Shown in pieces: positions 1 through 64,000 of a DNA stretch of 64,000 bases. Source of the DNA: Streptomyces cadmiisoli (GTDB taxonomy: Bacteria > Actinomycetota > Actinomycetes > Streptomycetales > Streptomycetaceae); assembly GCF_003261055.1 (NCBI RefSeq), contig NZ_CP030073.1, positions 7,006,001-7,070,000 of the forward strand. Reading direction: 5' to 3'. The notes under the pieces were generated by a model. That model worked only from the letters and a program-made list of their open reading frames with translations. It searched no databases and was not told the DNA's origin. The position numbers were made by a program, and so were the translations under genes. Position 1 is the stretch's first letter; each line of letters starts with the position of its first letter.

Positions 1-1188
1 CAGCCGGGCGCCCCGCTCGTCGGCGATGGCGGCCAGCTCGTCCCACAGGGCCAGGTCCTGGGTGCTGTTGGCCCGGTAGAGCAGGGTGAGGTCACCGGAC
101 GCACCGGGCAGCGTCTCGAACAGCGCCCGCATCGGGGTGATGCCCACGCCGCCCGCCACCAGCAGCACCTTGCCGCGGCTGCGCCGGGACGCGGTGAGGG
201 CGCCGTACGGCCCCTCCGCCCAGACCCGGGTGCCCGGCACCAGCTCGCGCAGCCGGCTGCTGTGGTCGCCGATCGCCTTGACCGTGATCCGCAGCATCTC
301 GGGGCGGGGCGCCGCCGACAGCGAGTAGGGATGCGAGCTGAACCGCATGCCCGGCGCCAGGAACCGCCAGCGGAAGAACTGCCCGGCCTCCGCGCCCATC
401 CGGTGCAGCTTGCGCCCGCGGATCAGCACCGACACGATCCCCGGCGTCTCCTCGATGACCGCCTCGACCCGCATCCGGTGCTTCATGTTCAGCCGGATCG
501 GAGTGAGGATCCGGAACCAGATCACGAGCGCGGTGACCGTGCCGTACAGCCCGTACCAGAAGGTCTTCGCGGCGGGCTCGACGGCGAAGTCGTTGCCGGT
601 GCTGATCTGGTGCCAGAACGTCAGGAACACCGCCGCGTACGTCATCAGGTGCACGTGGTACCAGGTGTCGTACGGCAGCCTGCGCCGGATGCCGCCGATC
701 GAGACCAGGCCGATCAGCAGCAGCAGACCGGTGCCGATCGCGGCCTTGCCCATGTCCGGCAGCTGGGTGACGGAGTCGACCGTCTGCCGGACGATGTCGC
801 CGAGGCCCTTTCCGGCCTGGAGGGCGTAGCCCCACATGATGAGGAAGACGTGGGCGAGGACCAGGCTGAGGGTGTACCGGCCGGTCATCGCGTGCCAGCG
901 CGCCACGCGGTCGGAGCCCACCCGGCGCTCCAGCGCCGGCACCCGGGCCATCTGCAGCACCACGAGCGCCATCAGGTACCCGGCGAGCAGCCCGGTGATC
1001 CGGCCCGCGTTGACGATCCCGCTGGTGGTGTCGGCGATGGACGGGGTGTTGGCCCACCACAGCCACAGCACACCGGCGGCACCGGCCCACACGGCGATCA
1101 GCAGCAGGGTGGCGGGGGAGCGACGCGGGCGGATGCGGCGCATCGTCTGACGCCGGGCGGCACGGCCGCCTGCGAGCGTGGTGGTCAC
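1..1188 (-). CDS. Ferric-reductase-like transmembrane oxidoreductase (FAD/NAD(P) domains), C-terminus beyond window
   Basis: The minus-strand frame stays open from a GTG at 1188 to the window edge (396 codons), so the end of the gene lies outside. GGAGGAA sits at 1191-1197, just upstream of the GTG. The N-terminal half has about five to six hydrophobic helices with His residues (WHAMTGRY, LAHVFLIMWG, WYHVHLMTY, FLTFWHQI) that fit heme ligation in ferric-reductase-like membrane domains. The C-terminal half is ferredoxin-reductase-like, with an FAD-binding PYSLSAAP segment and a nucleotide-binding VAGGVGITPMRA loop. It probably passes electrons from NAD(P)H through FAD and heme across the membrane. 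The acceptor cannot be told from the sequence. The family call is firm; the substrate is unknown. Confidence 0.85.
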   Translation of the reverse strand, partial: MTTTLAGGRAARRQTMRRIRPRRSPATLLLIAVWAGAAGVLWLWWANTPSIADTTSGIVNAGRITGLLAGYLMALVVLQMARVPALERRVGSDRVARWHAMTGRYTLSLVLAHVFLIMWGYALQAGKGLGDIVRQTVDSVTQLPDMGKAAIGTGLLLLIGLVSIGGIRRRLPYDTWYHVHLMTYAAVFLTFWHQISTGNDFAVEPAAKTFWYGLYGTVTALVIWFRILTPIRLNMKHRMRVEAVIEETPGIVSVLIRGRKLHRMGAEAGQFFRWRFLAPGMRFSSHPYSLSAAPRPEMLRITVKAIGDHSSRLRELVPGTRVWAEGPYGALTASRRSRGKVLLVAGGVGITPMRALFETLPGASGDLTLLYRANSTQDLALWDELAAIADERGARL

Positions 1189-1269
1189 GATTCCTCCGGG
1201 GACGGGGGCAACGGATGTGTCGTAGTCCCTTGGCCCAGAGATACGTGCCGGGGCGGCCGTGTGTTCAGG

Positions 1270-1971
1270 TCAGTAGCGAGTGATCGCGGTGTCCCCGCTC
1301 TCGGTCCCCACGGCGATGTGCGGCCGGCTGCCGGGCTCGGCCCAGCGCAGCACGTCCCGCATGGCGTCGGCCGGTACGGACACACAACCGGCGGTCGGGC
1401 CAGCCCCGTTGACGTGCAGGAAGATACCGGCGCCGCGCCCGCGCACCGGTGCGCGGTAGTTGTAGCCGATCACCAGGGCATGGGCGTACCGGCTGCCGTA
1501 GGTGACCAGGTGCTCGGCCTCCGTCGCGCGGCAGTCGGCGGCGCGGGGTTCGCTCCAGCGGTTGTAGGAGCGGGAGTCGACGTCCTGGCACCACCAGGAT
1601 TCCTGCCGCACGGGGCGGTACGCGTAGGTCGTCCCGGGCGGTGCCGCCTCGATGCCGAAGGCGTACGGCAGGTCGTACAGCCCGGTCGGTGTCGTGTTCG
1701 TGCCCTGCTTGCGTGCGGTGCCCTCGACGAGGCCGGCCGCCCCGAAGCGGGCGGGCGCCGACCCGGCCGGCACCCAGTGGCCGTCGCGCCGGTCCCACCA
1801 GGTGAGTGTGCCCGTCGTCGAACCGGTCCCCGGTGCCACGGCCGTGATCAGCTGGCTGCCGCCGCCGGTGTCGGCCATGCGGTCGGGCAGCGGGACCGAC
1901 CCGGCCGGAGCGAGTCCGAGCAGGCAGGCGGAGGTGAGGACGGAGACGACGGCGACGACACCAGGACGCAT
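1270..1971 (-). CDS. Secreted L,D-transpeptidase-like (YkuD-type catalytic motif) protein
   Basis: A 233-residue protein with a hydrophobic N-terminus (MRPGVVAVVSVLTSACLLGL) that reads as a signal peptide. The Cys in SAC could be a lipobox, or the signal may be cleaved further along. The C-terminal part carries IFLHVNG followed by TAGCVSVP, the His and Cys segments expected of YkuD-type L,D-transpeptidases and related domains. The usual SHGC is TAGC here. Role by family: peptidoglycan cross-linking or envelope modification outside the membrane. An upstream in-frame start at 2052 would add a Pro-rich tail that hides the signal peptide, so the start at 1971 is preferred. Only about 80 bases separate it from the oxidoreductase downstream. 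Confidence 0.75.
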   Translation of the reverse strand: MRPGVVAVVSVLTSACLLGLAPAGSVPLPDRMADTGGGSQLITAVAPGTGSTTGTLTWWDRRDGHWVPAGSAPARFGAAGLVEGTARKQGTNTTPTGLYDLPYAFGIEAAPPGTTYAYRPVRQESWWCQDVDSRSYNRWSEPRAADCRATEAEHLVTYGSRYAHALVIGYNYRAPVRGRGAGIFLHVNGAGPTAGCVSVPADAMRDVLRWAEPGSRPHIAVGTESGDTAITRY

Positions 1972-2079
1972 GCCTGCGAAGCTAACGGGCGGCGGGAGCG
2001 GCGGCAGTCCGGGTGAGCCATTGGGGCAAGGCGGTTCGCCCGGTCCGCGCACCGCTCCGCGCCGCGGGACACCGCCCGC

Positions 2080-3759
2080 TCACGTTCCGAGCGGGTTGAG
2101 CAGGTCGGCGCTCCCCTCGAACGCGTACAGCAGCAGATCGGTCATCTCGAAGACGCCCTTGCTCCTGCGGTCCTCCACGGGGCTGAGGAAGGGACGCCAG
2201 AAGGGGTCACGGACGATGGAGTGGCGGCTGCCCTCGATCGCGCGGTGGAACACCTCGGCGACGATGCGCCCGCCGACGCCGGTGAGCCGGCCGCCGCCGT
2301 TCACCTCGGCCTCGCGCAGGACGTAGAACCACAGCGGGCAGTGGTCGACGAGCCTGCGGCGCAGTCCGTCGCTCAGCAGGGCCCCGTCGCGGTCGTCGAA
2401 GTCCGAGGCGAGCAGGGGCTTGACGTCGAGGTGACGGGCCATCTGCTGACCGGTCGCCAGCCGCATCATGTTGGCCCGGGTGAGGTTGCGGAAGGCCAGG
2501 TTCAGCTCGATGGCGTCGGCGGGCGGCTGGCCGCGGCCGCCGAACGAACCCAGGGGCAGCTCGGCCAGCGGATTGACCAGCAGGGTGTCGATGCGCTTGG
2601 CGATGTTGAACTGCGCGTCGGGCACCCCGAGGTCGTCCCGGCCCGCCGTCCGGAAGTCGAACAGCCGCCGGAAGTCGGCGATCCAGTTGGTGGGCAGGCG
2701 TTCGAACTCACCGGCCTCGGGATCCGCCGGATCGGCCGGCGGCGGGGAGAGGATGCCGCTGGTGCCGGTGAAGCGGAACAGCTGGGCCAGGGTGCCCGCG
2801 CCGTTGTCGAAGATCCGGTTCCAGTTGTAGGCGCCGCGGATCATGCTGTGGCCCAGCCGGTAGGCGGCCACGGAGAACTCGACCGGCATCGTGGGGCGGT
2901 CCTGCTCCCGCGGGGTCGGCTCGAAGTACCGGCGGCCCTTGGCGAACACCTCGGCGAGGATCGCCTCGTCCACGATCCGGGGCAGGAAGTCGTGGCGCAG
3001 CATCCACTGGTAGTGCTTGACGACCGCCTCGCGCGCCGACTCGAACAGGACGGCGCTGGAGACGCCCTTGTCGGCGAGCTCCCCGGCGAACCGGTTGTGG
3101 AAGCGGATGAAGGCGCAGTGGATCTGGGCGACGATCAGGTTCTCGTCGTTGCGCGGGTCCGGGATCAGCGGCCGGCGGCGCTCCGACTTCAGCGAACCGG
3201 CGCCCGTCCGGGGCAGGTCGAAGCCGTTGAGCGGCAGACCGGTGATCGCGTCCGAGCCGGGCAGGCCCTGGGTGATGCCGGTCCGCAGCCGGATTCCGTC
3301 GTCCTCGTAGTACCGGCGGTCGAAGCGGTGGTCCGGTCCGAGGCCGTAGAGGGAGTCGAGGTCCAGGGCGGGTGAGCGGCCCTGGAGGAGCTGGCCGACG
3401 GTGATGTCGTCCTCCAGCTGCGCGGACGTGGCGTCCAGGGTGAGGTCGTGGTCCACGAACTGGCCGAGGTAGGTGAAGCCGGCCGGGACCGCGGGATTGT
3501 TCGAGTCCGGCTGCGGGCGGCCGGCCTGCGTCATCGCACGGGCGAGTTCGGCGCGGGCTGCCTTGTCGAGCAGGTGGCCCTCCTTGGCCTGCGGCCCCAG
3601 CCGGGAGAAACGGAAGGTGCGCAGATCGGCGACGGTCGACGGCGCCAGCGGCCGGGCCGGGCGGTCGTCGCCGGGGTCGGCGAGGATGCCCTCGCCGACC
3701 ACGTGGAACGAGGTGCGGACATGGCGTTTGCGCTGTGGTTCTCGTGCCGGTCGGAACAT
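2080..3759 (-). CDS. Animal-type heme peroxidase family protein
   Basis: A 559-residue protein of the peroxidase-cyclooxygenase (animal heme peroxidase) superfamily. FVDHDLTLD near residue 100 holds the likely distal His and the Asp that often bonds covalently to heme. EFSVAAYRLGHSMIRG near residue 300 holds the likely proximal His. SLKSERRRPLIPDPRNDEN and HNRFA are further typical blocks. There is no signal peptide: the N-terminus is basic and polar, so it is probably cytosolic or exported by a non-classical route. The substrate is unknown. It is transcribed alone on the minus strand, with about 150 bases upstream for a promoter before the PPOX gene. Confidence 0.85.
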   Translation of the reverse strand: MFRPAREPQRKRHVRTSFHVVGEGILADPGDDRPARPLAPSTVADLRTFRFSRLGPQAKEGHLLDKAARAELARAMTQAGRPQPDSNNPAVPAGFTYLGQFVDHDLTLDATSAQLEDDITVGQLLQGRSPALDLDSLYGLGPDHRFDRRYYEDDGIRLRTGITQGLPGSDAITGLPLNGFDLPRTGAGSLKSERRRPLIPDPRNDENLIVAQIHCAFIRFHNRFAGELADKGVSSAVLFESAREAVVKHYQWMLRHDFLPRIVDEAILAEVFAKGRRYFEPTPREQDRPTMPVEFSVAAYRLGHSMIRGAYNWNRIFDNGAGTLAQLFRFTGTSGILSPPPADPADPEAGEFERLPTNWIADFRRLFDFRTAGRDDLGVPDAQFNIAKRIDTLLVNPLAELPLGSFGGRGQPPADAIELNLAFRNLTRANMMRLATGQQMARHLDVKPLLASDFDDRDGALLSDGLRRRLVDHCPLWFYVLREAEVNGGGRLTGVGGRIVAEVFHRAIEGSRHSIVRDPFWRPFLSPVEDRRSKGVFEMTDLLLYAFEGSADLLNPLGT

Positions 3760-3909
3760 GATTCCCCCATCTGTTCCTGATCCGTTGCTGTCGAGTGGTG
3801 CTCGGGTGCGCCCAGGCTAGGAGTCCTCGACGGCGGACGGGGGAATTCCGTCAAATCTCCCAAGTGGTACCTGACGGTGTACAGTCACTAAACGCGATCA
3901 AATCGGGCG

Positions 3910-4500
3910 TCATCGCCGCGGGGTGGGAGGCAGCGGAAGCGGCAGACCCGGCAGTCCGTCCAGGCTGGTGGCGATGTGTTCCTTCCGGGCGAAGTACGCG
4001 TCGAGCGAGGCGTCGTCCTCCCGCGCGAAGCGCTTGGCGTGCAGATCGCGGTCCCCCTCGTACGACATGTGAGGTACGGCGAATCCGCAGGAGTCCCGGA
4101 CGGTGTCGGCCGTCACGACGATGATCGCGCGCAGGCCGTGCGGTTCCGGGTCGACGCCCGGGAAGTGGCCGAGCAGCTCACCGAAGCGCGGGTCGTCGCG
4201 GAACACCGGCTCGCCTCGGCCGTGCACCCGGACGATGTTCGGCGGGCCCTGGAAGGCGCACCACATCAGGGTGATCCGGCCGTTCTCGCGCAGGTGCGCG
4301 ACCGTCTCGGCGTTGGAGCCCGCGAAGTCCAGATAGGCCACCGTGCGCTCGTCGAGCACGACGAAGGAGCCGGTGATGCCCTTGGGGGAGAGGTTCACCG
4401 TGCCGTCGCCGGACAGCGGCGCGGTCGCGGTGAAGAAGAGGGGCTGCGCCTCGATGAACGCACGGAGTCTGCCGTCTATTCGCTCATATGTGTGTCCCAT
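3910..4500 (-). CDS. Pyridoxamine 5'-phosphate oxidase-like flavin protein
   Basis: A 196-residue protein with the split-barrel pattern of the PPOX-like family: the early block [20 protein letters not shown], then a strand ending in [17 protein letters not shown], and [22 protein letters not shown]. Family members bind FMN or F420 and reduce small molecules, or detoxify. The true pyridoxine enzyme has a different C-terminal motif, so it is not called pdxH. The tail is Pro-rich ([14 protein letters not shown]). It is divergent from argG, with nearly 400 bases between them. Substrate unknown. Confidence 0.75.
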
Positions 4501-4830
4501 GCCGGCGATTCTCGCGGAAGGTCCCCGCGCCGCCCGGGTGTTTCGGACAGGTCCCGCCCGCGGGTGGTCCGCCGTGGCCGCCCCGGCCGGCGCTGCATCG
4601 GGGCGGCCACGGCACCTGTCACGTCACCGGAGTGAGCGTGCAGGCGGCCAGGGCGTCGAGGCCCTGGGGCCCGGTGGCCCGGGGTCGGGGGCGGGTGCCG
4701 TGCCGGATCCCGGGCCGGTGTTCGCAGGGAGGTACGGGAAAGCGGTTTCGAATGTTCAAGGCGCCGCCGCACGGTGTCGCGGAGGCGCCGGGGGGCGCGG
4801 CCGCCCGGAGTGTCGCCGGTCGTGTCTGCA
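4501..4830. other. Intergenic region between the divergent PPOX gene and argG
   Basis: Very GC-rich DNA with no convincing coding frame. Long open frames cross it, but they lack ribosome binding sites and recognisable protein character. The argG promoter and ARG boxes lie at its right end and are listed separately. No clear minus-strand promoter for the PPOX gene was found. Confidence 0.5.
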
Positions 4831-4880
4831 TTGACGAATCATGCAGACTGCTGCATACTCATGCATGTCAGCGAATGCAG
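4831..4880 (+). promoter_or_regulatory. argG promoter overlaid by ARG-box-like repeats
   Basis: TTGACG (4831-4836) and CATACT (4854-4859) are 17 bases apart, a good vegetative promoter. The same stretch holds repeated TGCA/ATGCA half-sites: ATCATGCAG at 4838, CTGCATACTCATGCATG from 4851, and AATGCAG before 4880. These resemble ARG boxes, the ArgR operators of Streptomyces arginine genes. The sites cover the -35/-10 spacer and the likely start point. Repression by ArgR when arginine is plentiful is inferred from that arrangement. Confidence 0.75.
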
Positions 4881-4895
4881 TGTGAGGAGAAACCC

Positions 4896-6089
4896 GTGAC
4901 CGAGCGCGTCGTACTCGCCTACTCGGGCGGCCTGGACACCTCCGTCGCCATCGGCTGGATCGCCGAGGAGACGGGCGCCGAGGTCATCGCCGTTGCCGTG
5001 GACGTCGGCCAGGGCGGCGAGGACCTGGACGTCATCCGCAAGCGCGCGCTCGCCTGCGGTGCCGTCGAGGCCGAGGTCGCCGACGCCAAGGACGAGTTCG
5101 CCGAGGAGTACTGCCTCCCGGCGATCAAGGCCAACGCCCTCTACATGGACCGCTACCCGCTGGTCTCCGCCCTCTCCCGGCCGACGATCGTCAAGCACCT
5201 GGTGGCCGCCGCCAAGAAGCACGGCGCCACCACCGTCGCCCACGGCTGCACCGGCAAGGGCAACGACCAGGTCCGCTTCGAGGCCGGCATCGTCGCCCTC
5301 GCCCCCGACCTGAAGTGCATCGCCCCGGTCCGCGACTACGCCATGACCCGCGACAAGGCCATCGCGTTCTGCGAGGAGAAGAACCTCCCGATCGCGACCA
5401 CCAAGAAGTCCCCGTACTCCATCGACCAGAACGTCTTCGGCCGCGCCGTGGAGACCGGCTTCCTCGAGGACATCTGGAACGCCCCGATCGAGGACATCTA
5501 CGAGTACACCCAGAACCCGGCCGCCGCGCGCGAGCCCGACGAGGTGATCGTCACCTTCAAGGCGGGCGTCCCGGTCGCCATCGACGGCAAGCCCGTCACC
5601 GTCCTCCAGGCGATCCAGCAGCTCAACGAGCGCGCCGGCGCCCAGGGCATCGGCCGGATCGACATGGTCGAGGACCGCCTGGTCGGCATCAAGTCCCGCG
5701 AGGTGTACGAGGCCCCCGGCGCGATCGCCCTGATCACCGCCCACCAGGAGCTGGAGAACGTCACCGTCGAGCGCGAACTCGCCCGCTACAAGCGGCAGGT
5801 CGAGCAGCGCTGGGGCGAGCTGGTCTACGACGGCCTGTGGTTCTCCCCGCTCAAGCGCGCCCTGGACGGCTTCATCGACGAGGCCAACCAGCACGTCAGC
5901 GGCGACGTCCGGATGACCCTGCACGGCGGCCGCGCGGTCGTCACCGGCCGGCGCTCGCAGGAGTCGCTGTACGACTTCAACCTCGCGACGTACGACACGG
6001 GCGACACCTTCGACCAGTCCGCCGCCAAGGGCTTCATCGACATCTACAGCCTGTCCTCGAAGATCGCCGCCAAGCGCGACCTGGCCTGA
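4896..6089 (+). CDS. argG: Argininosuccinate synthase
   Basis: Catalyses ATP-dependent joining of citrulline and aspartate, the penultimate step of arginine synthesis. The 397-residue protein opens with [20 protein letters not shown], the PP-loop that binds ATP. It also has the substrate-binding [13 protein letters not shown] and [10 protein letters not shown] blocks and the usual family length. The GTG at 4896 is chosen because the known N-terminus begins right there and GAGGAGA precedes it at 4885. Long upstream in-frame extensions read as non-protein. The neighbour argH does the next step, but the two are separated by a mobile element. Control is probably by ArgR at the overlapping ARG boxes. 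Confidence 0.97.
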
Positions 6090-6111
6090 GCCGCCCGGCA
6101 CCTCGGACGCA

Positions 6112-6280
6112 CTAGTGCCGCGGCAGGCAACGTTTGCCCGTCAAGGAGCGGCGTTCGGTGCGTGCTCTCGGCGTGCCGGCCGGAAGTCCTTGTACTGGAC
6201 GTACTCGGGCTTTCGGCCGGTGCGGCGAGAGGGCGTGCCGGGCGTCGCGACGGGGCGAACGTTGCCTGCCGCGGCACTAG
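6112..6280. mobile_element. 169-bp palindromic MITE-like element, IS630/Tc1-mariner-like ends
   Basis: The element begins CTAGTGCCGCGGCAGGCAAC and ends with its exact complement. The outer 23 bases of each arm (6112-6134 and 6258-6280) match perfectly; one mismatch and GCCC follow. The palindrome continues imperfectly almost to the centre, where CCGGCCGGAAGTCC pairs with GGGCTTTCGGCCGG around a short loop. CTAG at both termini fits insertion at a TA target, as for IS630/Tc1-mariner elements. No transposase fits in it, so it would depend on one elsewhere. A transcript from argG would fold into one long hairpin here. The 73-residue minus-strand frame through it is not taken as a gene. Confidence 0.85.
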
Positions 6281-6339
6281 CCTGACAGCCGCCTCCTCGA
6301 CCTCCGGCCGGGGAGGCGGTCGCACATCGACAGCCTTGA

Positions 6340-7779
<1,440 letters not shown>

Positions 7780-8093
7780 CGCACGGCAGATGCGGGCCGG
7801 GTCCGGGGTCGGCGGGTATGTGGCCGGCCCGGGTCCCGGCCCGGACCCCGGTTCTGCGGGTAGGGCGAAGCGGCGCCCGGCGCCCGGCAGGCACGCACGA
7901 CGGTGCACAGCCCTCGCGGCGCGAGGCGGGTCCGATCCCGCGATGGTGAGGCGGTGCGGCGGTCCGGCAGTCCCACGGTGCGGTTGCCGGGCGGGGCCGA
8001 CAGAGCCTGCCCGTCTCATGTTCGCGGCGTGATCGGCCGACAGGCCCTACGTTGGTCGCAAAGCCGCAAGGAGCCCACCGAACGGAGCCCTCG
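7780..8093. other. Intergenic region argH to aldo/keto reductase
   Basis: Holds an imperfect GC-rich inverted repeat (CCGGGTCCGGGG near 7797 against CCCGGACCCCGG near 7842) that may end argH transcription, though it has no T-run. Near 8050, CTACGTT could be a -10 element for the reductase. No gene is supported. Confidence 0.4.
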
Positions 8094-9065
8094 ATGCCCT
8101 TCGCCCGACTGGCCTCGGCGACCACTCCCACCTGCCACATCGGACTGGGCCTCGCCGCCGTCGGCCGCCCCGGTTACATCAACCTCGGCCGTGAGCACGA
8201 CCTGCCCGCCGACCGCACCGTCGAGGCGCTGCGCGCCCGCACCCATGAGCTCCTGGATGCCGCCTACGCCCAGGGCGTGCGCTATTTCGACGCCGCCCGT
8301 TCCTACGGCCGCTCCGAGGAGTTCCTCGCCGACTGGCTGAAGGCCCGCCCCGGCATCGACGACGTCGTCGTCGGCAGCAAATGGGGCTACACCTACACCG
8401 CCGAGTGGACCACGGACGCCGAGCACCACGAGATCAAGGACCACGGCGCCGCCACCTTCGAGCGGCAGCGCGCCGAGAGCGTCGCACTGCTCGGTGACCG
8501 CCTCGACCTGTACCAGATCCATTCGGTGACGCCGGACAGCACCGTCCTGACGGACAAGGACCTGCACGCCCGGCTGGCCGAGCTGGCCGGTGAGGGCGTC
8601 ACCGTGGGCTTCTCCACCAGCGGCCCGGCCCAGGCGGACGCCGTCCGGGCCGCGCTCGCCGTGACCGTCGACGGCACGCCCCTCTTCCGTACCGTCCAGT
8701 CCACCTACAACGCACTGGAGACCTCCGCGGGTCCCGCCCTCGCCGAGGCGCACGACGCGGGCCTCACGGTGATCGTCAAGGAGGGGATGGCCAACGGCCG
8801 CCTCGCCGAGCCGAACGCCCCGGACGCGCTGCGGGCCGTCGCGCGGGAGGTCTCCCTCGGCTGCGACGCCGTCGCCCTCGCCCTCGTGCTGCGGCAGCCC
8901 TGGGCCGGTGTCGTCCTCTCCGGCGCCGCGACCGTCCCCCAGCTCGCCTCCAACCTGCACGCGGCGGCGGTCGACCTGACCGACGACCAGCTGGCCCGGC
9001 TGGCCGCGCTCGTGGAGGAACCACAGGCGTACTGGGAGCGGCGCGCGCAGCTGCCCTGGCACTGA
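8094..9065 (+). CDS. Aldo/keto reductase
   Basis: A 323-residue NADPH-dependent aldo/keto reductase of the (beta/alpha)8 fold. The catalytic tetrad is recognisable: Asp and Tyr in YFDAARSYGRSEEF, Lys in VGSKWGY and His in LYQIHSV. The ATG at 8094 follows GGAG at 8084 with six bases between. A longer in-frame start at 8052 adds residues with no family character. The substrate cannot be read from the sequence. It stands alone just upstream of the TetR/MFS pair, and whether it belongs to that regulon is not known. Confidence 0.88.
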   Translation: MPFARLASATTPTCHIGLGLAAVGRPGYINLGREHDLPADRTVEALRARTHELLDAAYAQGVRYFDAARSYGRSEEFLADWLKARPGIDDVVVGSKWGYTYTAEWTTDAEHHEIKDHGAATFERQRAESVALLGDRLDLYQIHSVTPDSTVLTDKDLHARLAELAGEGVTVGFSTSGPAQADAVRAALAVTVDGTPLFRTVQSTYNALETSAGPALAEAHDAGLTVIVKEGMANGRLAEPNAPDALRAVAREVSLGCDAVALALVLRQPWAGVVLSGAATVPQLASNLHAAAVDLTDDQLARLAALVEEPQAYWERRAQLPWH

Positions 9066-9113
9066 GCCACGACCCCGCGGGACCCCGACCGCGTGAGTCA
9101 CGCATGCACAACA

Positions 9114-9131
9114 TGAGACATCAATGTCTCA
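9114..9131. promoter_or_regulatory. Perfect 18-bp palindrome, probable TetR-family operator
   Basis: TGAGACAT, two bases, then ATGTCTCA: each 8-base arm is the exact reverse complement of the other. It lies 20 bases before the TetR-family start at 9151 and directly upstream of TATGGT (9139-9144), a plausible -10. Position and symmetry fit autorepression by the regulator, with the efflux gene co-controlled. Confidence 0.7.
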
Positions 9132-9150
9132 CATGCGCTATGGTCGTCGC

Positions 9151-9702
9151 ATGGCTGTCGATCGAGAGCACGTGCTGCGCAGCGCCGCGGCCCTGCTGAC
9201 CCGCAAATCCACCGCGACGATGGACGAGGTGGCCAAGGCCGCCGGGATCAGCCGTGCCACGCTGCACCGCCAGTTCGCCGGCCGGGACGCCCTCGTGCGC
9301 GCGCTGGAGGCGCTGGGCCTCGCCGAGTGCGAGGCGGCGCTGGAGACGGCCCGCCTCGACGAGGGCGGCGCGGCGGACGCGCTGCGCCGGCTCGTACGCG
9401 CGATCGAGCCGTCGGCGGGACTGCTGGCCTTCCTCTACAGCGAGAACCAGCTGTTCGAGGACGGCGCGATGCACGAGGGCTGGACGCGGATCGACGCCCG
9501 GTTCGCCGCCCTCTTCCGGCGCGGCCAGGACAACGGCGAGTTCCGTATCGACCTCACCCCGGCCTGGCTCACCGAGGCGCTCTACGGCCTGATGGCCGCC
9601 GGCGCCTGGGCCGTGCAGGACGGCAAGGTCGCCGCCAACGACTACCAGACCATGATCGTCGAGCTGCTGCTCGGCGGCGCACTACGGAGAGAGGAAACAT
9701 GA
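9151..9702 (+). CDS. TetR-family transcriptional repressor
   Basis: A 183-residue regulator with an N-terminal helix-turn-helix (VLRSAAALLTRKSTATMDEV followed by AKAAGISRATLHRQF) typical of TetR proteins and a helical ligand-binding C-terminus. The start at 9151 is preferred over 9124, because the latter lies inside the operator palindrome. TATGGT ends seven bases before the ATG, so the mRNA may be leaderless. Its stop overlaps the start of the MFS gene (ATGA), so the two are translationally coupled. It probably represses itself and the pump until a toxic ligand binds. Confidence 0.88.
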   Translation: MAVDREHVLRSAAALLTRKSTATMDEVAKAAGISRATLHRQFAGRDALVRALEALGLAECEAALETARLDEGGAADALRRLVRAIEPSAGLLAFLYSENQLFEDGAMHEGWTRIDARFAALFRRGQDNGEFRIDLTPAWLTEALYGLMAAGAWAVQDGKVAANDYQTMIVELLLGGALRREET

Positions 9703-11231
9703 CCAGCACCCTGCAGCCGGTGAACACGACCGAGGCGGTGAAGCGTCCGGGCCGCTGGCTCGCGCTGTCCGTCCTCGTGCTCGCCGTGCTGCTGGTGGCC
9801 GTCGACGCGACCGTCCTCGGCCTCGCGACCCCGTACATCAGTGAAGACCTCGGGCCCTCCGGCACCCAGCTGCTGTGGATCGGCGACGTCTACTCCTTCG
9901 TCATCGCCGGTCTGCTCGTCTCCATGGGCAGCCTCGGCGACCGCATCGGACGCAAGCGCATCCTGCTCGTCGGCGCCACCGCCTTCGGCGCGGTCTCGGT
10001 GTTCAACGCCTACGCGACGACGCCGGAGCTGATGATCCTGGCCAGGGCGCTGCTCGGCGTCGCCGGCGCCACGCTCATGCCGGCCACGCTCGCGCTGATC
10101 CGCAACCTCTTCCACGACCCGCGCGAGCGCAGCCTCGCCATCGGCATCTGGGGCGCCACCGCCTCGGCCGGCACGGCCGTCGGGCCGATCGTCGGCGGCT
10201 TCCTGCTGGAGCACTTCTGGTGGGGCTCCGTCTTCCTGATCAACCTGCCCGTGATGGCGGTTCTCGTCCTGGTGGGCGCCAGGTTCCTGCCGGAGTCGCG
10301 CAACCCCGGCCCCGGCCCCTGGGACCTGCACAGCGTCGTACTGTCGCTGGTCGGCATGATCGGCGTCGTCTACGCGGTCAAGGAGATCGCCGCGCACGGC
10401 TTCGCGCCGCCGCCCCTCGCCGCGGGTCTGGTGGGCCTCGCCGCGCTCCACTGGTTCGTCCGGCGCCAGCTCACCCTGCCCGCCCCGCTGCTGGACATGC
10501 GGCTGTTCGGCCACCGAGGCTTCAGCGGCGCGGTCCTGGCCGACCTGCTGACCATCCTGGGCCTGTCCGGACTGGTGTTCTTCCTCTCGCAGTACCTGCA
10601 ACTCGTCCAGGGCAGACGGCCGCTGGAGGCGGGCCTCGCCGAACTGCCCGCCGCGATCGGCGCGGTGGTGGCCGGCCTGATCGCCGGCCGGGCCGCCCGG
10701 CGCTTCTCGGTGCGCTCCGTGGTCTCCGGCGGACTGGCCGCGGTGGGCCTCGCGCTGGCCTCGCTGACCCTGCTCGGGCAGCACACCGGCTACCCGCTGC
10801 TCGGGGCCGCACTGCTGGTCGTCGGGGTCGGCGCCGGGTTCTCGTTCACCGTGACCGCGGACGTCATCCTCGCCTCCGTACCGAAGGAACAGGCGGGCTC
10901 CGCGTCCGCCGTTTCCGAGACGGCCTACGAACTCGGCGCCGCCCTCGGCATCGCGGTGCTCGGCTCGATCGTCACCGGCTTCTACAACGGCTTCACCGCT
11001 CCGCCGGGCACCCCCGACAGCGCGCACGAGTCGCTGGGCGGAGCCGTGGAGGCCGCCGCCCGGATGCCCGCGGACAGCTCCGCGGCCCTGCTGGACGCGG
11101 CCCGCCAGGCCTTCGTCGACGGGCTCGCGCTCGCGGCGGGCGTGGGAGCGGCGGTGCTGCTCGCGGCGGCCGTCGCGGCCTGGTTCCTGCTGCGCGGACA
11201 GCGGTTGGAGGACGGGGCCGAGCACCCGTAG
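9699..11231 (+). CDS. MFS drug efflux transporter, DHA2 (14-helix) type
   Basis: A 510-residue membrane protein with about fourteen hydrophobic segments. It carries the MFS loop motif GSLGDRIGRKRILLVG after the second helix and LDSR-like features of the DHA2/QacA family: AVDATVLGLATPYI at the first helix and GPIVGGFLLEHFWWGSVFLI mid-protein. It would export drugs in exchange for protons. The ATG overlaps the repressor's stop by four bases and follows GAGAGGAAA. The substrate is presumably the ligand of the upstream repressor. Confidence 0.9.
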   Translation: MTSTLQPVNTTEAVKRPGRWLALSVLVLAVLLVAVDATVLGLATPYISEDLGPSGTQLLWIGDVYSFVIAGLLVSMGSLGDRIGRKRILLVGATAFGAVSVFNAYATTPELMILARALLGVAGATLMPATLALIRNLFHDPRERSLAIGIWGATASAGTAVGPIVGGFLLEHFWWGSVFLINLPVMAVLVLVGARFLPESRNPGPGPWDLHSVVLSLVGMIGVVYAVKEIAAHGFAPPPLAAGLVGLAALHWFVRRQLTLPAPLLDMRLFGHRGFSGAVLADLLTILGLSGLVFFLSQYLQLVQGRRPLEAGLAELPAAIGAVVAGLIAGRAARRFSVRSVVSGGLAAVGLALASLTLLGQHTGYPLLGAALLVVGVGAGFSFTVTADVILASVPKEQAGSASAVSETAYELGAALGIAVLGSIVTGFYNGFTAPPGTPDSAHESLGGAVEAAARMPADSSAALLDAARQAFVDGLALAAGVGAAVLLAAAVAAWFLLRGQRLEDGAEHP

Positions 11232-11291
11232 CCGCACGCCGGTTCTTCAAGCCCGTTCTCGGCTTCGCCTGATGGTCTGGCTCCGTACCCG

Positions 11292-11849
11292 ATGTCGTAC
11301 CCCACGGCTGATTACGACCTGGTGCTGCTCGACCTCAACCTGCCCGACGGCGACGGGTTCGCCGTCTGCCGTGCCGTGCGGGCCTCGCCGGGCGGGCCGC
11401 GCATCCTGATGCTGACCGCGCGCGACCGGCTCGCGGACCGGGTGCGGGGCCTGGACGAGGGCGCCGACGACTACCTGGTCGAGCCGTTCGCCCGGCCCGA
11501 ACTCCTCGCCCGTATCCGGGCGCTGCTGCGCCGCGAGGACGGCGGCACCGCGGTCGTCGCGGTCGGCGAGCTGCGGCTGGACACCGCCCGCTTCGAGGAG
11601 TTCCGCGGCGAACGCCGCCTGCTGCTCACCCCGAAGGAGTTCGGCGTCCTGCACTGTCTGATGACCCGCCCCGGCCGGGCCGTGCCCGCCGAGGAACTGC
11701 TGGAACAGGTCTGGGACGAGCACGCCGACCCGTTCACCAACACCGTCCGCGTCACCGTCGGCTCACCGCGCCGCAAGGTGACCGGTGAGGACGAGCCGCT
11801 CATCGAGACCGTCATACGCCAGGGCTACCGGCTCAAGGAGACACCGTGA
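11292..11849 (+). pseudogene. OmpR-type response regulator lacking the N-terminal receiver third
   Basis: What remains is 185 residues: the second half of a receiver domain, starting at YDLVLLDLNLPDGDGF with the phospho-acceptor Asp, then a winged-helix DNA-binding domain. About 40-45 residues before it are gone, including the acidic pair that binds magnesium. The efflux gene ends only 60 bases upstream, so they cannot lie nearby. The conserved Lys of the DDYLxKPF motif is Glu (DDYLVEPF). The DNA-binding end, VRVTVGSPRRKV, also departs from the usual VSNLRRKL. It is followed at once by its histidine kinase. Phosphorelay through it looks impossible, though DNA binding may survive. Confidence 0.7.
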
Positions 11850-11889
11850 GGCGGCCGTCCCTGCGGCCGGGACGCCCCCGCCCGCCTTC

Positions 11890-13068
11890 GTGCACACCAT
11901 CCGCTTCCGCCTGACCGTCCTGTACTCGGATCTCCTCTTCGTCCTCACCGCGCTGGTCCTCGGCGCGACCTACCTCGCCGTCGAGCGCAGCGGCGAGGCC
12001 CACCGGGTCAGCGACCAGTTCCGGGCGAAGAAGTACGTCAACGACGTCCACATGGGTGAGATCGACGTCGTGAAGCTCCAGGAGGTCGAGGCGGCCGTCA
12101 ACCACGAGACGCTCGCCAACCTGCGCCACTTCTCCTTCGCCGTGCTCGGCGTCCTCGCGGTGGCCAGCCCGGCCATCGGCTGGATCCTCTCCGGCCGCGC
12201 CCTGCGCCCCGTGCGCGCCATCTCCCGCACCGCCGCGGACATCCAGGCCACCGACCTGTCCCAGCGCATCCGTCTGACCGGGCCCAAGGACGAGCTGCGC
12301 GAGTTCGCCGACACCGTCGATTCCATGCTCGACCGGCTCGACGAGGCCTTCCGCGCCCAGCGCCGGCTCATCGACGACGCCTCGCACGAGCTGCGCAGCC
12401 CGCTCGCGATCATCCGCGCCGACCTGGACGCCGTACTGACCGCCGAGGAGTCCGACGAGGCGGACCGGCGCACGGCCGCGCGCAGCGTGGACCGGGCCAC
12501 CACCCGGATGACCCGGCTGGTGGAGGACCTGCTCGCCACCGCCCGGCGCAACGCGCCCGCCCTCGCGGACACCGACGTCGACCTGGCGGTCGTGGCCGGT
12601 GAGGCCTGCGAGGAGTTCGCCCCGCCCGCCGCGGAGCGCGGACTCGTCCTGCAGCGCCGTCTGTCGTCCGGTCACACGGTGATCGGCGACCACGACGCGC
12701 TGCGCCGCGCGGTCGGCAACCTGCTGTCCAACGCCGTCCGACTGGCCCCGCCCGGCACCGGCATCACGGTCGCCGCCGGCCGCGCGGAGGGCTGGGTGTG
12801 GGCGGCCGTACGGGACCGGGGCCCGGGCATCGACGACGACCGGGCCCGGGTCTTCGACCGGTTCTGGCGGGCGAAGGGCAGCGGCGGCGGCCGGGACCGC
12901 CATGCCGGACTGGGCCTGGCCATCGTCCGCCAGATAATGGAGTCGCACGGCGGCCAGGTCCGGCTGTTCTCCCGCGTCGGCGCGGGCTCGACCTTCGTCC
13001 TGTGGTTCCCCGGGCCCGGCGCCGGACACGCCGAGGGCGGGCCACCGCAGGAGCAGCCCGCCGTATGA
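11890..13068 (+). CDS. Two-component sensor histidine kinase, N-terminal region possibly frameshifted
   Basis: From the GTG at 11890 this is a 392-residue kinase: helix 1 (LTVLYSDLLFVLTALVLGA), a short sensor loop, helix 2 (FAVLGVLAVASPAIGWILSG), a HAMP region, an H-box DDASHELRSPLAIIR, and an ATPase domain with NLLSNAV, DRGPGID and GLGLAIV. All catalytic motifs are present. A GTG at 11846 overlaps the regulator's stop in the way two-component pairs usually do, but it reads out of frame and stops after about 20 codons. That suggests a small indel between 11846 and 11890. Its partner regulator is truncated, so the system is probably dead or rewired. Confidence 0.75.
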   Translation: MHTIRFRLTVLYSDLLFVLTALVLGATYLAVERSGEAHRVSDQFRAKKYVNDVHMGEIDVVKLQEVEAAVNHETLANLRHFSFAVLGVLAVASPAIGWILSGRALRPVRAISRTAADIQATDLSQRIRLTGPKDELREFADTVDSMLDRLDEAFRAQRRLIDDASHELRSPLAIIRADLDAVLTAEESDEADRRTAARSVDRATTRMTRLVEDLLATARRNAPALADTDVDLAVVAGEACEEFAPPAAERGLVLQRRLSSGHTVIGDHDALRRAVGNLLSNAVRLAPPGTGITVAAGRAEGWVWAAVRDRGPGIDDDRARVFDRFWRAKGSGGGRDRHAGLGLAIVRQIMESHGGQVRLFSRVGAGSTFVLWFPGPGAGHAEGGPPQEQPAV

Positions 13069-13084
13069 GCCCCGCCGTCAGGAC

Positions 13085-13759
13085 CTACGCCGCTTCCTTC
13101 GCCTTCGTGGCGTACATGTCCACGTACTCCTGCCCGGACAGCCGCATCACCTCGGTCATCACCGAGTCCGTCACCGCGCGCAGGACGTAGCGGTCGCGGT
13201 CCATGCCCTCGTACCGGGAGAACTCCATCACCTCGCCGAAGCGCACCGTGACCCGGCTCGGCCGGGGCATGCCCGCGCCGCCGGGCTGGATCTTGTCGGT
13301 GCCGATCATGGCGAACGGGACGACGGGCGCGCCGGTCATCAGGGTGAGCCGGGCGATGCCGGTGCGGCCGCGGTACAGACGGCCGTCGGGGGAGCGGGTG
13401 CCCTCCGGGTAGATGCCGAAGACCCTGCCCTCCTCCAGGATGCGGCGGCCGGTCATCAGCGCCGCCACCCCGCCCTTGCCGCCGTCGCGGTCGACCGGGA
13501 TCATGCCGACGCCGGTGAAGAACCAGGCCATCAGCCGGCCCTTGAGGCCCCTGCCGGTGACGTACTCGTCCTTGCCGATGAAGAACACCTGCCGGTCGCA
13601 CACCAGCGGCAGGATCATCGAGTCGATGAAGGTGACGTGGTTGCCGGCCAGGATGACCGGACCCTCGCCGGGAATGTGCTCCACGCCTTCCACCCGGGGG
13701 CGGAACATCAGGCGCATGATCGGGCCGAGCACTGCCTTGATGAGCGTGAAGCGGGACAA
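13085..13759 (-). CDS. 1-acyl-sn-glycerol-3-phosphate acyltransferase family (PlsC-like)
   Basis: A 224-residue phospholipid acyltransferase with the NHxxxxD catalytic motif (GNHVTFIDSM) and the glycerol-phosphate-binding YPEGTRSPDG block. By family it adds the second acyl chain to lysophosphatidate, or a related acceptor, at the membrane. A TTG start at 13759 is preferred because GGAGG lies five bases before it; the open frame runs to another TTG at 13777. It is convergent with the histidine kinase, only 16 bases apart. Streptomyces carry several paralogues, so the exact acceptor is uncertain. Confidence 0.85.
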   Translation of the reverse strand: MSRFTLIKAVLGPIMRLMFRPRVEGVEHIPGEGPVILAGNHVTFIDSMILPLVCDRQVFFIGKDEYVTGRGLKGRLMAWFFTGVGMIPVDRDGGKGGVAALMTGRRILEEGRVFGIYPEGTRSPDGRLYRGRTGIARLTLMTGAPVVPFAMIGTDKIQPGGAGMPRPSRVTVRFGEVMEFSRYEGMDRDRYVLRAVTDSVMTEVMRLSGQEYVDMYATKAKEAA

Positions 13760-14201
13760 CGGACCCTCCGGTGTCAAGTGATGGGTGAGGGATTCGGTAT
13801 GAGTCTGGGCAGGTGAGGACGATACTCGCGGCTGCGGGGCCGGCGCACATCGGGGACGCCGGGTTCACCGAGGTATTACGCACTGTTGACGTACGTTTAC
13901 CTGCGGTGGCGCGCCGCGGTCCGCCCCTCGGCCGACCGTGACGATGTGACGCACATCGCGACGGGACCCTACAGGCCGGGTGCCCCGCGATCCGGGCGCC
14001 AAGCCGACGGCATGTCAGATCCGCGCCCGGGATACGGCTCCCGTACGACATCCACAGTCATCCACTCGTTCGATCCGACGCCTCCCGACCGTCACATCCA
14101 CCCCCCTACGATCGGCGCGCACACCCGGCAGCGGTGCCGGAGGGGCGCACCGGTGGCGCAGTGCGACACAACAGCCCGGGTCGACGGCAGGGAGGCCGCT
14201 G
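13760..14201. other. Divergent intergenic region, acyltransferase / glycerophosphodiesterase
   Basis: About 440 bases between divergent genes. It presumably holds both promoters, and a TTGACG lies near 13885 without a good -10. Open frames crossing it have no ribosome binding site or protein character. No gene or repeat is supported. Confidence 0.4.
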
Positions 14202-15377
14202 ATGGGACAGCAGGAGTCGAACGAGCAGGCGCGGGACGGCGCACGCGGTACGGGACGTCGCGCGCTGCTCGGCGCCGCCGTGCTGGGCGCGGGCGGAGCG
14301 GTCCTCGGACTGTCCGGCACGGCGCGGGCCGACGCCCGCCACGCAGGCCACGGGATCAAGAGCCTGCCCGTGCCGACGATCGTCGGTCACCGCGGTGCCA
14401 GCGGCTACCGCCCGGAGCACACCCTCGGCTCCTACCAGCTGGCCCTCGACATGGGCGCCGACATCGTCGAGGCCGGTGACCTGGTGCCCACCAAGGACGG
14501 TCACCTCGTCTGCCGCCACGAGCCGGAGATCGGCGGCACCACGGACGTCGCCGACCACCCCGAGTTCGCCGGCCGCAGGACCACCAAGCTCCTCGACGGG
14601 GTCTCCACCACCGGCTGGTTCACCGAGGACTTCACGCTCGCCGAGCTGAAGACCCTGCGCGCGACCGAGCGCATCCCGGCCAACCGGCCGCACAACACCC
14701 TCTACGACGGCCGCTGGGAGATCCCCACCTTCGAAGAGGTGCTCCGGTGGCAGGAGGAGCAGACCCGCAAGCGCGGCAAGCAGGTGTGGATCTACCCCGA
14801 GCTCAAGCACCCCACCTACTTCCGCAAGCTGGGCCTCGGCCTGGAGGAGCGGGTCGCCAAGGTGCTGCGCAAGTACGGCCGCAACAAGTGGAACTCCCCG
14901 GTCATCCTCCAGTCCTTCGAGCCCACCAGCATCCAGCGCCTGAACAAGCTGGTCGACAACCCCCTCGTCGTCCTGCTGTCCGGCGCGAGCACCCGCCCCT
15001 GGGACTTCGTCGAGACCGGTGACCCGCGCACCGTCGCCGACCTGGTCAAGCCGGCCGGGCTGCGCGAGATCGCCTCGTACGCGCAGGGCATCGGCCCCAC
15101 CCTGGACCTGGTGATCCCCAAGGACGCGGCCGGCAACCTGACCCGGCCGACGACGCTCGTCGCCGACGCGCACAAGGTCGGCCTGATCCTGCACCCCTAC
15201 ACGCTGCGCAACGAGAACCCCTTCCTGCCGGCGAACTTCCGCAAGGGCACGGACGCGGACGCCTACGGCGACGTGTTCGGCGCCTACAAGGCGTACTTCG
15301 CGACCGGCATCGACGGTGTCTTCACCGACCAGCCGGACACGGGCCTGCTGGCCCGCGCGGACTTCGTCAACGGCTGA
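14202..15377 (+). CDS. glpQ: Secreted glycerophosphodiester phosphodiesterase (Tat signal)
   Basis: A 391-residue enzyme that hydrolyses glycerophosphodiesters to glycerol-3-phosphate and an alcohol outside the cell. The N-terminus has a twin-arginine signal (GRRALLGAAVLGAGGAVLG), so it is exported folded. The GDPD catalytic motif is clear: VGHRGASGYRPEHTLGSY, then VPTKDGHLVCRHEPE with the second catalytic His. The ATG at 14202 follows GGAGG at 14191. It is of the long GlpQ type. Phosphate- or glycerol-phosphate control is plausible, but no operator was recognised. Confidence 0.88.
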   Translation: MGQQESNEQARDGARGTGRRALLGAAVLGAGGAVLGLSGTARADARHAGHGIKSLPVPTIVGHRGASGYRPEHTLGSYQLALDMGADIVEAGDLVPTKDGHLVCRHEPEIGGTTDVADHPEFAGRRTTKLLDGVSTTGWFTEDFTLAELKTLRATERIPANRPHNTLYDGRWEIPTFEEVLRWQEEQTRKRGKQVWIYPELKHPTYFRKLGLGLEERVAKVLRKYGRNKWNSPVILQSFEPTSIQRLNKLVDNPLVVLLSGASTRPWDFVETGDPRTVADLVKPAGLREIASYAQGIGPTLDLVIPKDAAGNLTRPTTLVADAHKVGLILHPYTLRNENPFLPANFRKGTDADAYGDVFGAYKAYFATGIDGVFTDQPDTGLLARADFVNG

Positions 15378-15443
15378 GGCGCGGAACACCCTTCCCGGTG
15401 ACAGCCGGCCGCCCGGGCAACCCGCCGCCCGGGCGGCCGCGTC

Positions 15444-15959
15444 GTGCCGCACATGACGCACGACCTGCTCACCGCACTGCGCCCGCTGCTCGCCGCCGAG
15501 GCCCGGGCGGAGGCGCCCGCCGCCGGCGCCGAACCCGGCGACCTCGAACAGGCGGTCTGGCTCCGGCTCCTGGAGCGCCTCGACGCGGAGGGCCCGCCGC
15601 GCCACCCCGAGCGCTGGCTGCGCCGGGCGGTCCGCACCGAGGCACGCCGCACCCGCCGTACGTCCGGGCGCGAGCGGCCGTACGAGGGCGACCCGGCCGA
15701 TGACGGCGACCGCGGCCCCGAACAGCTGGCCCTCGCCTCCGCCCGCCGCCGCGACCTGCGTGCCGCGGTGCGCAGGCTGCCCGGCCGCTGCCCCCGTCTG
15801 TTGGAGGCATTGCTGTCCCCGAGGGACCTCACGTACCGGGAGATCGCGGGGGAGTTGGGTATCTCACAGGGCAGTCTCGGGCCGGAACGTTCCAGATGTC
15901 TGGGATGTCTGCGTCGATTGCTTGCCGCGGAGGTTGCGGCTCCCGGAGCACGGGGATAG
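15444..15959 (+). CDS. Sigma-70-like (ECF-type) protein
   Basis: A 171-residue protein with a region-2-like N-terminal half (EPGDLEQAVWLRLLERL) and a region-4-like helix-turn-helix (LTYREIAGELGISQGSLGPERSR followed by CLGCLRRLL). This is the layout of short sigma factors. The start is either GTG 15444 or ATG 15453; no strong ribosome binding site separates them. Its 3' end lies about 45 bases before the acetyltransferase start, so the two may be co-transcribed. It could be a true sigma factor or a sigma-like regulator. No anti-sigma gene is evident next to it. Confidence 0.7.
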   Translation: MPHMTHDLLTALRPLLAAEARAEAPAAGAEPGDLEQAVWLRLLERLDAEGPPRHPERWLRRAVRTEARRTRRTSGRERPYEGDPADDGDRGPEQLALASARRRDLRAAVRRLPGRCPRLLEALLSPRDLTYREIAGELGISQGSLGPERSRCLGCLRRLLAAEVAAPGARG

Positions 15960-16003
15960 GAGAGAGGGACTACAGGCAACAGGTGAGCGGGAGGCGTGCA
16001 CAC

Positions 16004-16501
16004 ATGGGCATGAGCGTGATCATCTCCGAAGCGACCGACCAGGACGCGGAGCAGATCTTCAAGCTGCAATACCTGTGCTTCCAGAGCGAGGCCGCGCTGT
16101 ACGGCAACTACCGCATCGACCCGCTCGTCCAGAGCCTGGACTCCGTCCGCCAGGAACTCGCCACCGACTGCGTCTTCGTCGCCCGGCTCGGCGACGAGGT
16201 GGTCGGCTCCGTGCGCGGCACCGTCACCGAGGACGGCTCGGCCTCCATCAGCCGCCTGTGCGTGCACCCCCGCCTCCAGGGGCACGGCATCGGCGCCCGT
16301 CTCCTGCGGGCCGCGGAGTCGGCGCTCGCCGAACAGCGCGGCGCCAAGAAGTTCGTCCTGCACACCGGCCACCGCAGCGAGAACAACCTGCGGCTGTACC
16401 GCCGGGTGGGATATCAGACGGTGGGCACCTCGCAGGGCACGGACGGCGTCCCGATGATCGTCCTGGAGAAGCAGGCGGGCGCGTACGCGGCGACGGCCTA
16501 G
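16004..16501 (+). CDS. GNAT-family N-acetyltransferase
   Basis: A 165-residue acetyltransferase with the acetyl-CoA-binding signature LCVHPRLQGHGIGARLL (the Q/RxxGxG/A motif) and the later NNLRLYRRVGYQ block. The ATG at 16004 is preceded by GGGAGG near 15989. Upstream in-frame codons overlap the sigma-like gene in another frame and lack family features. The substrate is unknown. It is convergent with a small membrane-protein gene, with a perfect palindrome between the two stops. Confidence 0.82.
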   Translation: MGMSVIISEATDQDAEQIFKLQYLCFQSEAALYGNYRIDPLVQSLDSVRQELATDCVFVARLGDEVVGSVRGTVTEDGSASISRLCVHPRLQGHGIGARLLRAAESALAEQRGAKKFVLHTGHRSENNLRLYRRVGYQTVGTSQGTDGVPMIVLEKQAGAYAATA

Positions 16502-16515
16502 CCCCGAACCCGGAA

Positions 16516-16537
16516 GGGGCGCGGCCGGCCGCGCCCC
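16516..16537. terminator. Perfect 22-bp palindrome, probable shared terminator
   Basis: GGGGCGCGGCC followed by GGCCGCGCCCC lies between two convergent genes, 15 bases after the acetyltransferase stop and 16 before the stop of the minus-strand membrane gene. There is no T-run. It is placed to serve both strands. Confidence 0.6.
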
Positions 16538-16553
16538 ACGGTCCCCGGGGTCG

Positions 16554-16967
16554 TCAAACCCTCGGTTCCCGACGCGACTTCCGCAGCCAGTACAGCGCGG
16601 AGACGGGCAGCAGCGCCGGGATGAACAGATAGCCCATGCCGAAGTCGGACCACACGGTCGCGTCGGGGAAGGCGGACGGCTCGACCAGGGTCCACGTCCC
16701 GACGACCAGGACGCCCGCGAGCTCCGCCGCGCAGCAGACCACCGCGGCCCTGCGCGCCGTCTCCCCGCCCCGCACCAGCGAGTACGTGATGAACCCGTAG
16801 ACGACGCCGGCGACGGCCGAGAGGCTGTACGCGAGCGGCGCCCGGTCGAACTCGGTCGCGATCTGGTACACCGACCGCGACACCGCCCCGACGACCATCA
16901 CGCCGTACAGCCACACCAGCAGCACACCGGGCCCGCTGATCAGCCGGGTCCGGGCCGTGGACGTCAC
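16554..16967 (-). CDS. Small integral membrane protein of unknown function
   Basis: A 137-residue protein with about four hydrophobic segments (VLLVWLYGVMVVGAVSRSVY; YSLSAVAGVVYGFITYSLV; AAVVCCAAELAGVLVVGTW; MGYLFIPALLPVSALYWL). It ends in a basic tail (RKSRREPRV). The GTG at 16967 follows GGAGAGG near 16975 and overlaps the stop of the gene before it; an ATG at 16988 is the alternative. It forms a two-gene minus-strand operon with another four-helix protein. Not recognised as a characterised family. Confidence 0.72.
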   Translation of the reverse strand: MTSTARTRLISGPGVLLVWLYGVMVVGAVSRSVYQIATEFDRAPLAYSLSAVAGVVYGFITYSLVRGGETARRAAVVCCAAELAGVLVVGTWTLVEPSAFPDATVWSDFGMGYLFIPALLPVSALYWLRKSRREPRV

Positions 16968-16968
16968 C

Positions 16969-17328
16969 TCAGCCTCTCCAGATGTCATAGAGCCGCACCT
17001 CCAGAACGGCGAGCACCACACCGCCGGCGGCGACCGTCACCGATCCCCACCGGGTCCGCTCCGCCAGCGACATGAATCCGGCGGCGGGGATACACGCGAA
17101 CGCGCCCAGCAGATAGGCGACGAAGATCGTCGTCCCCTGCTGCGGCTCCTCGCCCCGCGCCAGTTGCACGACCCCGACGACCAGCTGGACCAGCGCCAGC
17201 ACCGACACCACGGCCATCCCGATGAAGTGCCAGTCCTTCGTCGGCTGGTCACGGTGGGCGGCCCAGCCGCACCACGCGGCGAGCAGCAGCGCGGCGACCC
17301 CGGTCGCCAGCGTCAGGCCATCAAGCAT
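16969..17328 (-). CDS. Small integral membrane protein of unknown function
   Basis: A 119-residue protein with four predicted helices (LATGVAALLLAAWCGWAA; FIGMAVVSVLALVQLVVGVV; TIFVAYLLGAFACIPAAGFM; VTVAAGGVVLAVLEV). The short soluble loop VVQLARGEEPQQG sits between helices 2 and 3. It lies directly upstream of the second small membrane gene and presumably shares its transcript. The two may form a complex. Function unknown. Confidence 0.72.
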   Translation of the reverse strand: MLDGLTLATGVAALLLAAWCGWAAHRDQPTKDWHFIGMAVVSVLALVQLVVGVVQLARGEEPQQGTTIFVAYLLGAFACIPAAGFMSLAERTRWGSVTVAAGGVVLAVLEVRLYDIWRG

Positions 17329-17397
17329 GCAGCGACCCTATTACGGGCCAAAAGGCCTGATGCGGTCGCCCCCGGGGAGCACCGTAGGGTCGAGGAC

Positions 17398-18048
17398 ATG
17401 AAGATCCGCGCTGAAGCCCTCCTGTTCGACAACGACGGCACCCTCGTCTCCTCGCTCGACTCCGTGAACCGGTGCTGGACCCGGTGGGCCGGCGAGTACG
17501 GCCTCACGGCGGACGACTTCGCGCGGATCCGGCTGCACGGTCGCACGGCCGCCGAGATAGCCGCCGACCTGCTGCCCGCCGACATCGTGCCGCAGGCCGT
17601 GGCGCGGATCGAGCTGCTGGAGGTGGAGGACGTCGCCGACGGCGGCGTGCGCCTGCTGCCCGGCACCCGGGCGTTCCTCGACTCGCTGCCCGCCGACCGC
17701 TGGGCCGTGGTCACCTCCGCCACCCGGCGGCTGGCCGAGGCCCGCCTCGACGCGGTCGGCATCCTCCCCAAGACACTGATCGCCGCGGACGACGTCACCC
17801 GCGGCAAGCCCGACCCCGAGCCCTATCTGCTCGCGGCGCGCGCACTGGGCGTCGACCCGGCCCGCTGCGTGGTCTTCGAGGACGCGCCCGCGGGTCTGGA
17901 GGCGGGCCGGGCCGCCGGTATGACCACCGTGGCGTTGGCCACAACCCACCGGGCCTCCGAGCTCGACGCCGACCTGGTGGTGCCGGACCTGTCCGCCCTG
18001 TCCGCGCTGGTCACCGGCGGGGAAGTGGAGATCACCGGCCGCGGCTGA
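17398..18048 (+). CDS. HAD-superfamily phosphatase (beta-phosphoglucomutase/sugar-phosphatase-like)
   Basis: A 216-residue HAD hydrolase. LLFDNDGTLVSS is the catalytic DxDGT motif with the nucleophile Asp, VVTSATRRL the second motif, and GKPDPEPYLLAARALGVDP with VVFEDAPAGLEAGRAAG the third and fourth. The helical cap after motif I marks the phosphatase/phosphomutase subgroup acting on sugar phosphates or similar small molecules. The ATG at 17398 follows GAGGA. An inverted repeat six bases after the stop probably ends its transcript before the methionine transport operon. Confidence 0.85.
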   Translation: MKIRAEALLFDNDGTLVSSLDSVNRCWTRWAGEYGLTADDFARIRLHGRTAAEIAADLLPADIVPQAVARIELLEVEDVADGGVRLLPGTRAFLDSLPADRWAVVTSATRRLAEARLDAVGILPKTLIAADDVTRGKPDPEPYLLAARALGVDPARCVVFEDAPAGLEAGRAAGMTTVALATTHRASELDADLVVPDLSALSALVTGGEVEITGRG

Positions 18049-18053
18049 CGAGT

Positions 18054-18099
18054 GGTCACCGCTGTCCACGAACCGTCCACTATCCGGACAGCGGTGACC
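18054..18099. terminator. 14-bp perfect inverted repeat after the HAD gene
   Basis: GGTCACCGCTGTCC (18054-18067) and GGACAGCGGTGACC (18086-18099) are exact complements with an 18-base loop. It begins six bases after the HAD stop, so it is a likely terminator, though no T-run follows. Its right arm ends about 20 bases before the likely -10 of the next transcript, so it could also bind a regulator there. Confidence 0.6.
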
Positions 18100-18131
18100 G
18101 GTCAGGACCATAGGTCTGCTTTACTGATCGC

Positions 18132-18218
18132 ATGACCACGACGAGCAGCCGCATTCTTGCGACCGAGGCGACGATGACGCCCGGTGCTCGCTGTATGTGT
18201 CGAATGTGCGCCTGCTAG
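18132..18218 (+). CDS. 28-residue leader peptide with C-terminal Cys/Met cluster, upstream of metN
   Basis: A short frame, ATG 18132 to TAG 18216, encodes a 28-residue peptide that ends CMCRMCAC: four Cys and two Met in its last eight codons. TTTACT at 18120-18125 ends six bases before the ATG, so the transcript is probably leaderless and the peptide is its first product. It lies 206 bases before the start of a methionine-importer operon. Poly-Cys leaderless uORFs that act as cysteine-responsive attenuators are known in mycobacteria. By analogy, ribosomes stalling on Cys (or Met) codons could raise metNIQ expression. No textbook terminator was seen between the leader and metN, only short hairpins such as CGTACGtgtcCGTACG near 18282. 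Confidence 0.7.
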   Translation: MTTTSSRILATEATMTPGARCMCRMCAC

Positions 18219-18424
18219 AGGGCCCCCGCACCACACAGAGCCTCGCGCCCCGAAGCGAGACCGCTCACGTCTGCCCGTACGTGTCCGTACGCGACTGAGC
18301 CCGCCCCCGCGCACACCTCTCCCCGGTTCCTTCGCCACAGCGAGAGCCGTGCCGCGTTCCCGACCGAATGCACCCGTGCCCGGCGCCCTGCTGCGCCCTG
18401 CACTCGACAGTGACGGAATCCCCA

Positions 18425-19468
18425 GTGATCACGACATCGGGCCTGACGAAAATCTACCGGGCCAACCGTTCGCGCGGCCGTGAGGTCACCGCCCTGGACG
18501 GCGTCGACCTGCACGTCCGCGAAGGCGAGGTGTACGGCGTCATCGGCCAGTCCGGCGCCGGCAAGTCGTCGCTCATCCGCTGCGTCAACCTCCTGGAGCG
18601 CCCCACCTCCGGCACGGTCACCGTCGCCGGCCAGGACCTCACCGCACTGGCCGGCCGCGGCCCGCGCGCCGGCCGGGAGCTGCGCCGGGCGCGCAGCCGC
18701 ATCGGGATGGTCTTCCAGCACTTCAACCTGCTGTCGACCCGGACCGTGCAGGAGAACGTCGAGCTGCCGCTGGAGATCCTCGGAAAGTCGGGGAAGGAAC
18801 GTTCCCGCAAGGCGCTCGAACTGCTCGACCTGGTCGGTCTCGCCGACAAGGCGAAGTCCTACCCCGCCCAGCTGTCCGGCGGCCAGAAGCAGCGCGTCGG
18901 CATCGCCCGCGCCCTGGCCGGCGACCCGAAGGTGCTGCTGTCCGACGAGGCCACCAGCGCCCTCGACCCGGAGACCACCCGCTCCATCCTCCAGCTGCTG
19001 CGCGACCTGAACCGGCAACTGGGACTGACCGTCCTGCTCATCACCCACGAGATGGACGTCGTCAAAAGCATCTGCGACTCGGCCGCCCTGATGGACCGGG
19101 GCCGCATCGTCGAGTCCGGCACGGTCAGCGAACTCCTCGCCACCCCGGGCTCGCAGCTGGCCTCCGCGCTGTTCCCGGTGGGCGGCCGGGCCTCGGCCGA
19201 CGACCGCACCGTCCTCGACGTCACCTTCCACGGCGAGGCCGCCACCCAGCCCGTCATCTCCCAGCTGTCCCGTACCTACAACATCGACATATCGATCCTG
19301 GGCGCGGCCATCGACACCGTCGGCGGCCTCCAGGTCGGCCGGATGCGCATCGAACTGCCCGGCCGCTACGAGGACAACGTCGTGCCGATCGGCTTCCTGC
19401 GCGAACAGGGCCTCCAGATCGACGTCCTGGGCACCGAGCCCGCACTGGTCAAGGAAGGTGCCAAGTGA
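18425..19468 (+). CDS. metN: Methionine ABC importer, ATP-binding protein
   Basis: A 347-residue ATPase with Walker A GQSGAGKSSLIR, the Q-loop in GMVFQHFNLL, the signature QLSGGQKQRVGIA and Walker B VLLSDEATSALDP. A C-terminal NIL-type domain (residues ~265-340), typical of MetN, binds methionine and inhibits transport when it is plentiful. The GTG at 18425 with GGAA before it is preferred. GTG 18410 and ATG 18368 are in-frame alternatives; the longest would add an odd Cys-rich start (HPCPAPCCALH). It overlaps metI by four bases. Confidence 0.93.
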   Translation: MITTSGLTKIYRANRSRGREVTALDGVDLHVREGEVYGVIGQSGAGKSSLIRCVNLLERPTSGTVTVAGQDLTALAGRGPRAGRELRRARSRIGMVFQHFNLLSTRTVQENVELPLEILGKSGKERSRKALELLDLVGLADKAKSYPAQLSGGQKQRVGIARALAGDPKVLLSDEATSALDPETTRSILQLLRDLNRQLGLTVLLITHEMDVVKSICDSAALMDRGRIVESGTVSELLATPGSQLASALFPVGGRASADDRTVLDVTFHGEAATQPVISQLSRTYNIDISILGAAIDTVGGLQVGRMRIELPGRYEDNVVPIGFLREQGLQIDVLGTEPALVKEGAK

Positions 19469-20202
19469 CCTGGTCCGAGATGCAGCCCCTGCTCGAGCAG
19501 GCCTGTACCGAAACGCTGATCATGGTCGGCTGGTCCACCCTGATCGCCGTCGTCCTCGGTCTGCCGATCGGCGTCCTGCTGGTCCTCACCGACAAGGGCG
19601 GCCTGCTGCAGAACAGCGCGGTGAACAAGGTCACCGGGCAGATCGTGAACATCGGCCGCTCGATGCCGTTCATCATCCTGATGGTCGCGCTGATGAGCTT
19701 CACGCGCTGGGTCACCGGCACCACCATCGGCAGCGCGGCCGCGATCGTGCCGCTCGCCATCGGCGGCATCCCGTTCTTCGCCCGCCTGGTCGAGACGGCC
19801 GTCCGCGAGGTGGACCACGGTCTCGTGGAGGCCGTCCAGTCGATGGGCGGCAACACCTGGACCATCGTGCGCAAGGTGCTGGTGCCGGAGGCGCTGCCCT
19901 CCCTGATCGCCAGCACCACCACCACCGTCATCGCCCTCATCGGCTACTCCGCGATGGCGGGCACCGTCGGCGGCGGCGGTCTCGGCGACCTCGCCGTCCG
20001 GTACGGCTACCAGCGCTTCGAGACCGGGCTGATGTGGATCACCGTGGGGATCCTCGCCGTGGTGATCTCCCTGATCCAGTTCGCCGGCGACTACTCGGCC
20101 CGCTCCCTGCACCGCCGCGGCGCCCGCTCCGGCCCCGGCCCCAGGCTCCGCCTGCTCAAGGCCGCGAAGCCCGCGACCGCGGACGTCGACAAGGTCGCCT
20201 GA
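19465..20202 (+). CDS. metI: Methionine ABC importer, permease
   Basis: A 245-residue permease with about five to six helices and the binding-protein-dependent transport signature around EAVQSMGGNTWTIVRKVLVPEALPSL, the loop that docks on MetN. The family hallmark region is GYSAMAGTVGGGGLGDLAVRYGY. The GTG overlaps the metN stop (GTGA), so translation is coupled. It forms the methionine channel together with MetN and lipoprotein MetQ. Confidence 0.93.
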   Translation: MTWSEMQPLLEQACTETLIMVGWSTLIAVVLGLPIGVLLVLTDKGGLLQNSAVNKVTGQIVNIGRSMPFIILMVALMSFTRWVTGTTIGSAAAIVPLAIGGIPFFARLVETAVREVDHGLVEAVQSMGGNTWTIVRKVLVPEALPSLIASTTTTVIALIGYSAMAGTVGGGGLGDLAVRYGYQRFETGLMWITVGILAVVISLIQFAGDYSARSLHRRGARSGPGPRLRLLKAAKPATADVDKVA

Positions 20203-20267
20203 ACCCCCCCAGAACTCCCCGTACACCCAGGACGGGGTCGCTCCACCCTTAAGGAAAGGCACTTTTC

Positions 20268-21095
20268 GTGCGTAACACCGCCAAGTTCACCGCCGCCGCC
20301 CTCGCCGTCGGAGCCCTGACCCTCGGGCTCACCGCCTGCGGCTCCTCCGACAGCGGCTCCGACTCCGCCGACGGCCCGCTGATCGTCGCCGCGAGCCCGA
20401 CCCCGCACGCCGAGATCCTCACCTTCGTCAAGGACAACCTGGCGAAGGACGCGGGCCTCGACCTGGAGGTCAAGGAGTTCACCGACTACGTCACGCCGAA
20501 CACGGCGACGGAGGACGGATCGGTCGGCGCCAACTACTTCCAGAACCAGCCGTACCTCGACGACTTCAACAAGAAGAACGGCACCCACATCGTGCCCGTC
20601 GTCACGGTCCACCTGGAGCCGCTCGGCCTCTACTCCCACAAGTTCAAGAGCGCCGACGACCTCAAGAGCGGTGCCACCATCGCCGTCCCGAACGACACGG
20701 TCAACGAGGCGCGGGCGCTGAAGCTGCTCGCCGACAACGGCCTGATCACCCTCAAGGACGGCGTGGGCAACGAAGCGACCCCCGCGGACATCACCGAGAA
20801 CCCGAAGAACTTCAAGTTCAAGGAGCTGGAGGCGGCCCAGACGCCGCGCTCCCTGGACGACGTGGACGCCGCGGTCGTCAACGGCAACTACGCCATCGAG
20901 GCCGACCTCGAGCCCGCCTCCGACGCACTCGTCCTGGAGTCCGCCGATGACAACCCCTACGGCAACTTCCTCGCCGTCAAGGAGGGCAACGAGGACGACC
21001 CGCGCGTCGAGAAGCTCGCCGAACTCCTGACCTCTCCCGAGGTCAAGAAGTTCATCGAGGACGAGTACGACGGCTCCGTCATCCCCTCCTTCTGA
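20268..21095 (+). CDS. metQ: Methionine-binding lipoprotein, first copy
   Basis: A 275-residue NlpA/MetQ-type lipoprotein. The signal peptide ends in a lipobox (LTACGSS), so Cys is lipidated and the protein is anchored outside. The family core is present: EVKEFTDYVTPNTA, NYFQNQPYLDDFN and the C-terminal NGNYAIEADLEP. The GTG at 20268 follows AAGGAAAGG. It captures methionine and hands it to MetI. A close paralogue follows nine bases later. Confidence 0.92.
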   Translation: MRNTAKFTAAALAVGALTLGLTACGSSDSGSDSADGPLIVAASPTPHAEILTFVKDNLAKDAGLDLEVKEFTDYVTPNTATEDGSVGANYFQNQPYLDDFNKKNGTHIVPVVTVHLEPLGLYSHKFKSADDLKSGATIAVPNDTVNEARALKLLADNGLITLKDGVGNEATPADITENPKNFKFKELEAAQTPRSLDDVDAAVVNGNYAIEADLEPASDALVLESADDNPYGNFLAVKEGNEDDPRVEKLAELLTSPEVKKFIEDEYDGSVIPSF

Positions 21096-21104
21096 GGACC
21101 CGGG

Positions 21105-21935
21105 ATGCGAAAGAACCTCGTTTCCTCCGCGGCCGCCGCACTCGCCCTCGGCCTGGCACTGACCGCCTGCGGTTCGGGTTCCGACTCCGGTGCGGGCGGC
21201 GGTGACGACACCCTGGTCGTCGGCGCCACGCCCGTACCGGCCGGCGAGGTCCTGGCCTACGTCAAGGACAACCTGGCCGCCGACGCGGGCCTGACCCTGG
21301 AGATCAAGGAGTTCACGGACTACGTCCTGCCGAACACCGCGCTCCAGGAGGGCTCGCTCGACGCGAACCTCTACCAGAACGAGCCCTACCTCGACGACTT
21401 CAACGAGGCCAAGGGCACCGACCTGGTCCCCGTCGTCAAGGCCTATCTGCCGCCCATGGGCGTCTACTCGAAGCGGGTCGCCGACGTCGCCGACCTCGCC
21501 GACGGCGCCACCGTCGCCGTGCCCAACGACACCACCAACGAGGGCCGCGCCCTCAAGCTCCTCGCCGCCGAGGGCATCATCACGCTCAAGGACGGCGCGG
21601 GCGCGGACGCCTCACCGGCGGACGTCGCCGAGAACCCGAGGAACCTCAGGTTCAAGGAGCTGGAACCCGCCCAGCTCCCGCGCTCGCTCGACGACGTGGA
21701 CGCCGCCGTCATCAACAACAACTTCGCCCAGGACGCGGGCCTGAACCCGGCGAAGGACGCCGTCCTCCTCGAGTCGGCCGAGAACAACCCGTACGCCAAC
21801 CTCCTGGCCGTCAAACGCGGCAACGAGGACGACCCGCGGGTCGAGAAGCTCGCCGACCTGCTCACCTCCGCGGATGTGCGCAAGTTCATCGAGGACAAGT
21901 ACCAGGGTTCGGTCCTGCCGGTCACCGCCGGCTGA
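21105..21935 (+). CDS. metQ: Methionine-binding lipoprotein, second copy
   Basis: A 276-residue paralogue of the preceding gene, colinear along its length. It has a lipobox (LTACGSG), EIKEFTDYVLPNTA, NLYQNEPYLDDFN and INNNFAQDAGLNP. It starts nine bases after the first copy. The differences are spread out rather than clustered, so the duplication is not recent. The copies may differ in affinity or ligand (for example D- against L-methionine); this is an inference. A long inverted repeat follows the stop. Confidence 0.9.
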   Translation: MRKNLVSSAAAALALGLALTACGSGSDSGAGGGDDTLVVGATPVPAGEVLAYVKDNLAADAGLTLEIKEFTDYVLPNTALQEGSLDANLYQNEPYLDDFNEAKGTDLVPVVKAYLPPMGVYSKRVADVADLADGATVAVPNDTTNEGRALKLLAAEGIITLKDGAGADASPADVAENPRNLRFKELEPAQLPRSLDDVDAAVINNNFAQDAGLNPAKDAVLLESAENNPYANLLAVKRGNEDDPRVEKLADLLTSADVRKFIEDKYQGSVLPVTAG

Positions 21936-21943
21936 TCCGCGCA

Positions 21944-21992
21944 CCGCACCACGGGGACGACCGCCGGTCCGGAGTCGACCCCGTGGTGCGGT
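21944..21992 (+). terminator. Terminator hairpin after the metNIQQ operon
   Basis: ACCGCACCACGGGG (21944-21957) pairs perfectly with CCCCGTGGTGCGGT (21979-21992) across a 21-base loop. It starts nine bases after the last metQ stop. There is no strong T-run. Confidence 0.65.
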
Positions 21993-22062
21993 TCGGTGCT
22001 TCCATGCTGCATGCTGGGCAGTTCAGCAGGCCCTGACGGTTCGAAGGCTACGGAGCGGCGTC

Positions 22063-22698
22063 ATGACGAGCACCTTCCCCAACATCTCCATCAGCACGGA
22101 GCGGTTGGTGCTGCGCCCCTTCGACGAGGACGACGTCCCCGCGCTGGCCGAGATGATGAACGACGAGCAGGTCGTCGCCTGGACCGACGTACGCCTGCCC
22201 TTCACCGAGGACGCGGCACGCGCCTGGATCACCGAGTACGCGCCCGCCGAGCGCGCCTCCGGCCGCGGCCTCGCCTTCGCCGTCACCGAGTTCCTCACCC
22301 AGCGCCTGGTCGGTGTCATCCGGCTGCTGCGCACCAACTGGCACGTGCGCTCCACCGAGCTGTCGTACGTCGTCGCCCCCTGGGCACGCGGTGAGGGCTA
22401 CGCCTCCGAGGCCGCGCTCGCCACCGCGCAGTGGCTGTTCGGCGGCCAGAAGTTCGAGCGCATCGAACTGCGCACCGCCGCCGACAACACCGCTTCGCAA
22501 CAGGTCGCCCAGAAGATCGGCTGCATCAGCGAGGGCGTCCTGCGCGGCGCCTGCATAGCCCGCACCCGCACCGACGACGGCCGCTGGATCGAGGTGCGCA
22601 CCGACTACATCGTCTGGAGCCTGCTGCCCGAGGACCTGGAGGGCGCGGGCGAGCCGTCGGGCGACAGCGGTTTCACGACGTACTCGGACTGGAACTGA
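22063..22698 (+). CDS. GNAT-family acetyltransferase (RimJ/RimL-like)
   Basis: A 211-residue acetyltransferase. STERLVLRPFDEDDVPALAEM is the typical RimJ/L-type opening, and SYVVAPWARGEGYASEAALATA carries the acetyl-CoA loop. NTASQQVAQKIGCISEGVLRG is the conserved late block. Family members acetylate ribosomal protein N-termini or small amines; the target here is unknown. The start at 22063 has only a weak GGAG-like sequence before it (cggagcgg). Confidence 0.85.
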   Translation: MTSTFPNISISTERLVLRPFDEDDVPALAEMMNDEQVVAWTDVRLPFTEDAARAWITEYAPAERASGRGLAFAVTEFLTQRLVGVIRLLRTNWHVRSTELSYVVAPWARGEGYASEAALATAQWLFGGQKFERIELRTAADNTASQQVAQKIGCISEGVLRGACIARTRTDDGRWIEVRTDYIVWSLLPEDLEGAGEPSGDSGFTTYSDWN

Positions 22699-22812
22699 CG
22701 CCACGGGCGACCGCGCCCCGATGTCCTCCGGCAGCACCGGGTACGCTCACGGAGCCCGCCCGCAGGCGGGCCGCCCGCGACGACCTGCACAAACCCCTGG
22801 AGACTGACGACG

Positions 22813-24024
22813 ATGGCCGATCGGGTCACGGTGATCGGCTGGGACGGCTCTCCGCTGACCGCCGCGGCACGCGCCGCCCTGGGCGCCGCCACCCTGGTGG
22901 CCGGTGCCGCCCACCACCTCGCGCTCCCCGAGGTGCCGCACGGCGCCGAGCGCATCCGCCTCGGCAGTGTCGCCCTCGCCGCCCGCCGCATCGCCGGGCA
23001 GCGCGGCAGCGCGGTGGTGATCGCCGACGGCGACCCCGGCTTCTTCGGCGTCGTCCGCACACTGCGGGATCCCGAGTTCGGCCTGGAGGTCGAAGTCGTC
23101 CCCGCCGTCTCCTCGGTGGCCGCGGCCTTCGCACGGGCCGGAATGCCCTGGGACGACGCACAGGTGGTCGTCGCCCACCGCCGCACCCTGCGACGCGCGG
23201 TGAATGTGTGCCGCGCCCACACCAAGGTGGCCGTCCTCACCTCGCCCGGTGCCGGCCCGGCCGAACTCGGCCTGCTCCTGGACGGAATCCACCGCACCTT
23301 CGTGATCTGCGAGGAACTCGGCACCGACCGCGAGCGGGTCACCGTCGTCACCTCCGACAAGGCCGCGGACCACACCTGGCGCGACCCGAACGTCGTCATC
23401 GTCATCGGCGGCCCGGCCGGCGCGGGCGACGGCGGCGGCTGGATCGCCGGCCGCGACCCGGCCGCCGGCCCCCGCGGCTGGACCCTGCCCGCGGAGGCGT
23501 ACGAGGGCCGGCTCGGCGAGGGCGAGACCCAGCCGCTGCGCGCGGCCCAACTCGCCCGCCTCGGCCCCCGCGTCGGCGACCTCGTGTGGGACATCGGCTG
23601 CGGCAGCGGGGCCTTCGCCACCGAGGCCGCCCGGGCCGGCGCCGCCGTCATCGCCGTCGACCGGGAACTCGACGCCTGCGCCCGCACCGACGCCGTCGCG
23701 CGCCGCTTCGGCCTCCAGCTCCAGATCGTCCACGGCAACGCCCCGCACGTCCTGGAGAACCTGCCCGAACCGGACGTCGTCAGGGTCGGCGCCGGAGGTG
23801 CTGCCGTGGTCTCCGCGGTCGCCGACCGCCGCCCGCAGCGCATCGTGGCGCACGCCGCCACCCGCGACGCCGCCGAACTCGTCGGCCGCAACCTCACCGA
23901 GCACGGCTACGAGGTCGAGTGCGCCCTCCTGCAGTCCATGGAACTCGACACACGGGCCTGGACGGAGAAGGAGCGGAGCGTCGCATTCCTGCTCAGCGGG
24001 GTCCTGCCCGACCGCTCCCCGTGA
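22813..24024 (+). CDS. cobL: Precorrin-6Y C5,15-methyltransferase (decarboxylating), CbiE-CbiT fusion
   Basis: A 403-residue corrin-ring enzyme that methylates C5 and C15 and removes a carboxyl group during cobalamin synthesis. Residues 1-205 form the CbiE tetrapyrrole-methylase half (TVIGWDGSPL, VIADGDPGFFGV, VEVVPAVSSVAAAF). Residues 230-400 form the CbiT half with the SAM motif VWDIGCGSGAFATEAAR. The ATG at 22813 follows a short UTR that contains a GCCCGCC/GGCGGGC hairpin at 22754-22771. It opens a group of three cobalamin/siroheme genes. No cobalamin riboswitch was recognised in front of it. Confidence 0.93.
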   Translation: MADRVTVIGWDGSPLTAAARAALGAATLVAGAAHHLALPEVPHGAERIRLGSVALAARRIAGQRGSAVVIADGDPGFFGVVRTLRDPEFGLEVEVVPAVSSVAAAFARAGMPWDDAQVVVAHRRTLRRAVNVCRAHTKVAVLTSPGAGPAELGLLLDGIHRTFVICEELGTDRERVTVVTSDKAADHTWRDPNVVIVIGGPAGAGDGGGWIAGRDPAAGPRGWTLPAEAYEGRLGEGETQPLRAAQLARLGPRVGDLVWDIGCGSGAFATEAARAGAAVIAVDRELDACARTDAVARRFGLQLQIVHGNAPHVLENLPEPDVVRVGAGGAAVVSAVADRRPQRIVAHAATRDAAELVGRNLTEHGYEVECALLQSMELDTRAWTEKERSVAFLLSGVLPDRSP

Positions 24025-24369
24025 TCGGTTTGTCGTACCGCGCGCGGTAGGCTGGCCGACTGTTGCACCGCATTCGGACGCCCGGCACCTCGTCGGTCAA
24101 TGTCCGGAAAACCCGCTTCTTTTGGGGCGAGTGTGGTACGGCGGAACCGGAAAGAGCGCAACGTGGCGCAGTCCACACACGGGACGTCGCGGATCAAGCT
24201 GACGTGACGGAGGGACGACCGCGACAATGCCACTGAATGGCTTTGTCGCCTTTTCCGGCGGGTCGTTCGTGCCGCTCGGCACGCACGCTCGTTCTTCACT
24301 ACGGGCGGTCGGTGCGCCGTTCCGGGTGAGCTGGTCGTAGGAGCATCAACCGATGGGCGAGGGGTACGC
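24025..24369. other. 345-base intergenic region before the bluB-cobT fusion gene
   Basis: No gene of normal size. It contains a perfect palindrome, CGTGCCG-CT-CGGCACG (24268-24283), and a lone GCCACTG, which occurs in cobalamin riboswitches but here has no accompanying boxes. A six-codon frame (ATG 24353, MGEGYA, stop TGA) follows GTAGGAG with a normal spacer. Its stop overlaps the ATG of the fusion gene. Confidence 0.45.
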
Positions 24370-27300
24370 ATGACCGACACCGGCCAGGTCCCGGGCGAGG
24401 GGCTGCCGGAGAACGCAGGCATGGTGGAGCAGCCGGGCGTCGTCGCGCCCGACGCGTACACCTACCTCTCCGAAGCTCCCGCCGAGGACGAAGACCTGCT
24501 GCTGCCAGGTGCCCAGGGCGCGTGGGGCAACGAAGTGGCCCCGCCCGCCCCCGAGCCGGTCGTCGAGGCCGTCCACCAACCCGACGCCCACGAGATGTCC
24601 GGCCGCGACAGCGGCTCGGTCGACCTCGGCGGGGTACGGCTGCCCGAACCGGCCCCGGCCGCGCCCTCGGCGCCGCGTCGCCCGCTGCACCTCGGTCCCC
24701 CCATTCCCGACGCCTCCGCGAGCCCGGTCCGCTCCCTCGCCGACCGCGGCCCCGCGGGCGCGCCGGTCCGGCCGACCGGTCCGCAGACCGCCGGTCCCGA
24801 GTACCTCGACGTGCCGCGCTCGCGCGAGATGCCCCCGCAGGGCGCCGTGCCGTGGAACGGGCAGCCGCCGGTCGGAGCCGGGGTGACCCCTGGTGAAACG
24901 GTTGTTCCCCCCATGTACCAGCAGCCCGAGCCGGTGGGAGCCGCGCAGGCCGCGGTGGGCCGGCTCGCGGCGGAGGCCGGGGCGTCCGGCCACGGCGAGG
25001 CGTACGCCGCGCAGGTCTGGCCGCCGGGTGCGCCGTCCCCGGACGCGAGCACGACGGACACGCCGGCCATGGCGTCCGCCGGACCGGTCGACGGTGCCGG
25101 TGAGCCCGCGGCGATGCCGACGGCCGTCCCGGTGCCCGGGGCTGAGACGGCCTCAGGTTCCGGTCCCGACGCCGAGGTGGTGGCCGGTCCCGAGCAGACC
25201 GCCGGAGCGAGCGGCGGTCCCGTCGAGTCCGCCGGGGCGCCGTCCGCCGACGGCCCGGAGCCCGTTCCCGCCCAGGCGGCGACGCCGGACGACCGGACGC
25301 CGGTGGCGGTGCCCATCGCCGATGCCGTGCCCGGCGTGATGGCGCCGGACGCCGGCGCCGCAGCCGTACAGCCCGCCGATGCCGCAGCGCCGGCCGCCGA
25401 GGCAGCCGGCTTCGAGGCCCCTCGGACGCAGCAGCCCGGACCCGCCCCCGTCGAGGCTCCCGCAGCGGCGGACGCGGCCACCCCCGCCCCGGAAGCGATC
25501 CAGGCGCAGGGGGCCGTGGCGCCCGAGGCGCCCCACGCCGCCGCGCCCGACGCGGCGCAGGCACCCGCGGCCGCCGTGTCCGACCCGGCGCAGGGCCCCG
25601 CACCGGCCGTCACGGAGCCGCCGCACGCCCCCGAGTCCGGCCAGCCCGAAGCCCTCCCGGTGTCCGGCCCGCAGCTCCAGGCGGTGGACGCCGCCCCCGC
25701 CGACGCCGTACCGGTCGGGCCGGCGGACGTCCACGCGGTTCCCGCCGCGGACCCCACCGCCCCACCGCAGTCCCCCCAGCAACCGGACACCGAGCACACC
25801 ATGCCCCCCGCGCACGACACGCACCAGGACGCCGTGGGCGTCGACGTCCCGGAGGTGAGCGGCCACGCCGTGGCCGAGCCGTCCGGTCCCGTCCCCGACC
25901 CCGCCGGACCGAGCCCGGACACGGCGCCCGACGCGCAGGCACCGGCCGTCGCACCGGCTACGGACCCGGCCGAACAGGCGGCCGACGCGGTCGCGGCCAC
26001 GCCCGTCCCGGAGCCGCAGCCCGCCGAGGCGCCCGCCCCGTCCGCCGGGCCCCCCGCCGAGGACGAGGGCGTCCCGGCGGACGCCGGACAGCCGCAGGGC
26101 GTACCCGCGGACGCCGTTCCGGCGCAGCCTCTGCCGGACCAGTCCATGGGCCGGTTCGTGCCGGTCGACGGTTCGGTGCCGACCACCCCGCACCTCGCGC
26201 CGACTCCGCCGCACCCCGTCGTGCTGCCCTCGCAGGAGCAAGGACCGCAGACAGCGCCGGTCCCCGACCCGGTGCCCCTGGTCCCCGCCCCCCGGGAGGC
26301 CGACACCGAGCCCGCGCCCGAACTCCTGGTGGAACAGCGCGCGGAGGACCTGGACACCCGGGCCGCCGACCAGGACGCCGTCGCCGCCGAGGTGTACGAG
26401 GCGCGCCGCTCCACCGGCCCGGCCGCGCCCGCCTACGACGAGGCCGAGCGCGCCGCCGTGCTGAAGGTCATGCGCGAACGCCGCGACATCCGCAACGGCT
26501 TCCGCAGCGACCCGATCCCGCACGAGGTGCTCCTGCGGGTGCTGGAGGCCGCCCACACCGCTCCCTCCGTCGGCCATTCGCAGCCCTGGGACTTCGTGGT
26601 CATCCGCTCCGCGGAGACCCGGCGCGCCATGCTCGACCTCGCCCTGCGCCAGCGCGACGCCTACGCCAAGTCGCTGCCCAAGGGACGGGCCAAGCAGTTC
26701 AAGGAACTGAAGATCGAGGCCATCCTCGACACCCCGGTGAACATCGTCGTCACCGCCGACCCGACCCGGGGCGGTCGGCACACCCTCGGCCGCCACACCC
26801 AGCCGCAGATGGCGCCGTACTCGTCCGCCCTCGCGGTCGAGAACCTCTGGCTCGCCGCCCGCGCCGAGGGCCTCGGGGTGGGCTGGGTCAGCTTCTTCGA
26901 CGAGCGCGAGATGGTCCGTGTCCTCGGGCTGCCCGAGCACCTGGAGGTCGTCGCCTACCTGTGCGTGGGGTACGTCGACGAGTTCCCGGACGAGCCCGAG
27001 CTGATGCAGGCGGGCTGGTCCAAGCGCCGTCCGCTGTCCTGGGTCGTGCACGAGGAGACGTACGGCCGCCGCGCCCTGCCCGGCGAGGAGCCGCACGACC
27101 TGCTCGGCGAGACCGTCGCGCAGATCCGCCCGCTGGACGCCAAGGCGCTCGGCGAGGCGTGGGAGCGGCAGAAGCGCATGACCAAGCCGGCCGGCGCGCT
27201 CGGCATGCTGGAGATCATCTCCGCGCAGTTGTCGGGACTGTCCCGGCAGTGCCCGCCGCCGATCCCGGAGCCCGCGGCCGTCGCGATCTTCGCCGGTGAC

Positions 27301-28149
27301 CACGGCGTGCACGCCCAGGGCGTCACCCCCTGGCCGCAGGAGGTCACCGCGCAGATGGTGGCCAACTTCCTCGGCGGGGGAGCGGTCTGCAACGCCTTCG
27401 CGAGCCAGGTGGGCGCCGAGGTGTGCATCGTCGACGTGGGCGTCGCCGCGGACCTCCCGGCCACCCCGGGTCTGCTGCCGCGCAAGGTCCGCCCGGGCAC
27501 GGGCGACATGACGACCGGCCCGGCGATGACCCGCGAGGAGGCCCGGCAGGCCATCGAGGTGGGCATCGAGACCGCCCGCGACCTGGTGGCGGCCGGCAAC
27601 AAGGCCCTGCTCACCGGGGAGATGGGCATCGCCAACACGACGGCGTCGGCGGCCCTGATCTCGGTGTTCACCGACACCGACCCGGCCGAGGTGACCGGCC
27701 GCGGCACCGGCATCAACGACGAGACCCTGGCCCGCAAGACCGAGGTCGTGCGCCGCGCCGTCGAGCTCCACCAGCCCGACCCGGCCGACCCCATCGGGGT
27801 GCTCGCCGCGATCGGCGGACTCGAACACGCCGCCATGGTCGGCCTGCTCCTCGGCGGTGCCTCCCTGCGCACCCCGGTGATCCTGGACGGTGTCAGCGCC
27901 GGCGCCGCGGCCCTGGTCGCCCGCGCCATCGCGCCCGAGGTGCTGGCCGCCTGCATCGCGGGCCACCGCAGTGCCGAGCCCGGTCACGTGGCCGCGCTGA
28001 ACAAGCTGGGCCTGCGCCCGCTGGTCGACCTCGACCTGCGCCTGGGCGAGGGCACGGGCGCGCTGCTGGCCCTGCCGATGGTCCAGAGCACGGCGCGGGC
28101 GATGCACGAGGTGGCGACGTTCGACTCGGCCGGCGTCACCGAGAAGTAG
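24370..28149 (+). CDS. cobT: BluB-CobT fusion: dimethylbenzimidazole synthase plus phosphoribosyltransferase, with long disordered N-terminus
   Basis: A 1259-residue protein in three parts. Residues 1-690 are Pro/Ala/Glu/Asp-rich, low-complexity and have no membrane segment. Residues ~690-900 are a nitroreductase-fold BluB domain (VMRERRDIRNGFRSDPIP, HTAPSVGHSQPWDFVVIR, APYSSALAVENLWLAARAEG) that makes dimethylbenzimidazole from FMN. Residues ~920-1259 are CobT (KPAGALGMLEII, IFAGDHGVHAQGVTPWPQEV, TGEMGIANTTASAAL), which activates the base for attachment as the lower cobalamin ligand. One chain thus makes and uses the ligand. ATG 24370 is four bases into the overlap with a six-codon frame. 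A strong hairpin follows the stop. Confidence 0.92.
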   Translation: MTDTGQVPGEGLPENAGMVEQPGVVAPDAYTYLSEAPAEDEDLLLPGAQGAWGNEVAPPAPEPVVEAVHQPDAHEMSGRDSGSVDLGGVRLPEPAPAAPSAPRRPLHLGPPIPDASASPVRSLADRGPAGAPVRPTGPQTAGPEYLDVPRSREMPPQGAVPWNGQPPVGAGVTPGETVVPPMYQQPEPVGAAQAAVGRLAAEAGASGHGEAYAAQVWPPGAPSPDASTTDTPAMASAGPVDGAGEPAAMPTAVPVPGAETASGSGPDAEVVAGPEQTAGASGGPVESAGAPSADGPEPVPAQAATPDDRTPVAVPIADAVPGVMAPDAGAAAVQPADAAAPAAEAAGFEAPRTQQPGPAPVEAPAAADAATPAPEAIQAQGAVAPEAPHAAAPDAAQAPAAAVSDPAQGPAPAVTEPPHAPESGQPEALPVSGPQLQAVDAAPADAVPVGPADVHAVPAADPTAPPQSPQQPDTEHTMPPAHDTHQDAVGVDVPEVSGHAVAEPSGPVPDPAGPSPDTAPDAQAPAVAPATDPAEQAADAVAATPVPEPQPAEAPAPSAGPPAEDEGVPADAGQPQGVPADAVPAQPLPDQSMGRFVPVDGSVPTTPHLAPTPPHPVVLPSQEQGPQTAPVPDPVPLVPAPREADTEPAPELLVEQRAEDLDTRAADQDAVAAEVYEARRSTGPAAPAYDEAERAAVLKVMRERRDIRNGFRSDPIPHEVLLRVLEAAHTAPSVGHSQPWDFVVIRSAETRRAMLDLALRQRDAYAKSLPKGRAKQFKELKIEAILDTPVNIVVTADPTRGGRHTLGRHTQPQMAPYSSALAVENLWLAARAEGLGVGWVSFFDEREMVRVLGLPEHLEVVAYLCVGYVDEFPDEPELMQAGWSKRRPLSWVVHEETYGRRALPGEEPHDLLGETVAQIRPLDAKALGEAWERQKRMTKPAGALGMLEIISAQLSGLSRQCPPPIPEPAAVAIFAGDHGVHAQGVTPWPQEVTAQMVANFLGGGAVCNAFASQVGAEVCIVDVGVAADLPATPGLLPRKVRPGTGDMTTGPAMTREEARQAIEVGIETARDLVAAGNKALLTGEMGIANTTASAALISVFTDTDPAEVTGRGTGINDETLARKTEVVRRAVELHQPDPADPIGVLAAIGGLEHAAMVGLLLGGASLRTPVILDGVSAGAAALVARAIAPEVLAACIAGHRSAEPGHVAALNKLGLRPLVDLDLRLGEGTGALLALPMVQSTARAMHEVATFDSAGVTEK

Positions 28150-28157
28150 CGCCCGGA

Positions 28158-28200
28158 CCGAGGCGGGGGCGGGCGGACTTCGCGCCCGCCCCCGCCTCGG
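28158..28200. terminator. 18-bp perfect hairpin after the bluB-cobT gene
   Basis: CCGAGGCGGGGGCGGGCG and its exact complement enclose a 7-base loop (GACTTCG). It starts nine bases after the stop. It is a strong GC hairpin without a T-run, the common Streptomyces terminator form. Confidence 0.75.
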
Positions 28201-28292
28201 CCGTACGCTGAACGCACTCTAAAATCCGCACGTCAGGGCTGCTCCAGCGCCGTAGCGCCCATCGCACCGCCAGCACGAGGAGCCGCACCCTC

Positions 28293-29525
28293 ATGGCCGA
28301 ACACCCCGCCTATCCCGTAGGCCTCCGCCTGACCGGCCGCCGCGTGGTCGTCCTCGGCGGCGGCCAGGTCGCGCAGCGCCGCCTGCCCGCGCTCATCGCG
28401 GCCGGCGCGGACGTCCTCCTCGTGTCGCCGGAGGCCACGCCCTCGGTCGAGGCCATGGCGGAGTCCGGCGAGATCGCGTGGGAGAGGCGCCGGTACGAGG
28501 ACGGAGACCTGGCGGAGGCCTGGTACGCCCTGATCGCCACCAGCGACCACGCGGCGAACACCCGCGCCTCCGCCGAGGCCGAGCGGCGCCGTGTCTGGTG
28601 CGTGCGCTCCGACGACGCCGACGCGGCCACCGCCTGGACACCGGCGACGGGCCGCAGCGAAGGCGTCACCGTCGCCGTCCTGACCACCGACGCGCGCGGT
28701 CGCGACCCCCGTCACACCGCCGCGATCCGCGACGCCGTCGTCGAGGGCCTGCGCGACGGCACGCTCGTCGCCCCCCACCACCGCACCCGCACCCCGGGCG
28801 TCGCCCTGGTCGGCGGCGGGCCCGGCGACCCGGACCTGATCACGGTCCGCGGCCGGCGGCTGCTCGCCGAGGCCGACGTGGTGATCGCCGACCGCCTCGG
28901 ACCGCGCGATCTGCTCGCCGAACTCCCGCCGCACGTCGAGGTGATCGACGCGGCGAAGATCCCGTACGGCCGCTTCATGGCGCAGGAGGCGATCAACAAC
29001 GCCCTGATCGAGCACGCCAAGCAGGGCAAGTCCGTGGTACGCCTCAAGGGCGGCGACCCGTTCGTCTTCGGCCGCGGCATGGAGGAGGCCCAGGCGCTCG
29101 CCGAGGCCGGCGTGCCGTGCACCGTCGTCCCCGGCATCTCCAGCTCGATCTCGGTACCGGGCGCGGCCGGCATCCCGGTCACCCACCGCGGCGTCGCACA
29201 CGAGTTCACCGTCGTCAGCGGCCACGTGGCCCCGGACGACGAGCGCTCCCTGGTCGACTGGCCGGCGCTCGCCCGCCTCACCGGCACGCTGGTGATCCTG
29301 ATGGGCGTCGACAAGATCGGGAAGATCGCCGACACCCTGATCGCGCACGGCAGGCCGGCCGGCACCCCGGTGGCCCTGGTCCAGGAGGGGACGACGGCCG
29401 CCCAGCGCCGCGTGGACGCGACCCTGGCGACGGTCGCCGAGACGGTGCGTACGCAGGAGGTCAGGCCCCCGGCCGTGATCGTCGTCGGCGCGGTCGTGGG
29501 GGTCGGTCCGCACCCGAATGAGTAA
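28293..29525 (+). CDS. cysG: CysG-type siroheme synthase / uroporphyrinogen-III C-methyltransferase
   Basis: A 410-residue fusion. Residues ~1-150 are the dehydrogenase/ferrochelatase half with the NAD-binding loop VVVLGGGQVAQRRLPALI. Residues ~165-400 are the SAM-dependent uroporphyrinogen methyltransferase (SUMT), with VGGGPGDPDLITVRG, RLKGGDPFVFGRGMEE and VPGISSSISVPGAAGIPVTH. The product precorrin-2 feeds both cobalamin and siroheme. Its place after cobL and bluB-cobT suggests the cobalamin branch. The N-terminal half is shorter than in Escherichia coli CysG and may be only partly active. Confidence 0.92.
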   Translation: MAEHPAYPVGLRLTGRRVVVLGGGQVAQRRLPALIAAGADVLLVSPEATPSVEAMAESGEIAWERRRYEDGDLAEAWYALIATSDHAANTRASAEAERRRVWCVRSDDADAATAWTPATGRSEGVTVAVLTTDARGRDPRHTAAIRDAVVEGLRDGTLVAPHHRTRTPGVALVGGGPGDPDLITVRGRRLLAEADVVIADRLGPRDLLAELPPHVEVIDAAKIPYGRFMAQEAINNALIEHAKQGKSVVRLKGGDPFVFGRGMEEAQALAEAGVPCTVVPGISSSISVPGAAGIPVTHRGVAHEFTVVSGHVAPDDERSLVDWPALARLTGTLVILMGVDKIGKIADTLIAHGRPAGTPVALVQEGTTAAQRRVDATLATVAETVRTQEVRPPAVIVVGAVVGVGPHPNE

Positions 29526-29589
29526 CCGCGGGTAACCCAACCCGTTCCGAGCCGTTGGCAGCACTCCCAGGACAAGGCAGTATCACCCT

Positions 29590-30408
29590 GTGGCCGATCT
29601 CATCACCGTCGAGGATCCCGACGACCCGCGCCTGCACGACTACACGGGCCTGACCGACGTGGAGCTGCGCCGCAAGCGCGAACCCGCCGAAGGCCTGTTC
29701 ATCGCCGAGGGGGAGAAGGTCATCCGCCGCGCGAAGGACGCCGGCTACGAGATGCGGTCGATGCTGCTGTCGGCCAAGTGGGTCGACGTCATGCGCGACG
29801 TCATCGACGAACTCCCCGCCCCCGTCTACGCGGTCAGCCCCGAACTCGCCGAACAGGTCACCGGGTACCACGTGCACCGCGGCGCGCTCGCCTCCATGCA
29901 GCGCAAGCCGCTGCCCACGGCCGCGGAACTCCTGCGGACCACCCGCCGCGTCGTGATCATGGAGTCGGTCAACGACCACACCAACATCGGCGCCATCTTC
30001 CGCTCGGCCGCCGCGCTCGGCATGGACGCGGTCCTGCTCTCCCCGGACTGCGCCGACCCGCTCTACCGCCGCAGCGTCAAGGTCTCGATGGGCGCGGTCT
30101 TCTCCGTGCCGTACGCCCGGCTGGACACCTGGCCGAAGGGCCTGGAGTCGGTGCGGGAGGCCGGCTTCACGCTCCTCGCGCTCACCCCGGACGAGAAGGC
30201 GAGAAGCCTGGACGAGGCGGCCCCGCACCGGATGGACCGGGTGGCCCTGATGCTCGGCGCCGAGGGTGACGGCCTGTCGACCCAGGCCCTGGTCGCCGCC
30301 GACGAATGGGTCCGCATCCCGATGTCCCACGGCGTCGACTCGCTCAACGTGGGTGCGGCGGCCGCCGTCGCCTTCTACGCGGTGGCGACGGGCCGCCCCC
30401 GCCCGTAG
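29590..30408 (+). CDS. SpoU/TrmH-family RNA 2'-O-methyltransferase
   Basis: A 272-residue SPOUT methyltransferase that moves a methyl group from SAM to a ribose 2'-OH in rRNA or tRNA. The three family motifs are present: NDHTNIGAIFRSAAALG, LMLGAEGDGLS and IPMSHGVDSLNVGAAAAVAFY, the last two forming the knotted SAM site. An N-terminal substrate-binding part (GLFIAEGEKVIRRA) is typical of rRNA-type enzymes. The GTG at 29590 is the only start that keeps this N-terminus. The exact RNA target is not known. Confidence 0.88.
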   Translation: MADLITVEDPDDPRLHDYTGLTDVELRRKREPAEGLFIAEGEKVIRRAKDAGYEMRSMLLSAKWVDVMRDVIDELPAPVYAVSPELAEQVTGYHVHRGALASMQRKPLPTAAELLRTTRRVVIMESVNDHTNIGAIFRSAAALGMDAVLLSPDCADPLYRRSVKVSMGAVFSVPYARLDTWPKGLESVREAGFTLLALTPDEKARSLDEAAPHRMDRVALMLGAEGDGLSTQALVAADEWVRIPMSHGVDSLNVGAAAAVAFYAVATGRPRP

Positions 30409-30412
30409 GCCA

Positions 30413-31861
30413 CTACGGCGTCGTGGGCGCCGGCGCCGCGTCGTACCGCTCGGACACCATCGGCTCGTCGAGCTGCGGGTGGTCGGGACCGGTGCTCTCC
30501 CGCTGCTCGGGCGCACCGCCCGGCGCGCCGCCGAGCCCCCGGGCCGGACCCTGGCAGCCCTGCACCACACCGATGCCGAGCGCCACGAACAGCGTCACCA
30601 CCACGAACACGAACAGCCGCTGGCGCAGCAGCCGCGGATTGGCCGGCCGCCGCCCCGCCGGGGTGTTCCGCGGTCCCGGACGCCCGGCACCGCCGCGCGG
30701 CGCGGGCCGGTTCGGACCGCCGGAGCGCGTACCGCGCGAGGCCGGGGTGTTCCTCGGCGTCGGCGTGGACCCCGTACCGGACCGGGCCGACGACGCGCCG
30801 CCACCCCGCGGAGCCGTACCGCCGGCCCGCGACGGACCACCATGACGGGAGGGCGCAGCGCTCCGCCCCGACGCGGGACCGCGGGTCGCGCCCGTCGTCC
30901 GGCCCGTCGACGCCCCCGGCGTGCCCTGCGGTCCGGGCCGGCGGCGCTGAGGGCGGTCCGGATAGGTGTCGGCGAGCCTGCCGGTGGACCGGTCCGCCTC
31001 ACCGGAGCGCGGCGCGGGCGGACGCCCGTCGAGGACGCCCTGCGCCTCACGGGCCGCGATCTCCTTCAGTCGCAGCGACAGTTCGAGGGTGCTGGGCCGC
31101 TCCTCGGGGTCCTTCGCCAGACAGGCCCGTACGAGCGGGGCGAGCGCGTCGGGCACCCCGTGCAGCTGCGGTTCCTCGTGGACGACGCGGTAGAGCATCA
31201 CCTCGGAACTGCCGTGTCCGAAGGGGGAGTCGCCGGTCGACGCGTACGCCAGGGTGGCGCCGAGCGAGAACACGTCCGTGGCGGGGGTGACGGCGGCGCC
31301 GCGGACCTGCTCCGGGGCGAGGAAGCCGGGCGAGCCGACGGCGGTGCCGACATGCGTGAGGGTGGACGCCCCGGTCGACCAGGCGATGCCGAAGTCGATG
31401 ATCCGCGGGCCCTTGGGGGAGAGCAGGATGTTGGACGGCTTCAGGTCCCGGTGCACCACACCGGCCTCGTGCACGGCGACGAGCCCCTCCGACAGGGCGG
31501 CCCCGACGGCGGCGACGTCCGCCGCGAGCAGCGCTCCTCCCTCGGCCACCTTGTCGTGCAGCGACGGCCCCGGCACGTACTGCGTGGCGAACCACGGACG
31601 GTCCGCGTCCAGGTCGGCCGCCACCAGGCGCGCCGTGCAACCGCCCCGGATCCGCCGAGCGGCGGACACCTCGCGCGCGAACCGCGACCGGAACTCCTGA
31701 TCCTCCGCCAGGTCCGGCCGGATCACCTTCAGCGCGACCCGCTGCCCTTTCCGGTCGGAGCCCAGGTAGACAACGCCCATCCCACCCGCGCCGAGACGCC
31801 TGTGGAGCCTGAACGAGCCGACGACGCGCGGGTCCTCGCGCCTCAGGCGCATCATCGCCAT
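30413..31861 (-). CDS. Membrane-anchored Ser/Thr protein kinase (PknB-type)
   Basis: A 482-residue kinase with all catalytic motifs: P-loop RLGAGGMGVVYLG, VALKVIRPD lysine, HRDLKPSNILL, DFGIAWS and APEQV. A 150-residue Pro/Gly/Arg/Ser-rich linker follows. Near residues 413-435 there is one membrane helix (LFVFVVVTLFVALGIGVVQG), and then a short ~47-residue outer tail with no PASTA or other sensor domain. The start at 31861 has GGGGA five bases upstream; in-frame ATGs at 31867 and 31897 are possible. It is convergent with the RNA methyltransferase, four bases between the stops. Substrates unknown. Confidence 0.9.
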   Translation of the reverse strand: MAMMRLRREDPRVVGSFRLHRRLGAGGMGVVYLGSDRKGQRVALKVIRPDLAEDQEFRSRFAREVSAARRIRGGCTARLVAADLDADRPWFATQYVPGPSLHDKVAEGGALLAADVAAVGAALSEGLVAVHEAGVVHRDLKPSNILLSPKGPRIIDFGIAWSTGASTLTHVGTAVGSPGFLAPEQVRGAAVTPATDVFSLGATLAYASTGDSPFGHGSSEVMLYRVVHEEPQLHGVPDALAPLVRACLAKDPEERPSTLELSLRLKEIAAREAQGVLDGRPPAPRSGEADRSTGRLADTYPDRPQRRRPGPQGTPGASTGRTTGATRGPASGRSAAPSRHGGPSRAGGTAPRGGGASSARSGTGSTPTPRNTPASRGTRSGGPNRPAPRGGAGRPGPRNTPAGRRPANPRLLRQRLFVFVVVTLFVALGIGVVQGCQGPARGLGGAPGGAPEQRESTGPDHPQLDEPMVSERYDAAPAPTTP

Positions 31862-32572
31862 GTTCATCCCCGCTGCCCGGTCCGTGTGACGTGGCACAGC
31901 TTACGTTTCCGTGGCCGCCTGCGCGCAGAGGCCGCGCCCTCTCGGCCCGGTCGATTGTTAGTGCCGGGCAGGAGATTTGAGGGACGGTCAGGGAGCTTTC
32001 GCCCAGGGCCCCTTCGCCGGCACCCCCTTTTCAACCCCCCGCGGGCGAAAGGGGATTGGACGCCTGCGGGCCGACCTCGCCGAACCGACGGGGGACACGG
32101 GGTACGGGACGCCGGCGCACCGGCCGGTGGGGGTCCGAACGGTCAGGCGGGCGGGGACGACGGTACGCCGAGACGTCGACGAGTGAGCGAAGTCACCCGG
32201 TGAGGCCCCTTTCCCCTGGTCCGCCGCAACGGGGTCGAGCGGCGCGGACCGCACGGCACACCCCGGTCACCCGCACCGGAAAAAGGGACCGGGCGCCCCG
32301 CGGGGGCAACCGGGAGATACCCACACACTCGGGGGCACCCCCTCCGGGTGGTCCCCGAGACCCAGGACCGCGTCTCCACCCAGGGGAGTACTCCCCGGGT
32401 GACGGCTCATCCTCCGGGAGGCCCGGCAATCGGTACGAGGGCATGACGTCCACCGGACGGCCGCCGCCTAGATTTGAGGTCAAGCGGCGGGTGCAGCACT
32501 CGTCCCCCGAGGTCAGACACCCGCCGCTGCCAAGGACAACCGAGGCAACCAAGAACGGTCAGGAGAGGGACC
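31862..32572. other. About 710 bases of non-coding DNA upstream of the kinase and a small membrane gene
   Basis: No frame in this stretch has both a ribosome binding site and protein-like composition. It is G/C-skewed and rich in CCCGG-type runs. The one clear structure is the GGGGAGTACTCCCC palindrome, listed separately. It should hold the kinase promoter at its left end and a plus-strand promoter at its right end. Confidence 0.5.
32383..32396. promoter_or_regulatory. Perfect GGGGAGTACTCCCC palindrome
   Basis: A 14-base perfect palindrome that extends to 23 bases with one mismatch (flanks ACCC and GGGT). It lies about 190 bases before the small membrane-protein gene and about 520 bases before the kinase start. 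It is probably an operator for an unknown regulator. Confidence 0.45.
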
Positions 32573-32779
32573 ATGGCCCACACGGCTTCGCGGACAGCGG
32601 TCCGCGCGCAGGGACGCAGGGCGTACGCCGCCTTCCGCCCCCGCCGTACGGGCCGTCGCCACCCGCTGGTGGCGACGGCGATGGCCCTTCCCCTGGCGGT
32701 CCTGCTCCTCGTCGTCTTCGACGGCTGGGAGACAGTGGCCACACAGGCGTCGTCCGTGGGAGTGATGCTGGGGCGCTGA
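32573..32779 (+). CDS. Small single-pass membrane protein
   Basis: A 68-residue protein with a strongly basic N-terminus ([23 protein letters not shown]) and one membrane helix (LVATAMALPLAVLLLVVFDG). The positive side stays in the cytoplasm. The ATG at 32573 follows an excellent AGGAGAGGG, so it is very likely translated. A strong hairpin lies 86 bases downstream. Function unknown. Confidence 0.7.
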   Translation: MAHTASRTAVRAQGRRAYAAFRPRRTGRRHPLVATAMALPLAVLLLVVFDGWETVATQASSVGVMLGR

Positions 32780-32865
32780 GCGGCGACCCCAGGCCCGGAA
32801 GAGCGGTCCGGGCGGGAACATCAACCCATAACCCCGTGGGGACGGGGGTGCGGCGGACGGCACAG

Positions 32866-32897
32866 ATGCCGGCGCAGCTGGGGAGCTGCGCCGGCAT
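32866..32897. terminator. 14-bp perfect hairpin, terminator
   Basis: ATGCCGGCGCAGCT and its exact complement enclose a GGGG loop. It lies between the small membrane gene and the phosphotransferase-like gene. Confidence 0.7.
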
Positions 32898-32965
32898 TGC
32901 TCTTGCCCGAAAGGCGGCGGGCGCCCCCGACGCGCCGGCGACCGGCCGCGCGCCGGACCGATCCC

Positions 32966-33027
32966 GGCCCCCAACCACCCGGCGCCTGCCCGGGCAGGCC
33001 CCCAACCACCCGGCGCCTGCCCGGGCC
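32966..33027. repeat. 31-bp tandem duplication
   Basis: Two copies of a 31-base unit that starts GGCCCCCAACCACCCGGCGC lie end to end (32966-32996, 32997-33027) and differ only in their last base. The unit is just upstream of the phosphotransferase-like gene, in its likely promoter region. Confidence 0.85.
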
Positions 33028-33115
33028 GGCCTTCGCGCCGGCACCGGCGGCCCCGAACCCCACCGACCCCGCACGTACGCTCTCTCGGAGCGCCCGATCC
33101 CACCGAGGGAGTACC

Positions 33116-34051
33116 GTGACGACCCCGCTCCTGGCCGACCTGGCCGCCGAGGCCAGAAACGCGGCCCACCCGCAGAGCGACCCCTGTGCCTGCGGCGTGG
33201 TCGTCACCCTCGCCGACCGCGCCGACGCCACCGTCGTCCGGCACGCCGCCACCGTCGCCAAGGCACACACTCCCGGCACCGATCCGGCCGAACTCCGCGC
33301 CCGTCTCGATACGGCCGCGCGTGTCCCCGGCGTGCTGCTGCCCCCGCTCACCCCTACACCCGTCCTTGTGCACGGCCGCCTCGTCACCCTCTGGCCGTAC
33401 GGCACCCCCGTGGACCCCGACGCGCCGGACGAGGCCCCGTGGGAGGCGGCCGCCGGCCTCCTCGCCCGACTGCACCGCACCACGCCACCGGTGCCGCTGC
33501 CCCCCATGCGCGGCCCCGAGAAGGCGGCCCGGGCGATCACCCGGCTCCACGCGGCCGGCCCGCACCCCGCCGCCCGCGCGGTCACGCGCGCGTGGGCGAC
33601 ACTGCCCGCCTGGGCCCGCGCCGAGGCACCCCCGCCGGACGCCACGTCGCTGTGCCACGGCGATCTCCACCTCGGCCAGCTGGTCCGCCATCCCGCACCC
33701 GCCGGCCCCTGGCTGCTCATCGATGTCGACGACCTCGGGCTGGGCCCCGCGGCCTGGGACCTGGCCCGGCCGGCCGCCTGGTACGCCTGCGGACTGCTGC
33801 CGCCCGACGAGTGGACCCGCTTCCTCACCGCCTACCGGGCGGCCGGCGGCCCCGCCGTCCCGGCGGACGGCGACTGCTGGCCCGCCCTCGACGTCCCGGC
33901 GCGCGCTCTGACGGTGCAGACCGCCGCACGAGCCGTCGCCAAGGCCGCCGCGGCCGGCCGCCCGTTGGACGAGGTCGAGCAGTGCCTGGTCGACGCCTGT
34001 GCCCGAATGGGAACCATCCCCGCGCAGTTGCCCCGGAACTTCGCGAAGTAG
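33116..34051 (+). CDS. Aminoglycoside phosphotransferase-like (APH/kinase-fold) protein
   Basis: A 311-residue protein of the APH/choline-kinase fold. LCHGDLHLGQLV is the catalytic Brenner motif (HGDxHxxN, with Gln in the Asn place), and LIDVDDLGLGPAAWDLARPAAW is the metal-binding Asp region. Many Streptomyces homologues act on unknown small molecules, so antibiotic resistance should not be assumed. The GTG at 33116 follows GAGGGAG. The Asn-to-Gln change could affect magnesium binding. Confidence 0.75.
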   Translation: MTTPLLADLAAEARNAAHPQSDPCACGVVVTLADRADATVVRHAATVAKAHTPGTDPAELRARLDTAARVPGVLLPPLTPTPVLVHGRLVTLWPYGTPVDPDAPDEAPWEAAAGLLARLHRTTPPVPLPPMRGPEKAARAITRLHAAGPHPAARAVTRAWATLPAWARAEAPPPDATSLCHGDLHLGQLVRHPAPAGPWLLIDVDDLGLGPAAWDLARPAAWYACGLLPPDEWTRFLTAYRAAGGPAVPADGDCWPALDVPARALTVQTAARAVAKAAAAGRPLDEVEQCLVDACARMGTIPAQLPRNFAK

Positions 34052-34131
34052 GGTGCAACCGACCCCGGCCGGACAGAGTCTGTCCTGGCGATACGTGAAG
34101 CAGGACCGAGCAGCGAGGAGTTGAGGCGAGC

Positions 34132-34413
34132 ATGCAGTGTCCGAAGTGCCACGCGCCGATGCACACCTACAACCGCAACGGCGTCCAGATCGAGCAGTGC
34201 TCGAACTGCCGAGGGATATTCCTCGACTACGGCGAGCTGGAGGCCCTCACCCGCCTCGAGTCCCAGTGGACCCAGCCGGCCCCGCCCCCGCCCGGCGCGC
34301 AGCCCTACCCCGCCCCGTCCGCTCCCGCGTGGGGCGCTCCGCACGGCGGCCACCACGGACACCACGGCCAGCACCGGAACAAGAGCTTCGGGCGCATGCT
34401 GTTCTCGTCCTGA
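34132..34413 (+). CDS. TFIIB-type zinc-ribbon protein
   Basis: A 93-residue protein. MQCPKCHAPMHTYNRNGVQI with EQCSNCRGIFLDYGELEAL is a four-cysteine zinc ribbon of the zf-TFIIB type (CxxC...CxxC). A Pro-rich linker and a His/Gly-rich segment (HGGHHGHHGQH) follow, which could bind a second metal ion. The ATG at 34132 follows GAGGCGAG. It is probably a nucleic-acid- or protein-binding accessory factor; the function is not known. Confidence 0.8.
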   Translation: MQCPKCHAPMHTYNRNGVQIEQCSNCRGIFLDYGELEALTRLESQWTQPAPPPPGAQPYPAPSAPAWGAPHGGHHGHHGQHRNKSFGRMLFSS

Positions 34414-34474
34414 CCCGGCCAGGACACGACGACGGAGCCCCCGGCCGTACGCGACGGCCGGGGGCTCCGGTGTG

Positions 34475-34546
34475 TGGACGATACTGGGATTGAACCAGTG
34501 ACCTCTTCCGTGTCAGGGAAGCGCTCTCCCGCTGAGCTAATCGTCC
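34475..34546 (-). tRNA. tRNA-Val (GAC)
   Basis: A 72-base cloverleaf on the minus strand: acceptor GGACGAT/ATCGTCC, D-arm TAGCTCAGCGGGAGAGC, anticodon arm CTTCC-CTGACAC-GGAAG with anticodon GAC, and T-arm CTGGTTCAATCCCAG. The 3' CCA is not encoded. Confidence 0.95.
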
Positions 34547-34589
34547 TCGGGACCACGACCACTCCATGGAGCGGATCATGGGCACTGCG

Positions 34590-34661
34590 TGCGCGATACT
34601 GGGATTGAACCAGTGACCTCTTCCGTGTCAGGGAAGCGCTCTCCCGCTGAGCTAATCGCGC
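34590..34661 (-). tRNA. tRNA-Val (GAC), second copy
   Basis: Identical in its body to the neighbouring tRNA-Val genes, with anticodon GAC. The acceptor stem differs (GCGCGAT/ATCGCGC), with both sides changed so that pairing is kept. Confidence 0.95.
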
Positions 34662-34696
34662 GGAGATCCTTGCGGATCGAGGTCCTTGCGGACCAG

Positions 34697-34768
34697 TGGA
34701 CGATACTGGGATTGAACCAGTGACCTCTTCCGTGTCAGGGAAGCGCTCTCCCGCTGAGCTAATCGTCC
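34697..34768 (-). tRNA. tRNA-Val (GAC), third copy
   Basis: The same sequence as the copy at 34475-34546, including the GGACGAT/ATCGTCC acceptor stem. It is the most upstream of the three on the minus strand. Confidence 0.95.
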
Positions 34769-34772
34769 TTGG

Positions 34773-34843
34773 AGGTGGAGACGGGATTTGAACCCGTGTA
34801 GACGGCTTTGCAGGCCGTTGCCTCGCCTCTCGGCCACTCCACC
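34773..34843 (-). tRNA. tRNA-Cys (GCA)
   Basis: A 71-base cloverleaf: acceptor GGTGGAG/CTCCACC, anticodon arm ACGGC-CTGCAAA-GCCGT with anticodon GCA, and T-arm ACGGGTTCAAATCCCGT. The 3' CCA is encoded (34770-34772), unlike in the valine genes. Confidence 0.95.
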
Positions 34844-34882
34844 AGGAGTGTAGGGGACCACGAGGATCCCCGTATTCCTTCG

Positions 34883-34955
34883 AGCGGACGACGAGGCTCG
34901 AACTCGCGACCTCAACCTTGGCAAGGTTGCGCTCTACCAACTGAGCTACGTCCGC
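34883..34955 (-). tRNA. tRNA-Gly (GCC)
   Basis: A 73-base cloverleaf: acceptor GCGGACG/CGTCCGC, anticodon arm CAACC-TTGCCAA-GGTTG with anticodon GCC, and T-arm GCGAGTTCGAGCCTCGT. It is the first gene of the five-tRNA minus-strand cluster. Confidence 0.95.
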
Positions 34956-35133
34956 CTGTCGTTTCGGTCGGCTTGCGCGTCCCGGCGACGTGTTGAACTC
35001 TAGCGGATTCCCGGGCCAGTACAAAAACGCGTTTGCGCAGCGTGCTGCCCTGCGTCTGCCCGCGGACCTGGCCGGACCACCTGGAAGGACACGGCCGGGC
35101 CACCCGCGGGACACCCGCCATAGACTCGACAAC

Positions 35134-36180
35134 GTGCTCGATCTCTCTCCCCTCGCCCGCTTCGGCGACCGTGTCGCCACCGGCCTGCTCGACGTCACGA
35201 GCGACCCGGCGGCCCTGGACTCGGCCGGTTTCTGGGCCGTCGTCGCGGACTTCGAGGGCGCTCTGACCTGCGCACGCTTCGCGGACGTACACGAGGAGCC
35301 GGTGCCCGTCCCGGTGCCGGGGCAGTGGCGCGGACCCGCTGTCGACGACTGGACGTCGTCCCTCGACCACGGCGCGTACACGGCCGCGGTGCGCCGCATC
35401 AGGGAACACATCGCCGCCGGCGAGGTCTACCAGGCGAACCTGTGCCGGGTGCTGTCCGCGCCGGTCGCGCCGGACGCCGACGTGGACGCCCTCACCGCAC
35501 TGCTGGCGCGCGGCAACCCGGCACCGTACGGCGGGACGGTCCGGCTGCCCGGACACGGTGTGGAGGTCGCAACCGCCTCGCCGGAACTGTTCCTGCGGCG
35601 TGTCGGCCGCACCGTCGAGTCGGGGCCCATCAAGGGCACCGGGCGCACCGAGGCGGACCTCCTGGAGAAGGACCACGCCGAGAACGTGATGATCGTCGAC
35701 CTGGTCCGCAACGACCTCGGGCGGGTCTGCGAGGGCGGCAGTGTGACCGTGCCCGACCTGTGTGCCGTGGAGAAGCACCCCGGGCTGGTCCACCTCGTCT
35801 CCACCGTCCGCGGCGAGCTGCGCGAGGACGCCGGCTGGCCGGAACTGCTCGGCGCGGCCTTCCCGCCCGGCTCGGTCACCGGCGCGCCCAAGTCGAGCGC
35901 CCTGCGCATCATCGACGCCCTGGAGACGGCACCCCGGGGTCCGTACTGCGGCGGCGTCGGCTGGGTGGACGCCGACCGGGGGACGGGCGAGCTGGCGGTC
36001 GGCATCCGCACCTTCTGGATCGACCGGGAGCACGCCGAGCTGCGCTTCGGCACGGGTGCGGGCATCACCTGGGGGTCGGACCCGGAGGGGGAGTGGCGGG
36101 AGACCGAGCTCAAGGCGGCCCGGCTGCTCGCGATAGCGTCGGGGGAGTACGAGGTGAGTGGAGAGGGACTGACGACGTGA
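35134..36180 (+). CDS. pabB: Chorismate-binding enzyme, aminodeoxychorismate synthase component I-like
   Basis: A 348-residue chorismate-binding enzyme that lacks an N-terminal glutaminase domain. Core motifs are IAAGEVYQANLCRVLSAP, PELFLRR, GPIKGTGRTE, MIVDLVRNDLGRV and FPPGSVTGAPKSSALRIID. It aminates chorismate toward p-aminobenzoate for folate, or possibly for a secondary metabolite. The GTG at 35134 stands eight bases after TAGACT (35121-35126), so the mRNA may be leaderless. It overlaps the lyase gene, which supports the PabB call over anthranilate or isochorismate synthase. Confidence 0.85.
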   Translation: MLDLSPLARFGDRVATGLLDVTSDPAALDSAGFWAVVADFEGALTCARFADVHEEPVPVPVPGQWRGPAVDDWTSSLDHGAYTAAVRRIREHIAAGEVYQANLCRVLSAPVAPDADVDALTALLARGNPAPYGGTVRLPGHGVEVATASPELFLRRVGRTVESGPIKGTGRTEADLLEKDHAENVMIVDLVRNDLGRVCEGGSVTVPDLCAVEKHPGLVHLVSTVRGELREDAGWPELLGAAFPPGSVTGAPKSSALRIIDALETAPRGPYCGGVGWVDADRGTGELAVGIRTFWIDREHAELRFGTGAGITWGSDPEGEWRETELKAARLLAIASGEYEVSGEGLTT

Positions 36181-36998
36181 AGATCTGGCTCGACGGCGGT
36201 TTGCAGGACATCGAATCCGCCCGCGTCTCCGTCTTCGACCACGGGCTGACCGTGGGCGACGGCATCTTCGAGACCGTGAAGACGGTCGACGGCTCGCCGT
36301 TCGCGCTCACCCGGCACCTGGACCGGCTGACCCGCTCCGCGCGCGGACTGGGGCTGCCCGACCCGGACCTGGACGAGGTCCGCCGCGGCTGCGCCGCCGT
36401 CCTGGAGGCCAACCCCGCGGCGCTCGGCCGGCTGCGCATCACCTACACCGGCGGCCACGGCCCGCTCGGCTCCGACCGCGGCGACCGCGGGCCGACCCTG
36501 GTCGTCGCTCTCGGGGAGACGGCGCGCCGCCCCGACTCCACCGCCGTGATCACCGTCCCCTGGACCCGCAACGAACGCGGCGCGGTGACCGGTCTGAAGA
36601 CGACCTCGTACGCCGAGAACGTCGTCGCACTGGCCCGCGCGCACGAACAGGGCGCGTCGGAGGCGCTGTTCGCCAACACCGTCGGGCAGCTCTGCGAGGG
36701 CACCGGCTCGAACGTCTTCGTCGTCCTCGACGGAGAGATCCACACCCCGCCGATCGCCTCCGGCTGCCTGGCGGGCATCACGCGCGCGTTGACCGTCGAG
36801 TGGACCGGCGCCAGGGAGACCGACCTGCCGCTGGACGTGCTGGAACGGGCGGACGAGGTGTTCCTCACCTCCACGCTCCGCGACGTCCAGGCCGTTCACC
36901 GGGTCGACGCCCGCGAACTGCCGGGCGCCCCGGGTCCGGTGACGGCCAAGGCCATGCGGATCTTCCAGGAGCGGTCCGGGGACGACCTCGATCCCTGA
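36177..36998 (+). CDS. pabC: Aminodeoxychorismate lyase / class IV aminotransferase
   Basis: A 273-residue PLP enzyme of fold type IV. SVFDHGLTVGDGIFET is the N-terminal signature, LKTTSYAENV contains the PLP lysine, and GTGSNVFVVLDGEI with LAGITRAL are the C-terminal family motifs. With PabB it would release pyruvate to give p-aminobenzoate. The GTG overlaps the pabB stop (GTGA), so they are coupled. D-amino-acid or branched-chain aminotransferase activity cannot be ruled out from sequence alone, but the context favours PabC. Confidence 0.87.
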   Translation: MKIWLDGGLQDIESARVSVFDHGLTVGDGIFETVKTVDGSPFALTRHLDRLTRSARGLGLPDPDLDEVRRGCAAVLEANPAALGRLRITYTGGHGPLGSDRGDRGPTLVVALGETARRPDSTAVITVPWTRNERGAVTGLKTTSYAENVVALARAHEQGASEALFANTVGQLCEGTGSNVFVVLDGEIHTPPIASGCLAGITRALTVEWTGARETDLPLDVLERADEVFLTSTLRDVQAVHRVDARELPGAPGPVTAKAMRIFQERSGDDLDP

Positions 36999-37060
36999 CC
37001 GCCCCGGGCGGCGCCGAAATTCGGCTGACCGATGCTGCCACGGCGGGTAGAACTCCTCTG

Positions 37061-37882
37061 ATGACCACCACCCTGCGGCCCACCGAGCCGCTTCAGCGCG
37101 GGGCGGCCGGGGCACTGTCCCGCCACTACCACGTGTGCGTGAACAGCCGTCCCGTCGGCCGGATACACCTCGCCACCCACCCCCTCTTCGGGCCCCGGGT
37201 CGCCCGGATCCGCGACCTGTACATCGAGGAAGCGGACCGCGGGCGCGGCCGGGGCACCGTGGCCGCGCTGGCCGCCGAGGAGGTGGCGCGGGGCTGGGGG
37301 TGCGGCCGCATCGAGATCACCGTGCCCGCCGGCACCGCCGCGCTGCGGCTCGTGACCGCGCTCGGCTACGTCGAGCGCAACCGCGGCATGGAGAAACCCC
37401 TCGGCCGCACGGCGCCCGAACTGCCCGCGGGCACCCGGGGCCGGCCCATGACCGCGACCGAGTACGGCCCGTGGCTGGAGTACGCCAAGGGCGAGTACGC
37501 CCGGAGCTGGATCGGCCGCGGTGTGCCCGAGGACGAGGCGCGGGCCAAGTCGGAGCGGGACCACGCGGACCTGCTCCCGCACGGCCCGGAGACCGAGAAC
37601 GTTCTGATCAGCGTGCTGGAGCACGACGACGTCCGGGTCGGCACCCTGTGGCTCGCGCTGACCGAGGACCAGGCGTACGTCTACGACGTCGAGGCCGACG
37701 AGCGCTTCCGGGGCCGCGGTCACGGCCGCGCGCTGATGCTGCTGGCCGAGCGGCAGGCGATCGGCGCCGGCAAGAAGGCCCTGCGCCTGAACGTCTTCGC
37801 GGGCAACACACCGGCCGAGCGACTGTACGAGTCACTCGGGTACGTGCCGGTCAGCCACTCCCTCTACAAGGGCCTGCTCTGA
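37061..37882 (+). CDS. Tandem GNAT-domain acetyltransferase
   Basis: A 273-residue protein with two acetyltransferase halves. The first is marked by YIEEADRGRGRGTVAALAAEEV, the second (from ~residue 125) by VEADERFRGRGHGRALMLLAE and NTPAERLYESLGYVPVS. Only the second is a complete classical domain; the first is short and may be structural. Mycothiol synthase has a similar tandem layout, but its specific motifs were not recognised here. It lies 62 bases after pabC. Confidence 0.8.
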   Translation: MTTTLRPTEPLQRGAAGALSRHYHVCVNSRPVGRIHLATHPLFGPRVARIRDLYIEEADRGRGRGTVAALAAEEVARGWGCGRIEITVPAGTAALRLVTALGYVERNRGMEKPLGRTAPELPAGTRGRPMTATEYGPWLEYAKGEYARSWIGRGVPEDEARAKSERDHADLLPHGPETENVLISVLEHDDVRVGTLWLALTEDQAYVYDVEADERFRGRGHGRALMLLAERQAIGAGKKALRLNVFAGNTPAERLYESLGYVPVSHSLYKGLL

Positions 37883-37895
37883 GCCCGGCCGGGAC

Positions 37896-38414
37896 TCATC
37901 CCCGGTCGGCGAGCAGCCGGTCCGCGATCTCCTCGATGCGCTCGCGCAGCCCCTCCTGGCTCTTGCCGCCGTCGAGGCGCTGCCCGTCGATGACATAGGT
38001 CGGGGTGCCGGTCACGCCGATCGCCTTGCCCTCGGCCTGATCGGCGTCCACGATCAGGATGTGCCGGCCGTCGATCAGCGCCGTGTCGAACTCCTCGGAG
38101 TCCAGACCGAGTTCACGGGCCACCTCGACGAGGAAGCCCTCGCCGCCCCGGTCCAGCTCCTCCACCCGGGCCAGCACCGCCTCGACGTACGGCCAGCCCT
38201 GCCCCTGCTCGATGGCCTCCTCGGCGGCCTGCGCGGCGGCGAAGGCGTGCTTGTGCTTCTCCAGGGGGAATTGCCGCAGCCGCAGCTCCAGCCGGTCGCC
38301 GTAGCGGGCGCGCAGGGAGCGGATGTCGTCCAGGGCACCACGGCAGTCCGAGCACTGGAGTTCACACCAGATGTCGAGGACGGGCACGGGCCGGGCGGGG
38401 GAGGCGTCGTTCAT
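37896..38414 (-). CDS. DsbA-family thioredoxin-fold protein
   Basis: A 172-residue protein with an N-terminal CSDC redox motif (DIWCELQCSDCRGALDD) and the late cis-Pro block GVTGTPTYVIDGQRLDG typical of DsbA/FrnE-like oxidoreductases. There is no signal peptide, so it acts in the cytoplasm. Its stop is 13 bases from the convergent acetyltransferase gene. The partner is unknown. Confidence 0.85.
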   Translation of the reverse strand: MNDASPARPVPVLDIWCELQCSDCRGALDDIRSLRARYGDRLELRLRQFPLEKHKHAFAAAQAAEEAIEQGQGWPYVEAVLARVEELDRGGEGFLVEVARELGLDSEEFDTALIDGRHILIVDADQAEGKAIGVTGTPTYVIDGQRLDGGKSQEGLRERIEEIADRLLADRG

Positions 38415-38623
38415 GCCGCCCAGTCTCCCAGCAGCCCGGCGACCGGCCCAATCGGGATACCCGGAGCGGCGCCCGCGACCTTGCGACCGGACCGGGACTT
38501 GCGGAGGAGCCGACCCGGAGATCTCCCTGATGTCAGCCGGGACGATGGCCCGCGGGGGTGCGGGGGGTGCAGGATGGAAGGGGCAAAAGCGCCTTGCCCG
38601 ACCGAGCCCGCATGGAGGACCGG

Positions 38624-39067
38624 ATGATTGCCGAAACCGTCTGTTCCGCCGTCGCCGCGGCCGGCCTGGGCATCGCCGCCGTGACGGCGTTCCGCAAGCG
38701 TTTCCTCACGGCTGCCCGGATCGCCGCCTACGCCCTCGTCCCCCTCGGTCTGGTGATGACCGGATTCGTGGAGTGGGCCGCCGACACCGCGTTCAGCCCT
38801 GTGGCCTGGGCCGGCTTCGGAGTGCTCGGCGGTGCCTGGCTGCTGTTCGCCGGGACGCGCGCGATCGAGCGCCGCCGCGGCAGGCGCAAGGGGGCCACCG
38901 CCGCCCAGCCGGACGTGGTGGCACCGCAGGCCTCGGCGCCCTCCCTGGGTGCGGCCAAGCGGGGCACGGACCCGACCCGGTCCAAGCCCTCCACGGGATC
39001 ACGGGCCGGTGATTCAGGGGACGACTTCAGCGACATCGAGGCCATCCTGAAGAAGCACGGCATATGA
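38624..39067 (+). CDS. Two-helix membrane protein of unknown function
   Basis: A 147-residue protein. Helices span VCSAVAAAGLGIAAVTAF and IAAYALVPLGLVMTGFVEW, with a third hydrophobic segment (VAWAGFGVLGGAWLLFAG). A basic stretch (RAIERRRGRRKG) and a soluble tail ending DDFSDIEAILKKHGI follow. The acidic/helical C-terminal motif may be a protein-binding tail. The ATG at 38624 follows GGAGGA. No family recognised. Confidence 0.75.
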   Translation: MIAETVCSAVAAAGLGIAAVTAFRKRFLTAARIAAYALVPLGLVMTGFVEWAADTAFSPVAWAGFGVLGGAWLLFAGTRAIERRRGRRKGATAAQPDVVAPQASAPSLGAAKRGTDPTRSKPSTGSRAGDSGDDFSDIEAILKKHGI

Positions 39068-39232
39068 GCCTGGCCGTAGCCGGCCGGCACGAACAAGGGG
39101 ATCGCGACCGGTCGCCGGCCGTGCGGTCTGCGACACTCTTCGTGCACAAGATCACGGGATTCGGCGAACTCCCGGAGTTTCCGTGCGTGTTGATCGCGTA
39201 GTGGCCCCTCGCTGCGCCATCATCGCGACGAG

Positions 39233-39385
39233 ATGCTGGACACGAAACAGAGCGATGCCGCGCCACCTCAGGACGAGCCGCGCGGGTGCCTCTTCGCCCT
39301 TTCCCAGCCACCGCTGATGATCTTCCTTGCGGTGATCGGGTGTCTGCTGCTCATGGCTGCGTTGCACGACCTGCTGCTGCTCTGA
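39233..39385 (+). CDS. 50-residue single-pass membrane peptide
   Basis: A short frame (ATG 39233, TGA 39383) encodes a polar N-terminus (MLDTKQSDAAPPQDEPRG) followed by one long membrane helix (LMIFLAVIGCLLLMAALHDL) and a Leu-rich end. The third-position G/C bias is weaker than in neighbouring genes, and only a weak GACGAG precedes the ATG. It is plausible as a small membrane protein because the hydrophobic segment is clean and well placed. Function unknown. Confidence 0.5.
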   Translation: MLDTKQSDAAPPQDEPRGCLFALSQPPLMIFLAVIGCLLLMAALHDLLLL

Positions 39386-39497
39386 GCCGTACGCGCGGTC
39401 CCCGGCGCCACCCGCCGGGCACCGCGTCGACACCGGTGTCCGCCCGAGCCGCGATCGACGGCTCACGCGTCCTCCTGCCGTACGACTCGGCCCCTGG

Positions 39498-40058
39498 TCA
39501 GCCGGCCGCTTCCTTGCGCCGGGCTCGGTACGCGGCGACGTGCAAGCGGTTTCCACAGGTGCGGCTGTCGCAGTAGCGACGGGAGCGGTTGCGGGAGAGA
39601 TCGACGAAGGCGTGTCGGCAGTCCGGAGCCTCGCAGCGCCGCAGCCGCTCGCGCTCCCCGGCGACCACGAAGAAGGCCAGCGCCATCCCGCAGTCCGCCG
39701 CCAGATGATCGGCGACCGAGGCGCCCGGGGCGAAGTAGTGGACATGCCAGTCGTAGCCGTCGTGGTCCGTCAGCCGGGGTGTGGTGCCGGCCGCGGCCAC
39801 CAGATCGTTGATCATTCCGGCCGCGATCCGGCCGTCCTGCGCCGCGAAGATCGCGGCGAACCGGCTCCGGATCTTGCGCACCGCCGCGAGGTCGAACTCG
39901 GAGAGGACTCCGACATCGCTGATCTTGTGGCCGCGCACGAAGTCCGCGAGAGCCGCGACGTCCGGCAGCCCGTCCGGAGTCGTGTCGTCCTCCGGGGCGG
40001 TGTTCACCAGATCGACCACAGTGTCGAGCGCGCACCGGGTGTCGTGGGTGATCAGCAC
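39498..40058 (-). CDS. CGNR zinc-finger protein (ABATE-type stress-induced transcription factor)
   Basis: A 186-residue protein. The C-terminal zinc finger, RCEAPDCRHAFVDLSRNRSR followed by RYCDSRTCGNRLHVAAYRAR, has the CxxxxC...CxxxxCGNR pattern of the CGNR family. The N-terminal ~120 residues match the helical ABATE-type partner domain (CALDTVVDLVNTAPED). The GTG at 40058 follows GGGAG. Such proteins are thought to bind DNA; no target is known here. Confidence 0.82.
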   Translation of the reverse strand: MLITHDTRCALDTVVDLVNTAPEDDTTPDGLPDVAALADFVRGHKISDVGVLSEFDLAAVRKIRSRFAAIFAAQDGRIAAGMINDLVAAAGTTPRLTDHDGYDWHVHYFAPGASVADHLAADCGMALAFFVVAGERERLRRCEAPDCRHAFVDLSRNRSRRYCDSRTCGNRLHVAAYRARRKEAAG

Positions 40059-40921
40059 GTTTCGCTCCCTGGCCTGGGGGTCGGGCGAGCGCCCGCCGAT
40101 GCTGGCCGATGGTAGTGGCTCGCGGAACCGCGCCCACTGCCGCGGGCCGACCGAATCCACCTGCCCTTAGAACGCCGACCCGCCATCCTGCGGTTCCCGA
40201 GCGGGTGCGGATGGTGACGGCGGGTGCGTGGAGGGACGGAGTTCGCCCTCCCCGGTCACATCCGACGCAGGAGCCGTCACCGTCGGTCGAGGGGTGGCGG
40301 TTCGCGTGTCCTGTGCCGCGGAGGGGGTGATGCCGAGCCGCGGCGCCACGGCCGGGCGGCGGGTGCAGCCGTGGGCGTCACGGCCACGGGGCGGCGGAAC
40401 GGGTGAGGGCAGTCAGCGGCGTGTGACGGTCTGTGACGATCCCGCGTGCTGTTATGTGCCGGTTCGTGGCGGTGCGTGGCGGCGGGAGGCGGGCACGAGG
40501 GGCGGCGGTGGGTGCCGGGGGCGCAGCGGCGGGGCCGCCGCGCGGGTGCGAGCACCGCCCGCGAAGGGGCAGCCCACCACGCGCGTGCAGGCATGGCCGT
40601 ACGGGCCCCACGCGGGTGCGGTCGTGGACTTGCGCGCCCTCACACGGGTGTGGTTGCACGCCTCGACGCGGGTGCCGGCGTGGACAGCGCAGCCCACCCC
40701 ACGGCGGCTCCGTCGGTCCGTGGCCCACCGGTGGCCCACCGGAACCGCGCCCCACCACGCGGCGGGGAGCGCCGTCCCGGCCCCGGTGCCCCGCGCCGGA
40801 AACGGGCGCACCGACACCGCCCCCTGGTGTCACGGCGGCGGTGTCGGTGTGTGCCGTATGCGGTTGTGGCCCGAGCCGTCTCCCCGAGTGGACGGCGCCG
40901 GGCAGCTCAGTGGGGCTTCGC
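40059..40921. other. About 860 bases of gene-free DNA with degenerate repeats
   Basis: Several long frames cross this region, but none has a ribosome binding site or natural residue use. They are Arg/Gly/Pro-rich shadows. It contains five degenerate copies of CGCGGGTGC (at 40541, 40580, 40611, 40643 and 40667), an 11-base tandem duplication GTGGCCCACCG (40720-40741), and the ssgB terminator at its right end. Confidence 0.5.
40809..40849 (-). terminator. 13-bp hairpin downstream of ssgB
   Basis: CACCGACACCGCC (40809-40821) pairs exactly with GGCGGTGTCGGTG (40837-40849). It lies about 75 bases after the ssgB stop in the direction of transcription. Confidence 0.6.
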
Positions 40922-41335
40922 CTAGCTTTCCGCCAGGATGTGCGAGAGCTCCTGATCCAGATCGAAATGCCGGTGCTCGGTGCCGGGTGGCACGGCGGCG
41001 TCGGTTCGCTTCAGAAACGACTCCAGGGCCCGCGCCGGGGCCTCGAGCAACGCCTCCCCCTCCGGGGAGCTCAGGGCGATGCAGACAACGCCCTGACCAT
41101 GACTGCGCGACGGCCAGACACGGACGTCGCCGGTGCCGGTGGGACGGTGAAGCCCCTCGGCGAGGAGGTCGCGGGCGAACACCCACTCGACGGTCTCCTC
41201 GGCTCCGGTGTGGAAGGTGGCGTGCACGGCGTAGGGGTCGGCCGTGTCGTACCGCAGGCCTGCGGGGACAGGCAGGGAGGACTCGCTCGACACAACGAGG
41301 CGCAGGTGCAGCTCGCAGCTGACCGTGGTGTTCAT
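40922..41335 (-). CDS. ssgB: Sporulation-specific cell division protein SsgB
   Basis: A 137-residue SsgA-like protein. It starts MNTTVSCELHLRLVVSSESS and carries the family core YAVHATFHTGAEETVEWVF and GQGVVCIALSSPEGEALLEA. SsgB is the most conserved member and, with SsgA, positions FtsZ at future septa in aerial hyphae. Its length equals the known protein. The start at 41335 matches that N-terminus; an upstream in-frame extension does not. In S. coelicolor ssgB is expressed from a stress sigma factor (SigH). GTTT at 41420-41417 on the minus strand may be such a -35, but the -10 is weak. Confidence 0.97.
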   Translation of the reverse strand: MNTTVSCELHLRLVVSSESSLPVPAGLRYDTADPYAVHATFHTGAEETVEWVFARDLLAEGLHRPTGTGDVRVWPSRSHGQGVVCIALSSPEGEALLEAPARALESFLKRTDAAVPPGTEHRHFDLDQELSHILAES

Positions 41336-41526
41336 AAGCGCCAGGGCCTTTCGCTCAGTGTGCGCTCGGGGATTCGCACGTCGGCGAAATCGACATGCCA
41401 CCTACGGTGCCGTTGTAAACCCCTCTGAGTGTTTTGCGTGTGTTTACGTAACTCTTCCGGCCGAGAACCTGTTCGCCAGATGCGCCCATTTCGGTGACTG
41501 GATTCGGTCCGGTAGGGTTTGGCCGT

Positions 41527-41979
41527 ATGAACACGGGGAGTGACAAGCCTGGCGAGGTAGCCGTGGCGATGAACCACACGACGACGGGCGGCGAGCCGGC
41601 CGAGCGCGCGCTCGGTTCCCGGGCACCGGAATTCATCAAGGCGCGGCGCCTGCTGCATGTGAGCTGGCAGGTCGGCGTCTTCCTGGTGGGTCTGGCGGTG
41701 GTGGCCACCGGCATCGTGATGCTGCCTCTGCCGGGGCCGGGCTGGGTCGTGATCTTCGGCGGCATGGCGATCTGGGCGACCGAGTTCGTCTGGGCGCAGT
41801 TGGTTCTGCGCTGGACCAAGCGCAAGGTCACCGAGGCGGCCCAGCGGGCCCTCGATCCCAAGGTGCGGCGCCGCAACATCATCCTGACGTCGATCGGGCT
41901 CGTGATCGTGGGCGCGCTTCTCGCCGTGTACCTGTGGAAGTTCGGCCTCGTGATGCCGTGGAAGATCGAGAACCAGTGA
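41527..41979 (+). CDS. TIGR02611-family (PGPGW) membrane protein
   Basis: A 150-residue protein. Helices cover VGVFLVGLAVVATGIVMLPL and WVVIFGGMAIWATEFVWAQL, with the characteristic LPLPGPGWVVIFGG turn between them, and a third helix (IGLVIVGALLAVYLW) near the C-terminus. The ATG at 41527 lies eight bases after TAGGGT (41513-41518), a plausible -10, so the transcript is probably leaderless. It is divergent from ssgB. The function of the family is not known. Confidence 0.8.
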   Translation: MNTGSDKPGEVAVAMNHTTTGGEPAERALGSRAPEFIKARRLLHVSWQVGVFLVGLAVVATGIVMLPLPGPGWVVIFGGMAIWATEFVWAQLVLRWTKRKVTEAAQRALDPKVRRRNIILTSIGLVIVGALLAVYLWKFGLVMPWKIENQ

Positions 41980-42076
41980 TCCACCGGCCCGCGAACGGCC
42001 CGCGGGAAGGGCGATCGGACCCGCTGACAGCGGTCACGGGCACCCCCTGACATGGGGTAATGTTCTTCCTGCGTCC

Positions 42077-42148
42077 GGGCGATTAGCTCAGTGGGAGAGC
42101 GCTTCGTTCACACCGAAGAGGTCACTGGTTCGAACCCAGTATCGCCCA
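42077..42148 (+). tRNA. tRNA-Val (CAC)
   Basis: A 72-base cloverleaf: acceptor GGGCGAT/ATCGCCC, anticodon arm CTTCG-TTCACAC-CGAAG with anticodon CAC, and T-arm CTGGTTCGAACCCAG. No encoded CCA. A strong hairpin follows. Confidence 0.95.
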
Positions 42149-42154
42149 CCCGGC

Positions 42155-42192
42155 ACGGCGGCCCACCTGCGAGACAGCAGGTGGGCCGCCGT
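42155..42192 (+). terminator. 16-bp perfect hairpin after tRNA-Val
   Basis: ACGGCGGCCCACCTGC and its exact complement enclose the loop GAGACA, six bases after the tRNA. Confidence 0.75.
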
Positions 42193-42572
42193 CGTGTGCG
42201 GCCAGGTTCGCCGTCGCGGCGGTGCTGACCACGGCCACGTGCACGCCCGCTCTCGGGGGCGCCGGAACCCTCCGTCCCGGAGTCCCGGCCGCCCTCCTGA
42301 GGCCCCGGAGCCCTGGCCGCCCTCCTGGAGTCCCGAGCCCCGGCCGCCCTCCCGAGGGTCCATGTCCCCTCCGGCGGATTTCAGCCTCACGCCACATCCG
42401 TACGGCACCCCGCCCACCACCCGATCGGCCGAACGTGACCACCCCACCTGCGGAGTCGGCTCGTCCGTCCGGTCGACGGGTGCGCGGGCCCGGTGGATCA
42501 CCGGATCGCGTGCCGAGAAATTCCTGTCCGAATCATTGACGCACCCCCGACCCCTCCGTACGTTGTGCCGGA
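42193..42572. other. Intergenic region between tRNA-Val and the sugar importer
   Basis: No gene supported. A roughly 27-28-base GGCCGCCCTCC unit is repeated three times (at 42287, 42315, 42342) between about 42275 and 42356. Minus-strand frames through the repeats run into the tRNA and are not real genes. Confidence 0.5.
42275..42356. repeat. Three 27-28-bp imperfect tandem repeats
   Basis: GGCCGCCCTCC recurs at 42287, 42315 and 42342, each in a similar GC-rich context with CCCGGAG or CCCGAG between. The units are not identical. It is a minor minisatellite-like array in intergenic DNA. Confidence 0.6.
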
Positions 42573-42617
42573 AAGCGCTTACTTGAATCGATTCATGAAC
42601 CATTGGCGAATTCATGA
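42573..42617. promoter_or_regulatory. Operator palindromes upstream of the sugar importer
   Basis: AAGCGCTT (42573-42580) is followed by the perfect 12-base palindrome TGAATCGATTCA (42584-42595) and TTCATGAA (42592-42599). ATTCATGA then recurs at 42610-42617, 19 bases after its first copy. Palindromes with a central CG are typical LacI-family operators, which commonly control sugar importers in Streptomyces. No LacI gene lies in the window. Confidence 0.65.
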
Positions 42618-42631
42618 GGAGGGGCCTGGCC

Positions 42632-43918
42632 GTGGGCAGCGGAAATGTCGAGAGGCGCACGATCCTGAAAGCGGCCGGGGCCTCCGCGGCCGCGCTCGGG
42701 CTGGCCGCGACGACGGGTTGCGGTGGTGACGGAGGTGCGTCGGCCGACGGGACGGTGACGATCCGTTACGCGTGGTGGGGTGCCGAGGAGCGGACCAAGC
42801 GCATCAACCGGACCATCGCGCTCTTCGAGAAGAAGTACCCGAAGATCAAGGTCGAGACGGACTTCCAGGATTATGTCGCCTTTTGGGAGAAGTTCCAGAC
42901 GCAGGCGGCCGGTGGAAATCCGCCGGATGTATTCCAGAACTCCGTCGCCTTTCTCCGCAAGTACGACAAGCGTGGCGTGCTGCTCGACCTCAAGTCCCAG
43001 GTGGACGCCGGGAATCTGAGCATGGACAACTTCCGTGCGGGCGTCGAGAAGGTCGGCCAGGTGGACGGCAAGCAGCTCGGCATTCCCGTCGGCTCCAACA
43101 CGATGTCACTCGTCATCGACGAGAAAGTCTTCGAAAAGGCCGGTGTCGAGCCGGCGCAAGGCTGGACCTGGGACGACTACTTCGCCGCCCTGGAGAAGAT
43201 CCGCGACACGCAGAAGGTCGCCGGCGACACCGGCTACTTCGGGATCATGTACCTGTACGACCTCCGGCTGCGGCAGAACGGCAAGGCGTTCTTCACCGAC
43301 GACGGACTCGGCTTCGACGAGGCCGATCTGACGGAGTGGTGGACCGACGCCTACAACCGCGTCAAGGCGGGGATCGTCACCGACCCCAAGAAGGTCGAGC
43401 AGATCAAGCCGAAGTCGGCGCTGGCCTCCGGTGACGGGGCGTCGGAGTTCACCTGGGACAACTTCACGGTGCGGTACACCACGGAGGGCGACAGCACCTA
43501 CGGGCTCGCGCCGATCCCGACCACCGACGGCAAGCAGACCGGCCAGTACCTCTCGTCGCTGATGCTGAGTGCCTCCGCGCGGACCGAGCACCCCGAGGAG
43601 GTCGCGCAGTTCATCGACTTCATGGTGCACGACCCCGAGGTCGGCAAGATCATGGGCTACGACCGCGGAATCCTCGCCACCAGCGAGCAGTTCGACGCCT
43701 ACCAGCCGGCCGACGCTCCGCAGAAGGCCATCGCGCAGTACGAGAAGGACGTCGCCGAGGCAGGGGTGCTCGGCGCCATCACTCCGCACCCGGCGGGCGC
43801 CGACACCGTGGAGGCGGCCTTCCTGCGCATCGCGGGCGACATGGCCCTGGGCAAGACCAAGGTCTCCGACGCGGTGAAGCAGTTCTTCTCCGAGGCCGAG
43901 ACCGCCCTCGCGGCCTGA
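42632..43918 (+). CDS. Sugar ABC importer, solute-binding lipoprotein (Tat signal)
   Basis: A 428-residue family-1 extracellular binding protein. The signal has twin arginines (ERRTILKAAGASAAALGLAA) and ends in a lipobox-like ATTGCGG, so it is a Tat-exported lipoprotein. Typical core blocks include WWGAEERTKRINRTIALFEK, AAGGNPPDVFQNSVAFL and GIPVGSNTMSLVIDEKVF. The GTG at 42632 follows GAGGAGGGG. The sugar is not known; oligosaccharide or plant-cell-wall sugars are usual. Its stop overlaps the first permease by one base (TGATG). Confidence 0.9.
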   Translation: MGSGNVERRTILKAAGASAAALGLAATTGCGGDGGASADGTVTIRYAWWGAEERTKRINRTIALFEKKYPKIKVETDFQDYVAFWEKFQTQAAGGNPPDVFQNSVAFLRKYDKRGVLLDLKSQVDAGNLSMDNFRAGVEKVGQVDGKQLGIPVGSNTMSLVIDEKVFEKAGVEPAQGWTWDDYFAALEKIRDTQKVAGDTGYFGIMYLYDLRLRQNGKAFFTDDGLGFDEADLTEWWTDAYNRVKAGIVTDPKKVEQIKPKSALASGDGASEFTWDNFTVRYTTEGDSTYGLAPIPTTDGKQTGQYLSSLMLSASARTEHPEEVAQFIDFMVHDPEVGKIMGYDRGILATSEQFDAYQPADAPQKAIAQYEKDVAEAGVLGAITPHPAGADTVEAAFLRIAGDMALGKTKVSDAVKQFFSEAETALAA

Positions 43919-44889
43919 TGGGAACGGCAGTGACGACGATCGTCAACGACTCCCCGCCGCTCGTGCCGGAGAAGCGTCCCGCTTCCGCGGCCGGGGCCGG
44001 GCGGCGGGGCCGCCGGGAGAACGCCGCCGGCTATCTGTTCATGTCGCCGTGGATCGCCGGCTTCCTGCTGCTGACGGCGGGGCCGATGGTCGCCTCGCTG
44101 TATTTCGCGTTCACGGACTACAACCTCTTCACCTCACCCGAGTGGGTCGGCTTCGACAACTTCACGAAGATGCTGGACGACCCCCGCTGGCAGAAGTCGG
44201 TGGAGGTGACGGCGAAGTACGTGGTCATCGGCACACCGCTGAAGCTGCTGCTGGCGCTGGGGGTGGCTCTGCTGCTCGCGCAGAGCCGCCGCGGGCAGGG
44301 GTTCTACCGGGCCGCGTTCTACGCGCCGTCGCTGATCGGGGCGAGCGTGTCGGTGGGCTTCGTATGGCGTGCGCTGTTCTCCGACGACGCGATCGTGGAC
44401 CGTACCCAGTCGTTGTTCGGGACGGATGTCGGCGGCTGGGTCGGAGACGCGGACTGGATCCTCTACTGCCTGGTCGCGCTGACCGTCTGGCAGTTCGGGG
44501 CGCCCATGGTCATCTTCCTGGCCGGGCTCAAGCAGGTGCCGAGGGAGCTGTACGAGGCGGCCGCGGTGGACGGCGCGGGGCCGCTGCGGCGGTTCTGGAA
44601 CATCACGCTGCCGATGATCTCCCCGGTGCTGTTCTTCAACGTGCTGCTGGAGACCATCCACTCGTTCCAGATCTTCGGATCGGCGTACGTCGTCTCCAAC
44701 AGCAGCTGCGGACCGGCGGACGCCACCCTCGTCTACACCTGCTACCTGTACCAGAAGGGCTTCAAGGAGGCCCAGATGGGCTTCGCCTCCGCGATGGCCT
44801 GGATGCTGCTGCTGGCCGTCGCGCTCGTGACGGCGGTCCTCTTCTGGTCCCAGAAGCGATGGGTGCACTACGAGGAGGCCGCCCGATGA
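43918..44889 (+). CDS. Sugar ABC importer, permease 1 (MalF-like)
   Basis: A 323-residue permease with six helices (first: LFMSPWIAGFLLLTAGPMVAS). The EAA-loop, YEAAAVDGAGPLRRFWNITLP, docks on the ATPase. A GTG at 43930 is an alternative start. Its last codons overlap the second permease (ATGA). It pairs with permease 2 to form the channel for the sugar delivered by the upstream lipoprotein. Confidence 0.92.
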   Translation: MGTAVTTIVNDSPPLVPEKRPASAAGAGRRGRRENAAGYLFMSPWIAGFLLLTAGPMVASLYFAFTDYNLFTSPEWVGFDNFTKMLDDPRWQKSVEVTAKYVVIGTPLKLLLALGVALLLAQSRRGQGFYRAAFYAPSLIGASVSVGFVWRALFSDDAIVDRTQSLFGTDVGGWVGDADWILYCLVALTVWQFGAPMVIFLAGLKQVPRELYEAAAVDGAGPLRRFWNITLPMISPVLFFNVLLETIHSFQIFGSAYVVSNSSCGPADATLVYTCYLYQKGFKEAQMGFASAMAWMLLLAVALVTAVLFWSQKRWVHYEEAAR

Positions 44890-45761
44890 GCACGACCTCG
44901 CCCGTCACCAAGGCGCCCGGCCCCGGCCGCGGGCACGCCGCCTCCCTCGTCTGGCACGCCGGCGCCCTGCTGGTCCTCGCCGTGGTGCTGTACCCGGTCG
45001 TCTGGGTCGTCGGGGCCTCGTTCAAGCCCAGCCGCGAGATCATCGCCGGCCTGGACCTGTTCCCGACGAGCCCCATCCTCGACAACTTCAGGGGCCTCGC
45101 CGACGGCATCGCCGACATCTCCATCGCGACCTTCTTCCAGAACTCCCTGTTCTACGCCCTCGGGTCGGTCGCGGGCATCCTCGTCTCCTGCTCGCTGACC
45201 GCCTACGCCTTCGCCCGGATCAGGTTCGCCGGGCGCAACCTGATGTTCTCCGTGATGATCGGCACCCTGCTGCTGCCGTATCACGTGCTGCTGATCCCGC
45301 AGTACGTGATGTTCCAGAAGATGGAACTGATCAACACCTATGTGCCGCTGCTGGTCGGCAAGTTCCTGGCCACCGAGGCGTTCTTCGTCTTCCTCATGGT
45401 GCAGTTCATGCGCAACCTGCCGAGGGAACTCGACGAGGCCGCCCGGATCGACGGCTGCGGACACCTGCGGATCTACTGGTCCATCGTGCTGCCGCTGTGC
45501 AGGCCCGCGCTGATCACCAGCGCGATCTTCACCTTCATCAACGCCTGGAACGACTTCATGGGCCCGCTGATCTACCTCAACGAGCCCGGCAAGTACACCG
45601 TCTCCCTCGGCATGATGATGTTCCGCGACCAGGAAGGCGTCGCCAACTACGGCGGCATGATCGCCATGTCCCTGGTCGCCCTGCTCCCCGTGCTCCTCTT
45701 CTTCCTCGCCTTCCAGCGCCATCTGATCGACGGCATGGCGACCTCGGGTCTGAAGGGGTGA
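44886..45761 (+). CDS. Sugar ABC importer, permease 2 (MalG-like)
   Basis: A 291-residue permease with six helices and the EAA-loop LDEAARIDGCGHLRIYWSIVL. The helix-1 region is AGALLVLAVVLYPVVWVVGA. No ATPase gene follows. In Streptomyces a shared ATPase (MsiK) commonly energises such importers, so that is the likely partner; this is an inference from known systems. Confidence 0.92.
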   Translation: MSTTSPVTKAPGPGRGHAASLVWHAGALLVLAVVLYPVVWVVGASFKPSREIIAGLDLFPTSPILDNFRGLADGIADISIATFFQNSLFYALGSVAGILVSCSLTAYAFARIRFAGRNLMFSVMIGTLLLPYHVLLIPQYVMFQKMELINTYVPLLVGKFLATEAFFVFLMVQFMRNLPRELDEAARIDGCGHLRIYWSIVLPLCRPALITSAIFTFINAWNDFMGPLIYLNEPGKYTVSLGMMMFRDQEGVANYGGMIAMSLVALLPVLLFFLAFQRHLIDGMATSGLKG

Positions 45762-45768
45762 CGCGGTG

Positions 45769-46359
45769 ATGGCCGAGGCACGGGTCAAGGCCCGCCGCGA
45801 GTCCCCGTTCGCCGAGCGGTTCGCGGTGTTCGCCGAGTGCCTGCTCACCGGTGTCTGGATCGCGGTGGCCTCGCTGGGAGTCGTCACGTATCCGGCGGCG
45901 TTCGCGGCAGGCGCCCGGCATCTGCGCAGGCGCGCGGCGCACCGGGGCGGCGGATGGCGCGAGTTCGCCGCCGACTTCCTGGCCGCGGCGCGCAGAGGCT
46001 GGCTGGTCGGGGCGGCCGGCTGGGCCGCGCTGGTCGCCGTATGGGTGGACGTCCAGGCCGCGCGGGCGGGGATTCCGGGCGGTCCGCTCGTCGGGGCCGT
46101 CGGGCTGACCGCGCTGATCGGCGCCTGTGTCGCGGGACTGCGCGCCGCCGCGTCCTGGACGCCCGACGCCCGCTGGCGCGCGCTGCTCGCGGGCGCGGGA
46201 CGGCGGACGGTCCGTGATCCCGCCGGTTCCTTCCTGATCGTCGGCGGGCTGTTCGTCGTCGCCTGCTCCGGATGGTTCGTCCCGCCGCTGGCGGTTCCCG
46301 TGCTGGGGGCCGTCGCGGCGGCGGCCGTCGCCGTGGAGGAGCGGTACCGGCACCGCTGA
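45769..46359 (+). CDS. Integral membrane protein, YesL-like
   Basis: A 196-residue protein with about five helices (AECLLTGVWIAVASLGVVTY; RGWLVGAAGWAALVAVWV; LVGAVGLTALIGACVAGL; GSFLIVGGLFVVACSGWFV; LAVPVLGAVAAAAVAVEE). Its ATG is seven bases after the permease stop, so it belongs to the sugar operon. YesL-type proteins of unknown role often accompany sugar importers; the resemblance is from layout, not a firm match. Confidence 0.7.
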   Translation: MAEARVKARRESPFAERFAVFAECLLTGVWIAVASLGVVTYPAAFAAGARHLRRRAAHRGGGWREFAADFLAAARRGWLVGAAGWAALVAVWVDVQAARAGIPGGPLVGAVGLTALIGACVAGLRAAASWTPDARWRALLAGAGRRTVRDPAGSFLIVGGLFVVACSGWFVPPLAVPVLGAVAAAAVAVEERYRHR

Positions 46360-46490
46360 CGATGCGTCAGGCCGGTGCCGCGGCAGTTCCCGCGCGGCGG
46401 CGGATGCCGTCCTGGGCCGTACGGCAAGAGCGCCGCCGCACGGGCGGCGGCGCTCGATCAGGAGTGTGGTGCACGTCACCCGCGCCGCCA

Positions 46491-46506
46491 TGAGTACGCG
46501 TACTCA
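46491..46506. promoter_or_regulatory. TGAGTAC-N2-GTACTCA inverted repeat, MacR-box-like
   Basis: TGAGTAC-GC-GTACTCA is a perfect 7-2-7 inverted repeat. It matches, as recalled, the consensus bound by MacR of the MacRS two-component system of Streptomyces, which controls envelope-protein genes. It lies 53 bases before the likely start of the SRPBCC gene. A further AGTACTC half-site follows at about 46510. Confidence 0.65.
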
Positions 46507-46558
46507 GAAAGTACTCGGATCCGGTGCGGGAATGTCCCCGTATGGGCAGACTCCGTAC

Positions 46559-47005
46559 ATGGACTGGACTCATTACCGGTTCCGCACCCTGTGGTCCCTG
46601 CCCGCCCCGCCGGCCACCGTCTACCAGGTGCTGGAACGGCCCGAGGACTACCCTCGCTGGTGGCCGCAGGTGCGCGAGGTTCACCGCGTTGACGACACGA
46701 CCGGGCTGATCCGGATCCGGTCGCTGCTTCCCTACGACATGACCTTCACCGTGCGCGAGGCGAGCCGTGATCCGGCCGCCGGCGTCCTGGAGGTCCGGAT
46801 GTCCGGTGACATCGAGGGACGCGCCCGCTGGACGGTCGCGCCCGCGGAGCGCGGCTGCCGCGTCCGCTACGACCAGGTGGTCGACGTGCGCAAGCCGTTG
46901 CTCAGGCGGTTCGCCGTGCCGGGCCGGCCGGTCTTCCGGCTCAACCACCGGCTGATGATGCGTTCCGGACGACGCGGACTGCGCGCGTACCTGGCAGCGG
47001 TTTGA
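46559..47005 (+). CDS. SRPBCC / polyketide cyclase-like lipid-binding-fold protein
   Basis: A 148-residue protein with the START/SRPBCC layout: helix PPATVYQVLERPEDYPRWWPQV, then beta strands RIRSLLPYDMTFTVREAS and VLEVRMSGDIEGRARWTV. A C-terminal helix with Arg-rich residues follows. Upstream in-frame codons run through the TGAGTAC box, so the start at 46559 (MDWTHYRF) is preferred; ATG 46532 is possible. Such proteins bind hydrophobic ligands or act as aromatases. Role unknown. Confidence 0.75.
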   Translation: MDWTHYRFRTLWSLPAPPATVYQVLERPEDYPRWWPQVREVHRVDDTTGLIRIRSLLPYDMTFTVREASRDPAAGVLEVRMSGDIEGRARWTVAPAERGCRVRYDQVVDVRKPLLRRFAVPGRPVFRLNHRLMMRSGRRGLRAYLAAV

Positions 47006-47044
47006 AGGAAACCCGCCGACACCTGTATTGTTCAGTGCGTTCCC

Positions 47045-47116
47045 GGGCGATTAGCTCAGTGGGAGAGCGCTTCGTTCACACCGAAGAGGTCACTGGTTCG
47101 AACCCAGTATCGCCCA
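47045..47116 (+). tRNA. tRNA-Val (CAC), second copy
   Basis: Identical over all 72 bases to the tRNA-Val(CAC) at 42077-42148. It is about 5 kb downstream on the same strand and is followed by a T-rich terminator. Confidence 0.95.
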
Positions 47117-47123
47117 CCGGGAA

Positions 47124-47155
47124 AAGCCGGTCCGCCACAGCGGGCCGGCTTTTTT
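47124..47155 (+). terminator. Rho-independent terminator after tRNA-Val
   Basis: AAGCCGGTCCGC pairs with GCGGGCCGGCTT (one G.T) around a CACA loop, and a run of six T follows. One of the few classical terminators in the window. Confidence 0.85.
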
Positions 47156-47162
47156 GTGCCGC

Positions 47163-47888
47163 TCATGCCGCCGCCGGCAGATCCGGGCGCAGCGGCCACG
47201 CCGGGTCCACCGCCTCCTCGCTGCCGCTGCGGGCGAACCACGCCTGGAGACCACGCGCCTGTGCCGCGTGCCACACCGCCTGGAGCGGGTGCAGTTCGGC
47301 CGGTGTCAGGCGCGCCAGCCGCGACGGGAAACGGCGCCCTATGGCCCGGATGACCTCCAGCGAGGCCAGCGCGTCGGCCGACGCCTCGTGCGCGCCCTCC
47401 AGAGTGACGCCGTAGTGCTCGCACAGATCGGTCAGCGTGCGGCGGCCCTTGCGGTAGCGGTCCAGGTGTTTGTCCAGGACGCGCGGATCGAGCACCAGCA
47501 GCGGCACCGTCTCGAACCAGTGGCCCAGCGACGAGGCCCGGTGCCGCCGCAGTTCGCGATCGAGCAGCGTCAGGTCGAACGGCGCGTTCATCACCACCAG
47601 TGGGCGGCCCGCCGCCGCCTGTTCGGCCAGCCCCACGGCTATCTCCTGCATCACCGGCGCCGGCCAGCGGCCGTGGCGGGCCAGATGATCCTCCGTCAGC
47701 CCGTGCACCGCGGTCGCCGCGGCGGGCACGGGCACACCCGGGTTGACCAGCCAGTGACTCACCCGGGGCCGCGCGCCGGGTGCGTCCTGGACGACGAGGG
47801 CGGCCGACACGATCCGGTCGGTCTCGACGTCCACGCCTGTCGTCTCCGTGTCGAATGCCGCCAGAGGGCCCTCGTACCAGCACGTCAT
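47163..47888 (-). CDS. DnaQ-like 3'-5' exonuclease
   Basis: A 241-residue DEDDh exonuclease. LAAFDTETTGVDVETDRIV is the first catalytic block (Asp, Glu), VVMNAPFDLTLLDREL the second Asp, and HEASADALASLEV the third block with the general-base His and Asp. It resembles the proofreading epsilon subunit or RNase T. The ATG at 47888 has AGGAG ten bases upstream; GTG 47894 is also possible. Its stop lies at the edge of the tRNA terminator, convergent with it. Confidence 0.88.
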   Translation of the reverse strand: MTCWYEGPLAAFDTETTGVDVETDRIVSAALVVQDAPGARPRVSHWLVNPGVPVPAAATAVHGLTEDHLARHGRWPAPVMQEIAVGLAEQAAAGRPLVVMNAPFDLTLLDRELRRHRASSLGHWFETVPLLVLDPRVLDKHLDRYRKGRRTLTDLCEHYGVTLEGAHEASADALASLEVIRAIGRRFPSRLARLTPAELHPLQAVWHAAQARGLQAWFARSGSEEAVDPAWPLRPDLPAAA

Positions 47889-48058
47889 ACGCACACAACT
47901 CCTCGTTCACCCACGGCAGCTGACGCACCGTCTTCTGCCCGTTTGGTGATACCCGGGCTGTTTGCGCCGTACGCCGGGGGGAGACAACAGAAGTACGGGT
48001 CCGCGCAGTTCAGCGACCCGGCACGGGGACATCACTTTGCTTGGAAGGCTGCTCGGTC

Positions 48059-48625
48059 ATGGCGATAGCGCAGCCCGAGCGGGGCGGGCTGCTGCCCGAA
48101 CGCACGGGCCCTCATCGCGGTTCCCTCGCCACCACCGCCTGCATGGAGACACTGCAGGTGGGCTATCTGCACGCGGTCGCCGCCGCCGCGGGCTGCTCCC
48201 TCTCCCAGCCCTTTCCGGACAACGGGATCGACTGGCACGTCAGCCACAGCGCGCCCGGCCACACGGTCGACGACGAGGTCACCATCAAGGTGCAGCTCAA
48301 GGCCACCTACCAGATCGCGCCCAACCCGCCGGGGCGCTCCTTCTCCTTCACCCTCGACAACGACCATCTGAGAAAGCTCGCCCGCACCCCCGTCTCGGTG
48401 CACAAGATCCTCGTCGTGATGCTCGTCCCGCGGTCGCAGGACGACTGGCTGCGCGCCAGCCACGACCGGCTCGACCTCAGACACTGCTGCTACTGGATCA
48501 ACCTGGCCGGACACGCCGTCTCCGGCCGGCACCGGACCAACGTCCGCATACCGACCTCACGGATCTTCGACGACCGGGCGCTGTGCGAGATCATGACGCG
48601 GGTCGGGACGGGAGGCAGACCATGA
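48059..48625 (+). CDS. DUF4365-domain protein, nuclease-fold candidate
   Basis: A 188-residue protein. The segment FPDNGIDWHVSHSA followed by EVTIKVQLKATYQI has the spacing of a PD-(D/E)XK-type active site (Asp, then Q-x-K), as found in DUF4365. The rest contains PVSVHKILVVMLVPRSQDDW and HCCYWINLAGH, also typical of that family. It may be a nuclease or a nuclease-derived regulator. The ATG at 48059 follows GGAAGG. Its stop overlaps the start of the next gene (ATGA), so the pair is coupled. Confidence 0.7.
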   Translation: MAIAQPERGGLLPERTGPHRGSLATTACMETLQVGYLHAVAAAAGCSLSQPFPDNGIDWHVSHSAPGHTVDDEVTIKVQLKATYQIAPNPPGRSFSFTLDNDHLRKLARTPVSVHKILVVMLVPRSQDDWLRASHDRLDLRHCCYWINLAGHAVSGRHRTNVRIPTSRIFDDRALCEIMTRVGTGGRP

Positions 48626-49836
48626 CGCATCGCCCGCTCGACGAGGCGGCCGGGCCCGTCAGGCCGCACCCACAGGGCACATGGCACGAGCCGCCCGAGC
48701 CCGGCCAGGTCGACCCGGCCGTGCTCGGCGCCCTGCTGCGCAGGCACGGCTGGCAGCGGCGCGGCGGCGCCGCCGGACGCTACGGCCGCTGGACGCCGCC
48801 CGGCCCCGCCGGCCACACCACCAGCCTGCTCGTGCCGGAGAGCCGCGCCTTCCCCGACAGCGACGACCTGCTCGGGGAGGCGCTGATCGCGCTGTCCCGC
48901 AGCGCGTCGCCCTCCGCGCGCGAGGTACTGGTCGGGCTCACCGTGCGCAGCGACGAGATCCGCTGGTGGCGGGACGTGCCCACGGGACCGGGCGGGGCGG
49001 CGTCCTGGTCCGTCGAGGAACAGCTGCGCACCGCCGCCCGCCAGATGCTGCTCGCCGGTGCCCTCGCCACACGCGCGCGTGCCGGCTACTACGGCACCCG
49101 CCACCGGCGCTCGGCCGGCGCGATGCTGGAAAGCGTCCTGGTCGGCGCCGCGACCGGCGGCCGCCGCCTCACCGCCTTCGTGCCCCTCGGCACGGGCCGC
49201 CCGCTCGCCGTACGCCTCCACCAGGCGCTCTACGCGGCCCGTGAGGCCATCGACTACCAGCGGGCCACCGGCGGCATGGACGCCTTCGACGCCGCCGTGG
49301 AGGCGGGGGTCAGCCGTGAGCTCACCGAGGCGCTGGTCACCCTGGTCCGGGGGACGGAGGGCGCCCGCGTCGCCGTCGAGTGGGCGCCGGGCGCCGAAGC
49401 CCCCGTGGGCGGTGCCGCGCCCGGCGAGGCGGTCGAGTTCTCCCCGGGCGACCTGCCGGTGCTGCGCGAGGCCGGGGCCCGCTATCTGCGCACGGAGCCG
49501 TCCGTACCGGTGCGGGTCACCGGCGAGGTGATCCGTATGCGCCGGTCGGAGCGGCGCGGCGAGGGCACCGTCCGGCTGCGGGTGCTCGCCGGTGCGGAGA
49601 TCCCGCACGTCCGGCTGACCCTGGACGAGGAGGACTACCGCATCGCGGGCCAGGCCCACCTCGTCGGGCTGCCGGTGCGGGTGCACGGGCGGCTGGAGAG
49701 CCGCGGCGGTTTCCGCAGGCTGACCGGCGCGTCTGGTGTTGTACCGGTGCAGGTGGACGAGGCGGAACGGGACCGGCTGATGAAGTCGCTGCAGGAGAAT
49801 CTCGACTTCTTCGAGGAGGCGTGCAGCGGGGACTGA
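48622..49836 (+). CDS. Conserved-looking protein of unknown function, coupled to the DUF4365 gene
   Basis: A 404-residue protein. The N-terminal two thirds are alpha/beta with no motif I can name; segments include WSVEEQLRTAARQMLLAGAL and LAVRLHQALYAAREAIDYQR. The C-terminal ~110 residues (VRVTGEVIRMRRSERRGEG, then VRLTLDEEDYRIAGQAHLVG and VRVHGRLESRGGFRRLTG) read like a small beta-barrel, possibly OB-like. Coding statistics are normal for the host. The overlap with DUF4365 suggests a two-protein complex. Function unknown. Confidence 0.7.
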   Translation: MTHRPLDEAAGPVRPHPQGTWHEPPEPGQVDPAVLGALLRRHGWQRRGGAAGRYGRWTPPGPAGHTTSLLVPESRAFPDSDDLLGEALIALSRSASPSAREVLVGLTVRSDEIRWWRDVPTGPGGAASWSVEEQLRTAARQMLLAGALATRARAGYYGTRHRRSAGAMLESVLVGAATGGRRLTAFVPLGTGRPLAVRLHQALYAAREAIDYQRATGGMDAFDAAVEAGVSRELTEALVTLVRGTEGARVAVEWAPGAEAPVGGAAPGEAVEFSPGDLPVLREAGARYLRTEPSVPVRVTGEVIRMRRSERRGEGTVRLRVLAGAEIPHVRLTLDEEDYRIAGQAHLVGLPVRVHGRLESRGGFRRLTGASGVVPVQVDEAERDRLMKSLQENLDFFEEACSGD

Positions 49837-49926
49837 TTTCGCGGAGGTGGGCCCCGGGTCGGTACGATCCCCTATTGCGCGCGCTCTCGGTACGGCGCCG
49901 CATCCACCTTCAGTCAGGAGAGACCG

Positions 49927-51903
49927 GTGTCAGACGTCCGTGTGATCATCCAACGCGATTCCGAGCGGGAAGAGCGCACGGTGACGACGGGCACGACGGC
50001 CGCCGACCTCTTCGCGGGCGAGCGTTCGATCATCGCCGCGCGCGTGGGCGGCGAGCTGAAGGACCTGTCGTACGTGCTCTCCGACGGGGAGGAGGTCGAG
50101 GGCGTCGAGATCTCCTCCGAGGACGGTCTGAACATCCTGCGCCACTCCACCGCCCACGTCATGGCGCAGGCCGTGCAGGAGATCTTCCCCGAGGCCAAGC
50201 TGGGCATCGGCCCGCCGGTCAAGGACGGCTTCTACTACGACTTCGACGTCGAAAAGCCGTTCACGCCCGAGGATCTCAAGGCCATCGAGAAGAAGATGCA
50301 GGAGATCCAGAAGCGCGGTCAGCGCTTCTCCCGCCGTGTCGTCACCGACGAGGCCGCCCGCGAGGAGCTGGCCGGCGAGCCGTACAAGCTGGAGCTGATC
50401 GGCCTCAAGGGCTCCGCCTCGCACGACGACGGCGCGGACGTCGAGGTCGGCGCCGGCGAGCTGACGATCTACGACAACCTGGACGCCAAGACCGGCGAGC
50501 TGTGCTGGAAGGACCTCTGCCGCGGTCCCCACCTGCCCACCACCCGGCTCATCCCGGCGTTCAAGCTGATGCGCAACGCCGCTGCGTACTGGCGCGGCAG
50601 CGAGAAGAACCCGATGCTCCAGCGCATCTACGGCACCGCCTGGCCGTCCAAGGACGAGCTGAAGGCGTACCTGGACTTCCTCGCCGAGGCCGAGAAGCGC
50701 GACCACCGCAAGCTGGGCAGCGAGCTCGACCTGTTCTCCGTCCCGGAGCAGATCGGCTCCGGCCTCGCCGTCTTCCACCCCAAGGGCGGCGTCGTCCGCC
50801 GGGTCATGGAGGACTACTCGCGGCGCCGCCACGAGGAGGAGGGCTACGAGTTCGTCTACACCCCGCACGCCACGAAGGGGAAGCTGTTCGAGACCTCGGG
50901 CCACCTGGACTGGTACGCCGACGGCATGTACCCGCCCATGCAGCTCGACGAGGGCGTGGACTACTACCTCAAGCCCATGAACTGCCCGATGCACAACCTG
51001 ATCTTCGACGCGCGCGGCCGGTCCTACCGCGAACTGCCGCTGCGCCTGTTCGAGTTCGGGACGGTGTACCGGTACGAGAAGTCCGGCGTCGTGCACGGCC
51101 TGACCCGGGCGCGCGGCTTCACCCAGGACGACGCGCACATCTACTGCACCCGTGAGCAGATGTCCGAGGAACTGGACAAGACGCTCACCTTCGTCCTCGG
51201 TCTGCTGCGCGACTACGGCCTGACCGACTTCTACCTCGAGCTTTCCACCAAGGACCCGGAGAAGTTCGTCGGCTCGGACGAGGCCTGGGACGAGGCCACC
51301 GAGACGCTGCGCCAGGTCGCCGAGAAGCAGGGCCTGCCGCTGGTGCCCGACCCGGGCGGCGCCGCCTTCTACGGCCCGAAGATCTCCGTGCAGACCAAGG
51401 ACGCCATCGGCCGCACCTGGCAGATGTCGACCATCCAGCTCGACTTCAACCTGCCGGAGCGCTTCGACCTGGAGTACACCGCCGCCGACGGCACCAAGCA
51501 GCGCCCGGTCATGATCCACCGCGCCCTGTTCGGCTCCATCGAGCGGTTCTTCGCGGTGCTCCTGGAGCACTACGCCGGCGCCTTCCCGGCCTGGCTCGCC
51601 CCGGTCCAGGCGATCGGCATCCCGATCGGCGACGCCCACGTCGACCACCTGGAGAAGTTCGCCGCCGCGGCCAGGAAGAAGAGCCTGCGCGTCGAGGTCG
51701 ACTCCTCCTCGGACCGTATGCAGAAGAAGATCCGCAACGCCCAGAAGCAGAAGGTGCCCTTCATGGTCATCGCGGGCGACGAGGACCTGTCCAACAACGC
51801 CGTCTCCTTCCGCTACCGCGACGGCTCGCAGGAGAACGGCATCCCGTTCGACGAGGCCATCGAGAAGATCGCCAAGGTGGTCGAGGAGCGGACCCAGGTC
51901 TGA
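49927..51903 (+). CDS. thrS: Threonyl-tRNA synthetase
   Basis: A 658-residue class II synthetase. It has an N-terminal TGS domain, an editing domain ([20 protein letters not shown]) and the catalytic core with [20 protein letters not shown] (motif 2 region follows: [20 protein letters not shown]) and [19 protein letters not shown] (motif 3). A C-terminal anticodon-binding domain follows. The GTG at 49927 follows CAGGAGAGA. No T-box was seen in the 90 bases upstream. It heads a conserved actinobacterial neighbourhood with the HIT gene and the phosphatidylinositol genes. Confidence 0.98.
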
Positions 51904-51924
51904 TCAGGCGTCCACCGTCACGAC

Positions 51925-51958
51925 GGCCCCCGGGAGGATCACCTTCCCGGGGGCCTTT
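51925..51958. terminator. Terminator between thrS and the K+ channel gene
   Basis: GGCCCCCGGGA pairs with TCCCGGGGGCC, followed by TTT. It includes the stop codon of the convergent channel gene, so it may serve both strands. Confidence 0.75.
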
Positions 51959-52598
51959 CGTCGCCCTCGCGGGCGAAGGTCTGCATGAGCCAGGACGAGA
52001 ACGATCCCGTGACCGCGCCGAGCAGGGCCAGCCCGCCGGCCATCATGGCGGTCGCGATCACCCGGCCGAGCGTGGTCACCGGGACGATGTCGCCGTAACC
52101 GACCGTGCTCAGCGTGGAGCAGGCCCACCACACCGCGTCCCCGAAGGTGTGCATCGTGGAGCCCGGCGCATCGCGTTCCTGCTGGTAGACGGCGAGAGCG
52201 CCGGAGAAGCCGAGCAGCAGGGTCGACAGCCCGGCGTAGGCGATCACGCGCGCGTACAGCGAGAGGCGGGGCTGCCCGCGCCCGTGCTGGACGGCGTCGT
52301 ACAGCGGCACGATGCGCAGCGGGCGCAGCAGCGGCAGGACGACCACGACCGTGTGCAGCACATGCGTGGTGGCGTAGCGGAGGAAACGCTGCCCGCTGAG
52401 GCGCCAGCGCACCGTGTAGTCCAGGGCGAACGTCACCCACAGGGCCAGCAGCACGAACGCGCACAGGTCGCGCCAGCCGGACGGCAGGCCGACGGCCAGG
52501 ACGCGGGTGGCGTAGGCGGCCAGGAAGAGCAGCGACGCGAGGAAGAGGGGGATCTCGGTGCGCTGCTCCCAGCGGGCCGCGGTGCTGTCGTCGTCCAC
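51939..52598 (-). CDS. Voltage-gated-type potassium channel
   Basis: A 219-residue channel with the K+ selectivity filter STVGYGD, preceded by a pore helix (TFGDAVWWACSTL). Six hydrophobic segments are visible, and the S4-like one (VVVVLPLLRPLRIVPLYDAV) has a few arginines. No cytoplasmic regulatory domain follows the last helix. The GTG at 52598 starts the protein at DDDSTAARWEQR; no strong ribosome binding site precedes it. It is convergent with thrS, sharing its terminator. Confidence 0.85.
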   Translation of the reverse strand: MDDDSTAARWEQRTEIPLFLASLLFLAAYATRVLAVGLPSGWRDLCAFVLLALWVTFALDYTVRWRLSGQRFLRYATTHVLHTVVVVLPLLRPLRIVPLYDAVQHGRGQPRLSLYARVIAYAGLSTLLLGFSGALAVYQQERDAPGSTMHTFGDAVWWACSTLSTVGYGDIVPVTTLGRVIATAMMAGGLALLGAVTGSFSSWLMQTFAREGDERPPGR

Positions 52599-52677
52599 CG
52601 GCCCAGCTTGACCGGTGACGGGCTTCCCGCCGCCCCGGCGACACGCCCCGAACGGGCGAAGCCATATGCTGCACTGC

Positions 52678-53226
52678 ATGACGAGTGAGCCGGAGCAGCA
52701 GATCGGAGTGGGGACGCAGGACGCGTTCCAGCGCCTGTGGACGCCCCACCGGATGGCCTACATCCAGGGCGAGAACAAGCCCACCGGTCCGGGGGCCGAC
52801 GACGGCTGTCCCTTCTGCTCCATCCCGGCCAAGTCCGACGAGGACGGATTGGTCGTCCGGCGCGGTGAACAGGTGTACGCCGTGCTGAACCTGTACCCGT
52901 ACAACGGCGGCCACCTCATGGTCGTGCCGTACCGGCACGTCGCCGACTACACGGATCTGACCGAGCCCGAGACGGTCGAGCTGGCGGCGCTGACCAAGCA
53001 GGCGATGACGGCGCTGCGCACCGCGTCCGGGGCGCAGGGCTTCAACATCGGCATGAACCAGGGATCGGTGGCGGGGGCGGGGATCGCCGCCCACCTCCAC
53101 CAGCACATCGTGCCCCGCTGGGGCGGTGACACCAACTTCATGCCCGTGGTCGGGCACACGCGTGTGCTGCCGCAGTTGCTGGCCGACACGCGCAAGATGC
53201 TGGCGGAGGCCTGGCAGAAGGCGTGA
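52678..53226 (+). CDS. HIT-family hydrolase/phosphorylase (diadenosine polyphosphate type)
   Basis: A 182-residue HIT protein. HLHQHIVPRW is the catalytic H-phi-H-phi-H triad, DDGCPFCSIP a likely zinc or structural Cys pair, and NLYPYNGGHLMVVPYRHVAD the family core. The mycobacterial counterpart in the same gene neighbourhood is an Ap4A phosphorylase. TATGCT (52665-52670) ends just before the ATG at 52678, so the mRNA is probably leaderless. A hairpin starts right at the stop. Confidence 0.87.
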   Translation: MTSEPEQQIGVGTQDAFQRLWTPHRMAYIQGENKPTGPGADDGCPFCSIPAKSDEDGLVVRRGEQVYAVLNLYPYNGGHLMVVPYRHVADYTDLTEPETVELAALTKQAMTALRTASGAQGFNIGMNQGSVAGAGIAAHLHQHIVPRWGGDTNFMPVVGHTRVLPQLLADTRKMLAEAWQKA

Positions 53227-53252
53227 GCGGTGCGGCGTCCCCGCCGCACCGC
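53227..53252 (+). terminator. 11-bp perfect hairpin after the HIT gene
   Basis: GCGGTGCGGCG and its exact complement enclose a TCCC loop. It starts on the base after the HIT stop codon. Confidence 0.65.
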
Positions 53253-53267
53253 CCCGCGAGTGCGGGC

Positions 53268-54929
53268 CTACGCGTCGTACAGGTCGGCCTTGCGCGGTGA
53301 CGCGTCCTGCACGGACGTGCTGAGGAACGCGGAGCGGGTGCCGAACTTCTCCGTGTCCACGCCGTTCTCCGTCAGCACCCGGATCGCCGCCGAGTGCACC
53401 ACCCGCAGCACCGGTGTCGCCGCGCGCAGGGCGTCGTCCGCCATGAAGCGGTGGCGCCAGGGCTTGTCGGCCCAGGCATGCCGCAGACCGAACGGCTCGG
53501 GCAGCGCGAGGGTGCCGCCGAGCCAGTTCAGCAGCGGGGGATACCAGGTCAGCGGCGCCCGCGCCGCCAGCCGCACCACCTCGTCGGTGTCGACCAGCGG
53601 CAGCTTCACCGTCCGGTTCTCCCAGCGCTTCAGCGACTTCTGCACCGACTTCTCCTTCGCCTCCGGCTTGGAGGTGAACAAGGAGTGCACGGGCCCGAGC
53701 GCGTGGCCCGTGACCTCGATGCGCAGTGTCTCGTACAGCACGGTCACCGTGATCAGCATGGTGATGACCAACTGCCCGTCCCACAGCGTCCACTGCACGC
53801 CCAGGTAGTGCCGGTCACCGCTGCCGAACTGCTGCTTGTTGCAGATGTCCTGTATCGCGTGCGACTTGACCTGGTACGCCTCGACGTCGGTGCCCTCCGG
53901 GCGGGACACCGCGCCCGCGTTCTCCCCGATCGGCGAGACGATCCAATGGCGTATCGACGGCTTGGGGAAACCGCCGGTGTTCAGCGGGCCGCGCTCCAGC
54001 ATGCGCAACTGGTCGTGAATGGAGCGGATGACGTCCCAGCTGCGGAAGGGATGGATCTCCCGGTCGGCGTCGGCCGGCTTCAGATCCTCGGCGAGCTGCC
54101 AGCTGCCCCAGCGGGTGCCCATGCCGAGTATGCCCTTGGGGCCCGCGTAGAAGACGGAGTTCGACTGCTGCTCCGCGCTGAGCCGGGCCAGGGACTGGCG
54201 CAGCTGCTCGGCAGCGGTCTCGCCGGGGCTGCTGGGCACCGCCTCGGGCACCTTCGCGCCGACGCTGCTGCCCGACAGCAGACTGTCCCAGCGCTCCCGC
54301 AGGTCCTTCGCGGTGCGCTCGCAGATCTGCCTCGCCCAGAACCAGCCGATCACCGGCAGGACCACCGACCCGCGCGCGTACCACGCCCAGAAGCCCGTGA
54401 AGGGCATCCGGAGCAGGAAGATCACGGCGAGCGCGCCCACCGCGACGAGCAGCGTGGTCGCGAGCGTCGAGGCCCGCTTGTCCTCGCGCTTGGCGATGGT
54501 GGAGCGCAGCGTGAACACCAGCAGCCACACCAGCAGCCCCGGCAGGAACAGCAGCCCGCACACGACCATCACGATGCTGAGCAGGTTGTCGCGCTCGCGG
54601 CGGATGCGGTTGGCGGCCAGGCAGTGCTCGACGACCGCCTGCGGCTCGGTGCCGAAGGACTGGATGAGCGGCTTGCGGCCGGAGCCGAGCATGCGGTCGA
54701 CCACGGCGCGGGAGAAGGCCTCACCGAGATTCGGCCGGAAGATCTTCGCCCACTTCTGGCCGGCGTTCACCTTCGACTGGTGCCACTCGCTGTTGGCCTT
54801 GAGTATCTCCTCGACCTCGTTGTCCCGATAGGCCGCCGAGGCCAGCGCGAACGTCGCCGTCTGCCCCTCGTCGCCCGTGCGCGGTACCTGCGGCCCGAAG
54901 ATGTCCGCGTAACCGCTGTCAACGGTCAT
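53268..54929 (-). CDS. Large membrane protein of unknown function
   Basis: A 553-residue protein. Residues 1-110 are soluble (ATFALASAAYRDNEVEEI). Three helices lie near 115-210 (LLSIVMVVCGLLFLPGLLVW; TTLLVAVGALAVIFLLRM; VVLPVIGWFWARQICE). A long soluble part follows, with a possible hydrophobic stretch (LVITMLITVTVLYETLRIEV) near residue 400, and the end is soluble. It resembles no family I can name. The start at 54929 (MTVDSGYADIFGP) follows GGGGGCGGGA. An unrelated role from thrS/pgsA is likely, since it is oriented against them. Confidence 0.75.
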   Translation of the reverse strand: MTVDSGYADIFGPQVPRTGDEGQTATFALASAAYRDNEVEEILKANSEWHQSKVNAGQKWAKIFRPNLGEAFSRAVVDRMLGSGRKPLIQSFGTEPQAVVEHCLAANRIRRERDNLLSIVMVVCGLLFLPGLLVWLLVFTLRSTIAKREDKRASTLATTLLVAVGALAVIFLLRMPFTGFWAWYARGSVVLPVIGWFWARQICERTAKDLRERWDSLLSGSSVGAKVPEAVPSSPGETAAEQLRQSLARLSAEQQSNSVFYAGPKGILGMGTRWGSWQLAEDLKPADADREIHPFRSWDVIRSIHDQLRMLERGPLNTGGFPKPSIRHWIVSPIGENAGAVSRPEGTDVEAYQVKSHAIQDICNKQQFGSGDRHYLGVQWTLWDGQLVITMLITVTVLYETLRIEVTGHALGPVHSLFTSKPEAKEKSVQKSLKRWENRTVKLPLVDTDEVVRLAARAPLTWYPPLLNWLGGTLALPEPFGLRHAWADKPWRHRFMADDALRAATPVLRVVHSAAIRVLTENGVDTEKFGTRSAFLSTSVQDASPRKADLYDA

Positions 54930-55195
54930 TCCCGCCCCCGATCGCCGCCACTGTCGCTCCTGCGGCCTTCCCGACTTCCGTGCTGCGCACACCTGTTGAT
55001 CAGGTCATCAGCGTATCCGCAGGCACCGACATGCGAGGGCTCGGGGCAAAAGCCGTCCGGCGGCACACGGGGCGACGCCGCGCACGGTCCGCCACGGAGA
55101 CTGCCGCGCAAGCCACTTGCGCGCTCCTGCGCACCGAACACGCGCCGCCCCGCGCCTGTTGCGCGCTCTCGGGCGGGCGGGACTCTCGAAACGCG

Positions 55196-57391
55196 CTAGG
55201 CCTCCTGCTCCTGCTTCCGCAGTCGCTCGGCGACCTGCGACGGCATCGGTTCGTGCCGGGCGTAGCGACGGTTGAAGCGCGCCGTGCCGTGCGACAGCGA
55301 GCGCAGGTCGACGGCGTACCGGCCGATCTCGATCTCCGGTACGTCCGCGCGGATCAGGGTGCGTCCGCCGCCGGCCTGCTCGGTGCCCAGCACCCGGCCG
55401 CGCCGTCCGGACAGGTCGCTCATCACCGCGCCCACGAAGTCGTCGCCCACCAGGACGCTGACCTCGGCGACCGGTTCCAGGAGATGGATCCTCGCGTCGG
55501 CCGCGGCCTCCCGCAGCGCGAGCGCGCCGGCCGTCTGGAAGGCCGCGTCGGAGGAGTCCACGGAGTGCGCCTTGCCGTCGAGCAGCGTCACGCGGACGTC
55601 GACGAGCGGATGGCCCGCGGCGACTCCCTTCGCGGCCTGCGCGCGTATGCCCTTCTCCACCGACGGGATGAACTGGCGCGGTACGGCGCCGCCGACGACC
55701 TTGTCGACGAACTCGATCCCGGAACCGCCCGGCAGCGGCTCCACCTCGATCTCGCAGATCGCGTACTGCCCGTGCCCGCCGGACTGCTTCACGTGCCGGC
55801 CGCGTCCGCCGGAGCGGTCCGCGAAGGTCTCCCGCAGGGACACCTTGTGGGGCACGACGTCGACCTGGACGCCGTACCGGCTGCGCAGCCGTTCCAGGGC
55901 GACGTCGGCGTGCGCCTCGCCCAGGCACCAGAGCACCACCTGATGGGTGTTCTGGTTCTGTTCGAGCCGCATCGTCGGGTCCTCGGCGACCAGCCGGGCC
56001 AGGCCCTGCGAGAGCTTGTCCTCGTCCGGCTTGCTGTGCGCCTGGATGGCCAGCGGGAGCAGCGGGTCGGGCATGTCCCAGGGCTCCATCAGGAGCGGGT
56101 CGTCCTTGGCCGACAGGGTGTCGCCGGTCTCCGCGCGGTTCAGTTTCGCGACGCACGCGAGGTCGCCCGCGACGCAGTGCGACACGGGGCGCTGCTGTTT
56201 GCCGAACGGCGTGGACAGGGCGCCGACACGTTCGTCGACGTCGTGGTCCTCGTGACCCCGGTCCGTCAGCCCGTGCCCCGAGACGTGCACGGTCTCGTCC
56301 GGGCGCAGCGTCCCGGAGAAGACCCGCACCAGGGAGACCCGGCCGACGTACGGGTCGGACGAGGTCCGTACGACCTCGGCGACCAGCGGTCCGTCCGGAT
56401 CGCAGGTCTCCAGCCGGCGTGGCTTGCCGTCGACCGTGGTGACGCTGGGCGCCGGATGCTCCAGCGGGGTCGGGAAGCCACGGGTGATCAGTTCCAGCAC
56501 CTCGACCGTGCCGATGCCCTGCCGGGCGCCGTCGGTCGCCGGGGCGGCCGCGAGGACCGGGTGGAACGTGCCGCGCGCCACGGCCCGCTCCAGGTCCTCC
56601 ACCAGCGTCGTGAAGTCGACCTGCTCACCGGCGAGATACCGGTCCATGAGGGTCTCGTCCTCGCTCTCGGCGATGATCCCCTCGATCAGCCGGTTGCGGG
56701 CCTCGTCGATCAGGGGCAGCTCGTCCTCGCCCGGGTCGGACTCCTTGCGCTCACCGGAGGCGTAGTCGATCAGCTTGCGGGAGAGCAGGCCGGTCAGTCC
56801 GGTCACCGGCGCGTGCCCGTCCGGGCCCTGCGCGCCGTGCAGCGGCAGGTACAGCGGCAGCACCGCGTCCGGGTCGTCCGCCCCGAAGGCCTCCGCGCAG
56901 ACCCGGGTCATCTCGTCGAAGTCCGCGCGGGCGGCCTCCAGGTGTGTGACGACGATGGCCCGCGGCATACCGACGGCCGCGCACTCCTCCCACACCATGC
57001 GGGTCGAGCCGTCCACGCCGTCCGACGCCGAGACGACGAAAAGGGCCGCGTCCGCCGCTCGCAGACCGGCCCGCAGTTCCCCGACGAAGTCGGCGTATCC
57101 AGGAGTGTCGAGAAGGTTGATCTTGATGCCGTCCCATTCCACCGGCACCAGGGAGAGCTGCACCGAACGCTGCTGCCGGTGCTCGATGTCGTCGTAGTCG
57201 GAGACGGTGCCGCCGTCCTCCACCCGGCCCGCCCGGTTCACCGCCCCCGCGGTCAGCGCGAGAGCTTCCACCAACGTCGTCTTGCCCGATCCGGAGTGGC
57301 CGACCAGCACCACATTCCGCACGGACGTGGGATGGTCGGCCGCCACTGCCCTGCCGGCGGCTCCGGGGTGTGCATTCGCCTTGTCGCCCAT
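55196..57391 (-). CDS. Elongation factor G-like protein (EF-G2 type) with degenerate G2/G4 motifs
   Basis: A 731-residue translational-GTPase paralogue with domains G, II, III, IV and V in order. G1 (VGHSGSGKTTLVEAL) and G3 (LLDTPGYADFVGE) are intact. In G2 the RGIT motif of EF-G reads RSVQ, and in G4 the guanine-specifying NKxD is replaced by THLE (VVTHLEAARADF). Domain IV contains GRGRHVKQSGGHGQYAICEI. It is not the housekeeping EF-G, which sits in the str operon. A mycobacterial EF-G2 is reported to lack ribosome-dependent GTPase activity, so a regulatory or ribosome-rescue role is possible. 266 bases separate it from the gene downstream. Confidence 0.88.
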   Translation of the reverse strand: MGDKANAHPGAAGRAVAADHPTSVRNVVLVGHSGSGKTTLVEALALTAGAVNRAGRVEDGGTVSDYDDIEHRQQRSVQLSLVPVEWDGIKINLLDTPGYADFVGELRAGLRAADAALFVVSASDGVDGSTRMVWEECAAVGMPRAIVVTHLEAARADFDEMTRVCAEAFGADDPDAVLPLYLPLHGAQGPDGHAPVTGLTGLLSRKLIDYASGERKESDPGEDELPLIDEARNRLIEGIIAESEDETLMDRYLAGEQVDFTTLVEDLERAVARGTFHPVLAAAPATDGARQGIGTVEVLELITRGFPTPLEHPAPSVTTVDGKPRRLETCDPDGPLVAEVVRTSSDPYVGRVSLVRVFSGTLRPDETVHVSGHGLTDRGHEDHDVDERVGALSTPFGKQQRPVSHCVAGDLACVAKLNRAETGDTLSAKDDPLLMEPWDMPDPLLPLAIQAHSKPDEDKLSQGLARLVAEDPTMRLEQNQNTHQVVLWCLGEAHADVALERLRSRYGVQVDVVPHKVSLRETFADRSGGRGRHVKQSGGHGQYAICEIEVEPLPGGSGIEFVDKVVGGAVPRQFIPSVEKGIRAQAAKGVAAGHPLVDVRVTLLDGKAHSVDSSDAAFQTAGALALREAAADARIHLLEPVAEVSVLVGDDFVGAVMSDLSGRRGRVLGTEQAGGGRTLIRADVPEIEIGRYAVDLRSLSHGTARFNRRYARHEPMPSQVAERLRKQEQEA

Positions 57392-57672
57392 GGCCTTGCC
57401 TCCCGTGCACGGTGAGGTGTGTGGGCACGGACGTGCGGAACCCGCGTGCGAGGCGGCTCCTGCGACGCCCGCGATCCTTCGAGCTTTCCACTCTCGTCAC
57501 GGTGCGTCCATACAAAGGACGCGAACCCGCCGTACACCGGTGGTTGCGGGCCGTCGACCGGATCTCCGCTCGACGGGCCTCCGGGCGTCACCCACGCGCA
57601 CGCGTGGCTACGATGGGCCAGCCGGTACGGCCAGCAGGGGCCGCCCGGCGACAGCGACCCATCGGGAAGGCC

Positions 57673-58410
57673 ATGCTGAACAAGTACGCGCGTGCATTCT
57701 TCACGCGTGTCCTCACACCGTTCGCCGCGTTTCTCATCCGCCGGGGCGTGAGTCCCGACACGGTCACGCTGATCGGCACGGCGGGTGTGATGGCGGGCGC
57801 ACTGGCCTTCTACCCCCGGGGCGAGTTCTTCTGGGGCACGGTCGTGATCACACTGTTCGTGTTCTCGGACCTCGTCGACGGCAACATGGCCCGCCAGCTG
57901 GGCCGCACCAGCCGCTGGGGCGCGTTCCTGGACTCCACCCTGGACCGGGTGGCCGACGGCGCGATCTTCGGCGGCTTCGCCCTGTGGTACGCGGGCGGCG
58001 GCGACGATCTCGCCCTGTGCGCCGTGGCGATCTTCTGCCTGGCCAGCGGCCAGGTGGTGTCGTACACCAAGGCCCGCGGCGAGTCGATCGGTCTGCCCGT
58101 CGCGGTCAACGGACTGGTCGAACGCGCCGAGCGGCTCGTGATCTCGCTGGTCGCGGCCGGTCTCGCCGGACTGCACGCCTTCGGCGTCCCGGGCATCGAG
58201 ATCCTGCTGCCGATCGCGCTGTGGATCGTCGCCGTGGGCAGCCTGATCACCCTGATCCAGCGGGTCGTCACGGTCCGCCGGGAGTCCGCGGAGGCGGAGG
58301 CCGCCGCAGGGCAGCATCCGGACGGCCCGCAGAACCCGGGGGCCGCCGGGAACGCGAAGGGCGGCAGAAGCGCGCAGAATGCCTCTCAGGGGAGGGAGGC
58401 GGCGAAGTGA
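57673..58410 (+). CDS. pgsA: Phosphatidylinositol phosphate synthase (CDP-alcohol phosphatidyltransferase)
   Basis: A 245-residue membrane enzyme with about six helices. The catalytic motif D-x2-DG-x2-AR-x8-G-x3-D-x3-D is exact in SDLVDGNMARQLGRTSRWGA followed by FLDSTLDR. In actinobacteria it joins CDP-diacylglycerol and inositol phosphate. The C-terminal tail is polar and low-complexity (QHPDGPQNPGAAGNAKGG). The ATG at 57673 follows GGGAAGG. It is coupled to the next gene (GTGA overlap) and forms the phosphatidylinositol-mannoside operon. Confidence 0.93.
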   Translation: MLNKYARAFFTRVLTPFAAFLIRRGVSPDTVTLIGTAGVMAGALAFYPRGEFFWGTVVITLFVFSDLVDGNMARQLGRTSRWGAFLDSTLDRVADGAIFGGFALWYAGGGDDLALCAVAIFCLASGQVVSYTKARGESIGLPVAVNGLVERAERLVISLVAAGLAGLHAFGVPGIEILLPIALWIVAVGSLITLIQRVVTVRRESAEAEAAAGQHPDGPQNPGAAGNAKGGRSAQNASQGREAAK

Positions 58411-59345
58411 GCGCTCAGGAGCGGTTGACGGACGTGCTGTACGGCCTCGGCTGGAGCACGGTCAAGCGGCTTCCCGAGCCCATGGCGGTACGGCTCGGCA
58501 CCACCGTGGCCGACCTGGCCTGGAAACGGCGCGGCAAGGGTGTCCTGCGGCTGGAGAGCAACTACGCGCGCGTGGTGCCGGACGCGACCCCCGAGCGCCT
58601 CGCGGAACTGTCCCGCGCGGGCATGCGCTCCTACCTGCGCTACTGGATGGAGTCCTTCCGGCTCCCGGCCTGGAGCGCCGAACGCGTCGAGAACGGCTTC
58701 GAACCCAAGGACCTGCACCATCTGACGGACGGCCTCGCGACCGGCAGGGGCGTCGTTCTCGCGCTGCCGCACCTGGCCAACTGGGACCTGGCCGGCGCCT
58801 GGGTCACCACGAAGCTCCGGACCCCGTTCACCACGGTCGCCGAGCGTCTCAAGCCGGAGTCGCTGTACGACCGCTTCGTCGCCTACCGCGAGGGCCTCGG
58901 CATGGAGGTCCTGCCGCACAGCGGCGGCACCGCCTTCGGCACCCTGGCCCGGCGGCTGCGCGACGGCGGCCTGGTCTGCCTGGTCGCCGACCGCGACCTG
59001 TCCGCCTCCGGGGTCGAGGTCGACTTCTTCGGCGACACCGCGCGCATGCCGGCCGGCCCGGCGCTGCTGGCCCAGCAGACCGGAGCCCTGCTGCTGCCGG
59101 TGACGCTCTGGTACGACGACTCACCCGTCATGCGGGGCCGCCTGCACCCCCCGATCGAGGTGCCCGAGTCAGGCAACCGGGCCGAGAAGACGTCTGTGAT
59201 GACACAGGCGCTGGCAGACGCCTTCGCCTCGGGCATCGCCGACCATCCGGAGGACTGGCACATGCTTCAGCGCCTGTGGCTGAAGGACCTCGACCCCGCC
59301 AAGGGTCCCGGGGCCCCGGCAGCCCCCGAGAAGGGCACCGCGTGA
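58407..59345 (+). CDS. Phosphatidylinositol mannoside acyltransferase
   Basis: A 312-residue acyltransferase of the LpxL/HtrB-type superfamily. LALPHLANWDLAGAWV carries the catalytic His-x4-Asp-like motif, and the late blocks LVADRDLSASGVEVDFFGD and GPALLAQQTGALLLPVTLWY are family features. It is coupled to both neighbours by GTGA overlaps. Its place between pgsA and pimA, as in mycobacteria, supports acylation of phosphatidylinositol mannoside. Confidence 0.9.
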   Translation: MSAQERLTDVLYGLGWSTVKRLPEPMAVRLGTTVADLAWKRRGKGVLRLESNYARVVPDATPERLAELSRAGMRSYLRYWMESFRLPAWSAERVENGFEPKDLHHLTDGLATGRGVVLALPHLANWDLAGAWVTTKLRTPFTTVAERLKPESLYDRFVAYREGLGMEVLPHSGGTAFGTLARRLRDGGLVCLVADRDLSASGVEVDFFGDTARMPAGPALLAQQTGALLLPVTLWYDDSPVMRGRLHPPIEVPESGNRAEKTSVMTQALADAFASGIADHPEDWHMLQRLWLKDLDPAKGPGAPAAPEKGTA

Positions 59346-60502
59346 GGATCGGCATCGTCTGTCCGTACTCCTGGGACGTGCCGGGCGGCGTCCAGTTCCA
59401 CATCCGTGATCTCGCCGAGTACTTCATCCGCCTCGGGCACGAGGTCTCCGTCCTCGCGCCCGCCGACGACGACACCCCGCTTCCGCCCTACGTCGTCTCC
59501 GCCGGCCGCGCGGTCCCGGTGCCGTACAACGGCTCGGTGGCCCGGCTGAACTTCGGGTTCCTGTCGGCGGCCCGGGTGCGGCGCTGGCTGCACGACGGCG
59601 AGTTCGACGTGATCCACATCCACGAACCCACCTCGCCGTCGCTGGGCCTGCTGGCCTGCTGGGCGGCGCAGGGTCCGATCGTCGCCACCTTCCACACGTC
59701 CAACCCGCGCTCGCGCGCGATGATCGCCGCCTACTCGATCCTCCAGGCCGCGCTGGAGAAGATCAGCGCCCGGATCGCGGTGAGCGAGTACGCCCGCCGC
59801 ACCCTGGTGGAGCACCTGGGCGGGGACGCGGTGGTCATCCCCAACGGGGTCGACGTGGACTTCTTCGCCGAGGCGGAGCCGAACCCCGAGTGGCAGGGCG
59901 ACACCATCGGCTTCGTCGGCCGTATCGACGAGCCCCGCAAGGGCCTGCCGGTGCTGATGAAGGCGCTGCCCGCGATCCTGGCCGAGCGGCCGCAGACGCG
60001 ACTGCTGGTGGCCGGCCGGGGCGACGAGAAGGAAGCGGTGGAGTCCCTCCCGGCGCCGCTGCGCTCCCGGGTGGAGTTCCTCGGCATGGTGAGCGACGAG
60101 GACAAGGCCCGTTTCCTGCGCAGCGTCGACCTGTACGTGGCCCCCAACACCGGCGGCGAGAGCTTCGGGATCATCCTGGTCGAGGCGATGTCGGCGGGCG
60201 CACCGGTGCTCGCGTCCGACCTGGACGCCTTCGCGCAGGTCCTGGACCAGGGGGCGGCGGGCGAACTGTTCGCCAACGAGGACGCGGACGCGCTGGCCGC
60301 GGCTGCGCTGCGCCTTCTCGCGGACCCGCGGCGCCGCGCGGAACTGCGCGAGCGCGGCAGCGCCCACGTCCGCCGCTTCGACTGGTCGACGGTCGGCGCG
60401 GACATCCTGTCCGTCTACGAGACGGTGACGGCCGGCGCGGCGGCGGTGGCCGCGGACGACCGCTCGGGCTTGCGGGCGCGCTTCGGCCTGGCCCGGGACT
60501 GA
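59342..60502 (+). CDS. pimA: Phosphatidylinositol alpha-mannosyltransferase
   Basis: A 386-residue GT4-family glycosyltransferase (GT-B fold). The N-terminal domain begins GIVCPYSWDVPGGVQFHIRD with the GGVQ loop. The C-terminal donor-binding motif is NTGGESFGIILVEAMSAGAP (E-x7-E). It moves mannose from GDP-mannose to phosphatidylinositol at the inner membrane face. The GTG overlaps the acyltransferase stop, so the three genes form one translational unit. Confidence 0.93.
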   Translation: MRIGIVCPYSWDVPGGVQFHIRDLAEYFIRLGHEVSVLAPADDDTPLPPYVVSAGRAVPVPYNGSVARLNFGFLSAARVRRWLHDGEFDVIHIHEPTSPSLGLLACWAAQGPIVATFHTSNPRSRAMIAAYSILQAALEKISARIAVSEYARRTLVEHLGGDAVVIPNGVDVDFFAEAEPNPEWQGDTIGFVGRIDEPRKGLPVLMKALPAILAERPQTRLLVAGRGDEKEAVESLPAPLRSRVEFLGMVSDEDKARFLRSVDLYVAPNTGGESFGIILVEAMSAGAPVLASDLDAFAQVLDQGAAGELFANEDADALAAAALRLLADPRRRAELRERGSAHVRRFDWSTVGADILSVYETVTAGAAAVAADDRSGLRARFGLARD

Positions 60503-60704
60503 GCCCCGTCCCGAGCGGAACGGACCGACGGCCGCCGTCGGTGTGGCTTTGCATGGAATCGGCCTGAATTCCTGCCTTGCCTCCCCGGCGGGGCGAGGGG
60601 CCCGGAATGCAAAGAGGATTTTGCTTGCCAATATCCCCGCTCGCGGCCAAGATCTTCAACTGCAACGTTCGGTGCGCAGTCGAGCCGCTGATGGGATGTA
60701 ATAA

Positions 60705-61085
60705 ATGAAGATGCGAGTTGTGTCCGTTTCCCTGGTCGTCGCCGCCGCCACCCTGGGTCTCGCGACTCCGGCTTCGGCGTGCAGCCACGGGATGAATCTC
60801 TACTACAACTCGAACCAGGCCGGTTCCAGCCGCTGCTACGAGGCTCCGACGTCCAACTTCGCCGGGGACGTTTTCACCACATCGGGCGCGGGCCAGGGCC
60901 AGCTGGTGAAGAACAATGCCGCGTCGGCCCGCAATTACCGCACGTACGCGAACGACACCTGGCCCACCGCTCGGATCTTCTTCAACTCCAACTGGGGCGG
61001 CGTCTACGACGAGGTGCAGGCGAACAGCAGCCGCAACCTTTCCAACACGTACAACGAGAACGCGTCCTACTTCTGGGTCCTCTGA
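60705..61085 (+). CDS. Small secreted protein, peptidase inhibitor I36-like
   Basis: A 126-residue protein with a clear signal peptide (MKMRVVSVSLVVAAATLGLA, cleavage near TPASA-CSH). The mature 100 residues are rich in Asn, Ser, Tyr and Gly, with repeats such as NLYYNSNQAGSSRCYEAP and ARIFFNSNWGGVYDEV. That layout resembles the Streptomyces I36-type metalloprotease inhibitors. The surrounding DNA, especially 60550-60700, is noticeably less GC-rich than its neighbours, which suggests an accessory gene. A true terminator follows. Confidence 0.72.
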   Translation: MKMRVVSVSLVVAAATLGLATPASACSHGMNLYYNSNQAGSSRCYEAPTSNFAGDVFTTSGAGQGQLVKNNAASARNYRTYANDTWPTARIFFNSNWGGVYDEVQANSSRNLSNTYNENASYFWVL

Positions 61086-61120
61086 TCAGGGTCACCGCGC
61101 CCCGCTGATCGAATGCCTCA

Positions 61121-61161
61121 TTTCCGACTCCGCTCGCCGTGGGTGAGCGGAGTCGGAATTT
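61121..61161 (+). terminator. Rho-independent terminator after the secreted protein gene
   Basis: TTCCGACTCCGCTC and its exact complement (14 bp) enclose a 9-base loop and are followed by TTTTC. Confidence 0.85.
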
Positions 61162-61189
61162 TCGGACAGAGTAGGACACGAAGAAGGAC

Positions 61190-62095
61190 ATGCTTCGCCA
61201 TCTCGCCGATGGACGGCGAATTTCGGTCACGGCCGCCGTGGGCGGCGTGATACTGCTCGTTTCCGGTTGTGCCGGGAATTCCCCGGCGCCGGACGACGGA
61301 CGGGGCGCAGGAAAGGCGCCGGTTCTCCGGTCCAGTGCCGATCTGAGACTTCCCATTCAGGATTACCTTTTCTCGGACGCGGAGCTCGGAACGGTCAAAC
61401 AGGCCATGCGCACCCTGGCGCAGGAGTGCATGCGCCGCTTCAAGGTGTCCCACGAGTTCGCCCCGCCTGCGGCCCCCCTCGGTCCGCGCAGCCTGATGGA
61501 CCGCCGGTACGGCCTGACGGATCAGCGTCTGGCCGGCGCCTTCGGGTACCACCTCGGCGAACGCGACCCGCGCACCCACCCCGTCGCCGAACCCTCGCCA
61601 CCCGTGGGCAAGGCGCTGACCGTGCTTTCGGGGAGCGGAGGCTCCGAGAAGGTCAACGGCATGCGGGTCCCGGCGCGGGGCTGCGCGGGCGAGGCGGAGC
61701 GGAAGATAGCGGGCTCCGGCGGGCTCGGCCCGGTCGATCTGGCCCAGGACCTCAACGGCAAGAGCTTCCACGACACGAGGGCGGACCGTCGTGTGGCCGA
61801 GGTGTTCGGCGCATGGTCGGGGTGCATGGAGGACAAGGGGTTCTCCTACCCCGATCCGCTGGCCGCGATGAACGACCGTCGATTCCAGGGGAAGCGGCCC
61901 GTGCCGGAGGAGATACGGGTGGCGGTCGCCGATGTGGACTGCAAGGCCCGGACGGATGTCGTGGGGGTCTGGTTCAAGGTGGAGACCGCGTACCAGAAGT
62001 CGCTGATCGCGAAGCACCGCAAGGCGCTGAACGCGGCGCTCGCGCAGAAGAACAGGCAGCTCGCGGCGGCCCGTGCGGTCGACTCCGGCGGATGA
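61190..62095 (+). CDS. Putative lipoprotein of unknown function
   Basis: A 301-residue protein. The signal peptide ends in a lipobox (LLVSGCAG), so it is anchored outside by lipid at Cys27. The mature part is polar and has several Cys residues (QECMRR, ARGCAGEAER, WSGCMEDKG, DVDCKART), which may form disulphides. The C-terminus is a charged helix (YQKSLIAKHRKALNAALAQK). It is not recognised as a known family. Like the preceding gene it sits in an accessory stretch between pimA and the next conserved gene. Confidence 0.7.
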   Translation: MLRHLADGRRISVTAAVGGVILLVSGCAGNSPAPDDGRGAGKAPVLRSSADLRLPIQDYLFSDAELGTVKQAMRTLAQECMRRFKVSHEFAPPAAPLGPRSLMDRRYGLTDQRLAGAFGYHLGERDPRTHPVAEPSPPVGKALTVLSGSGGSEKVNGMRVPARGCAGEAERKIAGSGGLGPVDLAQDLNGKSFHDTRADRRVAEVFGAWSGCMEDKGFSYPDPLAAMNDRRFQGKRPVPEEIRVAVADVDCKARTDVVGVWFKVETAYQKSLIAKHRKALNAALAQKNRQLAAARAVDSGG

Positions 62096-62224
62096 CCCAC
62101 GCACGTCGGCGAGGTGCATCGGGCCCCCGCCGGGTCCACCGGGGCCGGGGTGAGGGCCCGGACCGCCCGGCCGGAGACGGCTCCGCGCCCGGCCGTCCCG
62201 GCGCCCGGCGGTAGCCTGCGGGCC

Positions 62225-62767
62225 GTGACCGCAACCTTGATCTGGATCCTCGCCGGCGTCGTTCTCATCGGCCTCTACCTGAGCTGGACCGCCGGCCGCC
62301 TCGACCGGCTGCACACGCGTATCGACGCGGCCCGCGCCGCACTCGACGCGCAGTTGCTGCGCCGTGCCTCGGTGACCCAGGAACTGGCCACGTCCGGCGT
62401 GCTCGACCCGGCGGCCTCGATCGTGCTGTACGAGGCGGCGCACGCCGCCCGGCAGGCCGAGGAGGACCAGCGCGAGGTCGCCGAGAGCGAGCTGAGCCAG
62501 GCGCTGCGCGCCGTGTTCGGGGACGCCGGTCAGCTCGAGGAGGTGCGCGCGGCCCCCGGCGGCGAGGAGGCCGCCCGGGAACTGACGGCGGCGGTGCGGC
62601 GCGTGCCGATGGCCCGCCGCTTCCACAACGACGCGGTACGCGCCGCACGCGCCCTGCGCCGCCACCGCAAGGTCCGCTGGTTCCGGCTGGCCGGGCACGC
62701 CCCGTTCCCCATGGCCTTCGAGATGGACGACGAGCCGCCCACGGCTCTCGCGGACCGGTCCGGCTGA
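62225..62767 (+). CDS. Single-pass membrane protein with coiled-coil domain (LemA-like layout)
   Basis: A 180-residue protein. One N-terminal helix ([20 protein letters not shown]) is followed by a charged, helical soluble domain ([20 protein letters not shown] and [20 protein letters not shown]) typical of LemA-type layout. TAGCCT (62211-62216) lies eight bases before the GTG at 62225, so the mRNA may be leaderless. The gene just before pdxS in other actinomycetes is of this kind, so it belongs to the conserved core. Function unknown. Confidence 0.75.
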
Positions 62768-62834
62768 CCGGCCCGGGGGGAAAACGATCCACCGCCTCCT
62801 CATTGGCCCTTGCTGTGGACTGCATCGGTCACGT

Positions 62835-62850
62835 TTGCTCGGTCGAGCAA
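62835..62850. promoter_or_regulatory. Perfect TTGCTCG-N2-CGAGCAA palindrome before pdxS
   Basis: A 7-2-7 perfect inverted repeat, 32 bases upstream of the pdxS GTG. It is either an operator or a hairpin in the 5' UTR of the vitamin B6 genes. No PdxR-type regulator gene is next to it. Confidence 0.55.
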
Positions 62851-62881
62851 GAAACCCTCTTTTCACCGAGTGAGGTCACCC

Positions 62882-63796
62882 GTGTCCACCACGCTCCCCA
62901 ACCCCGCCCAGACCCCCGAGACCGGCACCGCCCGCGTGAAGCGCGGCATGGCCGAGCAGCTCAAGGGCGGTGTGATCATGGACGTCGTCACGCCGGAGCA
63001 GGCGAAGATCGCCGAGGACGCGGGCGCCGTCGCCGTCATGGCCCTGGAGCGGGTTCCCGCCGACATCCGCAAGGACGGCGGCGTGGCCCGGATGTCCGAC
63101 CCGGACATGATCGAGGGCATCATCGAGGCCGTCTCCATCCCCGTCATGGCCAAGTCGCGGATCGGCCACTTCGTCGAGGCGCAGGTCCTGCAGTCGCTCG
63201 GTGTGGACTACATCGACGAGTCCGAGGTCCTCACCCCGGCCGACGAGGTCAACCACTCCGACAAGTGGGCCTTCACCACGCCGTTCGTCTGCGGCGCCAC
63301 CAACCTGGGCGAGGCCCTGCGCCGGATCGCCGAGGGCGCGGCCATGATCCGTTCCAAGGGCGAGGCCGGCACCGGCAACGTCGTCGAGGCCGTGCGCCAC
63401 CTGCGCCAGATCAAGAACGAGATCGCCCGTCTGCGCGGCTACGACAACAACGAGCTGTACGCCGCCGCCAAGGAGCTGCGCGCCCCCTACGAGCTGGTCA
63501 AGGAGGTCGCCGAGCTCGGCAAGCTCCCGGTCGTGCTGTTCTCCGCCGGCGGTGTCGCCACCCCCGCCGACGCCGCGCTGATGCGCCAGCTCGGCGCCGA
63601 GGGCGTCTTCGTCGGCTCCGGCATCTTCAAGTCCGGCGACCCGGCCAAGCGCGCCGCCGCCATCGTGAAGGCCACCACCTTCTACGACGACCCGAAGATC
63701 ATCGCCGACGCGTCCCGCAACCTCGGCGAGGCCATGGTCGGCATCAACTGCGACACCCTCCCCGAGACCGAGCGCTACGCGAACCGCGGCTGGTAG
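62882..63796 (+). CDS. pdxS: Pyridoxal 5'-phosphate synthase, PdxS subunit
   Basis: A 304-residue (beta/alpha)8 enzyme that makes PLP from ribose 5-phosphate, glyceraldehyde 3-phosphate and ammonia. [20 protein letters not shown] carries the first catalytic Asp region and [20 protein letters not shown] the Lys that binds the sugar. [20 protein letters not shown] is the phosphate-binding end. The ammonia comes from PdxT, encoded directly downstream. Length and motifs are fully normal. Confidence 0.97.
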
Positions 63797-63816
63797 TCAC
63801 CTCAGGTAATCACCCC

Positions 63817-64000
63817 ATGAACACTCCTGTCATTGGCGTCCTGGCACTCCAGGGCGACGTACGGGAGCACCTCATCGCCCTGGCCGCGGCGGACGCCGTG
63901 GCCAGGCCGGTGCGGCGCCCCGAGGAACTCGCCGAGGTCGACGGCCTCGTCGTACCGGGCGGCGAGTCCACCACCATCTCCAAGCTGGCCGTTCTGTTCG
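63817..64000 (+). CDS. pdxT: PdxT glutaminase subunit of PLP synthase, 3' end beyond window
   Basis: The first 61 codons of the gene are present. [17 protein letters not shown] is the typical PdxT start, and [16 protein letters not shown] has the GGES oxyanion-region motif of class I glutamine amidotransferases. The catalytic Cys lies beyond the edge. It supplies ammonia to PdxS, whose gene ends 20 bases upstream. Confidence 0.95.

Follow-up and report, generated by a model that had tools for sequence, protein, structure and literature searches.

The leader peptide considered here is already known from its counterpart in Streptomyces lividans TK24, which was published in 2021. In the accessible part of that genome reannotation (PMC8079986) the gene, metL (SLIV_29928, MSTTSDRTPATEATTTPGARCMCRRMCAF*), is placed before metNIQ and described as leaderless and of unclear termination, and the authors read it as a methionine-dependent attenuator. 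Judged by titles and abstract openings, there was no later study of this leader among the papers listed by literature searches. The leaderless polycysteine ORFs of mycobacteria (Canestrari et al. 2020) are also short frames with Cys codons in front of sulfur genes, and papers citing that work report cysteine-dependent attenuation for them. The Cys-codon leaders of PMC1262725, found before cys and cbs operons of Mycobacterium, Propionibacterium and Bifidobacterium, have their Cys codons beside the stop and no conserved terminator. Rho was suggested there by polypyrimidine motifs, and the same paper, in the part available, reports no conserved RNA structures ahead of the methionine operons of Actinobacteria.

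The window, i.e. the whole stretch of 64,000 nt of Streptomyces cadmiisoli DNA that was analysed, contains an orthologue of metL in front of a methionine importer operon (Table 1). The sequence-only reading had described a 28-codon frame ending in CMCRMCAC, six of its last eight codons being Cys or Met, with a stop 206 nt ahead of metN; translation of the frame, in which these codons are four Cys and two Met, and the distance to the metN GTG at 18425 both bear this out. The leader frame is not a chance ORF, as it alone among 287 window ORFs of 10-60 aa has at least four Cys in its last eight codons, and no ORF of this kind was obtained in 60 first-order Markov resamples of the window. No NCBIfam model matched the leader peptide. 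A SAM or other known riboswitch was rejected after an Rfam scan of the window at the gathering score, which left the leader without a match and returned tRNAs only. The window holds seven tRNA genes (34475-34955, 42077-42148 and 47045-47116), five of which are clustered on the minus strand.

Table 1. Positions of the leader, its neighbouring elements and the importer genes in the window
Feature	Position	Strand	Details
NdgR-like 15-bp palindrome, predicted site	18075..18089	.	GTCC-N7-GGAC; upstream of the leader promoter
-10-like hexamer of predicted leaderless promoter	18120..18125	+	TTTACT; ends 6 nt before ATG
Leader ORF (orthologue of S. lividans metL)	18132..18218, stop included	+	MTTTSSRILATEATMTPGARCMCRMCAC; start ATG 18132, stop TAG 18216-18218, 28 codons (ORF list and translation)
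Candidate leader-internal RNA hairpin	18142..18190	+	weak to moderate support
Stems of the leader-internal hairpin	18142-18146/18186-18190; 18162-18165/18182-18185; 18167-18170/18178-18181	+	
Terminal Cys/Met codon cluster	18192..18215	+	TGT ATG TGT CGA ATG TGC GCC TGC
C-rich, G-poor gap, Rho-loading-like	18219..18424	+	C 45.6%, G 26.2%
Post-stop hairpin, accessory	18242..18259	+	CTCGC-GCCCCGAA-GCGAG
Conserved block ahead of metN start	18402..18417	+	ACTCGACAGTGACGGA
metN, methionine ABC importer ATPase	18425..19468	+	NCBIfam ABC_MetN best hit 383.4 bits, cut-off 499.7
metI, permease	19465..20202	+	NCBIfam MetI 211.7 bits, just under cut-off 212
metQ-like lipoprotein 1	20268..21095	+	NCBIfam MetQ best hit 193.6 bits, cut-off 374
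metQ-like lipoprotein 2	21105..21935	+	NCBIfam MetQ/NlpA best hit 199.4 bits, cut-off 228.85

With metL of S. lividans, as far as it is described in PMC8079986, the window leader has in common the operon, the CMC(R)RMC end and the lack of a clear terminator, and probably the leaderless start. What is added here is the conservation across the family as comparative evidence, the C-richness of the gap, the palindrome upstream, and a reading in which cysteine is favoured over methionine. The mycobacterial type, according to what is available of its description, has contiguous Cys codons and precedes cysteine-biosynthesis genes; in the window leader the Cys codons are interleaved with Arg and Met (C-M-C-R-M-C-A-C, without adjacent Cys codons), the CGA-ATG within them is near-invariant, and the target is a methionine importer. 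Adjacent CC or CCC are present in leaders of some other genera. The position of Cys beside the stop without a conserved terminator is also that of the leaders in PMC1262725, which differ, in the part of the paper available, by preceding cys and cbs operons.

We favour the view, with a probability of roughly one half, that the leader is a leaderless attenuator of metNIQ which is read by the ribosome, senses charged tRNA-Cys (perhaps together with tRNA-Met) and acts through a Rho-type read-out. In the sequences compared the ORF, its frame and its stop-proximal Cys and Met codons are conserved; the sensing of Cys and Met and the Rho-type read-out are what we infer from them.

For the comparison, genome contigs were scanned with MetI, and 80 Streptomyces loci were taken, which are the best 80 of 420 encoding a relative; the leader was found in 79 of these best-scoring 80, and the remaining one (L051) is cut by its contig. 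Together with the window, 30 loci fetched by a hairpin pattern, 6 loci of the same genus and 60 from other genomes of the family, this gave 177 regions, of which 165 pass the leader pattern and 9 more carry a leader whose hexamer or context deviates. Of the remaining three regions, L051 and L198 are cut and L207 is without the 5' half of the leader. Of the 175 upstream regions from Streptomyces and other Streptomycetaceae genera that are not cut, 174 thus have an intact leader, and these leaders, 26-50 aa long, comprise 151 distinct sequences. MetI is present in 129 of 150 family genomes, of which a part was inspected. What L207 retains ahead of metN is the 3' half (TATGTGTCGAATGTGTGCCTGA), owing either to a real loss or to an assembly join.

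An in-frame Arg-Met pair is present in all 174 leaders, encoded by CGA-ATG in 170 and by CGC-ATG in 4, and CGA-ATG (18201-18206 in the window) is the most conserved piece of the terminal cluster. Between this pair and the stop there are three codons in 154 leaders, two in 19 and four in one. Cys follows the pair in 151 of the 174 leaders (RMC) and Arg in 23 (RMR). Within the last 14 codons every leader has at least one Cys codon, 169 have at least two, and up to six occur. Cys codons recur in inserted segments, and changes of leader length preserve the frame. In three Streptomyces leaders (L022, L026 and L058) TAG is changed to CAG, but a TGA is found one codon earlier; in another (L077) a TGA lies ahead of the retained TAG. 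The rare codon TGT makes up 60% of the leader Cys codons as compared to 11% in 548 roughly called genes, where CGA makes up 2.9% of the Arg codons. A translated leader before a methionine importer, as it had been proposed, is strongly supported by the in-frame length changes, the moved stop, the fixed Arg-Met pair and the stop-proximal Cys codons. The alignment across Streptomyces shows the short frame and its terminal Cys codons to be conserved, and the lack of conservation which the sequence-only reading had named as the outcome that would count against it did not occur.

In Streptomycetaceae the main signal is more likely to be cysteine, since the Cys codons are the repeated and more numerous ones. 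A counterpoint is that the most conserved codons are CGA-ATG and not Cys codons, and that Arg takes the place after Met in the 23 leaders mentioned above. Given this conserved pair, and more Met than Cys in two leaders of another family, both sulfur amino acids may be sensed, as the sequence-only reading had suggested. A leader that senses methionine, with the ribosome counting Met codons, is the published reading of the S. lividans authors (PMC8079986, in its accessible part). It would agree with the annotation of the operon as a methionine importer, with the Arg-Met pair in 174 of 174 leaders, with the presence of two or more Met among the last 14 codons of 160 leaders, and with two leaders of another family (L150 and L151, see below) whose last 24 codons include 6 Met and 3 Cys. 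Nevertheless we regard it as rather unlikely: a single Met is left in the last 14 codons of 14 of the 174 leaders, residue 22 is Met in 64 of 80 Streptomyces leaders but Leu in 11 and Thr in 5, and the Cys codons outnumber the Met codons in the Streptomycetaceae cluster.

Heterozygosity in codons 2-21 of the Streptomyces leaders is 0.070, 0.098 and 0.067 at codon positions 1, 2 and 3, respectively. Third positions vary no more than the others, which argues for a constraint at the RNA level at least as strong as that on the peptide; judged by these alignments, the codon-position pattern is unlike that of a protein under simple purifying selection and points to selection on the RNA too. Such frozen synonymous sites would be expected if the ORF were mainly an RNA or DNA element, i.e. 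a structured 5' element or a protein site in which the frame is incidental, an explanation which we consider improbable. The hairpins near the leader have a bearing on it. The post-stop hairpin is present in the window and in all 79 uncut loci of the best 80 from Streptomyces. It was found in 137 of 165 regions, a figure biased in both directions, as the hairpin itself served to fetch 30 of the loci, whereas another 40 were chosen because a genome pattern search had not detected it in them. In detail, 128 of the 137 are identical, three have one extra loop base, two have U-G, two have the compensatory pair CCCGC/GCGGG and two a broken pair. The compensatory changes are those of L169 (Streptomyces) and L205 (another genus), and they probably arose separately, as the genera are different. 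The hairpin pattern with at most one mismatch is found in 79 of 150 Streptomycetaceae genomes and 11 of 17 genera, where not every match represents this element since that in G046 lies on another contig than its metI; the hairpin-fetched loci have leader and metN in 30 of 30 cases. The pattern used did not detect the hairpin in 28 of the 165 regions, and the existence of leaders without it makes the hairpin an accessory one.

The candidate hairpin within the leader has 75.9% of its cells paired as compared to 33-54% when it is slid along the alignment, and its covariation is 0.130 as compared to 0.069 in shuffles, with one slid version (+3) at 0.108. Its both-side pair changes were reached in 37 of 500 shuffles and its pair types in 122 of 500, which is not exceptional, and RNAalifold gave no consensus structure of the leader for 48 of 55 representatives (seven excluded by hand). 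This covariation, together with a post-stop hairpin that is near-invariant where present and has compensatory stems in two genera, is what an RNA element would predict. The length changes that keep the frame, the moved stop, the Cys codons in inserted segments, the leaders without the post-stop hairpin and the absence of an Rfam match for the leader all argue against an incidental frame.

The gap between leader and metN has more C than G in 165 of 165 regions (mean C 45.6%, G 28.5%). Its mean C-G is 0.171 (sd 0.031) as compared to 0.004 (sd 0.113) in 123 control regions, which are other upstream regions of the same loci based on rough gene calls, and a C-G of at least 0.17 is reached by 84 of the 165 gaps as compared to 6 of the 123 controls. 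The gaps are related but all distinct, and fall into 71 groups with few common 8-mers. An additional set was formed from other metN genes (of other families, or paralogues), a subset of the class-wide matches, for which 33 upstream regions could be used; the mean C-G of these regions is 0.052, and 2 of the 33 reach 0.17. RNA on which Rho loads is rich in C and poor in G. By its composition the gap looks like a Rho-loading region, at which Rho may act. The sequence-only reading had seen no classical terminator in the gap, and this is confirmed for the window, where a search of 17900-18600 gave 0 terminator-like sites. A classical attenuator with an intrinsic terminator was rejected, as this search gave no hairpin with a U-run between leader and metN.

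According to our preferred reading, a ribosome supplied with charged Cys-tRNA (and perhaps Met-tRNA) would reach the stop and leave, whereupon the C-rich gap would be exposed, Rho would load and transcription would usually end before metN. Under cysteine shortage the ribosome would halt at the UGU and UGC codons near the end of the leader, shield the start of the gap and change the folding around the stop, so that more transcripts would reach metN.

The read-out could also be translational. Within the ACTCGACAGTGACGGA block, UCGACA (18404-18409) is complementary to UGUCGA of the leader (18198-18203), and pairing of the two would hide the metN start until a halted ribosome sets it free. Exactly these positions are paired in the MFE fold obtained for the leader of the window, and translation attenuation is the stated mode for mycobacterial Cys genes in the accessible part of PMC13236596. 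In 28 of 71 non-redundant gaps, as compared to 15.6 expected for a uniform distribution, the stretch that best complements the leader motif falls within the 45 nt directly ahead of metN. The mean leader-start contact is 4.1 as compared to 2.2 after shuffling of the start region, in 42 representatives picked by hand from the 165. However, only 22 of these 42 beat their own shuffled control, the pairing is mostly absent in genera with the longest gaps, and many of the positive cases have one conserved block in common and hence are not independent. We therefore judge this alternative to be of low probability, and as a universal read-out the pairing was set aside, the results being mixed. With regard to the start itself, GTGATCAC or a near form is found at GTG 18425 in the genera compared, so that on alignment GTG 18425 is a better metN start than the in-frame ATG 18368 or GTG 18410, the latter being rejected as it is missing in several genera.

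The window leader is likely to be leaderless, because of the spacing of the TTTACT hexamer and because the S. lividans orthologue has been reported as leaderless from RNA-seq (PMC8079986). Among the 174 leaders, the window included, the hexamer is TTTACT in 156, TTTAAT in 7 and another near form in 11, and the distance from its end to the ATG is 6 or 7 nt in 169 leaders and 8 nt in the other 5. Further upstream, 142 of the 174 regions contain GTCC-N7-GGAC; relative to the leader ATG it lies at -57/-58 or -66 to -68 in 141 of them and at -46 in one. The palindrome of the window agrees at 14 of 15 positions with the motif from NdgR ChIP-seq printed in PMC4340878, a paper whose main text does not contain the word metN; the bare pattern has 7 occurrences across the 64-kb window. 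As a sequence match, the palindrome suggests promoter control in common with cysteine and branched-chain genes. It is surrounded by a 14-bp inverted repeat (GGTCACCGCTGTCC/GGACAGCGGTGACC, 18054-18099), which may act as an extended operator or else terminate the upstream gene, whose end is at 18048.

In S. coelicolor under oxidative stress the mRNAs of metN, metI and metQ rise 5.24-, 3.51- and 2.26-fold, cysteine-biosynthesis genes are induced alongside, and the authors assign this induction to the redox two-component system HbpS-SenS-SenR (PMC4991794, in the part available). Such an induction is consistent with cysteine depletion and a cysteine-linked response at the mRNA level, but it may be driven by the promoter instead. 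The SenR site predicted before SCO1559 in the same source is downstream of the leader start and outside the five upstream regions that were gel-shifted there, and for these reasons it was not used as evidence. The gap block CCGTGCCGCGTTCCCG at 18347-18363 is similar to that site.

All four genes of the operon have methionine importer families as their best hits, with every score under the curated cut-off. The metQ-like lipoprotein genes follow metI in tandem (20268-21935), and their substrates may differ (methionine, cystine or other). The leader probably lets the cell raise methionine uptake when sulfur amino acids are scarce. If it is the attenuator that we favour, it would explain how methionine import is tied to the cysteine supply in streptomycetes, which matters for thiol homeostasis. 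Rho-type attenuation in high-GC Gram-positives could be tested on it, and the 174 natural variants (151 distinct) would make it possible to tell apart what Cys, Met and the rare Arg codon each contribute.

Outside the family, 30 of the 33 other metN upstream regions are without a clear leader, and an Rfam scan of 20 of the 33 gave no match. L150 and L151, which are genomes from a single genus in another family of the class, have a clear Cys/Met-rich leader (...MCRGTRMCGTARMCAMGGMPSMR* or a near form) 175-180 nt ahead of metN, with 9 Cys and Met among its last 24 residues where the control 95th percentile is 4. They are passed over by a stricter filter, which requires two or more Cys among the final 12 residues, and picked up by a wider scan. 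L152 of the same family has a weaker Cys/Met-rich frame (5 Cys and Met), and L158, L159 and L163, which are borderline cases, reach 4 as compared to 3 in the control. As L150 and L151 have more Met than Cys, the attenuator reading centred on cysteine was weighted down and methionine sensing weighted up. The leader-like frames of L150, L151 and L152 lie about 175-300 nt before metN.

A more speculative possibility, to which we would give little weight at present, is that the leader does not simply count codons but works as a module that stalls the ribosome close to the stop. Its pattern would be C-(R)-R(CGA)-M-C-x-x-stop in Streptomycetaceae, and it would have Cys/Met-repeat relatives (MCRGTRMCGTARMCAMGGMPSMR) ahead of metN in one or more other actinobacterial families. 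A very rare Arg codon, Met and Cys at a near-fixed distance from the stop would set a pause that reads the cysteine status, and via it thiol oxidation, and opens the methionine importer. If true, this would amount to a hierarchical cysteine control of methionine uptake.

RRHVDL is a leader motif of Streptomyces. A search for it in the genome of the window gave 13 places, one of which (L252) is leader-like and unlike the metN leader. The peptide at this place, around position 1500 of L252, is a different one (...MSGTGIALVSRRHVDLGRMSSAICPAS*), of a type which we take to be that annotated as a putative leader peptide in Streptomyces.
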